A stretch of 64,000 nt of DNA from Candidatus Peregrinibacteria bacterium. Its GTDB lineage: Bacteria; Patescibacteriota; Gracilibacteria; UBA1369. The notes beneath the pieces are model-generated. The model saw only the letters and a program-made list of their open reading frames with translations, made no database searches and was not told where the DNA came from. The position numbers were made by a program, and so were the translations under genes. Positions 1 to 64,000 of this stretch are shown here, one piece after another (within the stretch, counting starts at the first letter, position 1; every line of letters starts with the position of its first letter). The stretch covers positions 38,565 through 102,564 of the forward strand of contig PLYH01000001.1 of the NCBI GenBank assembly GCA_003153355.1, in the 5' to 3' direction.

Positions 1-1136
1 CGATCGCGGCACTGGATCCAATTATGCAAGTGATCAAAGCGGAAAGTGCTAAAGGCAAGCCGGTGTTAGGCATCTGCAACGGCGCGCAAATTCTGGTTGA
101 AACCGGCTTGATACCCGGCCTTCATCCCGAACATCTGGAAATGGCCCTAGCCTGGAACGAACGCGTTAAAAACGGCAAAATCCTGGGCGTGGGTTATTAC
201 AACGACTGGATAACCATCCGCCATAACTCAAAACCTGGACGCAGCATTTTCAACCGTTTCAATTCAAAAATTTTGATGCATATTCCTGTCGCCCACGGTG
301 AAGGAAGATTTACGACGAAAGACAAAACTGTTCTCAAAAATCTTATTGAAAAAGACCAGATGCTTTTCCGTTACTGCGACGCTCAGGGAAAATTCATTGA
401 TGAGTTTCCCGTGAATCCGAACGGAGCAATGTACAACCTTGCTGGAGTCTGCAATCCGGAAGGCAATGTCATGGCTCTTATGCCGCATCCTGAACGCACA
501 ATCAAAGGCCAGCCTATCTTTGATTCGCTCGCATCTTATTTGAAAAACACAACAAAGCTTCACATTAAAAAAATCCCTGCAAAAAAAACGGACAAAACCA
601 TGAACCCGATGGAAGCCGTTGAAAAGAAAACGACCAAAGAAGACATCACGATTCTTGTTCGCCTCATCATTACCGACAACGAAGAACGCACGCTCGAAAA
701 TACGCTGAAAAATATCGGCTATAAAAACATTTCCCTCTACCGCCAGACCTATTTGGGATTCTTCACGAGCAACAAAAAAAATCTGGAACAGACTGCGGTA
801 AATCTGATTGAGAGCGGTGAAATCCTGAATCTGAATAAAGAAATCCCGACGGTGTTCATCGGAAAAAAAGCTTACAGTTACAGCAAAGATAATGGACTTC
901 AAAAAATCGCTGATCCCACAGCCAAAGGACACAATGTCATCGCACTGGAATATGACAATTATGCGGGGAAAAACATCTACAACACTCTAAAAAATCATGA
1001 AAAAATCCCGGGACTCCAAAAAGTTGAACGCGGCATTTACTGGACCGTTTATTTGAAGAAGAAAAACGAATTTGAAAATGTCATCGGAACCCACATTTTC
1101 CACAACCCTCACTCGATGAAACTGCTTACACCTTAG
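1..1136 (+). CDS. purQ: Phosphoribosylformylglycinamidine synthase glutaminase subunit PurQ with C-terminal PurS-like extension (5' truncated by window edge)
   Basis: Frame is open to the window edge (IAALDPIM before the listed Met). GKPVLGICNGAQILVETGLIPG glutaminase motif and MPHPER. C-terminal ~165 aa includes ILVRLIITDNEERTLENTLKNIGYKNISLYRQ, which is PurS-like. Confidence 0.88.
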   Translation, partial: IAALDPIMQVIKAESAKGKPVLGICNGAQILVETGLIPGLHPEHLEMALAWNERVKNGKILGVGYYNDWITIRHNSKPGRSIFNRFNSKILMHIPVAHGEGRFTTKDKTVLKNLIEKDQMLFRYCDAQGKFIDEFPVNPNGAMYNLAGVCNPEGNVMALMPHPERTIKGQPIFDSLASYLKNTTKLHIKKIPAKKTDKTMNPMEAVEKKTTKEDITILVRLIITDNEERTLENTLKNIGYKNISLYRQTYLGFFTSNKKNLEQTAVNLIESGEILNLNKEIPTVFIGKKAYSYSKDNGLQKIADPTAKGHNVIALEYDNYAGKNIYNTLKNHEKIPGLQKVERGIYWTVYLKKKNEFENVIGTHIFHNPHSMKLLTP

Positions 1137-1138
1137 TT

Positions 1139-2908
1139 ATGTGTGGAATTTTTGCTTATTTAGGCCCAAGGAAGAACGCCGCTGAATTTGTGATTCACGG
1201 ACTGACCAAACTGGAGTACCGCGGATACGATTCGTGGGGCGTCGCTTATGACGAGGGCATCAAACTGGGCATCTACCGCCAGATCGGAAAAATCAGCGAC
1301 TACGATCCGGTAAAAACGAAATTCCCTGAAAGCACCATGGCGCTGGGACATTCCCGCTGGGCCACGCACGGCGGTGTGACGGTGGCAAACGCCCATCCGC
1401 ACACCAACAGCGACTCGACGATCGCCATCGTTCATAACGGCATCATTGAAAATTTTGACGAACTCAAAAAAGAGCTGGTTGATAAAGGTTACGTCTTCAA
1501 ATCGCAGACCGATTCGGAAGTCATCGCTCATCTCATCAATGAATACTGCAAAACGATGGACTTTGAAAAAGCCGCGAAGGAAGCCATGAAAAGGTTTGAA
1601 GGACGTTACGCGGTGCTGGCCATGAAAGCAGGCGAACGCAAAATTATCGCTGCCCGCAGAGGTTCTCCTTTGATCGTGGGCATCGGCAACAACGAATATT
1701 TCGTGGCTTCGGACATTCCGGCGTTTTTGGAATACACACGTAAAGTGATGTATCTGGATGACAACCAACTGGTGGTCTTAAATAACGGCACCCATTTCTT
1801 CGACATCACCACCGGCAAACCCGTTGAAAAACGCGTCGTTGAAATCAACTGGAAGACCGAATCCGCGGAAAAAGGAAATTTCGCGCACTTCATGATCAAA
1901 GAGATCATGGAACAGAAAGATACTATTTACCGGGCAATCAACCAGGAAGACAGCGAGATTGAAAAAATCGCCGAAGAGATTAAAAAAGCTTACGGAACAT
2001 TTTTGATCGGATGCGGAACAGCGGGAAAAGTTTGCCTGGCCGCTGAATATATTTTCGCCAAAGTCGCCAAGCGCCACGTGAATGTGGTCGTGGGTTCTGA
2101 ATTCCCGAGCCACCAGGATTTTCTGAAAGAAAAAAGTCTGGTCATCGCCGTTTCCCAAAGCGGAGAAACCGCTGACACGCTTGAAGCGATCGAAGTGGCC
2201 AAAAAGAAAAAATCCAAGGTTCTTTCCATCGTCAACGTCGAAGGCTCGACCATGGACCGCGAATCCGATTATTCTCTCCACATCAAAGCCGGTCCGGAAA
2301 AAGCAGTAGCTTCAACCAAAGCCACAACTTCGCAAATCGCGATTCTCACCTTGCTTGCCTATGCCTGCGACGGAAGGCTGCAGGAAGGCAAAACGCTGCT
2401 CATCGATACGGCGGGAAAAATCAACGACATGCTCAATCCGCGTTATGAAGAACACATCCACGCGCTGGCCGAAAAAATCCAGCATCATGAAAGCATGTAC
2501 GTGATCGGCAAAGCGGTGAATTACGCTATCGCCCTTGAAGCAGCCATTAAACTTCAGGAGGTTTCCTACATTCACGCTGAAGGCTTTGCAGGAGGAGAAC
2601 TCAAACACGGCCCCATCGCCTTAATCAGCGAAGGCACGCCATGCATTGTTCTGGTCTCCAATGGCGACACCAGGACGGATATTTTAAACAACGCCCGGGA
2701 AGTTAAAGCCCGCGGCGGGTTCATTATCGGCGTCGCTCCTCAAAATGAAGAGGTTTTTGATTATTGGATCAAGGTCCCGGATGTGGGCATTGCATCACCG
2801 ATCGTCAACATCATTCCTATCCAGCTTCTGGCTTATCATCTGGCTGTCCTCCGCCAAAATAACCCCGACATGCCGAGAAACCTTGCGAAAAGCGTCACGG
2901 TAAAATAA
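1139..2908 (+). CDS. glmS: Glutamine--fructose-6-phosphate aminotransferase (isomerizing)
   Basis: MCGIFAYLG N-terminal Cys nucleophile, LEYRGYDSWG, HSRWATHG, SIS domains (SQSGETADT), C-terminal PRNLAKSVTVK. Confidence 0.97.
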   Translation: MCGIFAYLGPRKNAAEFVIHGLTKLEYRGYDSWGVAYDEGIKLGIYRQIGKISDYDPVKTKFPESTMALGHSRWATHGGVTVANAHPHTNSDSTIAIVHNGIIENFDELKKELVDKGYVFKSQTDSEVIAHLINEYCKTMDFEKAAKEAMKRFEGRYAVLAMKAGERKIIAARRGSPLIVGIGNNEYFVASDIPAFLEYTRKVMYLDDNQLVVLNNGTHFFDITTGKPVEKRVVEINWKTESAEKGNFAHFMIKEIMEQKDTIYRAINQEDSEIEKIAEEIKKAYGTFLIGCGTAGKVCLAAEYIFAKVAKRHVNVVVGSEFPSHQDFLKEKSLVIAVSQSGETADTLEAIEVAKKKKSKVLSIVNVEGSTMDRESDYSLHIKAGPEKAVASTKATTSQIAILTLLAYACDGRLQEGKTLLIDTAGKINDMLNPRYEEHIHALAEKIQHHESMYVIGKAVNYAIALEAAIKLQEVSYIHAEGFAGGELKHGPIALISEGTPCIVLVSNGDTRTDILNNAREVKARGGFIIGVAPQNEEVFDYWIKVPDVGIASPIVNIIPIQLLAYHLAVLRQNNPDMPRNLAKSVTVK

Positions 2909-2944
2909 ATTTCATCCTTCTTGAACGTTATTGAACCCAGGGCG

Positions 2945-2967
2945 GCTCTTTATAAAAAGAGCTTTTT
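2945..2967 (+). terminator. Rho-independent terminator after glmS
   Basis: GCTCTTT/AAAGAGC stem followed by TTTTT. Confidence 0.6.
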
Positions 2968-2968
2968 C

Positions 2969-2977
2969 TGTTATAAT
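2969..2977 (+). promoter_or_regulatory. Extended -10 promoter element (TGtTATAAT)
   Basis: Consensus extended -10 just upstream of the CDS at 3002; weak -35. Confidence 0.4.
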
Positions 2978-3001
2978 ATAAAGAAACCTCAAACAAAAAT
3001 A

Positions 3002-3514
3002 ATGACAGAAAAAAAGCCGACCGAACAACCCAAAAAATTTCCACTCGACGAGATCAAAACCGACGACCTCGCTTATTCGCTTGAAGTCAAACTTGTGGAA
3101 AGCGACAAAGACTGGTTTATCAGGGAACAAATGGTTTCTCCATCGCTTGAACAACACGATCCGGTGGAACAATATGAACTGATTGCAATCATTGAAACTC
3201 TCAAAAAACGCATACCGGCAATGTCACAAATCGAACGCGAAAACCTTAGGAATAGTTTATCCGCAGGGCCGTTCAGAGAAGTGAAAAAATTAAGGAACGA
3301 GATGGAAAGCGATCTCGCGCAAACCTACAGATCTTTAGAGGTCGAAGCGTTGAAACAAAAAAAAGAAAAAGTTGAAAACATTATCAGAATGCAAAAATCC
3401 CTTGAGGAGATTCTGTCATTGATTGAAAAAAAATCCGAATCCGAAAAAAAAACGTCTGAAATACAGGATGAAACTAAAGAAAAAACTAAAGAAATCAAAC
3501 CATCTCAAGATTAA
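3002..3514 (+). CDS. Hypothetical charged coiled-coil protein
   Basis: ORF 2921..3514 re-started at MTEKKPTEQ because the upstream Met precedes the terminator/promoter. Glu/Lys-rich. Confidence 0.6.
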   Translation: MTEKKPTEQPKKFPLDEIKTDDLAYSLEVKLVESDKDWFIREQMVSPSLEQHDPVEQYELIAIIETLKKRIPAMSQIERENLRNSLSAGPFREVKKLRNEMESDLAQTYRSLEVEALKQKKEKVENIIRMQKSLEEILSLIEKKSESEKKTSEIQDETKEKTKEIKPSQD

Positions 3515-3517
3515 AGC

Positions 3518-3841
3518 ATGCCAACCCTCGACGAACTCTACAAACAGACGGTCCAAGTGCAGCGTGATTATCTGGTCAAACTCCAGGATGCGTTCAACAA
3601 ACGCTGCGACGATATTACCGTGCAGACCAACGAAAAACTCAAAACCGTACCGGAAAGCGATACGGAAGGCCGTAAAAAAATCTTCGACGAACAGCGTCTG
3701 AATCTTGAACAGGCCCTCAATGAACTGAAGAACGCGGTGAATCACAGCAGCGCCGACACCAGAAGAAAGCTTGAAGAAATTTACGCCCAGCGCGAAGTCA
3801 GCGTTATTTCGAATCTTGAAAACGATATGAAAACCCTTTAA
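3518..3841 (+). CDS. Hypothetical coiled-coil protein
   Basis: ORF tightly spaced after the previous CDS, helical charged sequence. Confidence 0.55.
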   Translation: MPTLDELYKQTVQVQRDYLVKLQDAFNKRCDDITVQTNEKLKTVPESDTEGRKKIFDEQRLNLEQALNELKNAVNHSSADTRRKLEEIYAQREVSVISNLENDMKTL

Positions 3842-3850
3842 CGGATATGC

Positions 3851-4120
3851 ATGAAATTCCTCATTGAAAAAAGATTTATCTTCCAGCAGCCGCCACAGGC
3901 GCAGGAACTTCAACAGGCACAAACGCCTGTCGTTGAAACAGGAAAAATCGCCCCAACTTCAAATTTAGATACGAACAAAGATATAGTTCAAAATTCAGCG
4001 GATAAAATCGGTGCCGAAGAAAAAGCAAAAGGTGGAAATACCGTGACGCGTGCTAACGAACTACTCGCAAATTTAGAAAATCTTCCGGTAGGAAGTACAG
4101 AAATCAAAAGAATAGGGTAA
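3851..4120 (+). CDS. Hypothetical small protein
   Basis: ORF in the gap between the coiled-coil gene and pyk, same strand. Low complexity Gln/Ala. Confidence 0.4.
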   Translation: MKFLIEKRFIFQQPPQAQELQQAQTPVVETGKIAPTSNLDTNKDIVQNSADKIGAEEKAKGGNTVTRANELLANLENLPVGSTEIKRIG

Positions 4121-4131
4121 AATACAAACGT

Positions 4132-5532
4132 ATGAATCAAAGAAACACCAAAATAGTTTGCACGCTCGGCCCGGCATCGGAAAGTGAAGCCATGATCGAA
4201 AAAATGATCAGGGCCGGTATGAACGTCGCCCGCCTGAATTTTTCGCACGGCGACTACAGCGAATTTGCCAAACAGATCCACAATGTCCGTAAAATTTCCA
4301 AAAAGCTGGGCGTATCCGTGGCCATCATGCAGGACCTGCAGGGACCGAAAATCCGCGTGGGCGAAATGCCTGACAAGGGCGTTGTCATCAAAAAAGGACA
4401 AACCATTGTTCTGACCACGGCGAACATCACGGGGAAAGACGATATGATTCCCGTGCAGTATAAAGATCTTCCAAAGGATGTTCACAAAAACGACCATATT
4501 CTCATTGATGACGGACTGATCGAAGTTGAAGTCACCAAAGTCACCTCAACGGAAATTACCTGCAGAGTCATCAACGGCGGAACTGTTTTCCGTCACAAAG
4601 GCATTAATGTTCCTACAGCCTCGATCAGCGCCAATCCCATCACCGTCAAAGATAAACAGGATCTCTTTTTCGCGATCAAAAATGATGTGGATTATGTGGC
4701 GATGTCTTTCGTAAAGTCCGCGAAAAATATTATTGAACTGCGGGAACTTATCAGAAAAAAAAGAGGAAGGGCAAAAATCATCGCCAAAATCGAACGCCAC
4801 GAAGCTGTTGAAAACCTTGAAAGCATTATCATCGAAGCCGACGGCGTCATGGTCGCTCGCGGCGATCTTGGCGTTGAAGTACCAGCGGAACAGGTTCCGC
4901 TCATCCAAAAACAGATGATTCATCTGGCAAACATTCACGGCAAACCAGTCATTACCGCAACGCAGATTTTACAATCCATGGTCACCAATCCAAGGGCGAC
5001 GAGAGCTGAAATAAGCGATGCCGCCAACGCGGTGTTTGATCATTCCGATGCTTTGATGCTTTCCAACGAATCGGCAGTGGGACAGTTTCCGATCGAAGCA
5101 GTGCAAACGCTCGCCAAAGTCGCGACGTCCGTTGAAAACTTTCTCAAAAAACATAAAGATTTTCAGCCGAACCGTTTATTTTTGGAAAATACGCCGGTTT
5201 CGTATGCCACATGCATGAACGGCACCAAACTCGCCATCGACATCGGCGCAAACCTGATTGTAACGATTACCCAGTCTGGATTTACTGCCCAGCATGTCGC
5301 AAAACACCGCCCATACATCCCGATCGTGACCATTACTCCCGATGAAAAAGTCCGCCACCAGCTTGCGCTGGTTTGGGGAATCAAAGAGATCATTGTTCAC
5401 AGCATCGACATCGGCCACCGCGAAATCAAAAAACTTCTGCTCAAACACAAGCTCGCCAAGAAAGGCGATAAGGTTGTCATCATCAGCAACGCCAGCTCGG
5501 AAGAAAAAGTGATTTCCTCTGTTAAAATCTAA
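4132..5532 (+). CDS. pyk: Pyruvate kinase
   Basis: TKIVCTLGPASES, MNVARLNFSHG, IMQDLQGPKIRVG, VMVARGDLGVEVP, TATQILQSM. Confidence 0.96.
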   Translation: MNQRNTKIVCTLGPASESEAMIEKMIRAGMNVARLNFSHGDYSEFAKQIHNVRKISKKLGVSVAIMQDLQGPKIRVGEMPDKGVVIKKGQTIVLTTANITGKDDMIPVQYKDLPKDVHKNDHILIDDGLIEVEVTKVTSTEITCRVINGGTVFRHKGINVPTASISANPITVKDKQDLFFAIKNDVDYVAMSFVKSAKNIIELRELIRKKRGRAKIIAKIERHEAVENLESIIIEADGVMVARGDLGVEVPAEQVPLIQKQMIHLANIHGKPVITATQILQSMVTNPRATRAEISDAANAVFDHSDALMLSNESAVGQFPIEAVQTLAKVATSVENFLKKHKDFQPNRLFLENTPVSYATCMNGTKLAIDIGANLIVTITQSGFTAQHVAKHRPYIPIVTITPDEKVRHQLALVWGIKEIIVHSIDIGHREIKKLLLKHKLAKKGDKVVIISNASSEEKVISSVKI

Positions 5533-5574
5533 CAAAATTCGTTAGAATTAGGTTAACTTTTTTGACGTGTCCGT

Positions 5575-6072
5575 ATGCGCATTTTAGGTTTGGATCCGGG
5601 AACCGCAACGATCGGTTTTGGAATCATCGAAACCGGCAGACAAAAACACCAGCTGTTGGATTATGGATGCATCAAAACGCCCGCCGGGATGCCATTCGCC
5701 GAACGCCTGAAACAAATTTATGAAGACCTGGAAGTGATCGTCAAAGAATGGATGCCGCAGGCTGTTGCGATTGAAGAAGTTTTTTTCAGTAAAAACGTAA
5801 AATCAGCGATTCAGGTAGCGCAGGCCCGCGGCGCAATTATGCAGCAGCTGGCATTGGGCCCGCGTCAAATTGCCGAATATAAACCGCAACAGGTCAAAGA
5901 AGCGGTCTGCGGTTATGGCAAAGCGGAAAAAAAGCAGGTTCAGAAAATGGTCCAGCTGATTCTGGAAATGGATGAAATGCCTTATCCCGACGACGCGGCC
6001 GACGCACTGGCCCTTGCGATCTGCCATGCCAACAGTCTTCACATGCAAAATCTTGTTGCCCAGTCCTCATAA
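5575..6072 (+). CDS. ruvC: Crossover junction endodeoxyribonuclease RuvC
   Basis: MRILGLDPGTATIGFGIIE, AIEEVFFSKN, PDDAADALALAICH. Confidence 0.95.
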   Translation: MRILGLDPGTATIGFGIIETGRQKHQLLDYGCIKTPAGMPFAERLKQIYEDLEVIVKEWMPQAVAIEEVFFSKNVKSAIQVAQARGAIMQQLALGPRQIAEYKPQQVKEAVCGYGKAEKKQVQKMVQLILEMDEMPYPDDAADALALAICHANSLHMQNLVAQSS

Positions 6073-6075
6073 GCT

Positions 6076-7566
6076 ATGAAAAAAATTCTCACATTTTTAA
6101 CGACGATCATTTTTATCGGATTTATTGTGGCCGGACTTTATGTATTCGGCATTCCGCCTTTCCAGAGCGGCGGCCCTTTTTATCCGGCAGCACCGGCTTT
6201 AACTCAACAGGCACAGACTCTTCCCGACTTTTTAACTCAAGATAAAGTTGCCAGAAATCAGACCTACGATGACCACATGAACCGCGGGCAGCTCCTTGAA
6301 GACAATCAGTACTACAGTCTGGCCATCGCCGAATATCAGCAGGCCAATGCCCTTGATCCGAACAATCCCGACCCTTTCCTGAAAATAGGCCGCATCCAGC
6401 TTCTCACTGCGGACTATCCCAAAGCCGAAGAGAATTTACAGAAAGTCATCTCACTGGACCCGAACAATCTCAACGCGCAAATTTATCTTGGACGCACGTA
6501 CTTGGGCGAACGCAAAATTGACCAGGCCAGAGCTATTTTCGCAAAAATTGACGGTACCAATAATCAAACCGTTTCATATTATCAGGGAATTCTTGACGCG
6601 TACTTCGGCGATTACGATAACAGCAAAAAACTTTTAACCCAGGCGATCAGTCTTGGCGGGTCGGCAGACCTTACCCAAAAAGCCCAGAATTTTTTAGGCG
6701 CTTTCAGCGAATTTGATTTCAATCAAGGCGGCCAGCCGATTCATTTAAAAACTTTGCTGGGAAGAAGTTATGCCCAGACCGGCGAATACGAGATGGCCAT
6801 TCCTCTGCTCTTTGAAGTCATTAAGGAACAAAAAGATTACCGCGACGCGTGGATTATTCTCGGGTACAGTTATTTGAATGTGCAGCAATATCAGGATGCC
6901 GTGGAAGCACTTGAACAAGCTAAAACTCTTGATCCGCAAAAGCCTGAAACATTTTTCTATCTGGGGCTCGCCTATTACGGAGAAAATAATTTACAGAATG
7001 CAGCGACAGATTTGGAAGAAGCCAAAACTCTTGGATTCCAGCCTTCAATCCAGGTCGATCAAAAACTCGCTGAAATTTATCTGGAAATGAAAAATTACAG
7101 TAAATCCGCACAGCTGTACGAAAACGTCGTTGCACTGAACGATGACAACATCAACTACTATATCCGTCCGATGTGGATTTACATTGAAAAAACCAATGAA
7201 CCCGCCAAAGCCGTAACTCTGGCCCAAAAAGCTTTCGCAAGTCATCCAAACCAACCGATGAGTTTTAATCTTATTGGCTGGGCTGAAGTGGGAAACAACC
7301 AGCTTGATGACGCCCAAAAAAATCTTCAGCAGGCTCTAAACATGGATCCGAAACTTGATGCGGCCTATTTAAACTTCGGCTGGCTGCTGGAAAAACGCGG
7401 CCAGTTTGATAAGGCTTTAAGCTATTATTCCAAAGCCAACCAGTTGGGAAACGGCAATTCCATTAGCAACGCAGCCGCAGAACGCTATAATACTCTTATC
7501 GTCAAATTAAAAACTGACACCAACATCGGTCAGGCCAATATAGCTGGTCCTACTACTATCCACTAA
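6076..7566 (+). CDS. TPR-repeat membrane-anchored protein
   Basis: N-terminal TM segment, then many TPR motifs (e.g. AIAEYQQANALDPNNPDPFLKIGRIQL). Confidence 0.85.
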   Translation: MKKILTFLTTIIFIGFIVAGLYVFGIPPFQSGGPFYPAAPALTQQAQTLPDFLTQDKVARNQTYDDHMNRGQLLEDNQYYSLAIAEYQQANALDPNNPDPFLKIGRIQLLTADYPKAEENLQKVISLDPNNLNAQIYLGRTYLGERKIDQARAIFAKIDGTNNQTVSYYQGILDAYFGDYDNSKKLLTQAISLGGSADLTQKAQNFLGAFSEFDFNQGGQPIHLKTLLGRSYAQTGEYEMAIPLLFEVIKEQKDYRDAWIILGYSYLNVQQYQDAVEALEQAKTLDPQKPETFFYLGLAYYGENNLQNAATDLEEAKTLGFQPSIQVDQKLAEIYLEMKNYSKSAQLYENVVALNDDNINYYIRPMWIYIEKTNEPAKAVTLAQKAFASHPNQPMSFNLIGWAEVGNNQLDDAQKNLQQALNMDPKLDAAYLNFGWLLEKRGQFDKALSYYSKANQLGNGNSISNAAAERYNTLIVKLKTDTNIGQANIAGPTTIH

Positions 7567-7576
7567 TTTTCCCCTC

Positions 7577-8386
7577 ATGACCGCCATCGTGATGATTTTT
7601 CTCGCCATTTTAGGAGCGAGTGTCGGAAGCTTTCTGAGCGTTGTTATTTTTAGATTGAAACACAAACAAAAAGGAGCCATCGTAGGCCGCTCCCGCTGTC
7701 CGCACTGCAAAAAGACCCTCACCACGTACGACCTTATTCCCGTGCTGAACTATATTTTACTGGGCGGCCGCTGCCGTTACTGCCACAAACCCATTTCGCT
7801 CTACTATTTCTTTCTCGAAATCACCACTGCGCTAATTTTCCTTCTAATGTACCTGCGCTTCCCTTTTATTATTGAAGGCAGCATGATCAGCGATTACAGC
7901 ATTGATCTGATGGTTGCCGTCCAATACGTCTTTTCAACAGTCAGCAGCACTCTCCTCATCGGAATCTTTTTCTTTGATCTTCAATACATGGAGGTTCCGG
8001 ACATTCTCATTTATCCGCTGATCTTCATCGGTCTGGTCGGAACTTTGATTACGAAAGCCGTGGATTTTCCGAGTCTGCTCATCGCCGTCCTCGGCGCACT
8101 GGTGTTTTTCGGAGGACAACGCTTTTTATCCAAAGGCAAATGGCTGGGCGAAGGCGACGTCTGGGTTGCCATCGCCATGGCGGTGATGTTCGGCTGGAAA
8201 CTGCTGATTGTCGCGGTAAGTCTGAGCTATATTATCGGAGCAGTACTCTGTATCATCCTTTTGGCCACAAAAGCAGTGAATTCAAAATCCAAAATTCCTT
8301 TCGCACCTTTCCTTGTCTTTGGAACTTTTGCTACGATCCTTTATGGCAATGAAATTCTTGCCTGGTACATGAGCCTTTTGAAATAA
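7577..8386 (+). CDS. Type IV prepilin peptidase (A24 family, PilD-like)
   Basis: GASVGSFLSVVIFRL, paired CxxC motifs (CPHCKKT...CRYCHKP), GEGDVW aspartyl motif, multi-TM. Confidence 0.92.
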   Translation: MTAIVMIFLAILGASVGSFLSVVIFRLKHKQKGAIVGRSRCPHCKKTLTTYDLIPVLNYILLGGRCRYCHKPISLYYFFLEITTALIFLLMYLRFPFIIEGSMISDYSIDLMVAVQYVFSTVSSTLLIGIFFFDLQYMEVPDILIYPLIFIGLVGTLITKAVDFPSLLIAVLGALVFFGGQRFLSKGKWLGEGDVWVAIAMAVMFGWKLLIVAVSLSYIIGAVLCIILLATKAVNSKSKIPFAPFLVFGTFATILYGNEILAWYMSLLK

Positions 8387-8396
8387 TCCCAAAATA

Positions 8397-9956
8397 ATGA
8401 ACAGCAACAACGAGCCTGCAAAAAAAGTTTATCTGATGATTCTCGACGGTTTCGGCGAAGGCAAGGACTATCCCGGGAACGCCGTCACGCACGCCAAAAT
8501 GCCGAACCTTAACGGGTTAAAAAAAGAGTATCCGCTGACGCTTTTAACAGCACACGGTGAAAGCGTAGGTCTTCCGGAAGGAACACAGGGCGGATCGGAA
8601 GTAGGCCACTTTACCATCGGAGCCGGAAGAGTTATTTTCCAGACCCTGGAAGAGATTGACCGGTCAATCCGGAATGGCGAATTTTTTAAAAAGCCCGCGT
8701 TGGTTGAAGCCTGCGAGCGCGTAAAAAAAAATGACAAAGCCGTTCTGCACCTGCTCGGCATGATTTCTGATCAGGGCGTCCATTCACACGTCGATCATCT
8801 TTTCGCATTGATGAAACTGGCCAAGGATCAAGGCATAGCAAAAATTTTCATCCACGCCATAACCGACGGCCGTGATGTTCCGGAAAAATCCGCGGACAAA
8901 TACATAAAAATGATTCAGGAAAAAATCACAGAAATGGGTATGGGACCCGGATCATCAAACGAAGCCAAAATCGCCACAATGATCGGCCGTTACTACGCGA
9001 TGGACCGCGACAAAAACTGGGACCGCACGCAGATTGCCTACGATCTTTATACTTTAGGCAAAGGCCATGAAGAAACCGATCCGCTCCAGGCTTTAAAAAA
9101 CGCCTACGCCCGGGGCGCACAAACTGACTACTATATAGATGCCATCGTTTTTGATAAACAAGCAACAATTCAGGACAAAGACTCCGTTATTTTCTGGAAC
9201 TTCCGCACCGACCGCACCCGCCAGATCACCCAATGCTTTACCGGAGAAGCCGAAATCGGTTTTAAACCCGAAAAAACCGTACGTCCTTTCTTTGTATGCT
9301 TCGGCGATTACTCCAAAGTGGCTCCGGTGGTTTTCCCGACCGTTGTCGTGAAAAACAATCTTGGAAGCGTGATCGAGCAAAATAATCTCAAACAACTCAG
9401 GATAGCCGAAACTGAAAAATACGCGCACGTCACGTACTTTTTTAACAGTCAGGTTGAAGAGCCTTTTAAAAATGAAGACCGCATCATGATTCCATCGCCA
9501 AAAACTCCTTCATACGCGCAAAAACCGGAAATGAGCGCGCGCGAAGTCACGGATGCCGTGCTGAAAGAGATCGATAAAGATGAATACAATTTGATTGTCC
9601 AAAATTTCGCCAATACGGATCTGGTCGGACATTCAGGCGATTACGACGCTACGGTCAAAGCCTGCGAAGTCGTTGATGAATGCATCGGACGCATCGCTGC
9701 AAAAACCATCGAACAAGGCTATGATCTGATCATAACCGCAGATCACGGCAATGCCGAATATATGATTTACGAAGATACCGGCGAACCATGCCCTTCTCAT
9801 ACCAAAAACCCGGTGATCTTTTTACTGGTTTCCAAACGCTTTGAAAAAGATAAACTCCGCGACGGCGGAAGCCTTGAAGATATTGCTCCGACCATTCTCA
9901 AAATGATGGATATTCAGCAGCCGGCGGAAATGACCGGACATTCACTTATACAATGA
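8397..9956 (+). CDS. gpmI: 2,3-bisphosphoglycerate-independent phosphoglycerate mutase
   Basis: LMILDGFGEGKDYPGNAV, GGSEVGHFTIGAGR, HAITDGRDVP, TADHGNAEYM. TGA stop. Confidence 0.95.
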   Translation: MNSNNEPAKKVYLMILDGFGEGKDYPGNAVTHAKMPNLNGLKKEYPLTLLTAHGESVGLPEGTQGGSEVGHFTIGAGRVIFQTLEEIDRSIRNGEFFKKPALVEACERVKKNDKAVLHLLGMISDQGVHSHVDHLFALMKLAKDQGIAKIFIHAITDGRDVPEKSADKYIKMIQEKITEMGMGPGSSNEAKIATMIGRYYAMDRDKNWDRTQIAYDLYTLGKGHEETDPLQALKNAYARGAQTDYYIDAIVFDKQATIQDKDSVIFWNFRTDRTRQITQCFTGEAEIGFKPEKTVRPFFVCFGDYSKVAPVVFPTVVVKNNLGSVIEQNNLKQLRIAETEKYAHVTYFFNSQVEEPFKNEDRIMIPSPKTPSYAQKPEMSAREVTDAVLKEIDKDEYNLIVQNFANTDLVGHSGDYDATVKACEVVDECIGRIAAKTIEQGYDLIITADHGNAEYMIYEDTGEPCPSHTKNPVIFLLVSKRFEKDKLRDGGSLEDIAPTILKMMDIQQPAEMTGHSLIQ

Positions 9957-9966
9957 TCAATTCTCA

Positions 9967-11046
9967 ATGAAAGCTGTCATCATGGCCGGCGGAACCGGGA
10001 CAAGACTCTGGCCGCTCAGCCGCATCAATAAACCAAAACAGTTCCAAAAACTGGTCAGTGACCAGACCATGCTTCAGGACACGCTGGCGCGTCTGGATTT
10101 TTTGAAACCGCAGGACATTTACGTTTCTACCAATGCGGAATATGAAAACATCGTCCGCGAACAGACGAAAGGTAAAATCCCGCACACCAACATTATTCTT
10201 GAACCGGCACTACGCGACACAGCTCCATCCATCGGACTTGCTGCGACCTATCTCGCCAAAAAATATCCAAAGGAGGTTATGGCTATAATTTACGCAGACC
10301 ATCTTATCCAAAAAAAAGATGAGTTCATCAAAAAACTTAAAGTCGCTGAAAAACTGGCTAAAGACGAAAACACGCTCAACATCATCGAAGTGAAAGCAAA
10401 ATTCCCAAACGTGAATCTGGGCTACGTCAAAATCGGCAAAATGCTCAAAGAGATGAACGGCGTTGAAGTCTTTTCTTTTGAGAAATTTACAGAAAAACCT
10501 GATCTTAAAACCGCCATCGCTTTTCTGAACTCCTATAAATATCTCTGGAACACCGGCCTTTACGTCTGGCGCGTGGAAACCATTTTAAATAAATTCAAAA
10601 AGCACCTGCCAAAGACCTATGCCAATCTCCAAAAAATCCAAAAAAGCATCGGCACGAAAAATGAAAAAACGGTTATTCAGAAACTCTATCCGCTCTGCGA
10701 TAAGATCTCCATCGACTACGGCGTGATGGAAAAAATTGATCCCAAAGAGGTACGGATCATACCAGCTGAATTGGGCTGGAGCGATGTGGGTACTTGGGAC
10801 TCGATTTTCAGCGAACTTGTTCATAGAAACGACGACAATCTCATTAAAGCGAAACACGTGGGAATTGACACCCGGGGATCGCTTATCTATGGTACCAAAG
10901 ACAAGTTGATAGCGACCATCGGGGTGAAAGATCTCGTCATCGTGGAAACCGCAGATGCCGTGCTCATCTGCGACAAACGCCGCAGCCACGACGTAAAAAA
11001 ACTTGTGGAGAAACTGCAGAAATCACGGAACAAAAAACTGTTATAA
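9967..11046 (+). CDS. manC: Mannose-1-phosphate guanylyltransferase
   Basis: MKAVIMAGGTGTRLWPLSR, SIDYGVMEK, LGWSDVGTWDS. Confidence 0.92.
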   Translation: MKAVIMAGGTGTRLWPLSRINKPKQFQKLVSDQTMLQDTLARLDFLKPQDIYVSTNAEYENIVREQTKGKIPHTNIILEPALRDTAPSIGLAATYLAKKYPKEVMAIIYADHLIQKKDEFIKKLKVAEKLAKDENTLNIIEVKAKFPNVNLGYVKIGKMLKEMNGVEVFSFEKFTEKPDLKTAIAFLNSYKYLWNTGLYVWRVETILNKFKKHLPKTYANLQKIQKSIGTKNEKTVIQKLYPLCDKISIDYGVMEKIDPKEVRIIPAELGWSDVGTWDSIFSELVHRNDDNLIKAKHVGIDTRGSLIYGTKDKLIATIGVKDLVIVETADAVLICDKRRSHDVKKLVEKLQKSRNKKLL

Positions 11047-11051
11047 AGATT

Positions 11052-11465
11052 ATGTCACAACAAATTCCCATCCAAATCAAAGAAAAACCATGGGGCCGCG
11101 AAATCTGGTTTGCTCACACCGGCAAGTACGCCGGGAAAATTTTAGAAGTGAAGAAAGGAGCCCGTCTTTCGCTGCAGTATCACGAAAAAAAGACCGAGAC
11201 CCAATACGTATACGAAGGAAAGGTTAAATTAACCTACGGAGAAGATGAAAAAAACCTCAAAGAGATGATTTTAAGTCCTGGTGACAAGTATGACATTTAT
11301 CCATATACTGTCCATCGCATTGAAGGACTTGAAGATTCAAAAATCTTCGAAGTATCTTCACCTGAGCTTGATGACGTGGTAAAACTTGCAGACGATTACG
11401 GACGCATGGGAAAAGGCAACAATGATGAACTCGACCGCAAGCTCGCACAACAACACCAATCATAA
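11052..11465 (+). CDS. Cupin / mannose-6-phosphate isomerase-like (type II PMI C-domain)
   Basis: KPWGREIWFAHTGKYAGKILEVKKGARLSLQYHEKKTET cupin fold, next to manC. Confidence 0.85.
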   Translation: MSQQIPIQIKEKPWGREIWFAHTGKYAGKILEVKKGARLSLQYHEKKTETQYVYEGKVKLTYGEDEKNLKEMILSPGDKYDIYPYTVHRIEGLEDSKIFEVSSPELDDVVKLADDYGRMGKGNNDELDRKLAQQHQS

Positions 11466-11493
11466 TTTTTAAAAACCTTATCCTATAACTTCT

Positions 11494-14400
11494 ATGAAGA
11501 ACCGTCACTTTCTCAAGGTGGGAGCAATCGTCCTCACCGCTTTAATACTGGGATTTATTAACCTCCCTGCCGAACAGGAAAAAACTTTAATTCCAGCCAC
11601 TCCTCAGGCGCTTTTGGACAGCAAATACCATCTGGGCCTCGACCTTCAGGGAGGATCACAGCTGGATTATAAAATCGACCTCCAGAAAGTTCCGGCTGCG
11701 GACCAAAAAAACATCGTTGACGGTGTAATGAACGTCATCAACAACCGCGTGAACGGACTCGGTGTTTCCGAACCGAACATCTATCTTTCAACCGTAGGCG
11801 ACGAACAGCATTTAATTGTTGAACTTGCCGGCGTTAAGGACCTTGAACAAGCAAAATCTGTTGTAGGAAAAACGATTCAGCTTGAATTCAAAGAACAAAG
11901 AACCACTCAGGATCCAAATGCTGATGCCACTGTAAAAACCCAGGGGCAGGATTTCATTAGCCGAGTCCAAAAGGGCGAAGGTTTTGACGTAGCCGGCAAA
12001 GAAGAGCAACTCGCGAATCCGGGAAAAGTAACCTATACAGACGTAGACTATCAGTTTAAATCAGATGTATCCTCAAGTTTGACGGATCTTTTGTTCAATA
12101 AAATGAAACCGGGAGACGTCTCTACAAGTCTTATTCCGGCTCAAGGAGAATATACTGTAGATGCGAGCGGAAGTTTGACCCAGGCCAACGGCTACTATGC
12201 GGTAAAACTTATTGACAAGCGTGATCAGCAAAAAACTGACACAACCCCAAAAACCGTTAAAGTCAGTCATATTTTAATCGCATATCAGGGAGCGACCCGC
12301 GCGGATGCAACAGTCACCCGCACGAAAGACCAGGCCAAAGCTCTTGCCGACCAGGTTTTGCAGAAACTCCAGGGAGGTGCTACTTTCGCCGATTTGGCAA
12401 AACAATATTCCGATGACTCTTCAAATAAAAACAGCGGCGGCGCTCTTGACCAGGCCGTCACCGGCAGCGGCGTCTATGCCAAAGAGTTTGAAACAGCTTC
12501 GCTCGCCCTGAATAAAACCGGCGATCTTTCTCCGGTGACTGAAACCGAATTCGGTTTCCATATTATTATGGCCGACAGCGTCACCGCGGCAACGACCTCA
12601 ACAACGACCCAGCCACAGATAAAATACCAGAAAGTATTCTTCAACACTGCACCGGACCCATGGCAGGAAACCGGCTTAACCGGTGAACAGTTTGTCCATG
12701 CCGATGTTGAATTCGACCAGCTCTATCAGCCATATGTTTCGATTCAATTCAATGATGCGGGTGCCAAACTTTTTGAAGACATCACTGCAAGAAATGTCGG
12801 AAAACAGGTTGCCATCTTTGTAGGAGGACAGCTGATTTCCGCTCCGGTAGTAAACGAAAAAATCAGCGGAGGCAAAGCTCAAATCACCGGTCATTATACC
12901 GTTGATGACGCCAGCACTCTGGCGCAGGGATTGAACACCGGCGCCATTCCGGCTCCGATCGTTCTTGCCGGACAATATACTATCGGCGCGACGCTTGGTC
13001 AGGATGCGCTCACGAAAAGTTTGTGGGCGGGTCTCATCGGCTTCATCCTTGTGGCATTATTCATGATCTGTTTTTACCGTCTGCCGGGCGTACTCGCTAC
13101 GTTCGCGCTCATCGTGTACTCGATGATCATGTTCTTCTTAATTAAAATCGCCCTGCCGCTCTGGATTTCCATAGCAGTAGCGTTGGCAATATTTACCGTG
13201 ATAGTGCTGAAAATCATGAATTCAAAAGATTCTGGACCAGAAAAAGCAATCGGTATGATTCTTTCATGTTTCATTCTCTTCTTTATCACCTTCCTTCTTT
13301 CCACGCCTATCGTTATGACTCTAGCGGGTATCGCCGGCGTGATTCTTTCCATTGGTATGGCCGTTGATGCCAACATCCTTATCTTTGAAAGAATTAAGGA
13401 AGAGCTGCGCGATGGACGAACGTTAAGTTCAGCAATTGAAATCGGTTTTGACCGCGCGTGGAACAGTATCCGTGACTCAAACTTCTCTTCTCTTATTACT
13501 TGCGGAATCCTCTTCTATTTTGGAAGCTCAATCATCCAGGGTTTTGCCTTCAACCTTGCAGCAGGTATTCTCGTATCCATGTTTACGGCCATCAACGTCA
13601 CCAAAACATTGCTCATGGCTATGGTAAACACGAAATTCGCAAATAATCTGGCGCTGTTCGGTGCTCCGAAGCAAAAAGAAAAGAAACTTGTTCCAATCAT
13701 CCAGAACCGAAAACTCACATACTATATTTCAGGAACACTGCTCGTACTTGCAGTCATCGGCATTCCGATCTTCGGGCTGAAACTGGGTTTGGATTTTACC
13801 GGAGGAACGCAAATGGAGTTCGATAACTTCACGAAATCGGTAACGGCTCAACAAATCATACAGGCATTTGAACAAACCGCCGACAAACTGAACAAGAGCG
13901 GAGCAGTGGCAGCCGCGACATCGGCTGCAGCAACTCAAGCTGCTCAACCTGTGGCTGTAACTCAACAATTCGGCGGCATTAAAGTCACTTCTACCACGCC
14001 GGCTGATCAAACCCAGCAGTCATTGAGTACATTAGCCAACAATGCAGCGAACGCCCAAATCTCAAACACTGCAGATAATACGATCGATCTTGGAACTCCG
14101 GAAGTTGTTCCAACCGCGAACGGTTATCTTATTAAGACCCGCCACATCAGCACCACCGCTCACGATCTCATGATTCCGGAACTCAAGAATGTTTTAGGCA
14201 GCTTTGATGAAACACGCTTTAATACCGTTGGTCCGACCGTTGGTGAAAGCCAGGGCTATCGTGCATTGTTCGCACTGGCCATAGCCAGCTTGATGATCAT
14301 TCTCTATATAGCATTTGCGTTCCGCAAAGTTCCACGCCATGTCGGCCAGTGGAGATTCGGAGTTTCGGCTATCGTCGCGCTGCTCCATGATCTCGGCATC

Positions 14401-14799
14401 ATGCTTGGAATCTATGTGTACTTCGGCGTATTCTTCGGCGTTCAAATCGATACGCTCTTTATTACTGCCATGTTGACCGTCATGGGCTTCTCGGTTCATG
14501 ACACGATCGTAGTGTTCGATCGTATCCGTGAAAAACTCAAATATCAGAAACGCGATGAAACTTTTGCAGAGGTGGCTAACCAGGCCGTGAACGAAACCAT
14601 CGCGCGTTCGATCAACACTTCATTCTCGGTATTCCTTACATTGCTGGCCCTGGTGATCTTTGGAGCAGACAGCATCCGCTTCTTTGCCCTGGCTCTGATG
14701 GTTGGTATCGTTGCAGGTACATACTCTTCCATCTTCGTCGCATCACCGATCCTCGTGGACTGGCAAGAATATGCACAAAAACAGAAGACCAAATCATAA
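11494..14799 (+). CDS. secDF: SecD-SecF fusion protein with parvulin-type PPIase insertion in the SecD extracytoplasmic region
   Basis: SecD: LGLDLQGGSQLDYKID, GMAVDANILIFERIKEELRDG. SecF: LGLDFTGGTQMEF, VMGFSVHDTIVVFDRIREKL. Internal parvulin: VKVSHILIAYQG...GATFADLAKQYSDDSSNKNSGGAL...FGFHIIMADSV. Confidence 0.95.
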   Translation: MKNRHFLKVGAIVLTALILGFINLPAEQEKTLIPATPQALLDSKYHLGLDLQGGSQLDYKIDLQKVPAADQKNIVDGVMNVINNRVNGLGVSEPNIYLSTVGDEQHLIVELAGVKDLEQAKSVVGKTIQLEFKEQRTTQDPNADATVKTQGQDFISRVQKGEGFDVAGKEEQLANPGKVTYTDVDYQFKSDVSSSLTDLLFNKMKPGDVSTSLIPAQGEYTVDASGSLTQANGYYAVKLIDKRDQQKTDTTPKTVKVSHILIAYQGATRADATVTRTKDQAKALADQVLQKLQGGATFADLAKQYSDDSSNKNSGGALDQAVTGSGVYAKEFETASLALNKTGDLSPVTETEFGFHIIMADSVTAATTSTTTQPQIKYQKVFFNTAPDPWQETGLTGEQFVHADVEFDQLYQPYVSIQFNDAGAKLFEDITARNVGKQVAIFVGGQLISAPVVNEKISGGKAQITGHYTVDDASTLAQGLNTGAIPAPIVLAGQYTIGATLGQDALTKSLWAGLIGFILVALFMICFYRLPGVLATFALIVYSMIMFFLIKIALPLWISIAVALAIFTVIVLKIMNSKDSGPEKAIGMILSCFILFFITFLLSTPIVMTLAGIAGVILSIGMAVDANILIFERIKEELRDGRTLSSAIEIGFDRAWNSIRDSNFSSLITCGILFYFGSSIIQGFAFNLAAGILVSMFTAINVTKTLLMAMVNTKFANNLALFGAPKQKEKKLVPIIQNRKLTYYISGTLLVLAVIGIPIFGLKLGLDFTGGTQMEFDNFTKSVTAQQIIQAFEQTADKLNKSGAVAAATSAAATQAAQPVAVTQQFGGIKVTSTTPADQTQQSLSTLANNAANAQISNTADNTIDLGTPEVVPTANGYLIKTRHISTTAHDLMIPELKNVLGSFDETRFNTVGPTVGESQGYRALFALAIASLMIILYIAFAFRKVPRHVGQWRFGVSAIVALLHDLGIMLGIYVYFGVFFGVQIDTLFITAMLTVMGFSVHDTIVVFDRIREKLKYQKRDETFAEVANQAVNETIARSINTSFSVFLTLLALVIFGADSIRFFALALMVGIVAGTYSSIFVASPILVDWQEYAQKQKTKS

Positions 14800-14824
14800 A
14801 CGTCTTCCAAACCGGAAACCTCAC

Positions 14825-14863
14825 AATCCCGCCTCAAGCTCATATGCCCGGCGGGATTTTTTG
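14825..14863 (+). terminator. Rho-independent terminator after secDF
   Basis: AATCCCGCC / GGCGGGATT stem followed by T-rich tract. Confidence 0.8.
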
Positions 14864-14913
14864 TTTGAGATGAGCTATAATTAAAATAATGTGAACTTCG
14901 TAATCTGCAACTG

Positions 14914-15156
14914 ATGTCCAAAATCAAACCGGGGATTTATGAACACTACAAAGGGAACCATTATGAAGTTATCGGAACCGGACACCACAGCGAAACCCTG
15001 GAAGAAGTTGTGATTTACCGCGCCCTTTACAACAGTCCGAATTTTGGGAAGAATGCGTTGTGGGTTCGCCCCGCCGCAATGTTCGCGGAAAATATTGAAA
15101 TCAACGGCAAAACAATACCGAGGTTTAAATATATCAAACCCGCCCCTGTAGCTTAA
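14914..15156 (+). CDS. DUF1653-family small protein
   Basis: KPGIYEHYKGNHYEVIGTGHHSETLEEVVIYRALYNSP...LWVRPAAMF is the DUF1653 pattern. Confidence 0.8.
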   Translation: MSKIKPGIYEHYKGNHYEVIGTGHHSETLEEVVIYRALYNSPNFGKNALWVRPAAMFAENIEINGKTIPRFKYIKPAPVA

Positions 15157-15216
15157 TGGATCAAGTACTGGTCTTCGGAACCAGTGATGAAGGTTCGATT
15201 CCTTCCGGGGGCACCA
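15142..15216 (+). tRNA. tRNA-Arg (anticodon TCG), CCA encoded
   Basis: GCCCCTG/CGGGGGC acceptor, CTGGT-CTTCGGA-ACCAG anticodon arm, GGTTCGATTCC T-arm, discriminator A then CCA. Confidence 0.95.
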
Positions 15217-15250
15217 ATGTGCTAAAATATAAGAAACTTTATAAAAAACT

Positions 15251-15571
15251 ATGGCAGGAGAATACATACAATCCGACTCAATTGGAGACTACTGGAAACA
15301 GCTGAAAGCGATCTACGTGTCCCGCGCTTCCGACTGGAAAGATCTTTCAGCCGAAGATTACCTCGGAATCGAACGCAGCGAACGCGAAGACAGCGACAAC
15401 CATTTAAACGAAGAACGCCTCGGCAAAGACACCCAGGTGATCGATATCTGCAAATACAAATTCATGCCGGACCGAAAAATCGCCTACAGCATCCACATGA
15501 TTCACAAAGACGGAACCTCCAAAGATATTTATTTTCAGATTACCCTGAAAGAAGGTGTTGCAGTAAATTGA
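15251..15571 (+). CDS. Hypothetical protein
   Basis: 106-aa ORF with an extended -10 (TGcTAAAAT) upstream at 15220-15228. Confidence 0.7.
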   Translation: MAGEYIQSDSIGDYWKQLKAIYVSRASDWKDLSAEDYLGIERSEREDSDNHLNEERLGKDTQVIDICKYKFMPDRKIAYSIHMIHKDGTSKDIYFQITLKEGVAVN

Positions 15572-16124
15572 GGAAAGATTTGGTCTGTTCCTTCTGTTTG
15601 GATTTCAGCTTTTCACGAGTAAAAGCATCAAGGAAAAAATCCAGGGTTTCTTTCCAGAGAGGATCATATTTTGAAGATTCCAAACCAAGTTGAGCACGGA
15701 TATCGCCCCCCCTGCCTTGGGTCAAAGCTTCCAGATACTCTTTTGTATGCGCGTAGACATGCTCGAACAGCAAACCGCGGGCTATGACCATATCGTCCAA
15801 AAGTTTCTCAAAAACCTGGTCGTAGCGAACATCCTGAATACCGAACACATCGCGCAAAGCCAAAGGTCCTTTCTTCAAAACATAATCCTTGAAAAATGGA
15901 AAAAACAGATCAACGCAGCGTTTTAAAACATCAAGATTAAAAACCAGATGATCAAAAACCACAGTCCAGACAAAATCACTTGGAACCTTAAGAAACTGAC
16001 GTAAAGCTTCCGGTCCCTGCTGGATAAAAAGCGTCATCAAACGTTCCTCATGCCCGTTGAGCTCCTGTGCGACCAGTGCCTTTACTGCTTCCTCTTCAGA
16101 TGGAAATTGATCAAACCTCATCAT
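15540..16124 (-). CDS. Hypothetical helical protein
   Basis: 194-aa ORF with a perfect consensus promoter upstream; convergent overlap with 15251..15571. Confidence 0.75.
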   Translation of the reverse strand: MMRFDQFPSEEEAVKALVAQELNGHEERLMTLFIQQGPEALRQFLKVPSDFVWTVVFDHLVFNLDVLKRCVDLFFPFFKDYVLKKGPLALRDVFGIQDVRYDQVFEKLLDDMVIARGLLFEHVYAHTKEYLEALTQGRGGDIRAQLGLESSKYDPLWKETLDFFLDAFTREKLKSKQKEQTKSFLNLLQHLLSG

Positions 16125-16147
16125 ATTTTTATTAAGAAAGGATATTG

Positions 16148-16175
16148 ATTATACGTATTTTATAGAATTTGTCAA
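16148..16175 (-). promoter_or_regulatory. Sigma70-type promoter, TTGACA-N16-TATAAT
   Basis: Reverse complement reads TTGACAAATTCTATAAAATACGTATAAT: both hexamers are exact consensus. Confidence 0.8.
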
Positions 16176-16211
16176 TATACAGCCTTGACCTTAAATATTT
16201 GCCTTCCTTCA

Positions 16212-16239
16212 TTGACTTTTCAAACCTTAAACCTATAGT
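16212..16239 (+). promoter_or_regulatory. Promoter TTGACT-N16-TATAGT upstream of priA
   Basis: Near-consensus hexamers just upstream of the CDS at 16249. Confidence 0.5.
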
Positions 16240-16248
16240 GGAATCACT

Positions 16249-18273
16249 ATGTTCGCAGAAATTCTTCTTGATCAGAAAGTCGGCAAAGATAAAGATACTT
16301 TGACCTACAAAATCCCTGAAACGCTCATCAAAAGTGTTGAACTTGGCAATATCGTTGAAATTACACTCCGGAACCGAAAAACCAGAGGGGTTATAGCCAA
16401 ATTCCACGACCATGAACCGACCTACAAAACGAAGGAAATACTCGAAGTCGCGGCAAAAGCTCCACATTTAAGACCCTGGCAGATCGAACTCCTTTTTTGG
16501 ATGTCCGATTACTATTTTTGCCCGGCTTATAAGATTCTCAAACTTTTTTTCCCAGCGAGCATCACCAAAAAGAAAAAACTTGCTGAGTGGATCCCTCATG
16601 ATGAAATTCTTCAGAGCAATAAAAACCTTACGCTGACCCCGGACCAGGAAAAGGCTGTAAACACGATCTTCACGACTTCAAAACAAACGGTCCTTCTTCA
16701 TGGCATTACTGGTTCGGGCAAAACCGAAATCTATCGCCGCATCGCCGAAAATACACTCAACAAAGGGCAACAAATCCTCATGCTTGTTCCCGAGATTACG
16801 CTTACTCCCCAGACGTTCCAGAATTTCCAGCAGGAGTTCGGCGATAATATCGCGATCCTCCATAGCCAGCTGACCGCAAAACAGAAAGAAAACTACTGGT
16901 ACCGCATTTTCCACGGAGAGACCAATATTATTATCGGATCGCGTTCCGCGCTGTTCGCACCGTTCAAAAATCTTGGTGCGATCATTATGGATGAAGAACA
17001 CGAACCGTCGTACAAACAAGACCAGGCTCCCCGCTACCATTCTAAAGACGTAGCGTTCAAAATCTCCAAACTTCTCAACATTAAAGTGATCCTTGGAAGC
17101 GCGACGCCTTCAATTGAAACCTATTATGAAGCGTACAAAGGGAACTACGAACTGATTGAACTCAAAAACCGTATCCAGGTGAACGAACCGACTTCACTTC
17201 CGCAAGTCACCATCGTGGACTTGAGAGATGAAATCAAAAAAAAGAATTATTCAATTTTCAGCGAACTGCTGAGTGAAAAATTGAATAAAAAAATTGAACA
17301 ACATGAACAGGCCATATTATTTCTGAATAGACGCGGATCAGCTTCGGCCGTCCTGTGCCGGGAGTGCGGACATATTGAAAAATGCGAACAATGCGATGTC
17401 GCTCTCACCTACCACAAACGGCTTTCTATTGAGGAACTAAACCTCCCCGCCGAACGTTTAATTTGCCATCATTGCGGAATCATCAAAAAAGTCCCGACGC
17501 TCTGTCCGAACTGCCAGAGCGCATTCATCAGATACATCGGCTTGGGGACGCAAAAAATTGAAGAAACAGTTTTAAGGGACTATCCAAAAGCCCGCACCAT
17601 CAGAGCCGACCGGGACACGGTCCAGCACCGCGACAGTTTTGAAAAAATCTATAACGCTTTTAAAAATCACGAAGCCGATATCCTCATCGGCACTCAGATG
17701 ATCGGCAAAGGACTGCATCTTCCCCAGGTAAATCTGGTGGGCGTTGTATTGGCCGATTTGAGCTTAACGATTCCGGATTTCAGGAGCGCGGAAAGAACGT
17801 TCCAGATTCTCACTCAGGTTGCGGGAAGAGCCGGCCGGCAGGGTTCAAAAGGCGAAGTGGTTATTCAGACCTACCTTCCGGACAACTATGCGATCCGAGC
17901 AGCCGCTGCACACAATTACGCAGGATTTTTTGAAGAAGAAATGAAGATCCGCAAAGCCTTCAATTATCCTCCCTTTAGCAAAATCGTTAAAATTACGCTC
18001 GTGGACGCAAAAGCTGAAAAGGCTCATCAAAAAGCAAAGCGGCTGTTTGAAATTCTCAATGAGGAAAACCAGACACCTGAACTTCAAAATCTTCCGACTG
18101 TTATTGCCTTGTACCCGGCCTTCATCCACAAACTCCAAAATAAATACCGCTGGAACATTTTACTGACCGGACAAAATCCTTCACTGCTCCTGAAAAGATC
18201 GCACGAAAAAAATCCGGACGATTGGGAAGATGCCGGAATTCGTATTGACGTTGATCCCCTGTCTTCAAGTTAA
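16249..18273 (+). CDS. priA: Primosomal protein N' (replication restart helicase PriA)
   Basis: LLHGITGSGKTEIYRRIAE, DEEHEPSYKQDQAPRYHSKDVA, zinc-binding CRECGHIEKCEQCDVALTYH...CHHCG...CPNC. Confidence 0.96.
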   Translation: MFAEILLDQKVGKDKDTLTYKIPETLIKSVELGNIVEITLRNRKTRGVIAKFHDHEPTYKTKEILEVAAKAPHLRPWQIELLFWMSDYYFCPAYKILKLFFPASITKKKKLAEWIPHDEILQSNKNLTLTPDQEKAVNTIFTTSKQTVLLHGITGSGKTEIYRRIAENTLNKGQQILMLVPEITLTPQTFQNFQQEFGDNIAILHSQLTAKQKENYWYRIFHGETNIIIGSRSALFAPFKNLGAIIMDEEHEPSYKQDQAPRYHSKDVAFKISKLLNIKVILGSATPSIETYYEAYKGNYELIELKNRIQVNEPTSLPQVTIVDLRDEIKKKNYSIFSELLSEKLNKKIEQHEQAILFLNRRGSASAVLCRECGHIEKCEQCDVALTYHKRLSIEELNLPAERLICHHCGIIKKVPTLCPNCQSAFIRYIGLGTQKIEETVLRDYPKARTIRADRDTVQHRDSFEKIYNAFKNHEADILIGTQMIGKGLHLPQVNLVGVVLADLSLTIPDFRSAERTFQILTQVAGRAGRQGSKGEVVIQTYLPDNYAIRAAAAHNYAGFFEEEMKIRKAFNYPPFSKIVKITLVDAKAEKAHQKAKRLFEILNEENQTPELQNLPTVIALYPAFIHKLQNKYRWNILLTGQNPSLLLKRSHEKNPDDWEDAGIRIDVDPLSSS

Positions 18274-18279
18274 ATCCGC

Positions 18280-18870
18280 CTAAATCTTCGGAGGACGGAC
18301 ACTGTTCCTGGCAACTCTTTCCAAACGTTTTGTTTTGAGCTGCATTGTTAAACGAAGCGCCTCTTTATGCTTTTCACGAAGTCTTTCTCTCCAAATTTTC
18401 GTCATTTCCGGATCTAGAGGACTGTATTCAGACTCACGCATATCTTGTAGAGTCATTCCGGCAGCGAGAGCGTTTGCCTGCAAAACTTCGCGGTTCTCTA
18501 TAATTGTGGCAAAAATTTCAAGATCAAGTTCGGCGCTCGCCAGAAGCGTAACCAAATTCTGTTCATCAAAAGGAATAAATTCAGGAATCTCAAGTTTTGG
18601 AGGAGGCGTACTGATTTTTTCTTTAAGTTTTGTCAAAAGACCGCCGATCCATGATTGAGAAGCCTGGGAAGGCGACGGATTTTGAGGAGCTTCTTCGGCC
18701 AGAGAAAGGGTCTCCAAAGATTCGCTGACAAAAGAAAAGGCAGGAACCTCGTCTTCAAACAGCCGGTCAGCGCGCGCATATTCATGCACGCCCGAAGTTG
18801 GCATGGTTTCATCAATGCTCTGCGGCAAATCATCTCTTTCAATACCTGATTGTGAACCAAACGGCACCAT
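18280..18870 (-). CDS. Hypothetical protein
   Basis: ORF re-started at MVPFGSQSGIERDD; TTGACA-N16-TAGAAT promoter at 18897-18924 lies just upstream. Confidence 0.65.
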   Translation of the reverse strand: MVPFGSQSGIERDDLPQSIDETMPTSGVHEYARADRLFEDEVPAFSFVSESLETLSLAEEAPQNPSPSQASQSWIGGLLTKLKEKISTPPPKLEIPEFIPFDEQNLVTLLASAELDLEIFATIIENREVLQANALAAGMTLQDMRESEYSPLDPEMTKIWRERLREKHKEALRLTMQLKTKRLERVARNSVRPPKI

Positions 18871-18896
18871 AGTTTTCTTAAAACGAATCGACAAAC

Positions 18897-18924
18897 ATTC
18901 TAATATATAAAATAGAATTGTCAA
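18897..18924 (-). promoter_or_regulatory. Promoter TTGACA-N16-TAGAAT
   Basis: Reverse complement TTGACAATTCTATTTTATATATTAGAAT. Confidence 0.65.
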
Positions 18925-19015
18925 TCCTTCTTGAGACACTCCGCTGAACAAAATACCAACGGCGCAAAAACTTTTGCTATACTCTGCTATAATAAGCAAC
19001 GTCATATTTTCTTCC

Positions 19016-19999
19016 ATGAAAAAACGCATTCTTTCAGGAGTACAGCCGAGCGGAAATCCTCATTTGGGAAACTATTTAGGCGCGATGAAAAACCACATCG
19101 CGATGCAGAACGAATACGAATGTTTTATTTTCATCGCTGATCTTCACGCTCTTACAACGGTAAGAGATGCAAAAAAACTTCATGAGTTTTCGCTTGAACT
19201 CGCGATGGATTATCTGGCGCTGGGTCTGGATCCAAAAAAAACCGTGTTCTTCCGCCAAAGCGACGTAGCCGACCACAGTGAACTCGCCTGGATTTTAAAC
19301 TGCATTACGCCCATGGGTTTGCTCGAACGGGCGCACGCATATAAAGACGCCACGGCAAAGGGCACCAAAGACCAGACCGCAGGACTTTTCACGTATCCGG
19401 TTCTGATGGCAGCAGACATTCTCATGTACCAGCCCGATCTTGTTCCGGTAGGCAAAGACCAGAAACAGCACATCGAAATTGCGCGCGACATCGCCATCAA
19501 ATTCAACGAAACGTTCGGCCAGACTTTTAAACTTCCCGAGCCTTACATTCCTGAAGAAGTAGCAAGCATCATCGGTACGGACGGCGAACATAAAATGAGC
19601 AAAAGCTACGGTAACGTCATTGAATTTTTCGCGGACGAAGCAATTCTCAAAAAGCAGGTGATGGGCATGAAAACGGACTCGACGCCCATGGAAGAACCCA
19701 AAGACCCCGAAAGTTCAGCGATTTATAACCTCTACTGTTTTTTTGCTACAGACAAAGAACAGCAGGAGTTCCACCATAAATTCAAAAAAGGAGGCATGGG
19801 ATACGGCGACGCAAAAAAAATTCTTCTTGAAAAACTTTTGGACTATTTCGGGGAAGCCCGCAAAAAAAGATTTGAACTCCAAAAAGATTTAAGCTATGTT
19901 AGACAGGTATTGAAAAAAGGAGCCGAACGCGCGCAGGAAGAAGCGACCAAGATGATGGCTAAAGTAAGAGCAAAAACCGGGTTATCCTTGAAAAATTAG
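19016..19999 (+). CDS. trpS: Tryptophanyl-tRNA synthetase
   Basis: KKRILSGVQPSGNPHLGNYLGA, YPVLMAADILMYQPDLVPVGKDQKQHIE, KMSKSYGN. Confidence 0.96.
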   Translation: MKKRILSGVQPSGNPHLGNYLGAMKNHIAMQNEYECFIFIADLHALTTVRDAKKLHEFSLELAMDYLALGLDPKKTVFFRQSDVADHSELAWILNCITPMGLLERAHAYKDATAKGTKDQTAGLFTYPVLMAADILMYQPDLVPVGKDQKQHIEIARDIAIKFNETFGQTFKLPEPYIPEEVASIIGTDGEHKMSKSYGNVIEFFADEAILKKQVMGMKTDSTPMEEPKDPESSAIYNLYCFFATDKEQQEFHHKFKKGGMGYGDAKKILLEKLLDYFGEARKKRFELQKDLSYVRQVLKKGAERAQEEATKMMAKVRAKTGLSLKN

Positions 20000-20039
20000 C
20001 AAACAGTTCATTTAATATTCTGGAGTTAACTCCAAAACT

Positions 20040-21677
20040 ATGAAGGAGACTAAATACATCTTCGTAACTGGCGGAGTATGTTCGTCATTAGGTAAAGGCA
20101 TCGCAACTGCCTCGATAGGTGCTCTCCTCAAAGCTTCCGGATTTAAGGTCTTCACGCAAAAATTAGACCCTTATTTGAATGTTGATCCGGGAACCATGAA
20201 TCCGTTCCAGCACGGCGAAGTCTACGTACTCAGCGACGGTGCGGAAACGGATCTGGATCTGGGACATTATGAAAGATTCGTAGGGGAAAACCTTACCGAG
20301 GTTTCTTCAGTTACAACGGGAAAAATCTATTCGCATGTGATTTCCGAAGAACGAAAAGGAAGCTATTTGGGAGGAACGATTCAGATTATTCCCCACATCA
20401 CGAACGCCATCAAAAAACGCATTAAAGACGCCGGGAAACAAAGCGGAGCGGATATCGTATTGATTGAAATCGGCGGAACCACCGGAGACATTGAAGGACT
20501 CCCCTATCTTGAGTCCATCCGCCAATTAAGACACGAACTGGGCCACGAAAATACGCTGTTCATTCACCTGACGCTGCTTCCATATCTCGCGGCATCCAAA
20601 GAACTGAAAACCAAACCGACGCAGGCTTCAGTCCGCGAACTGCGCGCAACAGGTATTCAGCCGGATTTCATTCTTGCGAGAGCGGATTATCCGATCCACA
20701 AGGATCTTCTCAAAAAAATAGCTCTGTTCTGCGACGTTGATGAAGATTGCGTCATTCCCGCTCCGACAGTTCCTTCCATTTATGAAGTGCCGCTCAGATT
20801 CCAGGAGCATCATCTTGCGGAACTTATCGGCAAAAAACTCCATCTTGGAAAAATCAAACCGCAATTAAAAGACTGGATTGAACTCAACAATAAAATTAAA
20901 GCAAAACGCGAACAGCTCACGATTGCCCTGGTCGGGAAATATACGGGCCTGGACGATTCCTATTTAAGCGTCATCGAATCGCTCAAAATCGCCTGCTACC
21001 ATCAAAAAAAAGATCTGAATCTTTTGTGGATCGATTCTGAAAAACTTGAAAAAAAGGATCAGGAAAGCTGGGCAAAACTGAAGAGCGCGCAGGGAATCAT
21101 TGTTCCTGGAGGATTCGGAATCCGCGGAACCGAAGGCATGATCATGACTGCAAAATATTGCCGCGAGAATAAAATTCCTTATTTAGGTTTATGTCTGGGA
21201 ATGCAGATCCAGACGATTGAATTCGCCCGCCACGTTTTACAGGATGAAAGATTCACTTCCGAAGAGTTCGACGAACACAACAAACTCAGTGCGGATTTTT
21301 ACGTGATCCATTTTATGCCGGGTCAGTACAAGGAGCGCGATAAAGGCGGTACGCTGCGTTTGGGAACATATCCGTGCAAACTGACCAAAGGAACCAAAAC
21401 CTCTGCGTTATACGGCAAAGAAACGATTCAGGAACGTCACCGTCACCGTTATGAATATAACAACGATTTCCGCAAAAAATTTGAAAAGGAAGGATTGATG
21501 ACCGCCGGAGTTTTCACCGAGGGAAATCTGGTGGAAATAGTGGAACTGAAAGGACATCCTTTCATGGTCGGATGCCAGTTCCATCCTGAATTTTTATCCA
21601 GACCTAACCATCCTCATCCGCTGTTTAAAGGATTGATTGAAGCCAGTTCCAAAAGGAAACCGGGCAAGCGCGTGTAG
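20040..21677 (+). CDS. pyrG: CTP synthase
   Basis: KYIFVTGGVCSSLGKGIATASIG, LDPYLNVDPGTMNPFQHGEVYVL, GLCLGMQ glutaminase motif. Confidence 0.97.
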   Translation: MKETKYIFVTGGVCSSLGKGIATASIGALLKASGFKVFTQKLDPYLNVDPGTMNPFQHGEVYVLSDGAETDLDLGHYERFVGENLTEVSSVTTGKIYSHVISEERKGSYLGGTIQIIPHITNAIKKRIKDAGKQSGADIVLIEIGGTTGDIEGLPYLESIRQLRHELGHENTLFIHLTLLPYLAASKELKTKPTQASVRELRATGIQPDFILARADYPIHKDLLKKIALFCDVDEDCVIPAPTVPSIYEVPLRFQEHHLAELIGKKLHLGKIKPQLKDWIELNNKIKAKREQLTIALVGKYTGLDDSYLSVIESLKIACYHQKKDLNLLWIDSEKLEKKDQESWAKLKSAQGIIVPGGFGIRGTEGMIMTAKYCRENKIPYLGLCLGMQIQTIEFARHVLQDERFTSEEFDEHNKLSADFYVIHFMPGQYKERDKGGTLRLGTYPCKLTKGTKTSALYGKETIQERHRHRYEYNNDFRKKFEKEGLMTAGVFTEGNLVEIVELKGHPFMVGCQFHPEFLSRPNHPHPLFKGLIEASSKRKPGKRV

Positions 21678-21767
21678 CCAAAAACATGATTTTCTGGTAA
21701 AATAAAAAAGAATAAACAGAGGGCGAAGGAATCGGGCTTTGCCGGTTCCGGAGCATAAACAAAAATC

Positions 21768-23162
21768 ATGCCAAAATACAGCTACAACGTTATCAATGAG
21801 GAAAATAAAGCGCTTTCCGGAACCATCAGTGCCCCGGACGAACAAAGCGCCCGCGCCGAGCTCAACCAGCTGGGTTTTTCTGTCATCGGCATTATCGAAA
21901 TATCCGAAAATGAAACTTCCGGGGCTCAGGAAGGGCCAGTATTGCCGACATTTGAATTTTCCGCGATCGATAAAAGTCAGAAACACGTCGTGGGGACCAT
22001 TCAGGCCGAAGACCGCTACAGCGCGTATAAACGCCTGATTTCAGAATACGCCTTTGAAGTGGAATATCTTGTTGATCAAAGCCTGCCTGAACCTCAAAAG
22101 AGCGAAGAAAAAACCAAAGGTGTATTTGAACTTCAAAATCAGCTGGATGAGGAATCGCAGTTGGTACAGAAAAAAATCAGCGGAGCAAATCAGGATTTAA
22201 AAGAGTTTGAACAGAAACAGGACGTTCTTAAACTGCAGGTCGATTTTGTGCTCAAGAAAGTAAAAGAGATGCTGGATCTGTACGAAAATGACATGAAACC
22301 GGAAACCAAAACAAAAATCCGCGTCTATGTGGATAAAATTCTCAGAATCAAAAGCAGTACCAATCTGGATTACATCCGTAAAAGTTGCGAGGAGCTTCTG
22401 ACGTATCTGCAAAAAGAAGAGCTCTTTTTACATGAAGAAACACGGTTAAAGGAGCGGACCCAAATGGTGATGGAGGCAAAAAGCATGATGATGCAGCTGC
22501 ACAGCACCAAAAGCAAATCCAGCATGAGCCTGCATGAAACCCTCAGCCGGTGGCGCGAAGAACATATTCTTAAAAAAGACCAGCCGAGCGCCCTGGAAAA
22601 ATTTACTGACTTTTTGATCGCATTAGTCATTGGTTTCGTTCCTGAAAACGATGAAATCAAAGAAATTCAGCGCAACATAGCAATCGTTGATCAACAAATC
22701 CGCCAGTACTGGCTGTTGTATTTCCAGGCTTCGACTCCCGAATATAAAAACGAAGCGAAGACAAGTCTCAAAAAGCTCAGGCAGGAAAAAAAGAAATTCA
22801 AGCTGCAGCTTAAGGAAGCAAGAAAAAAACTCCAGGAAGAATACAAAAAAAGCACCGAAATTACCCAGTGGGAGGCGTTCTCGAACGAGCTGCTTGGTTT
22901 TACCGGATGGCTTTTGGCTTTCTATATCATTTACTATTTCGCTTCAATTTACCTGAATACCAAACAGTTCGGAGCTTTAAGTCTGCCCCAGCCTTTTTCC
23001 GTTTATAAAACGAACTTCCTCAAGTATTTCATGACCACCCTGTTCCTGTTCCATTCGGCTTTAAGCATCAAGATCAATTTCTTCCGCAGAAACGAAGCGG
23101 CCACCCTGGTCATAACGCCCGTCTTCCTCCTCTCGGCCATGCTGATCATTTTGAATTTCTAG
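21768..23162 (+). CDS. Membrane protein with two tandem PilC/GspF N-terminal-like segments and a coiled-coil
   Basis: MPKYSYNVINEENKALSGTISAPDEQSARAELNQLGFSVIGI resembles the PilC N-terminus; a second copy is FEFSAIDKSQKHVVGTIQAEDRYSAYKRLISEYAFEV. Long coiled-coil and C-terminal TM segments follow. Confidence 0.7.
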   Translation: MPKYSYNVINEENKALSGTISAPDEQSARAELNQLGFSVIGIIEISENETSGAQEGPVLPTFEFSAIDKSQKHVVGTIQAEDRYSAYKRLISEYAFEVEYLVDQSLPEPQKSEEKTKGVFELQNQLDEESQLVQKKISGANQDLKEFEQKQDVLKLQVDFVLKKVKEMLDLYENDMKPETKTKIRVYVDKILRIKSSTNLDYIRKSCEELLTYLQKEELFLHEETRLKERTQMVMEAKSMMMQLHSTKSKSSMSLHETLSRWREEHILKKDQPSALEKFTDFLIALVIGFVPENDEIKEIQRNIAIVDQQIRQYWLLYFQASTPEYKNEAKTSLKKLRQEKKKFKLQLKEARKKLQEEYKKSTEITQWEAFSNELLGFTGWLLAFYIIYYFASIYLNTKQFGALSLPQPFSVYKTNFLKYFMTTLFLFHSALSIKINFFRRNEAATLVITPVFLLSAMLIILNF

Positions 23163-23193
23163 TAGCACGGCGCTTTTTAAAGAATCCTAAGTC

Positions 23194-23222
23194 TTGTTTA
23201 CCGGGTCCAAGTTGGGTACAAT
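23194..23222 (+). promoter_or_regulatory. Promoter TTGTTT-N17-TACAAT upstream of lgt
   Basis: Near-consensus hexamers with 17-bp spacing. Confidence 0.5.
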
Positions 23223-23245
23223 CCTTTCGAATTTGCAGATAAAGT

Positions 23246-24028
23246 ATGTACCCGATTCTTGTTCAACTCGGTCCGCTCACCATTTATTCGCTCTGGGTGT
23301 GCGCTGCCATTGGATTTTTAGTGGCATTCCTGATTATTTATAAACTGCTGCAGAAAGACCGTGCCAGTTTAAATTTTTTGGCTGATCACAGTCTGGCGAT
23401 TTTATTCGGGGCGATTTTTATGGCAAGAATCGTTTTTGTTGCTGAAAATTATAAAATTTATTTCGACATGCTGGATTTTCAGCACATTCTCGGAATATTT
23501 TTTATCTGGGATAAAGGTCTGTCCTTTTGGGGAGGGATGCTGGGATTGGGACTCACTCTCGGCTTTTTTTGCATGAAACAAAAAGAGAGCCTGTGGAAAT
23601 GGCTCGACGTCATGACCATCGGAACGATGGCCGGATTGGTTTTCGGCAACCTCGGAGCATTCCTTGACGGCAGCGCCTACGGCAACGAAACAGATCTTCC
23701 CTGGGGCATCATCGTTGAAAATTCGCGTTTTTCCGTTCCGATTCATCCGACCCAGATTTACGGCATGATCTATACGCTGGCCATCACCATCGTACTGTGG
23801 AATTTATGGAACACGTCCTTGGGCAAAAAGGAGGGAAACATCACCCTCATTGGCGTTTTGGCTTATGGAGGCTTCCGTTTTTTGGAAGAATTCCTGCGCG
23901 GCGATGAAAGCAATTACTTATTCGGACTGCGGGAAGCGCAAATTTACTGTATCATCGCGTTGATTGTTGCAGGGACACTGATGTATCTTCGTTCCAAAAA
24001 ACCTGAGCCGAAATCAAAAACTCAATAA
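23246..24028 (+). CDS. lgt: Prolipoprotein diacylglyceryl transferase
   Basis: PILVQLGPLTIYSLWVCAAIGF, GNLGAFLDGSAYG, HPTQIYGMIY, FRFLEEFLRGDES. Confidence 0.92.
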   Translation: MYPILVQLGPLTIYSLWVCAAIGFLVAFLIIYKLLQKDRASLNFLADHSLAILFGAIFMARIVFVAENYKIYFDMLDFQHILGIFFIWDKGLSFWGGMLGLGLTLGFFCMKQKESLWKWLDVMTIGTMAGLVFGNLGAFLDGSAYGNETDLPWGIIVENSRFSVPIHPTQIYGMIYTLAITIVLWNLWNTSLGKKEGNITLIGVLAYGGFRFLEEFLRGDESNYLFGLREAQIYCIIALIVAGTLMYLRSKKPEPKSKTQ

Positions 24029-24055
24029 TTCATTATCCATTAAAATTTTGCAAAC

Positions 24056-24472
24056 ATGCCACTCTTCCTGAACATCTTAGAATATTTTTTTGATCCGCTT
24101 CCGCCGGGACAATTTAAATTCGTCGTTGTCTTTATTGTGATTGCCGCAATCGGATTTGTCGTTTCAAGCGCTCTGATGTTTTATTTGAAACAACAAAAAA
24201 ACGACAAGATTTTCAAAAAACTTTTCCGCAATCTTCCGGGGAAATTGCTGACGATTGCTGTGATGGAGGGCGTTTACGTTATTGCACGCTATGAACGCAT
24301 GCCTTACGTTTCAATGCGCTTTCTGAACTACATAGTTCTTGCCTACGGCCTCTATGTTGTCATTCATTACGCCCAGCTTTACCTCAAGGTTTATCCCGCA
24401 GACAAAAAGCACCGGGAACACCAGCTGAAAAAGAATAAATATCTTCCGCGTAAAAACAACAAAAAACGCTAA
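24056..24472 (+). CDS. Hypothetical multi-TM membrane protein
   Basis: Hydrophobic helices and basic C-terminus. Confidence 0.7.
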   Translation: MPLFLNILEYFFDPLPPGQFKFVVVFIVIAAIGFVVSSALMFYLKQQKNDKIFKKLFRNLPGKLLTIAVMEGVYVIARYERMPYVSMRFLNYIVLAYGLYVVIHYAQLYLKVYPADKKHREHQLKKNKYLPRKNNKKR

Positions 24473-25791
24473 GACTGAGGAAGGAAAAAGAGCGATTTCA
24501 GTTTATCTGCGCTTAAGGAAAATATCGCACCGTTCTGCAAAAAATAACGGGCGTTTTCCTCTGCGTTCAAAAGCGGATAAACATTTGTAAAAGTGCTGTC
24601 GGCAAGCAAAATCTGTCCTTCCCGTTCAAACAGAAAATGCCCGTCGTCAAAAAGAAATCCCAAGAGCGAAAAATCAGTCGGGAGCGTAACAACAAGAGTT
24701 TTCTTTTGAAGAAGAGGTTTATAGAGAAAAACATTTCCGCTCTCATCGCTGAAAAGAACCGATCCCGCATTATTTTGATAAATGTCATCTTTTAATTGAG
24801 GAGTGAGCAAAGTAGAAATTCCGTTGTCGCCGCTGGCATACAAAGCTCGTTTATTATCAAGAGTCTTTAGAAGAAAAAGACCACCGACCCCCGATTGAAA
24901 AGGAACAAAACGAATAAATGCCACGGTATGAGAACGGTCAATCAAACGGACATTCTTTCCTTGTGTATCGCTGCCGTAAACCATGCCTCCGGAAAGATAC
25001 AACAATGTATTGTCGTGTACGTCGAACTGATCAGCGTTTTTGATAAGCAGGAAACTTGATAAATTTTTGACAGTAAGCGTCGGAAGCAAATCGATCGGCA
25101 TGGTATAAAGATTGCCGCCGTTCAGAAAGAAAACGGTGTTTTGTGAAGGAAGGAACGTCAGCAGGGTTGAGGCTTTGGGCAAGCTGAAATCAACGAAGCG
25201 CGGGCCGTTAAATTCAATCCATTCATAACTGTTATCCGCAAACGTGACCAGAAACTGCTGACTGCTGTAGATTTGAATATCCTGAATGTCCTGACGCGCC
25301 AATTTCAGTTCTTCCTCCTTCATCGTCCCCTGGTTCATTAATGAAACCAGTGTCAGATAATTCTGGCCCGGGCTTAAAACAATAAAAAAATCTTTGCCGA
25401 AAAAATAGCGGCTTTGCTGAGGGAAATGAACAAGTTGCTGAACAAGGTTGTCCGTATGTTCAGGTACCAAAACCACGTCATCGACTTTGGTCACAAAATC
25501 CGTCTGAACCTGAAGTTTCCGGCTCCAGGGCAGATAGCCTAGTTTGCTGATGGAAAGATTATAAAATCCCGGTAAAAGATCTTTCACCTGAAGCGGCAGA
25601 CTGTTGCCGATAAGTTTATCGTCAAGATAAGTACGAACTTCAGGATACGTATTGGCGACGTCAATGATACTTGTTTTTTCAATATGCTGATGCTGTAAAT
25701 CGACGTTATAACCGTACGCTAAAAAAAGCGCATAGGCTGAGACGGCACAAAATGCCAAAACACCTAAAGTTTTAAAAATAAAACGGCTCAT
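24469..25791 (-). CDS. PEGA-domain membrane-anchored protein
   Basis: N-terminal TM, then VRTYLDDKLIGNSLPLQVKDLLPGFYNLSISKLGYLPWSRKLQV, a PEGA-like domain. Propeller-like remainder. Confidence 0.75.
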   Translation of the reverse strand: MSRFIFKTLGVLAFCAVSAYALFLAYGYNVDLQHQHIEKTSIIDVANTYPEVRTYLDDKLIGNSLPLQVKDLLPGFYNLSISKLGYLPWSRKLQVQTDFVTKVDDVVLVPEHTDNLVQQLVHFPQQSRYFFGKDFFIVLSPGQNYLTLVSLMNQGTMKEEELKLARQDIQDIQIYSSQQFLVTFADNSYEWIEFNGPRFVDFSLPKASTLLTFLPSQNTVFFLNGGNLYTMPIDLLPTLTVKNLSSFLLIKNADQFDVHDNTLLYLSGGMVYGSDTQGKNVRLIDRSHTVAFIRFVPFQSGVGGLFLLKTLDNKRALYASGDNGISTLLTPQLKDDIYQNNAGSVLFSDESGNVFLYKPLLQKKTLVVTLPTDFSLLGFLFDDGHFLFEREGQILLADSTFTNVYPLLNAEENARYFLQNGAIFSLSADKLKSLFFLPQS

Positions 25792-25800
25792 AAGCTAACA

Positions 25801-25880
25801 GCTCAAGGCTAAGGCCGGATACAAATTTGAGCAAAATTTGCTCAAGCTTAAGGGCGCGATGCCGATTTGAGCAAAATCGG
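25801..25880. repeat. Two-copy imperfect ~40-bp tandem repeat with hairpins
   Basis: GCTCAAGGCTAAGGCCGGATACAAATTTGAGCAAAAT then GCTCAAGCTTAAGGGCGCGATGCCGATTTGAGCAAAAT, each ending in the identical 13-mer ATTTGAGCAAAAT. Confidence 0.75.
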
Positions 25881-25883
25881 CCA

Positions 25884-26390
25884 TTATTCTAGTTTGAGGA
25901 TTTCATATTCAACCGCGCCGGCTGGAATGTGAACCTTTATTTTATCACCGGCTTTTCTATCCAAAAGTGCGCTCCCAACCGGTGATTCGTTGGAAATTTT
26001 ATGGGCAAGCGGATCAGCTTCCGTTGAGCCTACAATGGTATATTCTTCATTCTGGGCGCTCCGTTTGCTGAGATTTCTTACAATGACTTTTGTGCCAAGC
26101 TGCACTGAAGCCATCTGATGTTTTTCATTGATGATTTTGGCAAACTTCACCTTTTCCTCGAGGTCCATGATACGTCCTTCTACGAAAGCTTGTTCATTTT
26201 TTGCTTCTTCATATTCGGAATTTTCGGAAAGATCGCCGTAGGAAATGGCTTCTTTAATACGTTCAGCGACCTCTTTACGCTTCACGTTTCTAAGACCGTC
26301 AAGTTCTTCGGTGAGTTTTTTTAAACCCTCCTTGGTGACAAGAATGCTTTTTTCATCAGCCGGGGGGGTCATTGTTTTCGTATCTGCCAT
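25884..26390 (-). CDS. greA: Transcription elongation factor GreA
   Basis: ILVTKEGLKKLTEELDGLRNVKRKEVAERIKEAISYGDLSENSEYEEAKNEQAFVEGRI. Confidence 0.96.
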   Translation of the reverse strand: MADTKTMTPPADEKSILVTKEGLKKLTEELDGLRNVKRKEVAERIKEAISYGDLSENSEYEEAKNEQAFVEGRIMDLEEKVKFAKIINEKHQMASVQLGTKVIVRNLSKRSAQNEEYTIVGSTEADPLAHKISNESPVGSALLDRKAGDKIKVHIPAGAVEYEILKLE

Positions 26391-26444
26391 ATTTTTATGA
26401 TGAAAGGAAATAAATAATCAACAAGGTAAATCGCCGTGTTAAAA

Positions 26445-27578
26445 CTAAGGCCTGATCTTAACGCTTGTCGGATGCTCTTTCAGTTTTTGAAGAACCTTGG
26501 CTTCAATCTGACGGATACGTTCGCGGGTCACGCGGAATTCATGGCCGACCTCTTCAAGAGTATGGCCTACGCCGTCCTTGAGACCGAAACGCATTTCAAT
26601 GATTTTACGTTCTCGTGGTGAAAGATACTGAAGCATCTCATGAATATTCTCTTTAATAAGCTGACGGTTTGTCGCTTCGGAAGGTGAAAGCGCATCATCA
26701 TCTTCAATAAAGTCGCCGAGCTTGCTGTCTTCTTCTGTACCTACCGGAGCTTCGAGCGAAACGATGTCCTGGGAAATTTTCAAAATGTGTCGGACTTTCT
26801 TCACGTCCATATCCATTTCAGCGGCAAGTTCTTCAACCAGCGGTTCACGGCCCAATTCCTGAACGAGACGGCGCTGTGCATGAGTGAGTTTGTTGATGGT
26901 TTCCACCATATGGACCGGAATGCGGATCGTGCGAGCCTGATCGGCGATCGCACGGGTGATGGCCTGACGGATCCACCAGGTTGCGTAGGTTGAAAATTTA
27001 AAACCGCGTTCCGGATCGAATTTTTCCACGGCACGGAACAGACCGATATTTCCTTCCTGAATCAGATCCAAAAAAGAAAGACCGCGACCGATATATTTTT
27101 TGGCGATACTGACGACCAAACGCAGGTTGGCTTCAGCCAAACGCTGCTTTGCAGTCTGATCGCCTTTCTTGATGCGTTTCGCAAGGTCAATCTCTTCCTT
27201 AGCTGTAAGAAGCTGGACTTTACCGATTTCGCAAAGATACAAACGGATCGAATCGTTGGCAATTTCACGGAGTTCAACGGTTTTGACAGCAGCCTTTTTA
27301 ACTTTTTCTTCAACAACTTCTTCCTCTTCCTTATTTTCCGGTTTGAAGGACATCGCATCCTTGGCATCAATCACTTCAATGCCCAGATCCAAAAAAAGAC
27401 CGTAGATCTCATCAAGTAACATCAGGTCATCTTCAATCGCCGGTATAGCTTTCATGAGCTCCTGTTGAGTCACAAAACTGTGTTCACGTCCCTTTTTTAC
27501 AAGATCCCGGACTTCCGGGGGAAACTGATTGAGCTTGTCATCAGTAGGGGTAACGATGAATTTCTTGGTTCGGGCCAT
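26445..27578 (-). CDS. rpoD: RNA polymerase primary sigma factor (RpoD/SigA)
   Basis: [74 protein letters not shown]. Start trimmed to MARTKKF. Confidence 0.97.
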
Positions 27579-27594
27579 AGAGTATTGGAGGGGG

Positions 27595-29373
27595 TTAACG
27601 TAAAACCTTGCTGTTAAGATCATGAAGCTCCTGGAGGAGCTTTATATAGTCATCTTTTCTTCCCTCTTTTTCAGCTATTTCAATCTTTTGCTGGAGCTCG
27701 TTTCTTTTGCTACGATCAGACATTTTAACGATTTTGTCAATCAAGACTTTCATCTCATGTTCAGCAGCTTCTTCCCCGACCTCTCCATAAATTTCATGAA
27801 TGTAAAGGGAAAGGAGCGAAGCTTTTTCCGCTTGTTCATGAGGTAAAGAAGCCAAGAAATCTTTAACCTCTTGAACACCTTGGCCATTATACTGATCGCT
27901 AAAAACCTTGTAAATAGGTTTTAAATCGTCAGAAAAATACTGATCAGTCAATCTGTCCCTGAAAAGTTGGGCGATCCGTGGAAATTCCAGAAGAAAACCC
28001 ATCAGCAGGCTGTCGGCGGAAAACTTCTGGGACTTGGGCTGAATCGGCGCGTCCAAGCCGCTGTAACGGCGGGCCGGATGACTCAAAGGCAATTTGAAAT
28101 TTTTCAATTCATCGTAGATCTGTTTCTCATGAATATGGAGATCATGGGCAAAACGCCGGATATATTCATCTTTTTGAATCGTACTTTTAAGAGAAGAAAG
28201 AAAAGGAAAAAACTCCTGAAGAATTTTCCGTTTGTTCATAATGTCATCCGTACCGTAGGTCTGAATGAGCTTATTGTAAAAATAATCGCCGTAAGTTAAA
28301 GCGTCGGCAATGACCTGCGGAAGTTCTGCGGCGTGTTCTTTGGCAAACTCCGCAATGTCCTTTCCCTGTGGAAGAGTGATGACTTTGACCGAAAAATCGA
28401 ACTCCTGGGTCAGATCAAAAGCTCTTTTGGCGGCTTCCTGCCCGGCATTGTCCATATCGAACGCCAGGTAAATCGTATTCACAAACGGCTGAACGTGACG
28501 GAGCTGCTGCAGCGCCAAAGCAGTTCCGGAAGTTGCCACGACATTGGTCAGGCCTGCCTGAAAAGCTGTCGTCATATCCATGTACCCTTCAACTAAAATG
28601 ACTGATTTTTGTTCTTTAATGGCTGGTTTTGAATGGGAAAAACCGTACAAAACATTACTCTTATGATAAATGGCTGTTTCCGGAGAATTGAGATATTTAG
28701 GTTCCTGATCCTTCTTCAATGCGCGGCCGCCGAAACCGACAACGCGGCCCATGTGGTCGCTGATTGGAAACATCAATCGTCCGCGGAAACGGTCATAAAT
28801 TTTATCAACGGTGGTTTCCTGCGTTAACGCGAGTCCGGAAGAAACGAGCATCTTTTTGCTGAATCCCTCTTTAAGCAGCATCGTATGCGTGGTCTCGTAA
28901 GAGTCGGGAGCAAATCCGATCTTAAAGTTTTGAATCGTTTCATCATTCAATCCCCTGTTATGAAGGTAATCCAAAACTTTTTTACCGTCAGGGGTTTCCA
29001 AAAGTTGCTTTTGATAAAAACGCGCGACCAGCTCGTGAACCTGTAAAAGCTGTTCTTTTTCATCTTTGGGAACGCTCCGCTGCGCTTCGTATTGCTTTAA
29101 TTCAACGCCGGTCCGCTCTGCCAGAAGTTTTAACGCGTCGACAAAATCCACGCCTTCAATTTCCTGGATAAACGCAAAAATATCGCCTCCTTTATGGCAG
29201 CCGAAACAGTAGGCAATGCCGCGTTCGGGTGACACCACAAAACTCGGAGATTTTTCCGCATGGAAAGGGCAAAGCCCCTTCAAACTCCTGCCTGCTTTCT
29301 TGAGCTGGACATACTGGCGGACCACATCCTCAATCGAAAGTTTTGCCTTGATTTCCTGAACCGCGTCGACCAT
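27595..29373 (-). CDS. dnaG: DNA primase
   Basis: [30 protein letters not shown] zinc motif, ILVEGYMD toprim. Start trimmed to [11 protein letters not shown]. Confidence 0.97.
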
Positions 29374-29451
29374 AAAACATATACTATGGGGCAACCAGTT
29401 ATACCCCGAAAAACAGAGCAAAAGCAAGCGAGGAACCACATTTGCGAAAGC

Positions 29452-30522
29452 CTATTTTGATGGCGCTTTATCTTTTCCCAAATAGACAGCGTACGCGCCC
29501 AGAACCACCATCGCTAAAACGAGCAGGCCCAGAGCAAACAGCTTCCCGGTAGTATCCAAAAATATCGCCGTCAGTCCGAATAACGCGCTGATGGCGTACA
29601 TTAAAAGAACGGCTTTCCGCGGACTTAATCCCATATAAATCAAGCGGTGATGCAGATGCTTAAGATCCCCTTTGAAAGGCGACCCGCCCTGCACAATGCG
29701 GCGCACAATCACCCAGACCGCGTCCAAAATCGGAAAACCGAGCACCAAAAAAGCCGTCGTCACTTTCCCGCCGGAAAAAATGGCCAGAGTCGCCAGGATA
29801 AATCCCAGAAACATGCTCCCGGTGTCCCCCATCAAAATCTTGGCGGGATAAAAATCATAAATTGCAAAAGCAGCAGAGGTCGCAAACAAAATTATACTCA
29901 GCAGAGCAACCGGGACCTGCAAAGCGGCATCATAATGAATGCCAGGACGGATACTCAAAAAGAACAGCGTCAAAGCCGCGATCGCGGAAACCCCGCTCGG
30001 CAAACCATTCAGTCCGTCCAAAAAATTCATGGTGTTCACAACGCCCACGACCCACACGATCGTGAACAAAGCCACCAGCAGAGAAATACTGACCGACATG
30101 CCGGATCCAAAATTCAACATAAACTTCTGCGCGTCCAGAATGATCGGCGCGCCGAAAGGATTGGAAATGGAACTGATGCCCACACCCGCAAACACCAAAA
30201 TAAGAGCCGCCACAATCTGAATGATCAAACGAAAATAAGGACTCAGACTGAACATGTCGTCGGCAAAACTCACGCTTGCGATAAGGATCGCGCCGAAAAG
30301 CAGAGCTAAAACGTGCGCATCAATCGGCACGAAAAAAAGCACAGAAAGAAAAAACACGGTCACGATGACCAGACCTCCGTAATAAGGTATCGGCGAACGC
30401 TTCAGTCCGTACTTTTGCGGACGGTCCATCAATCCGAGCTTCGGAAAAAATTCCAGCGCCAGCTGAACCAGAGCAATGGTGGCAAGAAAAGCGAAAAGCG
30501 CCGGCAGAAGATATTCGAACAT
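29452..30522 (-). CDS. Undecaprenyl-phosphate GlcNAc/MurNAc-peptide-1-phosphate transferase family (WecA/MraY-like)
   Basis: Multi-TM; VVNTMNFLDGLNGLPSGVSA, KILMGDTGSMFLGF, HLHHRLIYMGLS. Confidence 0.9.
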   Translation of the reverse strand: MFEYLLPALFAFLATIALVQLALEFFPKLGLMDRPQKYGLKRSPIPYYGGLVIVTVFFLSVLFFVPIDAHVLALLFGAILIASVSFADDMFSLSPYFRLIIQIVAALILVFAGVGISSISNPFGAPIILDAQKFMLNFGSGMSVSISLLVALFTIVWVVGVVNTMNFLDGLNGLPSGVSAIAALTLFFLSIRPGIHYDAALQVPVALLSIILFATSAAFAIYDFYPAKILMGDTGSMFLGFILATLAIFSGGKVTTAFLVLGFPILDAVWVIVRRIVQGGSPFKGDLKHLHHRLIYMGLSPRKAVLLMYAISALFGLTAIFLDTTGKLFALGLLVLAMVVLGAYAVYLGKDKAPSK

Positions 30523-30548
30523 AACGAAAAAAGATGACGGCTCTTATT

Positions 30549-31514
30549 CTAACCTAAATTAAATTTCTTCGCGAATTTCATCGAACGTCCTTCTTCGCAC
30601 AACTCCAGAAGTCCCACGTTCGTATCCTGAAAAATGGCTAAAGGATAACCTTCTTTGATCTTCCAGCGGTTGTGCGAAAAACCTCCGGTGCAAAGATGCT
30701 TGTACTCGTCTTCGGTGAGTTCGCATTGCTGCCAATCATGTAAAAATTTTTGCGGAGGGATGAGCAGCTGGCGGCAATTTTCTTTCGTCAGTTCCGGAAG
30801 AGGAACCGAATCTTCAATCCGGTACATCGAAATTTTCGTTCTTCTCAGTGATTGAACATAACCGCCGCATCCTAGCTTCTGGCCTAAATCATGAGCAAAA
30901 CTTCGGATATAGGTTCCTGAACTGCAATGAACGGAACATTCCAAAAAAGGATACTCAAACTTGCGGACCTTAATGTCATGAAAAACAACTTTCTTTGCAG
31001 GAATCTGAACTTCTTTGCCTTTGCGCGCCAGGGCGTAGGCGCGTTTTCCCTGAATTTTGACTGCAGAATAACGAGGCGGAACCTGCTGCTGTTCTCCGCT
31101 GAAATCTTTGCTCAAAAACTGCGAAATTTCTTCTTCGCTTGGTTGTCGCGGATTTTGAAAGAGGTGGATAGGCCCTTCGGCGTCATACGTTTCCGACGTT
31201 GCTCCAAACTGGATCGTAACATCGTACACTTTATCCATCTGCTCAAGGGCGTTCAAAAGCTTGGTCGCCTCCCCTATCGCAACGATCATCAATCCTGTCG
31301 CAAGCGGATCCAACGTTCCGGCATAACCGATTCTTTTCACATAAAAAATTTTACGCAAAGTTTTCACCACGTAAAAAGATGTGATGTCTTTGGGTTTATC
31401 AATCAATAAAAAACCGAACGGCTGCGAAGCAGTTGCTTGCGGGGTACCCGGCAAAGCTGGGTCGCGCGGCTGCGGAGCGTGGTCGGGCTGCTTCTCTGAT
31501 GAGGGCATAGCCAT
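30549..31514 (-). CDS. truB: tRNA pseudouridine synthase B with atypical N-terminal extension
   Basis: FLLIDKPKDITSFYVVKTLRK, KRIGYAGTLDPLATGLMIVAIGEATKLL, CSSGTYIRSFAHDLG. Confidence 0.95.
   Translation of the reverse strand: MAMPSSEKQPDHAPQPRDPALPGTPQATASQPFGFLLIDKPKDITSFYVVKTLRKIFYVKRIGYAGTLDPLATGLMIVAIGEATKLLNALEQMDKVYDVTIQFGATSETYDAEGPIHLFQNPRQPSEEEISQFLSKDFSGEQQQVPPRYSAVKIQGKRAYALARKGKEVQIPAKKVVFHDIKVRKFEYPFLECSVHCSSGTYIRSFAHDLGQKLGCGGYVQSLRRTKISMYRIEDSVPLPELTKENCRQLLIPPQKFLHDWQQCELTEDEYKHLCTGGFSHNRWKIKEGYPLAIFQDTNVGLLELCEEGRSMKFAKKFNLG
31426..31494. repeat. GC-rich palindromic insert bounded by GAAGCAG/CTGCTTC
   Basis: Outer inverted repeat, internal GGGTACCC palindrome and CCCGGC-AAA-GCTGGG hairpin, inside the truB N-terminal coding region. 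Confidence 0.55.
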
Positions 31515-31515
31515 A

Positions 31516-32868
31516 TTAGCTCTTCATGTAAACGTTTTCCTTCGTCTCAAACTTTCCGGGTTTAATCTCCACCCGCATTTCGCGCGCCAAAAGTTCACGG
31601 ACGACTTTACGGTCATCCCACGGAATTTTTTCGTCGCCAATCATCTGGATCTCTTCGGAACCTTTTCCGGCGACGACAACGATGTCTCCTTCCTGCGCCA
31701 AGGTTAAAGCAAGTTTTATCGCTTCCAGACGGTGCGGGATTTTCCAGAATCTGTCGCCTTCTTTACGTTTGATACCCGCGGAAATATCTTCAATGATCTG
31801 CCAGCGGTCTTCTTCGTAAGGATCATCGTCAGTCGCAATAATATAGTCGGCGTATTTGTCTGCGACCTTGCCCATCTTGGGACGTTTGGCTTTATCACGT
31901 CCTCCGCCGGTTGCTCCAAAAACCGCAAATAATTTACCCTTCGCCAGTTTCTTATATAAAGACAAAAGTTTTTCCAGAGATTCGTGGGTGTGGGCATAAT
32001 CCACGACGATCGTATATTCCTGACCGCAATCGATAGTTTCAAAACGGCCGGGAATCGCGGAAGCTTTCTCCAGTGCTGATTTAATAACTGGAAGGTTAAT
32101 ATTATTGACCAGACCCACTGTTGCTGCCGCCAAAGCGTTGTAGACATTAAAATCACCCGGTAAACCGAGCTTTACGTCGATCTGGTTATTCGGAACATGC
32201 AAAATAAAATCGCAACCCTTTGGAGTAAGCATCAAATCTGAACCAAAAACCGTTCCTCCTCCGATTCCGTAGGTATATTCACGGTCAACAAGAAACTGAT
32301 CAAAATAGACAAAATGAGCATCGTCCTTATTCAAAACGGAAACTTTTGATATGCGGGGTTTGCGCTGTGAACGATTCAGACGCGCGAACAACATGCCTTT
32401 CGTATGAAGATAATTATCAAAACCCCCGTGATATTCCAGATGATCCTCACCCATATTGGTTAAAACCGCGGTATCAAAATTAATACCCCAGATTCTGTTC
32501 TGATGAATGGAATGCGAAGAAACTTCCAGCACTGCGTGAGAACAGCCGGAATCAACCATCTGACGCAGCATTTTCTGAAGAAAAAAAGGTCCCAGGGTCG
32601 TCTGCTTGGTGAGGTTGGTCCATTTCGTATCGCCGATCTGAAAAAGAATCGTCGAGGTCATCCCAACTTTATATCCGGCTTCGGTCAAAATAGCGGCGAT
32701 AAGATTCGTGGTTGTTGTCTTTCCTTTCGTTCCGGTCACGCCAATGACATTCAAATACCTTGAAGGATAACGGTAATAGGTCGCTCCCAAAAAAGCCATC
32801 ACCTGATGGTACAGCAAACGCAGCGGATTATTCGTGGAAATTTTTTTCTTGAGGTAAGTAATGAGCAT
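31516..32868 (-). CDS. murE: UDP-N-acetylmuramyl-tripeptide synthetase (MurE-like)
   Basis: VIGVTGTKGKTTTTNLIAAILTEAG, VLEVSSHSIHQNRIWGINFDTAVLTNMGEDHLEYHG, VDYAHTHESLEKLL. N-terminal domain is short. Confidence 0.92.
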   Translation of the reverse strand: MLITYLKKKISTNNPLRLLYHQVMAFLGATYYRYPSRYLNVIGVTGTKGKTTTTNLIAAILTEAGYKVGMTSTILFQIGDTKWTNLTKQTTLGPFFLQKMLRQMVDSGCSHAVLEVSSHSIHQNRIWGINFDTAVLTNMGEDHLEYHGGFDNYLHTKGMLFARLNRSQRKPRISKVSVLNKDDAHFVYFDQFLVDREYTYGIGGGTVFGSDLMLTPKGCDFILHVPNNQIDVKLGLPGDFNVYNALAAATVGLVNNINLPVIKSALEKASAIPGRFETIDCGQEYTIVVDYAHTHESLEKLLSLYKKLAKGKLFAVFGATGGGRDKAKRPKMGKVADKYADYIIATDDDPYEEDRWQIIEDISAGIKRKEGDRFWKIPHRLEAIKLALTLAQEGDIVVVAGKGSEEIQMIGDEKIPWDDRKVVRELLAREMRVEIKPGKFETKENVYMKS

Positions 32869-32870
32869 AA

Positions 32871-33248
32871 TTACTTGAGGGGAATATCTGTTGCCCGCAC
32901 AGCATCGACATCAAAACGAATCTGTCTTTTGAGCGCATCCATATCGTCAAAATCCTTGGTGTCGCGGATCTTCTCCAGAACTTCGATCTTCACTTTTTGT
33001 CCGTACAAATCATCGGAAAAATCCAGAAGATGGATTTCCAGTGTCGGCTCCATCAAACCCAGAACTTTTCGCGGCCCGAAGTGCATCGCTCCTTTAAATA
33101 TACCGTAAGAAGTATACACCCGTGCTGCGTAAACGCCAAAAGGCAGGTCCGTAGAATCGAAAGCAACGTTAATAGTGGGGAAACCCATTTTTCTTCCCAT
33201 CAGAATCCCTTTCATGACTGTTCCTTCAATCGTCGCGAGCATCGGCAT
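32871..33248 (-). CDS. Stand-alone riboflavin kinase domain
   Basis: GTVMKGILMGRKMGFPTINV...PFGVYAARVYTS...GAMHFGPR...LEIHLLDFSDDLYGQKVKIEVLEKIRD, the RibF C-terminal domain pattern. Confidence 0.88.
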   Translation of the reverse strand: MPMLATIEGTVMKGILMGRKMGFPTINVAFDSTDLPFGVYAARVYTSYGIFKGAMHFGPRKVLGLMEPTLEIHLLDFSDDLYGQKVKIEVLEKIRDTKDFDDMDALKRQIRFDVDAVRATDIPLK

Positions 33249-33397
33249 AGAATTAATAATTTCATTAAAATTTGATGTTTTCCGCTGTATTACTCTATCA
33301 TTTCCAATAATAATTTTCTATAAAAAGAAATTTCGTGTACAATAGGCCTACAAAAATTAAAAATCGAGATCATTTTGATACTTCCCCCTCTATCCTT

Positions 33398-34324
33398 ATG
33401 AATGATCGATCTCGCAAAGGCCCGGCAGAAGCAGCAACACGCTATTCAAAATCAATTCCCCCGGAATATAAAGGGGTGATTGTAAAAGGAAAAACAAGCG
33501 GCGTTTTTAAAAGAACGACGAATGAAACTTTAACAAAACAGTTAGAGCAATTATTAAAAACGTACGGCGCCTTCCAGAATATACCCGGTGAAAAAAGAAG
33601 AGAGTGGTATATCGGAGGCACGCTGTTAAAAACTTACGAAGCCTGGAAACTGTTGCCTCCTGAAGTTACGGACCGTGAAAGCCTTGAACGCAACGAAATG
33701 CTTGCATTTTTGGCCGGCGAAAAAATAAACGACCAAGGCGAAAAAAAATACGGACCATTACCTTCGGCAGACGCGATTATCATCGAAATCGGAAGGCTGG
33801 TTTTAGATTACGTCGAAGAATGGACGGGATTGAGCGAAGAAAAACAACATGCTCTTGAACGCACCATCATCCAATTTATAAGCCAAAAGCACGAAGAGTT
33901 CGACCGGATACCGAAACCATCCCAGGAAAAACCGCAACCTTCACCTGAGGAAATGAGAATACGGCTGCTTTCTTCATCGCTTGCCCCGCCAGCCGACAAA
34001 GCTCCAAATCACGAGGAACTGAACGAATGGATACGTCTGCAGGTTCTTAAAAAAATCGGAAATAAAATCATCGAACTTGCCTGGCAGCATGATAAAGGAA
34101 TTTTTGCGGAAGATAACGAAGATGAAGATGAAAAATTTGGAGAAACGGTTTTAGTTGATGTAAGCAGGCAAACATCGGCTAGAACGCTTAGGGCTATTGA
34201 GCCCGAAGAAACAGAAAAGATCGCGGAACCTGAAACAGTAAAAGCAGAAATCGATCCTGACGAAACTCCAACGGTTCCGGCAGGGCCTTTGCCGAAAAGA
34301 ATCCTGGCTCCAGATAAAAAATAA
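33398..34324 (+). CDS. Hypothetical protein
   Basis: Long ORF re-started at MNDRSRKGP; TACAAT -10-like element at 33338. Confidence 0.65.
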   Translation: MNDRSRKGPAEAATRYSKSIPPEYKGVIVKGKTSGVFKRTTNETLTKQLEQLLKTYGAFQNIPGEKRREWYIGGTLLKTYEAWKLLPPEVTDRESLERNEMLAFLAGEKINDQGEKKYGPLPSADAIIIEIGRLVLDYVEEWTGLSEEKQHALERTIIQFISQKHEEFDRIPKPSQEKPQPSPEEMRIRLLSSSLAPPADKAPNHEELNEWIRLQVLKKIGNKIIELAWQHDKGIFAEDNEDEDEKFGETVLVDVSRQTSARTLRAIEPEETEKIAEPETVKAEIDPDETPTVPAGPLPKRILAPDKK

Positions 34325-34328
34325 AAAC

Positions 34329-35750
34329 TTATTGTTTATCTTTTTGCGAAGCCGGAAAAACTATCATACTCACGACCAGCCAGAATAACAGCGCCAAGTC
34401 GTTTTTGAAAAAAGGCGTATCGACGGTTCCATGCACAAGAATAATGATAAACATGAGCAGCCCGACGCCTTTAAACCATGAAAGATCCGGCGCACGGTTT
34501 TGCCATACAGCTTTCAGATGCTTCCAGCCTTTCTGGAAACAAATTTTGATGATCCACAAAAAACTCAAAAAACCCAACAATCCAAGGTTCAGCCAGAACG
34601 CCAGGAAAATATCATGGGGATGGAGCATATTCAATTCATAAAGCGCCTGACCTAAAATGCGGGGCCCTTCAATCTGGTACACAGCAGGAAACATCCCCAA
34701 ACCTATGCCCAGAAGCGGATGTTCCAACACCAGCCTGGTGGCTATCGTATAAACTTCAACCCGCACGCCCGAAGAGGTTCGCGTCGTCAGCTGGAAGAAA
34801 AGCTGCCATTTCGTCGGATCAAGCGCGATCAAAGCGATAACGACAACAACGATGACCCCGGCAATAATCAGAATCGTCTTCCACGGAAAACGTTTCCAAT
34901 TTTTGACATGCATAGCCAGCCACAAAAAACATGCCACAAAAAAAGCCAAAAAGGCAGCGTAAGATTTGGTAAATAAAAGACCGAAAAGAAGCAGGAAAAA
35001 TCCGGCGCTCCAGAGGACTGCAAGCAAAAAATTCCGGCGGCGCTGCAGATCATTGCTGTTTCGCTTAAAAAATTGAAAAAATCTCGTCAACATGGACTGC
35101 TCATGAACGACAAAAAAATCTTTCAACCGGGCAAGGGCATAAAAAAGCGCCGGCGTAATATAAAGAGCCAGATAGTTGGCGGAATTAAAGGGACCGGAAG
35201 CACGGGCGTCAGGAGTTATGTACTGACCCGTAAGCACCTGATAAGCGCCCCATGCCGCCAAAAAAACCGCTGAAACAACGTAACAGTTCAGTGCAATTGT
35301 CATGTCTTTTCCCGTGCGCATGATCCAGGCAAACAAAATGAGCATCAGCACCGGACAAAGAATCCAGCTCTTTAAAATGCCCATGGCAATTTTTCTGCCG
35401 TAATAAATCGTCGTACCGTCCAGCATCGTCACGGCCTGCGGCGCAATGATGGTCGAAATCACGGCGGCGATCACGATGCCCAAAACTGCGAGCCACCAGG
35501 TGTGTTTATAAGGCTCAAGAAGCTGTTTCCAGGTAATTTTCTTGTGGAAAAAATCCCAGCCGGTTCTGAAAATCCATGCCAAAAACGTCGCGTCGACAAA
35601 AACTTCCACGAGCGGAAACGGAAGACCGGCGACATCAAATTTCAAAAGATACGCCGGAAAAAACAACGGCAGCATCAGGACGGCCAGACGCAAATTCCAG
35701 AGCGCAAAAAGAAAATATGCTAAACCGAAAAATTGTAAAAGCAGATCCAT
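34329..35750 (-). CDS. O-antigen ligase/polymerase-like multi-TM protein
   Basis: Many TM segments; Wzy_C-like GPFNSANYLALYITPALFYAL and HPLLGIGLGMFPAVYQ...LHPHDIFLAFWLNLGLLGF. Confidence 0.85.
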   Translation of the reverse strand: MDLLLQFFGLAYFLFALWNLRLAVLMLPLFFPAYLLKFDVAGLPFPLVEVFVDATFLAWIFRTGWDFFHKKITWKQLLEPYKHTWWLAVLGIVIAAVISTIIAPQAVTMLDGTTIYYGRKIAMGILKSWILCPVLMLILFAWIMRTGKDMTIALNCYVVSAVFLAAWGAYQVLTGQYITPDARASGPFNSANYLALYITPALFYALARLKDFFVVHEQSMLTRFFQFFKRNSNDLQRRRNFLLAVLWSAGFFLLLFGLLFTKSYAAFLAFFVACFLWLAMHVKNWKRFPWKTILIIAGVIVVVVIALIALDPTKWQLFFQLTTRTSSGVRVEVYTIATRLVLEHPLLGIGLGMFPAVYQIEGPRILGQALYELNMLHPHDIFLAFWLNLGLLGFLSFLWIIKICFQKGWKHLKAVWQNRAPDLSWFKGVGLLMFIIILVHGTVDTPFFKNDLALLFWLVVSMIVFPASQKDKQ

Positions 35751-35773
35751 GAGAGCGTTCAGAAAATGACTCT

Positions 35774-36346
35774 CTATTTACTTTCAAGTTCCAGCAAGCC
35801 GTAGGTACCATCCTCACGTCTGTAGACTACGCCGAACTTTCCGTTCTCCTCATTCTGGAAAGCAAAAAAATCGTGCTCAAGCAGTTCCATCTGTTCAACG
35901 GCCTCTTCTTCATGCATCGGCTTGAGGTCGGCAAAACTTTTGCGTTTGGTGATTTTAGAAACCGGAGCAGCCCCTTCCTGGGTTGAAGAAATCTCTTCAA
36001 GCGTTGAAGACGGAATCCATTTACCCGACTGATCGCGGCGGTGTTGTTTGCCTTTATAGCGTTCAATCTGTTTTTTAAGTTTTTCAACGGCCAGATCAAT
36101 GGCTTCTTCCGGGTTCGTCGCCATGACTTCCGCGCGCACAACCGCATGCGGGACAACCATCGTCACTTCGAGCGAAATATTCTTGTTCGTGGTTTTGAGA
36201 TTGTTATGTTCAACATCCACGCGGACCACGGTCGATTCGTCATCGACCCGCTGGCTTAGGTGTTTGAGGTTTTCAATTTTCTCCTGAATATAATCCTTTT
36301 GAGCTTCACTTAAATTGATATGTTTCTGAATGATCGAAACCTGCAT
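35774..36346 (-). CDS. hpf: Long-form ribosome hibernation promoting factor (HPF/RaiA)
   Basis: MQVSIIQKHINLSEAQKDYIQEKIENLKHL; C-terminal HDFFAFQNEENGKFGVVYRREDGTYGLLE. Confidence 0.92.
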   Translation of the reverse strand: MQVSIIQKHINLSEAQKDYIQEKIENLKHLSQRVDDESTVVRVDVEHNNLKTTNKNISLEVTMVVPHAVVRAEVMATNPEEAIDLAVEKLKKQIERYKGKQHRRDQSGKWIPSSTLEEISSTQEGAAPVSKITKRKSFADLKPMHEEEAVEQMELLEHDFFAFQNEENGKFGVVYRREDGTYGLLELESK

Positions 36347-36418
36347 AAAAGAAGAAAAAATATAAATCAAAAAGTATTATAGAACGTTTGCTCGACTAAA
36401 ACAATGATGGCCTGCCTT

Positions 36419-37102
36419 CTAAGATTTTTTACCGGCCTGAAAATCCAGGACGCCTTGAGCCAAATCCATTAAAACTTCTTCCGGATTTGAAGATTTTGCT
36501 ACGCCGGAAGCCAACAAAACCCCGCTCGCGCCGAGCTCAAGCGACATCAAAACATCCCGTCCGGTTTTAATGCCCGCGCCCACCAAAACTTTGCCGTTAC
36601 CGATCATTTCAACTGCGTCCGTAATAATTTTCGGATTGGCATCAACGACTGAAACGTCGCCCCCGATAAGTTCGGGAGGTTCAACGGCCACAAAATCCGG
36701 ATCGAACATCGCAATGTCTTTTCCGGCCTGGACGGTATCTGCGCATAGAACAACCATAAAACCGATCTCATGTGCCTCTTGAACCGACGCCCGAATAACT
36801 TCGATTGAAACCTTTTTTTCCGCGTGATTTAAAAGCGAACCTACGGCTCCGGCATCTTTCAAAACATGAGGCGAAAGATGGCCCGTGTGAGCGCCGTAAT
36901 GAATAGGATCAAAATGCTGGGCCAGCACCGGAATCTTCACCGCGGCGACGACCATCCGTAAATCAATGGGCTGCACGGCTATGGCAAAAGAGACTCCTGT
37001 TTTTTCGGCAACTTTTTCATGAATCTTCGCGAGCTCTACGGCATGCTTTCCGGAAGCCTTTTCATAGGCTTTAAAATTAACGATGATGATCGGTTTTCTC
37101 AT
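36419..37102 (-). CDS. tpiA: Triosephosphate isomerase, archaeal-type
   Basis: PIIIVNFKAYEKASGKHAVELAKI, VLAQHFDPIHYGAHTGHLSPHVLKDAGAVGSLLNHAEKK, VAVEPPELIGG, VLVGAGIKTGRDV. Confidence 0.92.
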   Translation of the reverse strand: MRKPIIIVNFKAYEKASGKHAVELAKIHEKVAEKTGVSFAIAVQPIDLRMVVAAVKIPVLAQHFDPIHYGAHTGHLSPHVLKDAGAVGSLLNHAEKKVSIEVIRASVQEAHEIGFMVVLCADTVQAGKDIAMFDPDFVAVEPPELIGGDVSVVDANPKIITDAVEMIGNGKVLVGAGIKTGRDVLMSLELGASGVLLASGVAKSSNPEEVLMDLAQGVLDFQAGKKS

Positions 37103-37151
37103 AACAAAAAATAACAGGAACGGTTCCACTTTAGCTGAAGGTATTCCTACG

Positions 37152-37180
37152 TTGCAAGTTTCGCCGTTTTTTGCTATAAT
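37152..37180 (+). promoter_or_regulatory. Promoter TTGCAA-N17-(TGc)TATAAT
   Basis: Consensus -10 with extended TGn and 17-bp spacing to a TTGCAA -35; drives the giant-gene locus. Confidence 0.75.
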
Positions 37181-37225
37181 TTAAAGATTTATTACTGCCC
37201 AAAAACCAAAATAAACAAAAACACT

Positions 37226-37786
37226 ATGGAAAAATTGCTGTATTTGAAAAACAGGGAAGGAACGGCAGAAAAACAAAAATTCATTTTCCTGAGCATTGAA
37301 AAACCTTCGGGACAGGCTTCGGGAACCGGCACTTTAAGTCTTGCCGAAACCATGGAGAAAAAATTCAACACCAACCTGAACGTTGAAACCCCATTCAGTG
37401 CCGATTTCAATGCTGTGCTGGAAAATCTTGGGAACCAGGCAAAAGAAAAAAATCCCGAGCTCAGCGCCGAAAGCGTCAGACAAAACCTGACCGACACGCT
37501 CGATCCGGGAAAAACTCTCGATGAAATCCGTGATTATCTTCAGAGCAAAGGATGCAGGACTGCCGCCATCGTTGATGGAAGATTCAAATTCTTTGCCGGA
37601 CCAAAAGGTGTGCAGGAAATTTTTCTCTCGGAATTTTTCAAACCCCGCGAAGTAAAAATCGGCGGCGAAGGAACATACACCCATGAATACCTTCTCAAAA
37701 AAGAAGCAATGATGAGTCAGACGATGCAAGCCTTGCAAGCTCTCAAAGGGGAGCTTCCCGAAAATCCGCCTAATAAAATTTCCTAA
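37226..37786 (+). CDS. Hypothetical protein, first gene of the giant-protein locus
   Basis: 186-aa ORF behind a strong promoter, 9 nt from the next gene. Confidence 0.75.
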   Translation: MEKLLYLKNREGTAEKQKFIFLSIEKPSGQASGTGTLSLAETMEKKFNTNLNVETPFSADFNAVLENLGNQAKEKNPELSAESVRQNLTDTLDPGKTLDEIRDYLQSKGCRTAAIVDGRFKFFAGPKGVQEIFLSEFFKPREVKIGGEGTYTHEYLLKKEAMMSQTMQALQALKGELPENPPNKIS

Positions 37787-37795
37787 ATAACGTCT

Positions 37796-40700
37796 ATGTT
37801 CAACGAAAAACGCATACTTCTTTTCCTCAATCACGGGGAGCGCGCAAGCTTCAAGGGCAAGCGCATGGCTTACGCTGGACCAGAAAAACTTGAAGGTGCT
37901 CCGGCGGAAAGCAAAGAAACGCTGAAACCAGCTGAAAAGACTGAAGTGTTAAACGATCTCATGAAGAATGAATACAAAACCGAATGGGACGCCGCAAAAG
38001 ATCCGATCCAAAATTTACAAGAGTTCGCTGACGGAATTTATGGCGACAATAAGGGAAAAGCCGCCTATGCTAAAAAACTTCTCCAAGAAAGTCTCAAATG
38101 GGAAGACGCAACAACTTTCGCAGCCGACAAAGCAAAACTTTCCAAGGAAAAATGCACAATGGTGAACCTGAAAAACGGCAGCATGAAATTTTACAAGACC
38201 GACTCTTTCAAACCTGAAAACGAAATCAAACTTTCCACGCTGAACGCAGTCATCAGAACTCCAAAGGAAAGCGTCGTATCGCCTCCTCCGGTCGTTGAAA
38301 AAAAAGAATCGGATGAAGGGACCGACCAACAAAAATCCGCCCTTGAATTCTTTAAAAAAGCTTTTCCAGGCGCCAAACCCGACCAGATCCGCATCAGCGG
38401 AACCGAATCCCTGGGAGTCGGAACCAAAGCAGACTTAAACCTGCGGGGATATTTTGGGGGAGCAGAGATGAAGAACGCAGACCCGGACTATTATGGTGAA
38501 GACGGCAGCGGAAGATTCCTCAGCGGTGACAATATCGTTGATGACCAGGGCTACAGAACACATTATATTCCGGCTGAGATCCAGCAGGGATTTGTAGTTG
38601 AAGCTCCAAAGAAAAACGGGGTTATGGGCAAGTTCGTCCTGGCAAAACTCACCAAAAATGAAATCGGTTCAGGAAAAACTGACATTATGGGCTGGGTTGA
38701 AATCGGAAACCTGAGAAATAAAGGATATAAACACGAAGCGTTCGACAAAGTCCAAAACGTCTGGAGTAAAAAACCGGAATTTACCGATGAAGTCGTGGTG
38801 GTGGCGAGAAAATCTAATACGCTCGGAAATACCGTCCTTTATAATGACAAAGGTACTATGATCCGCATGATCGGAAAAGGCGAAGAAGTAATCACGGCGA
38901 ACAACATGGTAAGAAAAGTAGGGAATGAAGAATATATTAATGTAAGTTTTGAAAAAAGCGGAGCGAAAGACACGGGCTGGATAAGAAAAGACATGGTCCT
39001 TGAGCCTGCACCGGCTGAAGTAAAACCTCCTGAAGTAGCCTATAAAGAGGTAAAAGATGAACGTTCCGACGAAACGATGGTTGCAAAATATTACAACCGC
39101 GAAACCGGCAAAGTTCATTTTGACGGCGACAGGGCTGCAGAACAGACCATCACCATCAGCGATCTTTTCCCCGGAGCAAAAAAAGGCGATAAAATCCGCG
39201 TCAAACGCAACGGTGCTGGAAAAAGCATGGAAGCAAGCTTTGACCCAGATAAAACGTATACAAAATTCCTCAAAAACAAAACTGAAACCCGCAAAGGAAC
39301 TTTTGTTTATGGAAACGGAGTCCGCGTGGAAATTTACGACGGCGACGTCGTTCTGCCAAGATGGGAAACAGGCAAGTCAGCGGAAGGGCCAAAAGACCGC
39401 GCCTTTCTTGAAAAAGTCACGCTCAAAGCCGGAGACACCTATGAATCCATAGCTGACCGCGCGCTTTCCATGGACCCGATTATGAAGGCTTTTGAAAAAT
39501 CAAAATATAAATCCGTCGATGAACGCAGAGCCGCTTACGTCAAACTGCTCAAACAGTTTCAGGACGGAAATACGCTCTTCTTGGTTGTGCCGACTCCAAG
39601 TGAAGCAGGTGTGCCGACGGCCAACGAAGTAGCCGAAGTACGCTACGGTGAACGCGCCGAAAGTTACGCCGACAAATTCAGAAAAAACCGTGAAGCATCA
39701 GAAAAAGCTTTCCGCGGAAACATGAAGCAGTATCTGGACAACCAGGTGATGCTTGATAAAAGCTTGCTCGATGTCGTAGACGGAAACCTAAAAATGAAAT
39801 TTGCAACTGGGGAAGGATTTATGGGATTAGTAGATATTTTTAATGACAAAGAAGCATGGCTTAAACTCTGGAATGGCGAAGGATCAGTTGAAATAGCAGG
39901 ACTGGACCAATTGATTGCTGTTCTGAAACATCCGATCTTTGTTGAAGCCGGAATCACGCCCGAAAACGCTCGCGTAAAAATCATTGAACTCATTAGAGTC
40001 GGCAGAAACGACCGGGTGGATTTTGAAGATGTTTTGGATTCATTCAAAATCTATACCAATAAAAAAGGACAAACGGGCGATTTAGGCGACTTCAAAAATG
40101 AACTTGAAGAGAACTCCAAACTCATGAAAGCGAATGAAGGCGGATACAAAGCTTTCGAAGCAAAAAAAGGTCAGGGAATTTTAAAACAAACCCAGATCGT
40201 CAACGTTGTGACGGAAAAAAGAAAACTGGCGGAATCACAGGGCGATGATCCGGCAAAATATAAATCTTTTGCGGATTATGTCTGGCATCTGGTTGATGGA
40301 AATAAACAACAGTTCGACGACTATTTCAAAGCTGTTAAAGCTCTGGATGATCTGAAGGGCGATCCGGAATATCAGCAGTGGGGCAACTACCGCGAAGCGG
40401 CAAACCGCATCGGTTATTTAAACTACGTCCTTGAAGAAAGCGGTCAATTGCTCCAGGCCATCGGCCAGCTCAAAGTCAAAGAGTTCAAGGCTGCAGCCGC
40501 GAGTCCTGAAAAAATGGCTCCGGAAACTGGAAAATCTGTTGCCGCGATTGAAGATGTCTTCCGTGACTCTGATAAACCAAACTGGAGAAAAAACCATCCG
40601 GATGGCCGTTCATTCTCTTGGGAAGATGTTGTGGCCGGCACGAAAGAAAAAGATGAAGACACCACAGTGTACGGCAAATACTTTGATGAAAAAGCTCCGA

Positions 40701-43700
40701 TGCTCCGCATCCGCAGCCGTTTAAATAGATTCGGCGAAAAAGACCAGCCGCTCGACGGCGTTGAACGCATCAGCGAAACGGACACCGTGAACGAATTCAA
40801 TCGACTGATGAAAAAAGCTCTCCAACGTTTGATTTCCTGGAAGACCAACCCGGCGGCCGCTACGGAATTCATCAACAAATATACGGATTCCAACAAAGTT
40901 CAGCTTCCTCCAAAAAATAAAGGTGAAACCGATGAAGCATACGCTGTACGTGTCACGCCAATGTTAAGCAGTTCGCTGGATAGCGCATTCCAAACTCTCA
41001 AACTTGGCAGCCTCTCGCAACTTCAGCTCGAAAAAGATTCTCCTGCTCCGTTGGTTCAAAAAGTTCAGGATCAAAAAGATCTCATTAAAATAGGTTATTA
41101 CTTTGATTCCCGCGACGAAGAAAAAGGTCTTACCGAATCCACCGAAACAAAAGAGGCTCAGCTTTCCATGAATCCGATGATCAGAAAAGTTCAGGAAATT
41201 GCCATTGCCAAAGGCTACCCCAAAGAAAACGCAAAGAAAATCGAAAGCGTTTTCATCGGCGGTATCGGACTCAAAATCGATACGACCAAACCGCTCAGTC
41301 AGGCGTTTGGAGCCGGTCTTGGATCAGGCGTCGATCTTGGCGACGGATTTGTTTTAATGGTCGGCATAGGCGTGGACAGCAGCGGACCGGTCTTAGGTGT
41401 CGCCGTACGCAAAGGCATTAAACTCGGCGCTGAAAAAGACAAAGAACTCGGCATTACGGGAGGCGTAGGGGTCGGGCTCACTGGCCCAAGCATCGTAGGC
41501 GGGGTAGATTACTCATTCCCGATCTCGGACAGTCTTGATATGAAAATGTTTGCAGGAGGCAGCGTGGGAATTTTGGTATCTGGCGTGGGCGTCGGAATCG
41601 GCATCGGCAAAAACTATGAAACAGCCCAGAAAAATCTTGAAAAACAAATCGGCGGAATGGACACCAAAGAGATCGACGCGGAAAAAGATCCGGACAAAAA
41701 ATATCTGATGATCATCAACAATCCGCAGATCGGTCCATACTTCAGATCAGCGGCTCAGGAATTTGAAAACGAAAAAGATCAAAAATCCGTCGTCCTGGAT
41801 CTTTACGAGACATGGCGTGCAAACGTCTCGGGAGAAGCAGTAAGACAAAACTCAGCGCCGTTTATTTCAGGAGGAGGCGTTTTTGCGGGCATGCTGTTAA
41901 TTGGCGGCCTGCCGGTACCGTACGTCGGACCTTACCTCAGCTTCACTATCGGGAAAGATACATATGTCTACCGTCGCCAGTCGGAATCTTCCAAAGAAAT
42001 GGACAAGATTTCTCAAGAAAAAGCACAGGCAAGGTCGATGGACGATTTGAAAAAGAAATATCCGGACAGCAATCTGGCCGTAAAAGAAACAAAAGCCGCT
42101 GAAAGCGGCAATATTGGAACGATGGCCAATGGAGATAAAGGTATTCGTCTCAAAAACTTTGAGGTTGATCTTGCTCCGTTTAAAGACGAACCAAGTATTG
42201 ATAAATATAACGAGGCTTTGAGACCTTACGACATGAAACTGGTTCCGGATGCCGCAACCGGCCTTCTGGAATTCCAGGTTTTTGGAGCTTTGGGCAATCT
42301 CCAAATCCTGATGGACCCGGGAATGGAACACAAAGGTCTTATTTTGAAAGACGGAAAAGTGTTCCTGGCTCCCGGAGCAAAACCTGAACTCTTTATCACC
42401 CGTGAAGAGTTCTTCACACCATTCCCAAAGAAAGGTTCTCCGATGAACACCATTGTCACTATTTCAGACACACCGAAACGCACCCGTTCAATGATCCAAA
42501 GTGAAGTTGCGGAACAGGGTTCATATCTTTACCGCAAGGCCGGAATGCAGTGGGAAGTTATTTCCACTCCGAACGTTTCCAACAACAATGTTATGGATGC
42601 TGCAGGTTATGCCAAATACAAAGGAAACTTCGAAACCTTTAATGAAAAAGTCGAAGGCTTCGACGAAACAAAATGGAAAGAATATGAAGCCAAGGTCAAA
42701 GCCTTACCGTTCATTATGGAAGCCGAACCTGATCTTACCGACGAAAAACGAACACAGCTCAAAAAATTCAGCAAAGATTTCTTCAATTTCAACGTCGGTA
42801 AATACGGTGAATACACTACGGTAAAACCGGGTGACACGGAAGCAGTCATCAACGAAAAACGCCGCAATCTTGCTGCCCTGATCCAGACGGAAGCACAGAA
42901 AGATGCTCCGCCAAAAGGCAGAGGTATGGGAGCAAAACTCAGCGACCTTCAGATGAACTTTGTGATGTCGGAACTCATGGACGTGAGTTTCATGGAACTT
43001 GAAAAAGCTCCGGATAAACGCGCTCGCTTTGAACAAAACCTTGAATGGTCAAAACAGGCAGTACTTTTACCGTTCTTTCGCAAGAAGATCGCTGACCTTA
43101 ATGCCAAAGGACTCAATATTAAGAGCACTCCTGAGCAGCTGGTAGACCTTGTTTCCCGACGTTTGCTTGAGGACGTCAAAGACGAAGAACTCGGCAAACC
43201 GGGACAACCTTTAGGACCAAACTGGATGTTCAGTTCAGTCGCAGGCGCCATCGGTCTGGGTCTCCGCGGTGTTGCGGGATACATCACCCAGGATAAGTAC
43301 GGCGTCCTCGGTCTTCATGAAGAAGATTTGAGCAAACCGGGACTTGAAGGCGATCTTGCAAAAGTCATCCTTGAACTTGAAAGTCCGCTCGATACTCAAA
43401 ACGACAAAGCTTTCGCCGAATCGATAATGGCGAAAAAACTCATCGCGATGCCGGGTATGTGGTTTGTGCTTGGCGATGCCAATGCCAACCAGGCCTTGGA
43501 CGGAATGCAAAAAGCTTTGAAAGGCGAAGCCGTCGGCGACAACGCAGGCTTCCAGGAATTCAAAAAAATCGCCCAAGGCATCCGCGACACACAGCTCCGC
43601 GGAGGCAATGCTTTTATTTACAACGCGCCAAACGGCAACTCGTTTGAATTCAGATTGAACACCAAAGTCGCAGACATGGCACACGCGCGCTGCGGAAATG

Positions 43701-44053
43701 CATCGTTCGCCGTGGCAGAAGATATTCAGATTTTCGCGAGAATGGCCAAAGAAACAGGGCTCATCGTGGCAGGTGCTTCAACATCAACCGGCACCGTGTC
43801 TCCTGAAACCACCGCAAGATTTATCAGCTTTGGTTTAGCAGGCGTCGTTACCATCGAAACCGGCGCACAGGAAGCGCCTCCACCTCCACCTGGCAACAAA
43901 AACAATCAACCAGTCGGCGGCCCGGGCGGCAGCACCAAAGTTGGAGGCGGCACGGACACCGGCGGCGGAAAAGGCGGAACAGTACCTCCAAAAGTCGGCG
44001 GCGGCAATCCTCCTCCACCGGGCGGAACGAACAACCCTGACCAATCCGGCTAA
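37796..44053 (+). CDS. Giant 2085-aa protein with SH3-like/LysM-like segments, Gly-rich barrel-like core and Pro/Gly-rich C-terminal tail
   Basis: Single uninterrupted ORF. Core: FVLMVGIGVDSSGPVLGVAVRKGIKLGAEKDKELGITGGVGVGLTGPSIVGGVDYSFPISDSLDMKMFAGGSVGILVSGVGVGIGIG. Tail ends NPDQSG. Confidence 0.85.
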   Translation: MFNEKRILLFLNHGERASFKGKRMAYAGPEKLEGAPAESKETLKPAEKTEVLNDLMKNEYKTEWDAAKDPIQNLQEFADGIYGDNKGKAAYAKKLLQESLKWEDATTFAADKAKLSKEKCTMVNLKNGSMKFYKTDSFKPENEIKLSTLNAVIRTPKESVVSPPPVVEKKESDEGTDQQKSALEFFKKAFPGAKPDQIRISGTESLGVGTKADLNLRGYFGGAEMKNADPDYYGEDGSGRFLSGDNIVDDQGYRTHYIPAEIQQGFVVEAPKKNGVMGKFVLAKLTKNEIGSGKTDIMGWVEIGNLRNKGYKHEAFDKVQNVWSKKPEFTDEVVVVARKSNTLGNTVLYNDKGTMIRMIGKGEEVITANNMVRKVGNEEYINVSFEKSGAKDTGWIRKDMVLEPAPAEVKPPEVAYKEVKDERSDETMVAKYYNRETGKVHFDGDRAAEQTITISDLFPGAKKGDKIRVKRNGAGKSMEASFDPDKTYTKFLKNKTETRKGTFVYGNGVRVEIYDGDVVLPRWETGKSAEGPKDRAFLEKVTLKAGDTYESIADRALSMDPIMKAFEKSKYKSVDERRAAYVKLLKQFQDGNTLFLVVPTPSEAGVPTANEVAEVRYGERAESYADKFRKNREASEKAFRGNMKQYLDNQVMLDKSLLDVVDGNLKMKFATGEGFMGLVDIFNDKEAWLKLWNGEGSVEIAGLDQLIAVLKHPIFVEAGITPENARVKIIELIRVGRNDRVDFEDVLDSFKIYTNKKGQTGDLGDFKNELEENSKLMKANEGGYKAFEAKKGQGILKQTQIVNVVTEKRKLAESQGDDPAKYKSFADYVWHLVDGNKQQFDDYFKAVKALDDLKGDPEYQQWGNYREAANRIGYLNYVLEESGQLLQAIGQLKVKEFKAAAASPEKMAPETGKSVAAIEDVFRDSDKPNWRKNHPDGRSFSWEDVVAGTKEKDEDTTVYGKYFDEKAPMLRIRSRLNRFGEKDQPLDGVERISETDTVNEFNRLMKKALQRLISWKTNPAAATEFINKYTDSNKVQLPPKNKGETDEAYAVRVTPMLSSSLDSAFQTLKLGSLSQLQLEKDSPAPLVQKVQDQKDLIKIGYYFDSRDEEKGLTESTETKEAQLSMNPMIRKVQEIAIAKGYPKENAKKIESVFIGGIGLKIDTTKPLSQAFGAGLGSGVDLGDGFVLMVGIGVDSSGPVLGVAVRKGIKLGAEKDKELGITGGVGVGLTGPSIVGGVDYSFPISDSLDMKMFAGGSVGILVSGVGVGIGIGKNYETAQKNLEKQIGGMDTKEIDAEKDPDKKYLMIINNPQIGPYFRSAAQEFENEKDQKSVVLDLYETWRANVSGEAVRQNSAPFISGGGVFAGMLLIGGLPVPYVGPYLSFTIGKDTYVYRRQSESSKEMDKISQEKAQARSMDDLKKKYPDSNLAVKETKAAESGNIGTMANGDKGIRLKNFEVDLAPFKDEPSIDKYNEALRPYDMKLVPDAATGLLEFQVFGALGNLQILMDPGMEHKGLILKDGKVFLAPGAKPELFITREEFFTPFPKKGSPMNTIVTISDTPKRTRSMIQSEVAEQGSYLYRKAGMQWEVISTPNVSNNNVMDAAGYAKYKGNFETFNEKVEGFDETKWKEYEAKVKALPFIMEAEPDLTDEKRTQLKKFSKDFFNFNVGKYGEYTTVKPGDTEAVINEKRRNLAALIQTEAQKDAPPKGRGMGAKLSDLQMNFVMSELMDVSFMELEKAPDKRARFEQNLEWSKQAVLLPFFRKKIADLNAKGLNIKSTPEQLVDLVSRRLLEDVKDEELGKPGQPLGPNWMFSSVAGAIGLGLRGVAGYITQDKYGVLGLHEEDLSKPGLEGDLAKVILELESPLDTQNDKAFAESIMAKKLIAMPGMWFVLGDANANQALDGMQKALKGEAVGDNAGFQEFKKIAQGIRDTQLRGGNAFIYNAPNGNSFEFRLNTKVADMAHARCGNASFAVAEDIQIFARMAKETGLIVAGASTSTGTVSPETTARFISFGLAGVVTIETGAQEAPPPPPGNKNNQPVGGPGGSTKVGGGTDTGGGKGGTVPPKVGGGNPPPPGGTNNPDQSG

Positions 44054-44071
44054 TATTTCTAAAAATAAACT

Positions 44072-44272
44072 ATGAAAAAAAACAATCAACAAATCGGCTG
44101 GGTTCTTGCAATTTTAGCAGTCATCATCGTGATTATATTCATGGTGATGTCTCAACAAAATTCAAACAGTCAGGTGCCGACAGGCGGTGGACAGCAAGGA
44201 ACAGTTGCTCCTCTTATAACATCGCCAAGTCAACAAAGCGGTGCCGCAGTGAATCCGGATCAGTCTGGTTAA
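44072..44272 (+). CDS. 66-aa single-TM protein with Gly/Gln/Pro-rich tail ending NPDQSG
   Basis: TM segment IGWVLAILAVIIVIIFMVM; tail shared with the upstream giant protein. Confidence 0.75.
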   Translation: MKKNNQQIGWVLAILAVIIVIIFMVMSQQNSNSQVPTGGGQQGTVAPLITSPSQQSGAAVNPDQSG

Positions 44273-44296
44273 TACAAATTTTATACCTCCATCAAA

Positions 44297-47200
44297 ATGA
44301 AAAATAAAAATCTAACAATCTGGCTCGTAGCGCTCACTGCTCTCGTTGAGCTTTTAGTTGCGCCGTTGCCAGTTTCTGCAGATTACCATCCGGTGTCTCG
44401 TCAGGCATGCGACCTTGGGATATTTCCTTTTGATCCGGCAGGTACAAAATTTTATGGAAGCGCCGCCGACAATTACATCAACGGCAGACCTTCGGAATTC
44501 CCAGGTGGAACGATTACTGATGCAATTTGTAACATTGCTATTGGCGGACATCTTACGATCCCTACAGTAACGCCATATACGACCCAATCATATAATCCTC
44601 AGCCAGTTACCGACACCGGCGACATTCCTTTGAAATCCGGTTCGCAAAACACCTACGTGCCAATCGGCCTTCATCAGCACAACTATTATAACGACTCTGC
44701 TGAAGAAACATCCGGACAGCAATATTTCTATAAATCACTCATTTCCAAATTCGAAATCGATTTTGCGCCTGATGTGGCATCAAATATCGATTTAAGCAAA
44801 ATAACCTGTATCACCGACGTTCCTGCGGGATTTTCCGCGGACGACCTTTCTGCAGACGGCGTTGCAAACTGTAATGGTTACGCACCGCATCTTTGGGGCG
44901 GAACTGAAGTAAGAAACAGCGCAAGCGGAGTCGTATGGACATTTGGTGAAAACGATCCTTCTTCTAAACCAAGAATTTTCGGATATAATCCTGATCTTGA
45001 TTCGCTCATCGGTTTTAATTCCAAACCGGACGCAAACCGAAACTTCTTTGCTTACGTACAGCTTCCAACACGGGAAGATGTTCCTGCGGATCTTTGGAGT
45101 TCAAGTACTTCATCAAAAGTCTTGCTCCGCGATTACGCAATTAAAAGGACAACGAACATGAGTTATCTGAACGACGATAATTACTGCAGCGTACCAAAAG
45201 ATTACGACACGCATTGGTGCTCAATGGACTGGAAAAGACCGGCACAATTCCAGACAGGAACACCCTATGGAAGCTCAACAGCCAACTACTATTGGTCCCC
45301 GATCGGCAGCACAGGCGTTGTCTGGAGAAAATCAGCACCTACTCCGGAAAAATGTACAAGCTTTACATTAACTCCTTTGACCTTAACCAATCCGGGACAA
45401 ACGACGCTGACCGGACACATCACCACGGATAAAGGACTAAGCCACAACGCAACGATTACCTGGACACAATCCGGCGGAACATTGGACACTTATCCAACGC
45501 AAAGCGCGGTAACGAATGCAGACATTATCAACAAATTCACCATTCCTAATCCGGGCAACGATGCAAATGTCACAGCAGAAGTCACCGCTATCAACGACGG
45601 CGTTGATCTTGGAACGTGTGCCGGTTCAAAACAAACAGCAAAGACCCCTCCTCCGACCTGTACAGGTTTGACGATCAGTCCGACCGGACCGTTCGTGGAA
45701 TCAGATTTGCCGCAAACTATTAATGTAAGTTCAGCAACGACTGGCGGTCTCAATCTCGACTATAAATGGACTTCAACCGCACCAAGTAAATTCACATACG
45801 ACGGCAATTCCGGAACATATTATGACACCGATACATCAACCACGCTGAACTACACCCTGCCAACCATCAGTGCACCGCAAACAATAACTGTCACGGCAGT
45901 GGATAAATCAAACCACGCCACGGAATTTGCAGGAACATGTCAGGCAAACATAAAAATCACTGTTCCTCCTCCTTTCTGTTATGACGTCGTTCCAAATTCA
46001 ACCACTCTTTCCAACACCGGCAGTGACATCTTCAGTGCGAAAGTGAACTACAGTGACGGCATCGACCGCAACACGACAGTAACCTGGACTCCTACAAACC
46101 TTAACTTAACTCCTCCGACCAGTCCGGAAACCAAAACCAGCGCCACCAACTTTGTAAAAGTGACCAATCCGGTCGTCTCGGGAAACCCAGTCTCATTGCA
46201 GATGCAGGTCACGGGCGTACCTGCGGGCGTGATCCTGCCACCGGGTGGCGATTGTGCAACCGGCAAAACCGCAAGTTCAGGCGGCGGCAATATGTGCCAG
46301 AATTTGAACTCCGGTTATTTGGGAACAACTATTTCAGGCGGCAGCAGCCAGCTTCTCAATCCAAATCCTACCAACGTCAGTTCTCCAAATCCTTCACAGG
46401 TAAGCTGGACAGTAAGCGGCAGTGCAACGCTTTCACCGAATCCGGCAAATAACGTGGCTTGTTACGATTATTTGGGCCCTGATTTAAGTAATACATCATT
46501 TACCACCATCGTGGGTTGCAGCTACTTTTATAAAACATCATCTGTTCAGGGAACGAGCGGATCAGTAAGCATGAGCGCGGTTCCAAACCTTGGAAGCGTA
46601 GCAGCTTGTAACCAGACAATCACTTTCAACAATCCGATCACGCCTCCGGGCGGCGGTTCATGTACAGGTTTGAGCTGGAGCCAGGTAGGCGGCCAGATCT
46701 GCGTCAGTCCTATCCCAAGCGGATCATTCAGCGGAAGCTATCAATGGACCATCGGTTCAACAACCTTCAATGACGGCACATGCCAAACCGTTCCGCCAAA
46801 CACGAGCGTAAACGTCCAGGCAATCGGAGCTCCTGCATGTCAGGTCAATATTCCTCCGCAACCACCACAGAATAATCAATGTACGATGGGACCTCCAAGC
46901 TACAATAATGGAGAGCTTTGTCTTACCAACGTCCAGAATTATGTCGGACCGTTTACATGGCAAATCGGCAGCGGCGCTCCGTTCTCAAACGGACTCTGCC
47001 AGCCCGTTCCGCTAAACACTCCGGTAACTGTTACTGGACCAACACCGGCTTGTAGCATCAACAACTACACCCCTCCGGTTCCACCAAGCCCTCCAACGTT
47101 CACCAAAACGGTTGAAATCGTAAATCTTCCGGGGGCGAAACCAATTTCTGGGGAAACAGGCGTGAAGAGCGGATTTAATAATCCGTTAACGCTCGTCCCA

Positions 47201-48658
47201 AGCAACATCAACGGCGGTAAAACCGGAACGATCGACGGCAAAGTCGTCAAATACACCCTCACCTTTACTCCGACGAACGACAAAACCGATGCAACTATCA
47301 CCGACCCGATGAACAGCGGAAAAATCCAAGGCTACATCAATGGATCATCAACAACCGGAGGCGACATTAAATATGACGACACATTCTTGATCAACGGCGT
47401 GGTTCAATGTCCTGCCAGTGGACCGGCCACCGACTGTTACACTCTTACAGGAGATCAAAATACCGTATTGCCGATCATCCAATTATCAAGCCTCAATGCC
47501 GGACAAGTCGTCACGGTAACTTACCAGGGCATTGTTGAAAACAGTTCAATCAGCGACAATAGTTGTTTGACCGGCAGTATTTGTGAAGAAAAATATACGA
47601 ACATTGCTACTGCAAACTACGCCGTACCTTCAATGACTCCGGGAACATTAAGCGCATCGGCAGCCGTCCAAAGTTTCTGCCAGTATATCTTGACCCGCGC
47701 TTCCGGCGACATTTATCTTGAAACCAGCCTGCAGTACGGACAAGACATTTCGGTCTGCTCACAATACAAAAACAGCACCGGTCTGATCATCACTCCGGGC
47801 GCGCCTCCTGAACAAACCGCGCCAAGTACAGGTGCAGCAGCTTCCCTGAACGTCGGTCACGAAATCTGCAACCTCGACAAATTCGCCGTGAACTTAACAA
47901 CCCAAACGGGTAAGACGGAAACCCTCTATGGCTCACAGGTTGCTTCAAACCTTTCCAGTGAAATCTGTGAAGTCAGACTCCGCCCAGGCCAGGATTGGGG
48001 CAAGAGCCAGATCGCTTCCAGCATTGAAGAAAACAAAACCCGCGTCGCCCGCTGGACTCCGAATTTGACTGCAGGAATGACCATCCAAAGTTTGAACGAT
48101 CTTCCGCAAACATCAACCGGCGTCTACCACATAAAAGGAAATCTTACGATTGATCCTTCACAGGCTGTTCCAGATTCAATCACCAATGCTTTCATTTCCG
48201 ACGGTGACGGCGCAAAAACCTTCATCGTAGAAAACGGCGACCTGAATATTAACAGCAACATCAACTACGGCCCTTGCAAAAATCCGAGCGGCGTTTGCAC
48301 CGTACGCGATACGGCTTCACTGGCTTTCATCGTCTTAAACGGAAACATTAATATAAGTCCTAAAGTCACGCAGATGTCCGGCGTCTACTTTGTCCAGCAG
48401 GGTAAAGATACCAATGGAAATCTTGTCGACAACGGCAAACTCGTTTCAACCGGTGAAGCAAACACTTATGTTCCTTTGACGGTTTTCGGATCGATCTACG
48501 GCGACATTCAGGATCTGTTGAGTCACCGCAAATTCTCCGGCGATCCGGCGTCCAACGGCGGTTCAATCGTCATCCGCTTTGATGAACGCATCATCCTCAA
48601 CACACCTCCTGGATTACAGGACATTCTCCAGTTGAGCGAAAACCAGGTGGCCCAATAA
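44297..48658 (+). CDS. 1453-aa secreted surface protein: Ig-like Cys-bounded domains, four-Cys repeats, DUF11-like domain
   Basis: Signal peptide MKNKNLTIWLVALTALVELLVAPLPVSA; repeated Cys-bounded beta domains; C-terminal FDERIILNTPPGLQDILQLSE. Confidence 0.85.
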   Translation: MKNKNLTIWLVALTALVELLVAPLPVSADYHPVSRQACDLGIFPFDPAGTKFYGSAADNYINGRPSEFPGGTITDAICNIAIGGHLTIPTVTPYTTQSYNPQPVTDTGDIPLKSGSQNTYVPIGLHQHNYYNDSAEETSGQQYFYKSLISKFEIDFAPDVASNIDLSKITCITDVPAGFSADDLSADGVANCNGYAPHLWGGTEVRNSASGVVWTFGENDPSSKPRIFGYNPDLDSLIGFNSKPDANRNFFAYVQLPTREDVPADLWSSSTSSKVLLRDYAIKRTTNMSYLNDDNYCSVPKDYDTHWCSMDWKRPAQFQTGTPYGSSTANYYWSPIGSTGVVWRKSAPTPEKCTSFTLTPLTLTNPGQTTLTGHITTDKGLSHNATITWTQSGGTLDTYPTQSAVTNADIINKFTIPNPGNDANVTAEVTAINDGVDLGTCAGSKQTAKTPPPTCTGLTISPTGPFVESDLPQTINVSSATTGGLNLDYKWTSTAPSKFTYDGNSGTYYDTDTSTTLNYTLPTISAPQTITVTAVDKSNHATEFAGTCQANIKITVPPPFCYDVVPNSTTLSNTGSDIFSAKVNYSDGIDRNTTVTWTPTNLNLTPPTSPETKTSATNFVKVTNPVVSGNPVSLQMQVTGVPAGVILPPGGDCATGKTASSGGGNMCQNLNSGYLGTTISGGSSQLLNPNPTNVSSPNPSQVSWTVSGSATLSPNPANNVACYDYLGPDLSNTSFTTIVGCSYFYKTSSVQGTSGSVSMSAVPNLGSVAACNQTITFNNPITPPGGGSCTGLSWSQVGGQICVSPIPSGSFSGSYQWTIGSTTFNDGTCQTVPPNTSVNVQAIGAPACQVNIPPQPPQNNQCTMGPPSYNNGELCLTNVQNYVGPFTWQIGSGAPFSNGLCQPVPLNTPVTVTGPTPACSINNYTPPVPPSPPTFTKTVEIVNLPGAKPISGETGVKSGFNNPLTLVPSNINGGKTGTIDGKVVKYTLTFTPTNDKTDATITDPMNSGKIQGYINGSSTTGGDIKYDDTFLINGVVQCPASGPATDCYTLTGDQNTVLPIIQLSSLNAGQVVTVTYQGIVENSSISDNSCLTGSICEEKYTNIATANYAVPSMTPGTLSASAAVQSFCQYILTRASGDIYLETSLQYGQDISVCSQYKNSTGLIITPGAPPEQTAPSTGAAASLNVGHEICNLDKFAVNLTTQTGKTETLYGSQVASNLSSEICEVRLRPGQDWGKSQIASSIEENKTRVARWTPNLTAGMTIQSLNDLPQTSTGVYHIKGNLTIDPSQAVPDSITNAFISDGDGAKTFIVENGDLNINSNINYGPCKNPSGVCTVRDTASLAFIVLNGNINISPKVTQMSGVYFVQQGKDTNGNLVDNGKLVSTGEANTYVPLTVFGSIYGDIQDLLSHRKFSGDPASNGGSIVIRFDERIILNTPPGLQDILQLSENQVAQ

Positions 48659-48684
48659 AACCTTCCACAAAAACATGATATAAG

Positions 48685-48714
48685 AAAACCCCTCCTTACA
48701 AAGAGGGGTTTTTG
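48685..48714 (+). terminator. Rho-independent terminator after the giant locus
   Basis: AAAACCCCTC / GAGGGGTTTT stem followed by T-tract. Confidence 0.85.
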
Positions 48715-48823
48715 TTTATGTTCTGTCATATCTAGCCATGTCCGTCAAATATGGACGCGCACACAAACTTCCTGCTAGAGTAAGATCTCAAAAGTGCTAT
48801 TTCCGCAATATATCACCGACAGC

Positions 48824-49807
48824 ATGCCCCAAGCCAATCTTCATCTTTTTTACGGCGAAGACACCTACTCCTCCTGGCACAAAAGCCAGTACTGGAAAAA
48901 AGAGTTCGAAAAAAAATTCGGCGACATTAACGTGCTGATGTTTGATGGTGAAAAATTGACGTACGGCGATTTTATTGAAGCGGTTGATTCAGTCCCCTTC
49001 CTGGGCGAAAAAAAACTTGTGATCATCCGCGATTTTTTGCGCGACGGCAAAGACGACGACCAAAAATCCATAGCGGAAAAACTTCCGGACATCGCGGATT
49101 TCAGTCTGGTTGTTTTTCTGGAGCAGGAAAAACCCGATGCCAGAACAACGCTGTTTAAAACCCTCAAAAAAATAGCGACGCTGCAGGAGTTCGATCCTTT
49201 GATCGGACCAAAACTCACGGCATGGATTCAAACCAGAGTGCAGGAACGCGGCGGCAGGATAGGGATGCGTGAAGCCAACCAGCTGGCAGAAACCGTCGGA
49301 CCAAACTTGTGGCAGATGACCCAGGAAATTGAAAAACTCACACTGTATGCCGAAGGCCAGCCTATCCCAAGCGAAGCGATTGAAAGCATGACGAGCCCGA
49401 ATCTTTCCACGTCAATTTTCAAACTCACGGACTATCTTGGACAAAAAAACGCCAAAGCTGCTCTTAAAACCTTGGATGTTCTTTTGGAAAGCGGCGAAGA
49501 GATCGTCAAAAGCATGTTCATGATCGTGAGGCATTTCAGAATTTTGATTCAGGTGCGGGCATGTATGGAACAAAAAATGGAAAAAACCGCCATCAACCAA
49601 AAACTGAAAGAACACCCTTTTGTGATTATGACGGCCATGGGCCAGAGTAAAAATTTCAAAAGCGCGATGCTGGCGAAAACCTACGGCAAACTCCTGGCGA
49701 TCGATACGAACATGAAAAGCGGCAAAATCCACATGACCGCAGGCGACAACACTGAACTGCGCCTGGCCCTGGAAAAACTGATCGTTGAACTGTGCCGGGT
49801 TGAATAA
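48824..49807 (+). CDS. holA: DNA polymerase III delta subunit (HolA)
   Basis: NLHLFYGEDTYSSWHKSQYWKKEF, FLGEKKLVIIRDFL, LAETVGPNLWQMTQEIEKLTLYA. Start trimmed to MPQANLH. Confidence 0.88.
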   Translation: MPQANLHLFYGEDTYSSWHKSQYWKKEFEKKFGDINVLMFDGEKLTYGDFIEAVDSVPFLGEKKLVIIRDFLRDGKDDDQKSIAEKLPDIADFSLVVFLEQEKPDARTTLFKTLKKIATLQEFDPLIGPKLTAWIQTRVQERGGRIGMREANQLAETVGPNLWQMTQEIEKLTLYAEGQPIPSEAIESMTSPNLSTSIFKLTDYLGQKNAKAALKTLDVLLESGEEIVKSMFMIVRHFRILIQVRACMEQKMEKTAINQKLKEHPFVIMTAMGQSKNFKSAMLAKTYGKLLAIDTNMKSGKIHMTAGDNTELRLALEKLIVELCRVE

Positions 49808-49812
49808 AACAA

Positions 49813-49850
49813 AAGGAGCCCCGTTTTTCAACAAGGCTCCTTCATTTTAT
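49813..49850 (+). terminator. Rho-independent terminator after holA
   Basis: AAGGAGCC / GGCTCCTT stem followed by TTCATTTTA. Confidence 0.65.
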
Positions 49851-49872
49851 CGTACCTAAACTTCACTAACCT

Positions 49873-52011
49873 TTAAAACTTCCCGAGGGTGTGAAGTTTG
49901 TAAATAATTTCTGCAACTTCACGGCGCAACGTGTATTGCGTTGGAAACAGATCTGCACCGACGAAGAGGCTGTTATCCATTGAATACTTTGCATACCCGC
50001 TGAACCACTGTCCTGCTGCAACGTCAGCATAAGACAGACTGCTGTTGCTTGGCATCGGATCGCTCAGGTTGCGGAGCAGCAACGCGAGGAATTCAACGCG
50101 GTCTACTGCACGGCCCGGTCTGTAGAAACCTGCATCAGCGCCGGACTGGTAACCGGTGATCATGCCGATGCCTTTTCCATCACAGACATATTGGAATGCC
50201 CATGATACCGGAGTCACATCCGGGAACGGATTAACACTGTGGCAATAATCAGTGGATGCATTAAATTTATTGAAGGTCGTAAGCACAATCTTTGCAACCT
50301 GGTCGCGCTGGAGATCGGCATTTGGAGCAAACGTACCATCCGGATTGCCGGTCATCGCACCCGATCCTTTGACATATGTGAACGCTGCGCAATCAGGATC
50401 GGTTGACGGTACATCGGTAAAGCCGTCACATTGGCTGCCTGATGGCGGAGGCGGTGGAGTAACACTGCCCACACTCACAGTTACATTCGTAGATTTTGAA
50501 TCGGTTCCTCCCGCGTTGGTTGCCGTAACTTTAGCGGTATAAACACCGTCGGCAACAACATTGCCGGTGGTGTCTTTTCCATCCCAGGTTGTAAGAATCG
50601 AACCAGTGGATTTGCTTTGATTATCAATCAATCTTTTCATTTCAACGCTGCTTCCGTTCAAAATGGAAACAGTGACATTCGCATTGGCACTGAGGTTGAA
50701 AGAAATTGTCGTGGTGTCAGCATTGCCGTCGCCGTTCGGACTGATCGTTGCCGGAGCAGCGCTCAAACCCGTAATCGATGGAGCAGAAACACTCGCAGCC
50801 GCTGCTTCAAATGCACCCGGATCATATTGGGCGGTGCCGTTACCGTCGCCGTCGAGCGGACGGGCAGTGCCGAAATAATCGTTGGCCACACCACTTTCGG
50901 TTGTACCTTTATCGATACAAGTTGAACCGCTTGCCAGTTTATAACTGTTTGGATCCGTGCCTGATCCGGAAAATTGAGGATCGCAACTTAGGTTATTCCC
51001 GCTCATCGCAGGATCGCTGGAGTTGCTGAAAAGTGCATTGTAATCAAAAACGGACGTATCGCCTCCGTTATGAACAAGTGTGGAATTGCCTACTGTGTAA
51101 GCAATAAGATTGTTATCGATCGTGTTGCCATTGCCGAGAGCAACGATCGCCGCATTACTTGCGCCCGAATTAATCTGGTTGTGCGCCAGAGTGTTATTCA
51201 CGAACTGGCAGCTGCCTCCCGGAATAACAAGAGCGTCAGCGGTATCGCCTAAAATAAAATTATTATAGACGAGCGCACCGTTGCTGCATTTTAAAGAACC
51301 GCCTCCACCATTGGAACTGTTGGCATAGTAAAGATTATTATATGCCGTAACTTTACCGTTATAATTTGAAACAAGGCCGCCGTTCGCGGTATTGCTGTAA
51401 AATTTATTTGCGCTTACTTCCGCCGTATTGGAACCGGTGATGATAATGGCCAATGCAACGGCGCTCGTGGTGATATTATTGTGAATAACATTGTTCGTAA
51501 CGGAAAAATCAAGAGTGGTAGCACCGTTATTCTGAATAAAAATCCCGCCCCCGTTCAGACCTGAGATATCAAACCCGTCCATTTTTCCAGCAACCGAAGT
51601 AACATCCAAGAGACCCGCTGCTCCGCCTGTCTGAATATTTGAAGGTGTTGATGAAGGAGCCTGGGTGGAAAACGCGCTGTTCCATCCGCCGGAAAGATTA
51701 AAACTCTTTGAATAAGTAGAGCCATCAACATTCCACGGAAGAGTTTCAGCGGAATAGTTCCCGCCCGCGACCCAAATGTTGTCGTAATCGGAATTCGCCG
51801 GAGTTTCCAGATAATTCACGGCGTCGGTAATCTTCTGAAATGGATGAGCAAAGCTTCCATCTCCAGCCGGAGCTGCACTGGCGTCAACGTAGACACCGCA
51901 GCTGTGGAGCGTATGACAGTTAAGAATAGGAGGAATAATTGCCGATGCGCTGCTCGCTCCAATTGAAAAGAGCATGAGCGCACTCCCCATGGAGGCGATC
52001 AATTTTTTCAT
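49873..52011 (-). CDS. Secreted right-handed beta-helix protein with FlgD-like Ig domain and three C-terminal SLH motifs
   Basis: Signal peptide; Asn-rich helix repeats; SPNGDGNADTTTISFNLSANANVTVSI; C-terminal FTDVP.../FPDVTPVSWAFQYV.../YADVAAGQWFSGYAKYS SLH motifs. Confidence 0.87.
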   Translation of the reverse strand: MKKLIASMGSALMLFSIGASSASAIIPPILNCHTLHSCGVYVDASAAPAGDGSFAHPFQKITDAVNYLETPANSDYDNIWVAGGNYSAETLPWNVDGSTYSKSFNLSGGWNSAFSTQAPSSTPSNIQTGGAAGLLDVTSVAGKMDGFDISGLNGGGIFIQNNGATTLDFSVTNNVIHNNITTSAVALAIIITGSNTAEVSANKFYSNTANGGLVSNYNGKVTAYNNLYYANSSNGGGGSLKCSNGALVYNNFILGDTADALVIPGGSCQFVNNTLAHNQINSGASNAAIVALGNGNTIDNNLIAYTVGNSTLVHNGGDTSVFDYNALFSNSSDPAMSGNNLSCDPQFSGSGTDPNSYKLASGSTCIDKGTTESGVANDYFGTARPLDGDGNGTAQYDPGAFEAAAASVSAPSITGLSAAPATISPNGDGNADTTTISFNLSANANVTVSILNGSSVEMKRLIDNQSKSTGSILTTWDGKDTTGNVVADGVYTAKVTATNAGGTDSKSTNVTVSVGSVTPPPPPSGSQCDGFTDVPSTDPDCAAFTYVKGSGAMTGNPDGTFAPNADLQRDQVAKIVLTTFNKFNASTDYCHSVNPFPDVTPVSWAFQYVCDGKGIGMITGYQSGADAGFYRPGRAVDRVEFLALLLRNLSDPMPSNSSLSYADVAAGQWFSGYAKYSMDNSLFVGADLFPTQYTLRREVAEIIYKLHTLGKF

Positions 52012-52046
52012 AACGAAAAAATTTAAGAAATAAAAATACTCCTGAC

Positions 52047-52055
52047 ATTATAACA
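52047..52055 (-). promoter_or_regulatory. Extended -10 element (TGtTATAAT)
   Basis: Reverse complement TGTTATAAT upstream of the SLH gene. Confidence 0.4.
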
Positions 52056-52100
52056 CTGTACTTTCTAAAACTGAAAAAAACCGGAAATGTTACAGCTTTT

Positions 52101-53570
52101 TTAAAGTGCCGGCTTCATCGTATGCCAATCCGTTGCCTGTTCATAGGCGGCAGCGACTTTCAAAATTTTATCTTCACTGAACTGCGGACCGATGATCTGC
52201 AAACCGACCGGTAATTTTTTATCGGCCTTGTTGATAAAACCGCACGGCAGACTGATCGCCGGAACTCCGGCACAATTCACCGGAATCGTAAATACGTCGG
52301 CCAGATACATTGCCAAAGGATCGTCTTTCTTTTCACCGATCGTAAAAGCCGGGAAAGGTGAAACCGGCGTCATGATGACGTCGACGTTTTTGAATGCATC
52401 ATCAAAATCTTTACGGATGAGCGTACGCACTTTTTGCGCGCGCACATAGTACGCATCGTAGTAACCGGCGGAAAGCACATACGTGCCGATCATGATGCGG
52501 CGTTTGATTTCATCACCGAAACCTTCATTGCGCGCCTGATAATAATAATCGATCATATCTTTAACAGGGGCTTTTGGTTTTGCACCAAAACGGATGCCGT
52601 CAAAACGGGCCAGGTTCGCCGAAAGTTCGGCTGGCATAGCAATATAATAAACTGCAACGGCATAAGAAGTATAAGGAAGGCTGATTTCACTGACCGTCGC
52701 TCCCATTTTTTCGTACTCTTTCAACGCAGTCCGGATAATATTTTCAACTTCCGGATCAAGACCTGCTCCGAAATACTCCTTGGGAACTCCTATTTTAAGG
52801 CCTTTCACGGACTGTCCCAGCGCTTTTGAATAATCGGGAACCTCAACCGCAGGAGTGGTGGCGTCACGGACATCTTTGCCCGCGATATATTGCAGAACCG
52901 TAGCAACATCCTGAACGGTTTTCCCAAACGGACCGATCGAATCCCAGGAAGAAGCCATGGCCGTAACACCGCTGCGGGAAACTCTTCCATACGTAACTTT
53001 CAATCCTACGACTCCGCACAATGACGCGGGCTGACGGATGGACCCGCCCGTATCCGTCCCCAAAGCATAAAAACTCATATCAGCCGCTACTGCAGCAGCG
53101 GACCCGCCCGATGAACCTCCCGCGACGCGCGTAGGATCCCATGGATTTTTTGTAGGACCGAAACAGGAATGCTCCGTAGAACCTCCTGAAGCAAACTCAT
53201 CCATATTCTGTTTCCCCGCAAGAACAAAACCCGCTTCTTTCAGCTTCGTGACGACGGTAGCGTCATAAGGCGGCACAAAATTTTTCAAAAAAGGCGAAGC
53301 GCACGTCGTGCGTACACCTTGAGTATTAAAAATATCCTTAATTCCGACGGGCACGCCGGTCAAAGGCGTAACGTTCTTTCCCGAAGCTAATCGTTCATCA
53401 GCTTCGGCAGCCATTTTTAAGGCTCCTTCATCGTCAACGGTCACATAAACGTTCAAACCATCGTTCACTTTTTTAATACGTTCGAGAAGATCTTTCGTCA
53501 GTTCAACCGAAGAAAATTTCTTATTCTTAAGACCTTCAGTGGCTTCGGCGAGTGTTAAAGTATGCAGCAT
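52101..53570 (-). CDS. gatA: Glutamyl-tRNA(Gln)/aspartyl-tRNA(Asn) amidotransferase subunit A
   Basis: GVPVGIKDIFNTQGVRTTCASPFLKNF, RVAGGSSGGSAAAVAADMSFYALGTDTGGSIRQPASLCGVVGLK. Start trimmed to MLHTLTLAE. Confidence 0.96.
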   Translation of the reverse strand: MLHTLTLAEATEGLKNKKFSSVELTKDLLERIKKVNDGLNVYVTVDDEGALKMAAEADERLASGKNVTPLTGVPVGIKDIFNTQGVRTTCASPFLKNFVPPYDATVVTKLKEAGFVLAGKQNMDEFASGGSTEHSCFGPTKNPWDPTRVAGGSSGGSAAAVAADMSFYALGTDTGGSIRQPASLCGVVGLKVTYGRVSRSGVTAMASSWDSIGPFGKTVQDVATVLQYIAGKDVRDATTPAVEVPDYSKALGQSVKGLKIGVPKEYFGAGLDPEVENIIRTALKEYEKMGATVSEISLPYTSYAVAVYYIAMPAELSANLARFDGIRFGAKPKAPVKDMIDYYYQARNEGFGDEIKRRIMIGTYVLSAGYYDAYYVRAQKVRTLIRKDFDDAFKNVDVIMTPVSPFPAFTIGEKKDDPLAMYLADVFTIPVNCAGVPAISLPCGFINKADKKLPVGLQIIGPQFSEDKILKVAAAYEQATDWHTMKPAL

Positions 53571-53575
53571 AAAAA

Positions 53576-53866
53576 TTACATCGAAATAACGGATTTCACC
53601 TGGATCTGATCGTTCTGGACGGGAAGCTCGGTGCACTTTAAAAGATCTTCGCGGTTTGAAAAACGCGATACAACATCTTCACGCATCACATTTTCAAGGC
53701 CGGTGACCTGCGAAGTCGGTTCAACATTCTTCACATCAACTTCATTCAGTTTTTCAACGTACTCCATAATGCTGCTGAGCTGTTTGGCGAACTTGTCGAC
53801 ATCGTTGTCCTGAAGCCCCAAACGCGCCAGTTTGGCAATATGTTTAACCTGTTCCGGAGTAATCAT
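53576..53866 (-). CDS. gatC: Glutamyl-tRNA(Gln)/aspartyl-tRNA(Asn) amidotransferase subunit C
   Basis: MITPEQVKHIAKLARLGLQDNDVDKFAKQLSSIMEYVEKLNEVDVKNVEPTSQV. Start trimmed from the longer ORF. Confidence 0.92.
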   Translation of the reverse strand: MITPEQVKHIAKLARLGLQDNDVDKFAKQLSSIMEYVEKLNEVDVKNVEPTSQVTGLENVMREDVVSRFSNREDLLKCTELPVQNDQIQVKSVISM

Positions 53867-53909
53867 AAAAATAGTGAAGAACAGCCAGAGTATAAACGTG
53901 CTCGGCGAG

Positions 53910-53937
53910 TTGTGCAAACCCGGCACGGTGCTATAAT
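53910..53937 (+). promoter_or_regulatory. Promoter TTGTGC-N16-(TGc)TATAAT
   Basis: Extended -10 upstream of the CDS at 53963. Confidence 0.5.
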
Positions 53938-53962
53938 ACAACAAGCACTTTCTAAAAAACCC

Positions 53963-54283
53963 ATGGCAGGAAAAACCTCGGAAAACATTAAAAAAGTATC
54001 GCTGGTGCTCTTCATTATTCTGGGCCTGGTTCATATTTTGACGGGCTTCATGATGACGAGCGGCATCGGACTTCCATACACGTTCATCGTGAACCATATT
54101 ATGGATATCCCTTTTGCGATGATCGCCCTTATTTACGGCCTTTCAAGCATCAAAGCCGGTTTTTCCGGCACGAAAACCGCGGGCAATAAAATCATCAACA
54201 TTCTTTTCATTGTACTTGCCCTTCTCATTTTCGCGGGACTCGTCTATATTAATGTCTTCGTTCCCGACAAAATAACCATGTAA
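53963..54283 (+). CDS. Hypothetical membrane protein (3 TM)
   Basis: Hydrophobic segments; start trimmed to MAGKTSENIKK, downstream of the extended -10. Confidence 0.7.
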   Translation: MAGKTSENIKKVSLVLFIILGLVHILTGFMMTSGIGLPYTFIVNHIMDIPFAMIALIYGLSSIKAGFSGTKTAGNKIINILFIVLALLIFAGLVYINVFVPDKITM

Positions 54284-54287
54284 TCTT

Positions 54288-54818
54288 ATGCAGAAACCTG
54301 AAAACCTTAAAGTTGTAATGGCATTTGGAACTTTTGACCTCTTCCATGCCGGCCACGAGAACTACCTGAAACAAGCCAAAGAGCTTGGCGACTATCTGAT
54401 CGTAGTCATCGCGCGCGATGAGACCGTCAGAAAAATCAAAGGAGAAGCCTCTGTCCACAATGAAAACGAACGCTTCAAAAACGTCAAAGCATCGGGCATC
54501 GCTGAAAAAGTGATCCTTGGTTACAAAGGAGACAAATATAAAGTTCTCAAAAAATTCCGTCCGAATGTGATTGCCCTGGGTTATGACCAGTTTGTTTTTA
54601 CCCAGCGGCTGGATAAAACGCTCATCGATATGAAACTGAATGCCGACGTCGTGCGCCTTCAGCCTTATTTCCCTCAAATCTACAAATCCTCGCTTCTTAA
54701 AAAAAATCTGCCAGAAGAAAACGGTTCGGAACTAAACCGAGATGCCGTTTTAAGCGAAAACGACCAGGAGCTTAACAGCATCAAAAATTTTGAACCGAAA
54801 AGCAAAGCGCTTCTCTAA
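54288..54818 (+). CDS. Cytidylyltransferase-like nucleotidyltransferase, RibL/FAD-synthetase-like
   Basis: FGTFDLFHAGHENYLKQAKELGDYLIVVIARDETVRKIKG...NVIALGYDQ; HxGH motif. Confidence 0.8.
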   Translation: MQKPENLKVVMAFGTFDLFHAGHENYLKQAKELGDYLIVVIARDETVRKIKGEASVHNENERFKNVKASGIAEKVILGYKGDKYKVLKKFRPNVIALGYDQFVFTQRLDKTLIDMKLNADVVRLQPYFPQIYKSSLLKKNLPEENGSELNRDAVLSENDQELNSIKNFEPKSKALL

Positions 54819-54823
54819 AAATC

Positions 54824-55789
54824 ATGGCTCAAACAAAACTCACACCTTCGGATTTTAACAGCAATATTTTCGTTGCCTTTTCGCGGAGCCTGCAGCTGGG
54901 CCTGACGAACTTCTGGCGCAACAAATTTCTTTCCATGGCCACCATCGGGGTGATCGCCGTGATTCTTTTTATTTTCAATGCGATTCTGGCAGTCCATTTT
55001 ATCGGAAATCAGGCACTCCAGGCTTTAAGTGAAAGAGTGGACATCATTATTTACCTGCGTGATGACATTCAGCCTACCGAAGCTCAAAATCTCGCCCAGC
55101 AGCTGCAGAATATTCCAGGGGTAAAAACCGTCCAATACACTTCCAAAGAACAGGCGCTGGATATCGTGGCCCAGACCCATCCTCAGACCGCGGATTTTTT
55201 AAGAAAATTCAACCTGACCAATCCCCTGCCGCCAAGCATCAGTATCATCACCCAGCGGCCGGAAGATTATCAGACCGTGGAAAATTTCCTGGAACAGCCG
55301 CAGTATAAATCGCTCATGCAAAATTACGTGGCCGCCGGCGGAACGAACGAAAATATTATTCTTTCCAATGTCGCCAAAAACCTTTTGAACCTGAGCCAGT
55401 TCGTCCGCCAGGTTATTTTCTGGCTGGTCCTGGTTTTTGTTCTGGGAGGAACGCTGGTCATCGTGAACGCGATCCAGCTGACGATTTATACCCGCCGTCA
55501 GGAAATCACCATCATGCGCCTGGTGGGCGCGACTCCGACGTTTATCCGCATGCCTTTTATTTTTGAAGGCGTCCTTTACGGCGTGAGCGCCGTTCTTATA
55601 AGTTTTCTCTTCTTGTTTTTCCTGGGCAAAACCATTCAAATCGACGCATCAACGATGTGGAGCTACTACAACAGCCTGCAGCTCGGCCAGGTTTTCTTGG
55701 CGGAACTGACGATGACTGTTATCCTGGGAATTATAAGCAGTTTTGCCGCAGTGGAACAGCATATCCACGGCAAGATCACAACGTCCTAA
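54824..55789 (+). CDS. ftsX: Cell division protein FtsX
   Basis: NFWRNKFLSMATIGVIAVILFIFN, VDIIIYLRDDIQPTEAQNLAQQL, EITIMRLVGATPTFIRMPFIFEGVLYG. Confidence 0.93.
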   Translation: MAQTKLTPSDFNSNIFVAFSRSLQLGLTNFWRNKFLSMATIGVIAVILFIFNAILAVHFIGNQALQALSERVDIIIYLRDDIQPTEAQNLAQQLQNIPGVKTVQYTSKEQALDIVAQTHPQTADFLRKFNLTNPLPPSISIITQRPEDYQTVENFLEQPQYKSLMQNYVAAGGTNENIILSNVAKNLLNLSQFVRQVIFWLVLVFVLGGTLVIVNAIQLTIYTRRQEITIMRLVGATPTFIRMPFIFEGVLYGVSAVLISFLFLFFLGKTIQIDASTMWSYYNSLQLGQVFLAELTMTVILGIISSFAAVEQHIHGKITTS

Positions 55790-55807
55790 TCTTTCTGAAA
55801 GCTTTCA

Positions 55808-56599
55808 ATGGGTGAGCAAAGAAACATCCACACGCAAGGCATCATTCTGAAAAAACATCCTTTCGGTGAAAACGATTTTTCTGTGACGATCTATTCTCCG
55901 GATCTTGGAAAAATCCAGGCGACCGCCAAAGGTGCGCGCAAAATGACCAGTTCAGCGGCAGGATATCTAGAAACATTGAACATCTGCAATTTCCAACTCT
56001 ACAAAAGTTCGGTGCGCTATACCATTGTCCAATGCCAGATTCAGGAAAAATTTAAAACGATCGGAGAAGATCTGGACCGCGCCATGATGGCCGGCATGAT
56101 CGTGGAAATTTTCAATAAAAGCACCATCAGCAGCGAACATTGCTCGGAGCTTTTTCATCTTTTAAGACAAAGTCTCCGCAAAATCGGCAAGACCAGCCAG
56201 CACTTTCTTACGGTTGAAAGTTTCAAACTGAATCTTTTACGCCAGATCGGCGTTCTTCCCGATCTGGAAAACTGCGCCTCATGCCATGAACGATGGAACA
56301 CCGGACATATTATCTGGCTGGAAAAAAGCGGTTACCTGCGCTGTGAGAACTGCCTTTATGAACACGCCGTCTCGGAACAAAACGGCCACTCGCGGAATAC
56401 CAAAAACGCCAAACACATCGAATTCAACATCATCAAACTCATCAACTATCTCATCCGTCCGCTCAGCGAACAAACCAAGACCATCGCTTTTAATCCCGAA
56501 CAAAAAGAGCAGCTTCAATACCTGACGCGCTTTTTCCTGGAACACTTTTTGGACCGTGAAATTGTGAGCGAAAAAATGATGATGGACATCTCAGGATAA
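55808..56599 (+). CDS. recO: DNA repair protein RecO
   Basis: TQGIILKKHPFGENDFSVTIYSPDLGKIQATAKGARKMTS; CASCHERW...CENC zinc motif. Confidence 0.9.
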   Translation: MGEQRNIHTQGIILKKHPFGENDFSVTIYSPDLGKIQATAKGARKMTSSAAGYLETLNICNFQLYKSSVRYTIVQCQIQEKFKTIGEDLDRAMMAGMIVEIFNKSTISSEHCSELFHLLRQSLRKIGKTSQHFLTVESFKLNLLRQIGVLPDLENCASCHERWNTGHIIWLEKSGYLRCENCLYEHAVSEQNGHSRNTKNAKHIEFNIIKLINYLIRPLSEQTKTIAFNPEQKEQLQYLTRFFLEHFLDREIVSEKMMMDISG

Positions 56600-58870
56600 T
56601 CCCGAAAGACCAGAGTCATTTTTTTCGTCTTCGATTTTATTCACTTCAAGCACATTGCGGACCTGACGCAAACGTTTAAGGATTTTCTGATATTGCTCTT
56701 CATTCAAGACCTCAAGCACCATGTGACGGTGGATCAGGTTGTCGCGGCGTTCTTTCAGCGAAAAATCGATGATATTCACGTTAAAGCTTGCGATGCTCGA
56801 AGCAATATCGCGGATCAAACCCACGCGGTCAATGGCCTTTAAATCAACGGTAACTGGCATAAGTCTTTGGCGGTGAATCTGGTAACCCCAGCTCGCTTCA
56901 AGAGTTCGGGCAGGATCACCTTTGCTTAAAAATTTACAACTCTGAAGATGTATACGAATGGCATTGCCGCGCGTTACATATGCGACAATCGGTTCGCCAG
57001 ATTTTGGCTTGCAGCAGGACGAAAGTTTATAAGGAACTTTGGCGTCGCCTGCAATAAAAATTTCATCGGTTTTTTGTTCAGAAACAAAACTGCTCTTTTT
57101 AACAACATCTGATTCATCGGATCCGGATTTCTTTTTTGAAGAGCGTTCAGTGGTGGCAAAAATCTTTTTAAAAACCATCGGAACGTTCACGGCACCGTTG
57201 CCGATATCTTCAACCAAAGACCGGCGCTCTTTCAAAGAAAGTTTTTGATTGCCGTAGGCGCGGAAAAGCGAAAGGTTATCATCAAGCTGCGGCCGGCCCA
57301 TACTCGTCAGATATTTATTCACAAGATCTCTTCCTTCCTGGTAACTTTGTTGCGGATCAAGACCTTTAAAATAACTTTTGATCTTGGCCCGGGCTTGAGA
57401 TGATTTCACGAAAGAAAGCCAATGAGGTTTGGGATCAGGCTCGTTCCTGGTCAAAATTTCCACATGATCGCCGTTCTTAAGCTGGTAATCCAAAGGAACG
57501 ATCGAACCGTTCACTTTCGCGCCCTGGCAGCGGTGGCCCATATCCGTGTGAACCGCATAAGCAAAATCCACGGGCGTTGAACCTTTGGGAAGATCTTTGA
57601 CGTCTCCGTCCGGCGTAAACACAAACAGATGATCCTGGAACATATCCAATTTCATTTTGCTGGCGACATCCTTGCCATGCGAAAGTTCACGTTGCAGGCT
57701 CACCAGTCCGTCCAGCCATTCCTGGTAGCGTTTATTTTTCATTTCCAGGAGTTCGGCCGTACTGGCATGCTTGGCGTCAATACGGGAAGAATTTCCACGG
57801 GTGTCTTCATACAGCCAGTGCGATGCGAATCCGAACTCCGCCTGCTGGTGCATGGCGTCGGAACGGATCTGAATCTCAAAAGGCTGGCTGAAATTATGTT
57901 CGGCGTCGCCGATGAGCGTGGTGTGAATGCTGCGGTAGCCGTTCGGTTTAGGAACCGCAATATAATCTTTAAAACGGTCGGAAAGCGGAGTCCAGTGGCT
58001 GTGAATCAAACCAAGAAGCGTATAAAGCCGCTCGGTATTTTCAAGGCCGCTTTTATGATAACGGGTCGGAAGAATAATGCGGAAAGCGAAAATGTCGTAA
58101 ATCTCATTCAAAGAAGCCTTACTCTTCTTTTTCATTTTACGGTAAATGCTATAAAGATTTTTTAAGCGTCCTTCCACCCGTCCGCGAATTTTTTGTTCTT
58201 CCAGGAAAGAGCTCAGTTCTTTTTTCACTTTATCTAAAAATTTCTCCTGCTTGCGGATGTATTCATCAAGCTGCGCCTGAAGATCTTCGTATTTATCGGG
58301 ATATAAATATTTGAACGCCAGATCTTCCAGCCGGCACTTGGCGCTGTAAATACCCAGACGGGAAGCAATCGGAGCATAAACGTCGAGCATTTCGCGGGCC
58401 ACCTCTTTACGGCGGGCTTGTGGGACAAAATTCAACGATTCAAGGTCATGAAGCAAATCCGCCAACCGGATGAGCACAAGCCGCAAATCTTTGGCTAAAG
58501 ACAAAAGCATTCTCCGGAAAGCTTCAAGATCACTTTTGCCTCCCTTTAAGTGAATACTCTGAAGTTTTTCCATACCCGCGATCAGTGAAGCGACATCATC
58601 GCCGAATTGTAAACTGATCTCTTTGGGATTGTAGGTATCGGTTTTGCAGACATCGTGCATCAAAGCCGCCAGAACGCTGTTTTCGTCAGGTTTGAAGGCT
58701 AAAAGATTATCCGTCACGATGAGCGCGTGAATAAGGGCCGGATCGCCCGAAAGACGGTAGACTCCGCGTAAATGCTGCTTCGCATATTCAAAACCGCGCT
58801 GGAGGCGCGCAACATCGGCATCAGGCTTATAAGCCTGCATTTTCTCGATGAGCTGATCAATCGTGATCAT
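56591..58870 (-). CDS. RelA/SpoT family (p)ppGpp synthetase with degenerate hydrolase motif
   Basis: DIFAFRIIL, PNGYRSIHTTLIG, EIQIRSDAMHQQAEFGFASHWLYED, TGS domain VFTPDGDVKDLPKGSTPVDFAYAVH, C-terminal ACT. Confidence 0.93.
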   Translation of the reverse strand: MITIDQLIEKMQAYKPDADVARLQRGFEYAKQHLRGVYRLSGDPALIHALIVTDNLLAFKPDENSVLAALMHDVCKTDTYNPKEISLQFGDDVASLIAGMEKLQSIHLKGGKSDLEAFRRMLLSLAKDLRLVLIRLADLLHDLESLNFVPQARRKEVAREMLDVYAPIASRLGIYSAKCRLEDLAFKYLYPDKYEDLQAQLDEYIRKQEKFLDKVKKELSSFLEEQKIRGRVEGRLKNLYSIYRKMKKKSKASLNEIYDIFAFRIILPTRYHKSGLENTERLYTLLGLIHSHWTPLSDRFKDYIAVPKPNGYRSIHTTLIGDAEHNFSQPFEIQIRSDAMHQQAEFGFASHWLYEDTRGNSSRIDAKHASTAELLEMKNKRYQEWLDGLVSLQRELSHGKDVASKMKLDMFQDHLFVFTPDGDVKDLPKGSTPVDFAYAVHTDMGHRCQGAKVNGSIVPLDYQLKNGDHVEILTRNEPDPKPHWLSFVKSSQARAKIKSYFKGLDPQQSYQEGRDLVNKYLTSMGRPQLDDNLSLFRAYGNQKLSLKERRSLVEDIGNGAVNVPMVFKKIFATTERSSKKKSGSDESDVVKKSSFVSEQKTDEIFIAGDAKVPYKLSSCCKPKSGEPIVAYVTRGNAIRIHLQSCKFLSKGDPARTLEASWGYQIHRQRLMPVTVDLKAIDRVGLIRDIASSIASFNVNIIDFSLKERRDNLIHRHMVLEVLNEEQYQKILKRLRQVRNVLEVNKIEDEKNDSGLSGLS

Positions 58871-58965
58871 AAAAATTCCTCAGGGATGAGTGATTCTATC
58901 ATTCCCTGCCGAATTTGGCAACTTTTTCTTAAGCTGATCAGCTTTTAACCGTTTTACCCCAAATT

Positions 58966-60912
58966 TTACTGTGGCTGGAGAATAATATTCAAATTGGCGC
59001 CTGGAATGTTGACCACATGAATTCCCTGAACCAGAGCCGCATGGTTTTGCTGAACGGACGTAAGACGGATCGCAACGTTCTGCATCGCCGAGGTAAAATA
59101 CGTTAGCAAATTCTGGAGAGCATCAATGCGGGCTTTAATGGCAACCTGTTTCTGAGCAGAATCAACATAACTCTTCAGCAGAAAATCGGCTTTCTGCCCC
59201 GCCAGCCCTTTGAGTGCAGTGAAAAAGTCACTTTGAAACTGTGTGGTATCCGGACTTAAACTGTCGTAAGAAACTTTCGCGTCATCAATTTCAGTATTGA
59301 TCTTGGCAACATCGGCAGTACTTTTATCAGTAATAGTTTTCAGCTCGGTAACATAGTTATCCAAAGCTTGTTCGCGCTGAGTGGTTTGATTAAGCATCGC
59401 ATAAACGTCAACGTCGTAAGAACTCACCAGCTGGCGTAAATCATTCACAAAACCGATGAATTCATCGGTTTGAGCCACCAGATCGGCTCCGGTTCCGTAA
59501 TAATATGAAGCAGTGATGCCAGTTTCACCCTGAACCTGCGGTTCACCGAGGGTGCCGAAATAATAAGAATTCGTAATCTGGTCACCCAAAAGATCGTGAG
59601 AACTTCCTCGGTTATCTCCAAAAATATACGCCGTGGTAATCCCCCATTCATTTAAAAGTTCATTATCAAGCTGGGCCTGAACAGGCGCCGGCGTCTTGAA
59701 AAATCCAGCGACATAATCGTAAATTTTTCCGTGAATATTAAAAAGATAACCCGTATAAAGAAGGCCGCCGATAACGACAAAAACGATAAAAATTCCCAGT
59801 TTTTTAACATTAAATTTTAAACGGAAATTGTGGAAAGCCGCGCCGATGGATTTAAGTACTCCTGCAGAAAAAGCGCCTGCGCTTTGCAGAAAAGATTTCC
59901 GAGTATTGAGCCCTTCCGATTCTGAAAGATTTTCTTTGGAAGCTTCATGCTGCTCTTGAGTCTTTTGAACATCTTCTTCAAGAGGTTTGCGGGGCTGGCG
60001 GATAGGTTCGATCTCTTCTGGTTCTTCATGAACCATTTGGCCTTCTTCGAATTTTTCAGGTGGAAAAATTGAAGGAACTTCTCCTGGAATCACTTCATCG
60101 TGCAGTGGATTCACCTCATGAACTTCGCGCATGTCCACATGCGGACGCGCCTCTTCGTGCTGATCGCGAATAATAATATCTTCATCCTGCTGATTTTGAC
60201 GAAACTCCTGTGCTTGCTCATGCTGTTCTTCAGGCTGATTCTCTTGTTGTGAGGGCTGCTCCGGTTCCGGTTCAGGGGAAGGCGGACTTGGCTGAGGTTC
60301 AACTGGTTCAGGTACAGCCGGCTCAATGAGCGGACCTGTAAAGCTATGCGTTTGATGAGTCATCGGGTGATCTTCTTGCTGCTCAGGTTCAAGAACCGAT
60401 TCTTCCGGCGGCTGCTGATTTTCCTCATGAACGATTTCAGATTCGGGAAGCTCACGTTCAGGTTCAGCCTGAGGAACAATGTCTTTGGATCTTGAAGTAT
60501 GTTCTTCAGAACGCTGGGCACCCAAATGTTCTTCCGAAACATTCTCTTTCGGAGCTGGACGCGGTTTTCGCTTTCTTGGAGCTTTTTTGGGTCCGGCAGG
60601 CAACTCTGTTTTTTTCTGCTCGGGACGAACCTCCAATTTTTGCTGAGGCTGAACTTCCGGCTGCTTTTGCGGTTCCGGTTTAGGTTCAGAAGGAGCCGCT
60701 GCATCGGATTTAGGAAGATCGCCCTGCTGTTGCAAAGTTTCACGTTCCAAGCGTTTCAGTTCCGCCTTCTTGCGGCGGCGGCGGCGGCGGCGCTCCCGCT
60801 CTTTGGCTGCCCGGTCGAGCTTTTTCTGGTCAACAACATCCGATTTGACCTCATTTGACGGGTCAATCGGTTGCTGATTTCCCTGATTTTGAGATGCATC
60901 TCCGTCAGCCAT
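58966..60912 (-). CDS. Pro/Glu/Gln-rich single-TM protein with poly-Arg N-terminal region
   Basis: RRRRRRRKKAE stretch, low-complexity acidic region, TM LGIFIVFVVIGGLLYTGYLF, coiled-coil extracytoplasmic part. Confidence 0.75.
   Translation of the reverse strand: MADGDASQNQGNQQPIDPSNEVKSDVVDQKKLDRAAKERERRRRRRRKKAELKRLERETLQQQGDLPKSDAAAPSEPKPEPQKQPEVQPQQKLEVRPEQKKTELPAGPKKAPRKRKPRPAPKENVSEEHLGAQRSEEHTSRSKDIVPQAEPERELPESEIVHEENQQPPEESVLEPEQQEDHPMTHQTHSFTGPLIEPAVPEPVEPQPSPPSPEPEPEQPSQQENQPEEQHEQAQEFRQNQQDEDIIIRDQHEEARPHVDMREVHEVNPLHDEVIPGEVPSIFPPEKFEEGQMVHEEPEEIEPIRQPRKPLEEDVQKTQEQHEASKENLSESEGLNTRKSFLQSAGAFSAGVLKSIGAAFHNFRLKFNVKKLGIFIVFVVIGGLLYTGYLFNIHGKIYDYVAGFFKTPAPVQAQLDNELLNEWGITTAYIFGDNRGSSHDLLGDQITNSYYFGTLGEPQVQGETGITASYYYGTGADLVAQTDEFIGFVNDLRQLVSSYDVDVYAMLNQTTQREQALDNYVTELKTITDKSTADVAKINTEIDDAKVSYDSLSPDTTQFQSDFFTALKGLAGQKADFLLKSYVDSAQKQVAIKARIDALQNLLTYFTSAMQNVAIRLTSVQQNHAALVQGIHVVNIPGANLNIILQPQ
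60772..60793. repeat. (GCG)7 triplet microsatellite coding poly-Arg
   Basis: Uninterrupted GCG x7 on the + strand. Confidence 0.9.
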
Positions 60913-60946
60913 AGCAAAAATCCATAGAATCCTTATATTTTAGCAC

Positions 60947-60974
60947 AAAAAGCCCCGTTTGAAAACGGGGCTTT
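60947..60974 (-). terminator. Rho-independent terminator downstream of the 61039 gene
   Basis: AAAGCCCCGTTT / AAACGGGGCTTT stem; T-tract on the minus strand. Confidence 0.75.
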
Positions 60975-61038
60975 GACCCTATTTAACTATAATTTTTAAT
61001 TATTTTTTAAATATTTTAGATATCTAAAAAGACTTTAC

Positions 61039-61683
61039 TTATTGAGTAACCTCAAAAGAATTAATAAATTTTGAATAATTAGCACTATTTTCATTTCCAA
61101 AGCCTTCCATCAAAACATAAATCGTTTGGCCAACAAGTATAGCTCGTCCATAAAAAGATATGTTATCTATTGGATCATTCGTTTTAAAATCCAGCGCATT
61201 GTTTGAACCGTAATAAGTTGGAGTGGAAGATGTTAACTTCAAATTTTTCATCCCATCCACAAATGCTCCAACAAACCCATCGAGTAATTTATTTGGATCT
61301 GTAATGACACCAACCGTTGAAATTGGATATGTCGCTGTAGTTACTCCATATTCTGATCCATTAGGTTCTTTACTCGCATATGTTTCGTAATTTACACTTA
61401 ACGACGTATTTGGGACTGGTGATGAACCAGAACTATATTGCGGTTGGCTTGGAAATTGAACTGTAAAATGAGATGTTGCGGATGTAAAGGTTATCCAAGT
61501 GGATGCTTGAATAAATGCAATAATTAATATTGCACTAATAATAACTCCTATAATTATAGCGATGACTTTAGTAACATTATTTTTTATTTCTTCTTTTGGA
61601 ATAATATGCTGGTCTTGAGCTTTTAACTCTTGGTATTTTGATATTTTATAAATAACGACTGATGTAATAATTAAGTTAATCAA
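61039..61683 (-). CDS. Hypothetical single-TM protein with PsbP/DUF1795-like extracytoplasmic domain
   Basis: TM then TSATSHFTVQFPSQPQ...; AT-rich region. Confidence 0.6.
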   Translation of the reverse strand: MINLIITSVVIYKISKYQELKAQDQHIIPKEEIKNNVTKVIAIIIGVIISAILIIAFIQASTWITFTSATSHFTVQFPSQPQYSSGSSPVPNTSLSVNYETYASKEPNGSEYGVTTATYPISTVGVITDPNKLLDGFVGAFVDGMKNLKLTSSTPTYYGSNNALDFKTNDPIDNISFYGRAILVGQTIYVLMEGFGNENSANYSKFINSFEVTQ

Positions 61684-62513
61684 TAAAAAAATAAAGTTAC
61701 TGGGTTAGTTGATGTACTACCATATTGATTATTTTGGCCATAACTATAAGAAGAGATCACCGCAATTATCCATACAGCCCACCATAATTTTACAATCCCG
61801 ACGGAGCTAGTTTTAGTACCTATTTTCTGGCTCCCAAGCCAAATTTCTTTCATATTTTTATATGGTGCAAAAAGAGAAATGATCGGAATAAAATTGTCAG
61901 CAATTACCCATCCTGGTGTCGTTTTAGTTTTTAAATTAAATGCATAAAGATTACGATAACTCGTTGTTAACCAGATAAGATACGCAATTAAAATTACAAA
62001 AAAACCCAATAAACCTAAAAAATTAACAATGGTTATAAATAAATAAAATGATGTTATTGAATTCGATAATATTAAGGGTGTAAATATCGATGTAACAGCA
62101 AAAAGTCCAACTAAAATTACTGAGAATATATAAATTGTGGCTAGATTCTTAGTTGATTTAAATTTAACATTTGCAATGAATTTCGAAGGTTCATTTGTTT
62201 TAACTTCTATATAGTTATTTGATTCTTTTTGGCTTGTTTGAGAAGAAATATTTCCTATAGATTGAGATTTCTTTTTCGGACTGAATTTACCTAAAACTAT
62301 GTAATAAAATGATCCTCTTGTTATCCACGCAAGTAATCCCACAATTATTACTCCCCACAAAAAAGCACCTGTTTTACTTTCGCCATATGAAGCGTAAGTT
62401 ATGAGAAGTACCAATCCTATAGCTAAAACTAGAGCTCCAATATAAACAACTTTTAAAAAACGAAACCATGGTTTTTGTTCAAGCTCACTAATTGTTTTGA
62501 TTTTCTTAGACAT
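61680..62513 (-). CDS. DUF4328-like multi-TM membrane protein
   Basis: YAFNLKTKTTPGWVIADNFIPIISLFAPYKNMKEIWLGSQ resembles the DUF4328 core. 4-nt overlap with the downstream gene. Confidence 0.6.
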   Translation of the reverse strand: MSKKIKTISELEQKPWFRFLKVVYIGALVLAIGLVLLITYASYGESKTGAFLWGVIIVGLLAWITRGSFYYIVLGKFSPKKKSQSIGNISSQTSQKESNNYIEVKTNEPSKFIANVKFKSTKNLATIYIFSVILVGLFAVTSIFTPLILSNSITSFYLFITIVNFLGLLGFFVILIAYLIWLTTSYRNLYAFNLKTKTTPGWVIADNFIPIISLFAPYKNMKEIWLGSQKIGTKTSSVGIVKLWWAVWIIAVISSYSYGQNNQYGSTSTNPVTLFFY

Positions 62514-62615
62514 ATATATGGAAGATTTATATATTTACCATTATTTTTATATTATAATATAATATAAAATCTTATTTTAGACAACTATTCTCCGCCTATA
62601 TCAAATTAATTTATA

Positions 62616-62641
62616 AAAAGCCCCATTATATGGGGCTTTTT
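62616..62641 (-). terminator. Rho-independent terminator after the Yip1-like gene or bidirectional
   Basis: AAAAAGCCCC / GGGGCTTTTT stem, symmetric flanking A/T tracts. Confidence 0.7.
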
Positions 62642-62672
62642 ATTCTTTATTACAAATCTCTAAGTCTCAATC

Positions 62673-63338
62673 TTAACTCAGTGAAAAGGAACTTATACCT
62701 GGAGCACCAAGACCTAACATGGTCAAAATATAACCAATTACAATTGCCAAGACTGCTGCAACCAATAAAGTTAAAACTGCATTAGTTGAGCTCAATTTAT
62801 GAATTTCAGTCAAAGTATTATAAAGTATCACAAGTAACCAAACACCAACAATCAAACTTAAAAAAGGAATTATTGTAAAAAATTCAACAACTCGAAGCAA
62901 AGACGCATAACCAAGCACACGGAAAAATTGTGGAAATTTACCAGATCCTTTAAACATTGATTCAGCTACCCAGTTTGTAAGAAAAAGCCCAATTACTCCC
63001 AAAACAGCTGCAACAACTCCACCTATAAGAGAACTAACAAAACCAATACGTATAAGACCTACGATCGGAAGTGGAATGCCAAAAACTGCCGGTCCTAAAC
63101 TCGCCACAATCGTACCAACAGCAAAATATACTAAAGCTAAGCTGATACCTTCTGAATCGCGACCGGCCACTTTGGCCATAACCGCCTTGTTGAGTTTAAG
63201 AATTTCAATAATGTCTCCGAATCCACCCTTCAAGTTGCCTACATTAACGTTTTTCATATCAACCTTTGGGATTTCAGGCATACTGTTATGAGCAGGTTTG
63301 TGATCAGTCTGATGATCGGAATGATGTTCATCCATCAT
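62673..63338 (-). CDS. Yip1-domain-like membrane protein with His-rich N-terminus
   Basis: MMDEHHSDHQTDHKPAHN then several TM segments in a Yip1-like arrangement; start trimmed. Confidence 0.6.
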   Translation of the reverse strand: MMDEHHSDHQTDHKPAHNSMPEIPKVDMKNVNVGNLKGGFGDIIEILKLNKAVMAKVAGRDSEGISLALVYFAVGTIVASLGPAVFGIPLPIVGLIRIGFVSSLIGGVVAAVLGVIGLFLTNWVAESMFKGSGKFPQFFRVLGYASLLRVVEFFTIIPFLSLIVGVWLLVILYNTLTEIHKLSSTNAVLTLLVAAVLAIVIGYILTMLGLGAPGISSFSLS

Positions 63339-63557
63339 ATGGAGGGAGAAAATTAAGGAGTAGAACAAGCCGTATTGTAAAGAAAAAACTTTCAAAATGC
63401 AACGTGGCTACAAATAAAAAGGAGCATGACCGTAAATCAAAACATAAAAACAACATTCTATCAAATCAAAGTGGCCGTAAAAAGTTCCGCAAGGCTCAGA
63501 ACTTCGCTACAATTCCACTCTGGATTTTTACTTATTTATTCTTATCTCTTTTCCTTT

Positions 63558-64000
63558 ATGCAGGTACCTCTTCTGGCGATTGGCATAAGCATTTTTGCCT
63601 TACTGTATGCCGTTATACTCATTGTGAGCATTCTTAAACGATCAAGCGGTGATGAAAAAATGCAGGGAATCGCCAAATCAATCCAGGAAGGAGCCATGGC
63701 ATATTTGAATCGCCAATCGTTGACCATCATCGTTATCGCGACGATTATTTTTGTGGCGATGGCGTTCATTCTTCCGCAAGGCCAGCATAATGACAATATA
63801 CTTACTGCTGTCGGTTTTGCTGTCGGCGCATTCTTTTCCGCTCTGGCAGGATATATTGGTATGAACGTATCCGTACGCGCAAACGTCCGCACGGCTGAAG
63901 CCGCTAAAAACTCTTTGCAGGATGCATTGTCCGTTGCTTTTAAGGGAGGCACTGTGACGGGTCTTGCCGTCGTAGGTTTAGCTTTGTTGGGCGTAAGCGG
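63558..64000 (+). CDS. hppA: Membrane-bound proton/sodium-translocating pyrophosphatase (3' truncated by window edge)
   Basis: Translated by eye from ATG 63558: MQVPLLAIGISIFALLYAVILIVSILKRSSGDEKMQGIAKSIQEGAMAYLNRQSLTIIVIATIIF...SALAGYIGMNVSVRANVRTAEAAK. Absent from the ORF track because no stop falls in the window. Confidence 0.93.
   Translation, partial: MQVPLLAIGISIFALLYAVILIVSILKRSSGDEKMQGIAKSIQEGAMAYLNRQSLTIIVIATIIFVAMAFILPQGQHNDNILTAVGFAVGAFFSALAGYIGMNVSVRANVRTAEAAKNSLQDALSVAFKGGTVTGLAVVGLALLGVS

Follow-up and report, generated by a model that had tools for sequence, protein, structure and literature searches.

An open question about epibiotic or predatory CPR bacteria is how they construct their surface and keep hold of other cells, and progress is hampered by giant proteins that belong to no known family. 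The available parts of two published accounts report giant surface proteins in the predator Vampirococcus and related CPR bacteria (PMC8080830) and note that genomes of Ca. Peribacter encode large exported proteins as well as type IV pili (PMC4736985); in those parts, neither a locus like the one analyzed here nor a matching of protein tails is found described. Other comparable proteins are exported proteins of Patescibacteria, encoded by an uncharacterized gene beside pilM in type IV pilus operons, and, by predicted fold, the MSCRAMM/CNA-type collagen-binding adhesins (ACE, CNM, and CNA).

Here, we analyzed a window of 64,000 nucleotides from a Candidatus Peregrinibacteria bacterium, in which a sequence-only reading had pointed to an undescribed four-gene surface or secretion locus (Table 1). 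With the giant surface proteins of Vampirococcus lugosii and Ca. Peribacter riflensis, the locus shares very large proteins in lineages with small genomes. Our data are sequence only, mostly MAGs with simple gene calling, and statistics for the window's own genome cover 863 kb of its 1456 kb.

Table 1. Features of the locus and tagged proteins (window positions unless a locus is named; SP, signal peptide).
Feature	Position	Strand	Basis or remark
tpiA, divergent, upstream of operon	36419-37129
Promoter, extended -10, TTGCAA-N17-TATAAT with TG extension	37152..37180	+	Sequence; architecture recurs in related loci
ORF1, 186 aa, no SP	37226..37786	+	Stand-alone relative of ORF2 N-terminal domain (ORF2 aa ~39-179)
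ORF2, 2085 aa, giant, no SP	37796..44053	+	ORF call; ortholog family
ORF2 N-terminal tag region	37796..37885	+	Basic/aromatic stretch, then KRMAY (37859-37873), then hydrophilic linker
ORF2 glycine-rich amphipathic beta-meander, aa ~1171-1393	41306..41974	+	Predicted porin-like strands, low confidence
ORF2 C-terminal tail peptide NPDQSG	44033..44050	+	Sequence
Small membrane protein, 66 aa	44072..44272	+	Single strong TM helix at 44093-44149; predicted N-in/C-out
Small membrane protein tail NPDQSG	44252..44269	+	6/6 codons differ from ORF2 tail
ORF4, 1453 aa, secreted	44297..48658	+	Sec signal peptide ~44297-44383, cleavage ...PVSA|DY
ORF4 Ig/adhesin-like domain, aa ~970-1145	47204..47731	+	AF2 model m467205350cf7; Foldseek
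ORF4 C-terminal beta domain, aa ~1276-1443	48122..48625	+	Profile A5; type-IV-pilus-operon-associated elsewhere in phylum
Intrinsic terminator, 11-pair stem then T-run	48684..48713	+	Hairpin in sequence
holA, downstream of operon	48794-49807
Tagged SP-less proteins, own genome (G000)	L156:6812-11593, L156:10046, L161:4494-9455, L146:17742-19219; window 3851-4120
Tagged SP-less proteins, G025	L172:2-10678, L181:14850-17399, L181:610-915		L172: three consecutive tagged genes, incl. L172:6701

Layout and distribution of the tpiA-holA locus

The four closely spaced genes lie on the same strand exactly where the sequence-only reading had placed them, with gaps of 9, 18, and 24 bp, and the strong extended -10 promoter and the closing terminator that it had named are both present. 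Consensus sites of this kind are not more numerous in the region than in shuffled sequence (11 versus 11.7 and 22 versus 19.1), so the consensus alone proves nothing. The promoter is real, because 18 of 25 related loci carry one in an equivalent position, 24-58 bp ahead of the first gene, in which an extended -10 is preceded by a TTG-like -35 with 17-bp spacing. This one conserved promoter would drive the whole operon. The leaders of the operon genes are A-rich and have no clear Shine-Dalgarno sequence (37206-37226, 44054-44072, and 44273-44297).

With ORF2 alone as query, an initial search detected related proteins in 21 of the 99 genomes. The ORF2 profile matches 65 of the 89 genomes of the Peregrinibacteria order (49 of the 62 good genomes) and the ORF4 profile 73 (53 of 62); judged by these sequence matches, the unit is no local oddity and is present in most genomes of the order. 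Among 241 sampled genomes of the class, G373 is the only one outside the order to match ORF2, and it does so only in the beta-meander region. Stretches resembling the ORF2 core also lie within huge frames, of 3226 aa in this genome (G373:C8:128691-129410) and of 6983 aa in another (G030:C25:60298-61098). A scan of viral contigs found no relative of the locus on any of them, and a scan of named genomes with ORF2 as query gave no match; in a search with a closer alignment, the closest named loci were those of Candidatus Peregrinibacteria, such as isolates SJ737, UBA1369, and KTt_bin-1911.

In the recurring arrangement, a divergent tpiA is followed by ORF2, with ORF1 ahead of it in some genomes; ORF4 and holA come next, and in many genomes a gene for a small membrane protein or lipoprotein stands between ORF2 and ORF4. 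The tpiA-holA interval is the usual position of the giant pair, and it allows the locus to be found even where sequence search fails: at four loci (L120, L121, L123, and L128) the ORF2 profile fails on the called proteins, yet a protein of 1.5-2.1 kaa without signal peptide occupies the place of ORF2. The four-gene unit described by the sequence-only reading holds in the window and only partly beyond it. ORF1 is found in 5 genomes of the window's family (orthologs only in G009, G007, G011, and G001), and the small gene, whose exported product is present in most families outside f14, is missing from f14 and part of f1 and is therefore dispensable there. This coming and going, together with the very fast evolution of ORF2 (orthologs of about 1480-2580 aa, only about 20% identical), is what one would expect if the genes were unrelated large surface proteins that share promoter and position merely by descent. 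We consider this very unlikely, given that ORF2 and ORF4 remain neighbors in an unchanged order even between highly diverged families and that the tails described below co-vary.

ORF2 and ORF4 match no Pfam, NCBIfam, or PDB sequence family, either as single proteins or as family alignments (16 and 21 members); weak matches, such as Pertactin for ORF1 (E=0.076) and eIF-6 for ORF2 (E=0.094), were dismissed as chance. The sequence-only reading had called the locus a candidate for an undescribed one, and had asked for a synteny search and for a look at whether the genes fail to co-occur in relatives or all four fall into known unrelated families. Neither was found, because the proteins have no known family and the genes co-occur syntenically across the order, and the description is supported. 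The ORF4 frame of one genome (G053:C64:11351-12781) has two in-frame TAA codons and is therefore a broken copy or an assembly error.

The encoded proteins and their matched tails

ORF1 is, by HMM comparison, a stand-alone copy of the N-terminal domain of ORF2 (E=3e-6 in the window, 1e-6 in L030, and 3e-8 in L035). ORF4 comprises a conserved N-terminal domain (aa ~26-350), a divergent middle region, an Ig-like part, and a C-terminal beta domain, and its orthologs have signal-peptide-like N-termini. Structure prediction, which the sequence-only reading had recommended, gave an Ig/adhesin-like domain in ORF4, whose model resembles collagen-binding MSCRAMM domains (Foldseek, best E=3.3e-4, with low TM-scores). 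The C-terminal domain occurs widely across the phylum, in 63 of 287 genomes, and when we inspected the 1.5-kb flanks of 18 domain loci outside the order, pilM lay at most 1.5 kb away in 9 of them; the domain gene lies upstream of pilM-N-B-T-C at one locus (L112) and with pilC and prepilins at another (L125). This links ORF4, by type though not by position, to the surface proteins associated with type IV pili. Together, the signal peptide, the predicted adhesin-like domain, and the pilM-linked domain make a cell-surface placement of ORF4 well supported. In G186, an ORF4-type C-terminal domain (C2, ~316084-316581; L125:6046-18999) closes an open frame of 25,343 aa, partly N/X in the sequence, that neighbors pilC and prepilins and may encode a giant adhesin associated with the pilus.

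A surface location is likewise well supported for the small protein, which has a TM helix or, in some other families (L036, L119-L121, L245, and L247), is a lipoprotein. The cell-surface assembly suggested by the sequence-only reading is thus upheld for these two proteins, and extends to ORF2 only by inference from the C-terminal peptide. ORF2 has no signal peptide, in the window or in any ortholog, and no confident TM segment, which points against a surface location and would fit a cytoplasmic one; the window sequence offers no longer start (ATG, GTG, or TTG).

Structure prediction was less conclusive for ORF2. The model of its core (AF2 mbd3f6eade0c3, pTM 0.44) has long amphipathic strands at the beta-meander, with low pLDDT there, and better-predicted beta and helical domains beyond them; across 20 orthologs the meander is enriched in glycine and in hydrophobic alternation. 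Porins are the top Foldseek matches of the strands in the PDB, with E values of at least 0.09 that are not significant, and the barrel is a low-confidence lead only. A Foldseek comparison with viral structures yielded nothing at E<=0.001. One could read the barrel as a pore that a released or host-directed ORF2 opens in another cell, ORF4 serving for adhesion, as part of a predatory or epibiotic way of life. Porin-like strands appear in the model and among the weak matches. Omp85 (PF01103) is absent from the window's own genome, against matches in 7 of 14 control genomes, which means that any barrel would differ from ordinary outer-membrane proteins. In addition, predators that have giant surface proteins exist among related CPR bacteria, Vampirococcus for example, according to the available part of PMC8080830. 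We nevertheless regard a pore as improbable: the barrel itself is uncertain, no toxin family is matched, and near-universal conservation at a fixed housekeeping position better fits a core part of the envelope.

In the window, ORF2 and the 66-aa protein end in the same six residues, and this ending occurs on no other protein in the 863 kb of the genome that were analyzed. The peptide varies between genomes, yet the two tails tend to match within a genome, as in GATPADI/GATPDDI, PQSTGIIDPSGF/PQSSGNIDTTGF, AAGRR/AAGRR, and GTGSL/GTGDL. Across 19 pairs, matched tails scored 10.6 on average, versus -0.15 for mismatched ones (p=5e-6 by permutation, and 1.5e-5 when tails were shuffled within families only; an earlier test on 12 pairs gave p of about 1e-5). 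Three pairs do not match (G005, G056, and G014), and three match weakly (G020, G021, and G060).

Both tails are the final codons ahead of the next operon gene, so the similarity might be a by-product, either of a duplicated ORF2 3' end or of a DNA signal for translational coupling, with no docking involved. The codons make this quite unlikely. Of 36 identical tail residues, 24 are encoded by different codons, with no codon shared in the window (0 of 6, all synonymous), in G053 (0 of 5), or in G051 (0 of 4); therefore, selection keeps the peptide and not the DNA. By contrast, in a survey of 2854 nearby same-strand gene pairs from three genomes, all further cases of identical six-residue tails were either paralogs or repeat DNA with identical codons. 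Readthrough of the ORF2 stop codon into the small gene, which is in the same frame, was rejected, as further in-frame TAA stops follow. In G025, two tandem paralogous small TM proteins (L183, minus-strand offsets 12189 and 12489) both end in PTPTGN.

Since the tail of the small protein is predicted to be extracytoplasmic, most clearly in the lipoprotein versions, a common partner outside the membrane, co-evolving with both, is the simplest explanation of a matched tail on ORF2. A tail shared with an exported small protein argues for one docking partner, and hence for a probable role of ORF2 at the surface despite its lack of a classical signal. On the contrary reading, ORF2 stays in the cytoplasm beneath the membrane as a giant scaffold or regulator, and ORF4 is exported separately; the tails would be read on the inner side, for example by a chaperone or protease, either ahead of export or with no export at all. 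Besides the missing signal peptides, the Lys/Glu-rich segments of ORF2 speak for it, as does another tagged protein without signal peptide that has GGDEF domains, a cytoplasmic signalling fold. However, the lipoprotein forms of the small protein put the tail outside, and in three of the lipoprotein pairs examined (G044, G029, and G048) the matched tail is the best-scoring one. On balance, we find a cytoplasmic ORF2 rather unlikely, though worth serious consideration.

N-terminal tag and proposed mechanism

Roughly two thirds of 28 listed ORF2 orthologs carry an N-terminal tag made up of a basic/aromatic stretch, the motif R[FLM][VI][YF], and then a linker of hydrophilic character; several non-homologous proteins without signal peptide carry it as well. 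The motif, which we defined after seeing ORF2, is 6-fold enriched at N-termini relative to interior windows (p=1e-5; p=8e-4 without ORF2, and p=0.014 when chance-looking matches are also removed). A tagged protein in G025 (L181:14850, family f14) has lysozyme and GDSL domains, and the usual substrate of proteins of this type lies outside the cytoplasm. Another (L161) has two GGDEF domains and stands beside a pilB homolog. To call the tag a proven export signal would be too strong, as the lysozyme-type proteins of the order (PF18013; L218, L219, L221, L224, L229-L232, and others) have no signal peptide whether tagged or not. By its sequence distribution it is possibly an export-related motif, a hypothesis and a weaker lead than the tails.

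We propose, with belief and doubt about evenly balanced, that the locus is a core, vertically inherited envelope operon in which the tails of ORF2 and of the small protein dock to one partner and ORF2 acts outside with ORF4. The giant protein would be stationed at the outer face of the cytoplasmic membrane and cooperate there with the secreted, adhesin-like ORF4; it would get outside by a non-classical route, possibly marked by the N-terminal tag. Both tails would be ligands of a single binding site, for which the simplest place is ORF4 or some other partner that co-evolves with them; as the third conserved member, ORF4 is the natural candidate for the receptor. The small protein may hold or pre-occupy this site, and the likely role of the whole would be attachment to other cells or surface building.

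More tentatively, and as a possibility to which we give clearly less weight, the locus might exemplify an undescribed route to the surface, in which tagged giants without signal peptide are received through a genome-specific C-terminal docking peptide, identical on a membrane-anchored small protein, by a co-evolving receptor. Export of ORF2, if it occurs, would point to a route that needs no classical signal peptide. The matched C-terminal peptide offers a testable hook, which should fish out the shared binding partner.

Comparison with known surface systems

Several systems resemble the locus in part. The barrel-like model recalls outer-membrane porins (NanC, KdgM, and OmpF) in fold, weakly; the match is not significant, and the strands are embedded in a 2085-aa, soluble-looking protein. 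Outer-membrane beta-barrel proteins in general differ from ORF2 in having a signal peptide and a BAM-type Omp85, and two-partner secretion (type Vb) in requiring an Omp85-type TpsB transporter, which the window's genome lacks. Unlike sortase-anchored LPXTG proteins, ORF2 and ORF4 end in ...NNPDQSG and ...LSENQVAQ, respectively, with no C-terminal TM segment. No SLH domain was found in ORF1-4. An SLH protein with FlgD-type Ig and weak beta-helix matches lies just beyond holA (window 49873-52011, minus strand), and a second, with PATR repeats, elsewhere in the genome (L109:13845-17588, minus strand).

As for pilus systems, neither ORF4 nor its family matches the Neisseria_PilC Pfam model of the PilC/PilY1 tip adhesin at E<=0.1, and the window locus is not in a pilus operon; only relatives of its C-terminal domain elsewhere are. 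A T2SSE/pilT-like match elsewhere in the window's genome (G000:C2:187520-188392, L255) is broken by one in-frame TAA. With the pilM-adjacent proteins, ORF4 shares the C-terminal beta domain and its common ending, typically R-[YF]-D-x-R-[IL]-x-x-N-x-P-P. Those proteins sit in pil operons, whereas ORF4 sits in an operon of its own beside ORF2 and adds the conserved N-terminal domain and Ig-like parts. Any likeness to MSCRAMM/CNA adhesins lies in the predicted Ig-like fold of one domain, with low TM-scores; ORF4 has neither a sequence family match nor an LPXTG anchor. Overall, in its apparent mode of action the locus comes closest to a surface-adhesin system that is assisted by a membrane-anchored protein, built from undescribed families.

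Follow-up and report, generated by a model that had tools for sequence, protein, structure and literature searches.

Matched motifs encoded by neighbouring genes are known from the bacterial amyloid signalling sequences, where BASS 1-10 occur in Bell-domain proteins and in the neighbouring NLR proteins (PMC8086366), and fungal HET-s/r0 pairs are organised in the same way. A short C-terminal tip, tethered to a folded part by a disordered Gly/Pro-rich linker, is found in SSB, whose conserved tip is recognised by numerous partners in the cytoplasm (PMC7145534, PMC10164576). Here, we describe two neighbouring genes of a Candidatus Peregrinibacteria bacterium that encode unlike proteins with the same C-terminal tip, and follow the pair through the order to which the bacterium belongs. 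To our knowledge, surface construction in these tiny and largely uncultured bacteria has hardly been explored, and neither the gene set nor co-varying tails of this kind were found described in the literature.

The window, i.e. the whole stretch of 64,000 nucleotides that was analyzed, comes from a genome of 1.456 Mb (G000). The two genes lie in a cluster of four, all on the forward (+) strand and separated by gaps of 9, 18 and 24 nt, which encode a 186-aa protein (37226..37786), a giant of 2085 aa (37796..44053), a membrane protein of 66 aa (44072..44272) and a protein of 1453 aa (44297..48658). None of the four matched a Pfam or NCBIfam family. The 1453-aa protein has a signal peptide (by eye) and a conserved C-terminus (profile A2), and its tail does not match that of the giant. 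The giant, in which no signal peptide was recognised by eye, ends in ...TGGGKGGTVPPKVGGGNPPPPGGTNNPDQSG, and the 66-aa protein ends in ...TGGGQQGTVAPLITSPSQQSGAAVNPDQSG. As reported in a preliminary description of the window, both thus end in NPDQSG (44033..44050 and 44252..44269), encoded by AAC CCT GAC CAA TCC GGC in the giant and by AAT CCG GAT CAG TCT GGT in the 66-aa protein, so that all six codons differ, each of them synonymously. This was confirmed, and a search of the whole genome found NPDQSG followed by a stop in exactly these two places. The looser DQ[S/T]G-stop added two places, where it closes open stretches of 15 and 66 codons with a non-coding appearance. Elsewhere in the window, a 1101-aa SecD-SecF fusion (11494-14799) is interrupted at residues 237-360 by a prolyl isomerase domain of the PpiC (parvulin) type (Rotamase_3, E 1.5e-25), and a 712-aa surface protein with a beta-helix, an FlgD_ig-like domain and an SLH domain is encoded on the opposite strand (49873-52011, -), adjoining holA downstream of the cluster.

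When the tails of the 53 non-overlapping ORFs of the window were compared, the giant and the 66-aa protein scored 34 and all other neighbours 8 or less; over all 1378 ORF pairs, the runner-up scored 15. The further similarity of the two tails, TGGGxxGTVxP, is by itself only mildly unusual for such composition, with a shuffle p of about 0.013 without NPDQSG and 0.0002 with it.

Orthologues of the giant were found with a profile of its C-terminal domain (A1) in 57 of the 90 genomes of the order. Beyond the order the domain is all but absent, a single further genome giving a weak match among the 360 genomes of the class. The named relatives that have the same locus are Candidatus Peregrinibacteria/Peribacteria MAGs, and the gene order recurs as tpiA/hpf, (short gene), giant, (small membrane gene), large signal-peptide protein, holA. 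The third gene, which encodes the 1453-aa protein in the window, is present in 66 of the 90 genomes and has the C-terminal motif GSITIRFDQRIxLNTPPGL; contigs were scanned with its profile A2, since profile A1 was too diverse for that scan. Within the order, 21 genomes encode a small anchored protein between the giant and the third gene; 18 of these were found through the profile of the giant (window included) and three were added later through the third gene. In more than 30 other genomes the giant adjoins the third gene with no small gene between them, as is the case in all f14 members seen and in about half of the window's family. The length of the giant itself ranges from about 1500 aa in some genomes to 3344 aa in others, and the variable part appears to be its N-terminal half. 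Many of the genomes are MAGs, and the tips were taken from stop codons as read in the assemblies.

The preliminary description regarded the shared tail as conserved. For the sequence this did not hold: the tip differs in each genus, and neither NPDQSG nor TGGGxxGTVxP is a fixed tag. What is kept across genera is the identity between the tip of the giant and that of the small protein, while the tip sequence itself turns over. The giant and the small protein end, respectively, in NPDQSG and NPDQSG in the window genome, ATPDDI and ATPADI in G009, TAAGRR and QAAGRR in G054, SGTGDL and EGTGSL in G085, SGAGV and SSAGV in G051, EHSNE and DSANE in G007, PDNSI and EFNSL in G018, NSTF and EKSF in G047, SSV and FGV in G041, VPTE and TVPE in G029, EPSR and APSN in G021, and STPQT and VTPLN in G044. 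The longest match is that of G086 (QSSGNIDTTGF and QSTGIIDPSGF), where the two ends are alike over 19 Q/S/G-rich residues. Weaker resemblance is seen in G005 (FAL and TEL), G020 (IFD and ITE), G048 (GIF and LTQ) and G057 (GDFS and YDNF).

In a permutation test on these 17 pairs, one per genus, chosen with the pairs already in view, the summed BLOSUM62 score of the last four residues was 136 for the true pairs and averaged -39 (sd 20, maximum 72) over 100,000 re-pairings (p <= 1e-5). The final residue was identical in 11 of the 17 pairs, against 1.8 expected. Without the four strongest pairs, p was still <= 1e-5 for the last 3-5 residues, and the signal was lost (p 0.12-0.57) when the tail of the small protein was displaced by 1-6 residues. 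When re-pairing was confined to families, as a control for common descent at that level only, the true pairing was the single best of 34,560, whether the last 3, 4, 5 or 6 residues were used. Orthologues that kept both genes but lost the shared tail would have refuted the reading of the preliminary description; the comparison came out in its favour, with tails that match within genomes over 17 genera. In gapped local alignments of the last 8-12 residues, with two later pairs included, the total lay beyond all 100,000 permutations, but only about one giant in two matched its own partner best. Roughly ten pairs give a strong signal and the others a weak one, G005, G020 and G057 being individually weak. 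That the resemblance is a chance product of low-complexity C-termini might be suggested by such weak single pairs, and by the linkers of both proteins being rich in Gly, Pro, Ser and Thr; this explanation is effectively refuted by the permutation and register controls and by the gap to the runner-up among the window's own pairs, and we give it almost no credence.

Three later pairs, found after the rule had been formed, gave a mixed result. In G046 the ends ...SATLN and ...STTLNPE are shifted by two residues, and in G014 only the last residue, N, is in common. In G089 (L275) the sequences TAGAGAGYHEDTN and TAGARAGWHTTSDN are clearly alike, with the giant's copy lying ~17 residues before its stop, an offset that may be either a real extension or a MAG frameshift. 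Together, these pairs weakly favour shared sequence over a strict C-terminal register.

Over the 63 identical tail residues of the 17 pairs, 26 codons were identical, against 24.5 expected from the codon usage of the locus. Since codon identity is at the random level and the residues are kept, the match is maintained by selection at the protein level. Both readings that the preliminary description had drawn from the window alone, selection on the shared tail and the improbability of recent copying, are thereby borne out, the latter for the window genome by its six differing codons. A process in which the small gene's end is repeatedly overwritten by that of the giant, through duplication or gene conversion, would produce a match devoid of function, and the exceptional pair of G086, with 40 of 57 bases identical over the 19 codons, is compatible with fairly recent copying. 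The random level of codon identity over all pairs, the purely synonymous differences at the window's tips and the dissimilar 3' flanks of the two genes speak against it, and unselected copies at synonymous saturation would have lost their residue identity, so that overwriting is already disfavoured and strikes us as very improbable. G086 may instead show how tips become synchronised.

The tips do not behave as a signal shared by many proteins. Searches for exact patterns, which diverged copies would escape, found no third protein with a DQSG-stop tip in a real gene of the window genome, AGRR-stop only in the giant and the small protein of G054, PSGH-stop only in the giants of G065, G066 and G078, and SNDI-stop only in the giant of G001. 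A C-terminal sorting tag, one of the options raised in the preliminary description, was therefore rejected as a proteome-wide signal, no third protein with the same tip having been found in the genomes tested; the tip also differs between genera and co-varies in both proteins, which argues against such a tag. The giants of G065, G066 and G078 (f14) keep the tip SPSGH with no adjacent small gene, and no exact partner was found, so the giant's tip has a use of its own and can do without the small protein. Mimicry of ssrA tags, or a degron, looks unlikely as well, since in the nine of these genomes for which ARAGORN called a tmRNA tag, every tag ends in xA (such as VFA, AYA, AVA, MAA, VAA and AFA) and is unrelated to the tips; in the window's own genome ARAGORN called no tmRNA tag. 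A narrower kind of sorting would have one enzyme, by transpeptidation, attach just these two proteins to the same surface structure. NPDQSG and several other tips that contain P loosely resemble sortase B-type motifs, and a sortase is mentioned for Peribacteria, which are described as rich in large exported proteins (PMC4736985). Against this stand the lack of a hydrophobic segment and basic tail after the motif, the position of the tip at the extreme C-terminus, in the window as in the majority of pairs, and the lack of a consensus common to the genera, which make such an attachment quite unlikely.

The two proteins that share the tips are built differently. In the window's giant, the conserved C-terminal domain (profile A1, 43061..43870) is followed by a disordered Gly/Pro-rich linker (residues 1983-2079, 43742..44032; predicted pLDDT 23-34 from about residue 1985) and then by the tip. 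In an AlphaFold model, computed with 18 sequences, the giant's C-terminal half had a mean pLDDT of 64, with the C-terminal domain confident and the last 100 residues fully disordered; a docked tip can therefore not be seen there. Residues 1157-1272 (41264..41611) form a Gly-rich, predicted eight-strand meander that resembles a small membrane beta-barrel. In this low-confidence model, a fold search of the PDB pointed to designed transmembrane barrels and OmpA/OprF-like barrels (best E 1.7e-3). A beta-barrel would be unexpected, as these bacteria are usually taken to lack an outer membrane. Giant orthologues have no transmembrane helix in common, and a sequence search of the PDB found no relative of the giant's C-terminal domain, nor of the f7 ectodomain described below. 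Near the N-terminus, the window's giant has GKRMAY (residues 21-26, 37856..37873), and of 35 complete giants, 22 have R[FLMP][ILVTA][FYWHN] within their first 60 aa, for example in KEKRFLYE, KESRFVFD and KENRLIFA, as opposed to 1.8% of other sequence windows. Similar strings are found in the upstream gene of G009 (ENKRFVYL) and at the N-terminus of the window's 186-aa protein (EKQKFIFL); as a guess, the motif could be a targeting signal.

The small proteins have little in common across genera except an anchor and the tip. The 66-aa protein of the window consists of a KK N-terminus, one transmembrane segment (residues 9-27), a 33-aa linker and the tip, and similarly bare linkers are found in f1, f13 and G051. 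In G020, G048, G029, G044, G046 and G014 the small proteins are lipoproteins with a lipobox, and in G021, G044 and G057 they have a conserved GVGxxY-type stretch. The f7 small proteins (L033:2721-3257, L034:4111-4641, L177, L197, L175) have a beta-rich ectodomain of ~110 aa; the AlphaFold model of one of them (pLDDT 47) was left out of the fold search. By eye, this ectodomain resembles cohesin/Ig folds, and Pfam gave no match for the one member scanned. Judging from the lipobox or the positive-inside rule, the C-terminus of every small protein would face outwards, in which case the small protein presents the tip of the giant as a copy tethered to the membrane.

This arrangement is what we would expect if the two tips were ligands of one shared receptor, an explanation to which we give about even weight. 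The tips of two unlike proteins change together between genera, as they should if one receptor reads both, and the predicted disorder of the giant's tail is likewise expected of a docking peptide. The matching tips and their co-variation, the C-terminal register of most pairs, the selection at the protein level, the anatomy and the synteny are the observations from which the explanation is built. The giant would then comprise a folded domain, a disordered linker and a short docking tip, and would reach the outside of the cell; the small protein would join a membrane anchor (transmembrane segment or lipid) through a linker or small ectodomain to an outward copy of the tip. A co-evolving receptor outside the membrane would read both, and the small protein's tip would retain this receptor at the cell surface, and through the receptor also the giant or its partner. 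As the receptor drifts from genus to genus, both tips would follow. The most economical site for the pocket would be in the same operon, in the giant's own conserved domain or in the 1453-aa protein, and this is the location we favour; the small protein, fixed in the membrane, would then imitate the tail of the giant and might, for instance, anchor or nucleate an assembly. A surface assembly of this kind, in which the anchored peptide mimics the tip of the signal-peptide-less and possibly barrel-bearing giant and both dock into one genus-specific pocket, is put forward tentatively. The specific version in which the small protein anchors an assembly of giants, each docked by its tail into a neighbouring giant, is somewhat more doubtful still. 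The diverse chemistry of the tips (I, F, R, E, G) asks much of one homologous pocket and counts against a shared receptor, as do the f14 tips kept without a small gene, the weak pairs, the mixed later pairs and the reliance on a presumed export of the giant, in which no signal peptide was recognised. Of the options in the preliminary description, a partner-binding tail is still the best.

The preliminary description had also proposed to look for a co-occurring protease. S41 peptidases read the last few residues of their substrates and usually prefer non-polar tails. Both tips could be recognition tails for such an S41/Ctp protease outside the membrane, with the small protein as co-substrate, decoy or regulator of the giant's processing. 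The enzymes are indeed present, in 86 of the 90 genomes of the order and usually two per genome, the window genome also having two, but they are there with or without the small gene, so that their co-occurrence does not discriminate. About one third of the giant tails have F, I, L or V as their final residue, as such a protease would prefer, whereas in many tips the final residue is G, E, R, N or H, unlike the usual non-polar preference. A general protease should, moreover, not need a tip unique to two genes, and we consider this role unlikely. That the tips pair directly, identical strands stacking on each other in the manner of amyloid signalling motifs, is less likely again. Adjacent genes with matching, family-specific motifs are the very organisation of the bacterial amyloid signalling sequences (PMC8086366), and the Q/S/G-rich match of G086 would suit such stacking. 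Most of the matches, however, span 3-6 residues with like charges (GRR/GRR, DDI/ADI, SNE/ANE), which is unfavourable for in-register stacking, and the known amyloid motifs comprise ~20 residues or more and are not restricted to the extreme end.

The finding ties three conserved proteins without family assignment, present through most of the order, to a recognition code that can be tested, and offers a clear case of two proteins whose ends co-vary although they lack homology over their length. If the small protein is indeed a mimic, otherwise unlike proteins retain the same ends even as the code itself is altered between genera. The pairwise tail test is applicable to neighbouring genes in other genomes.

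The known systems each match the locus in part. Recognition of the last residues of extracytoplasmic proteins would be shared with the substrates of S41 Ctp/Prc proteases, whereas here the enzyme is present regardless of the pair and the tips are mostly not of the typical non-polar kind. Tags of tmRNA (ssrA) are also short C-terminal peptides, yet those called end in xA. As in BASS and HET-s/r0, two neighbouring genes share a short terminal motif that differs between families; unlike in BASS, both copies are C-terminal, short in all but G086, often charged and devoid of an amyloid pattern, and the carriers are a giant protein and a membrane anchor instead of proteins with NLR or Bell domains. 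The SSB tip, conserved and read in the cytoplasm, differs from a tip that turns over between genera and has a copy on a second, membrane-anchored protein. The matched motifs of neighbouring genes are the nearest known organisation, sharing the pairing and differing in length, composition and partners, and the linker-tethered docking tip of SSB (SSB-Ct) is the nearest anatomy.
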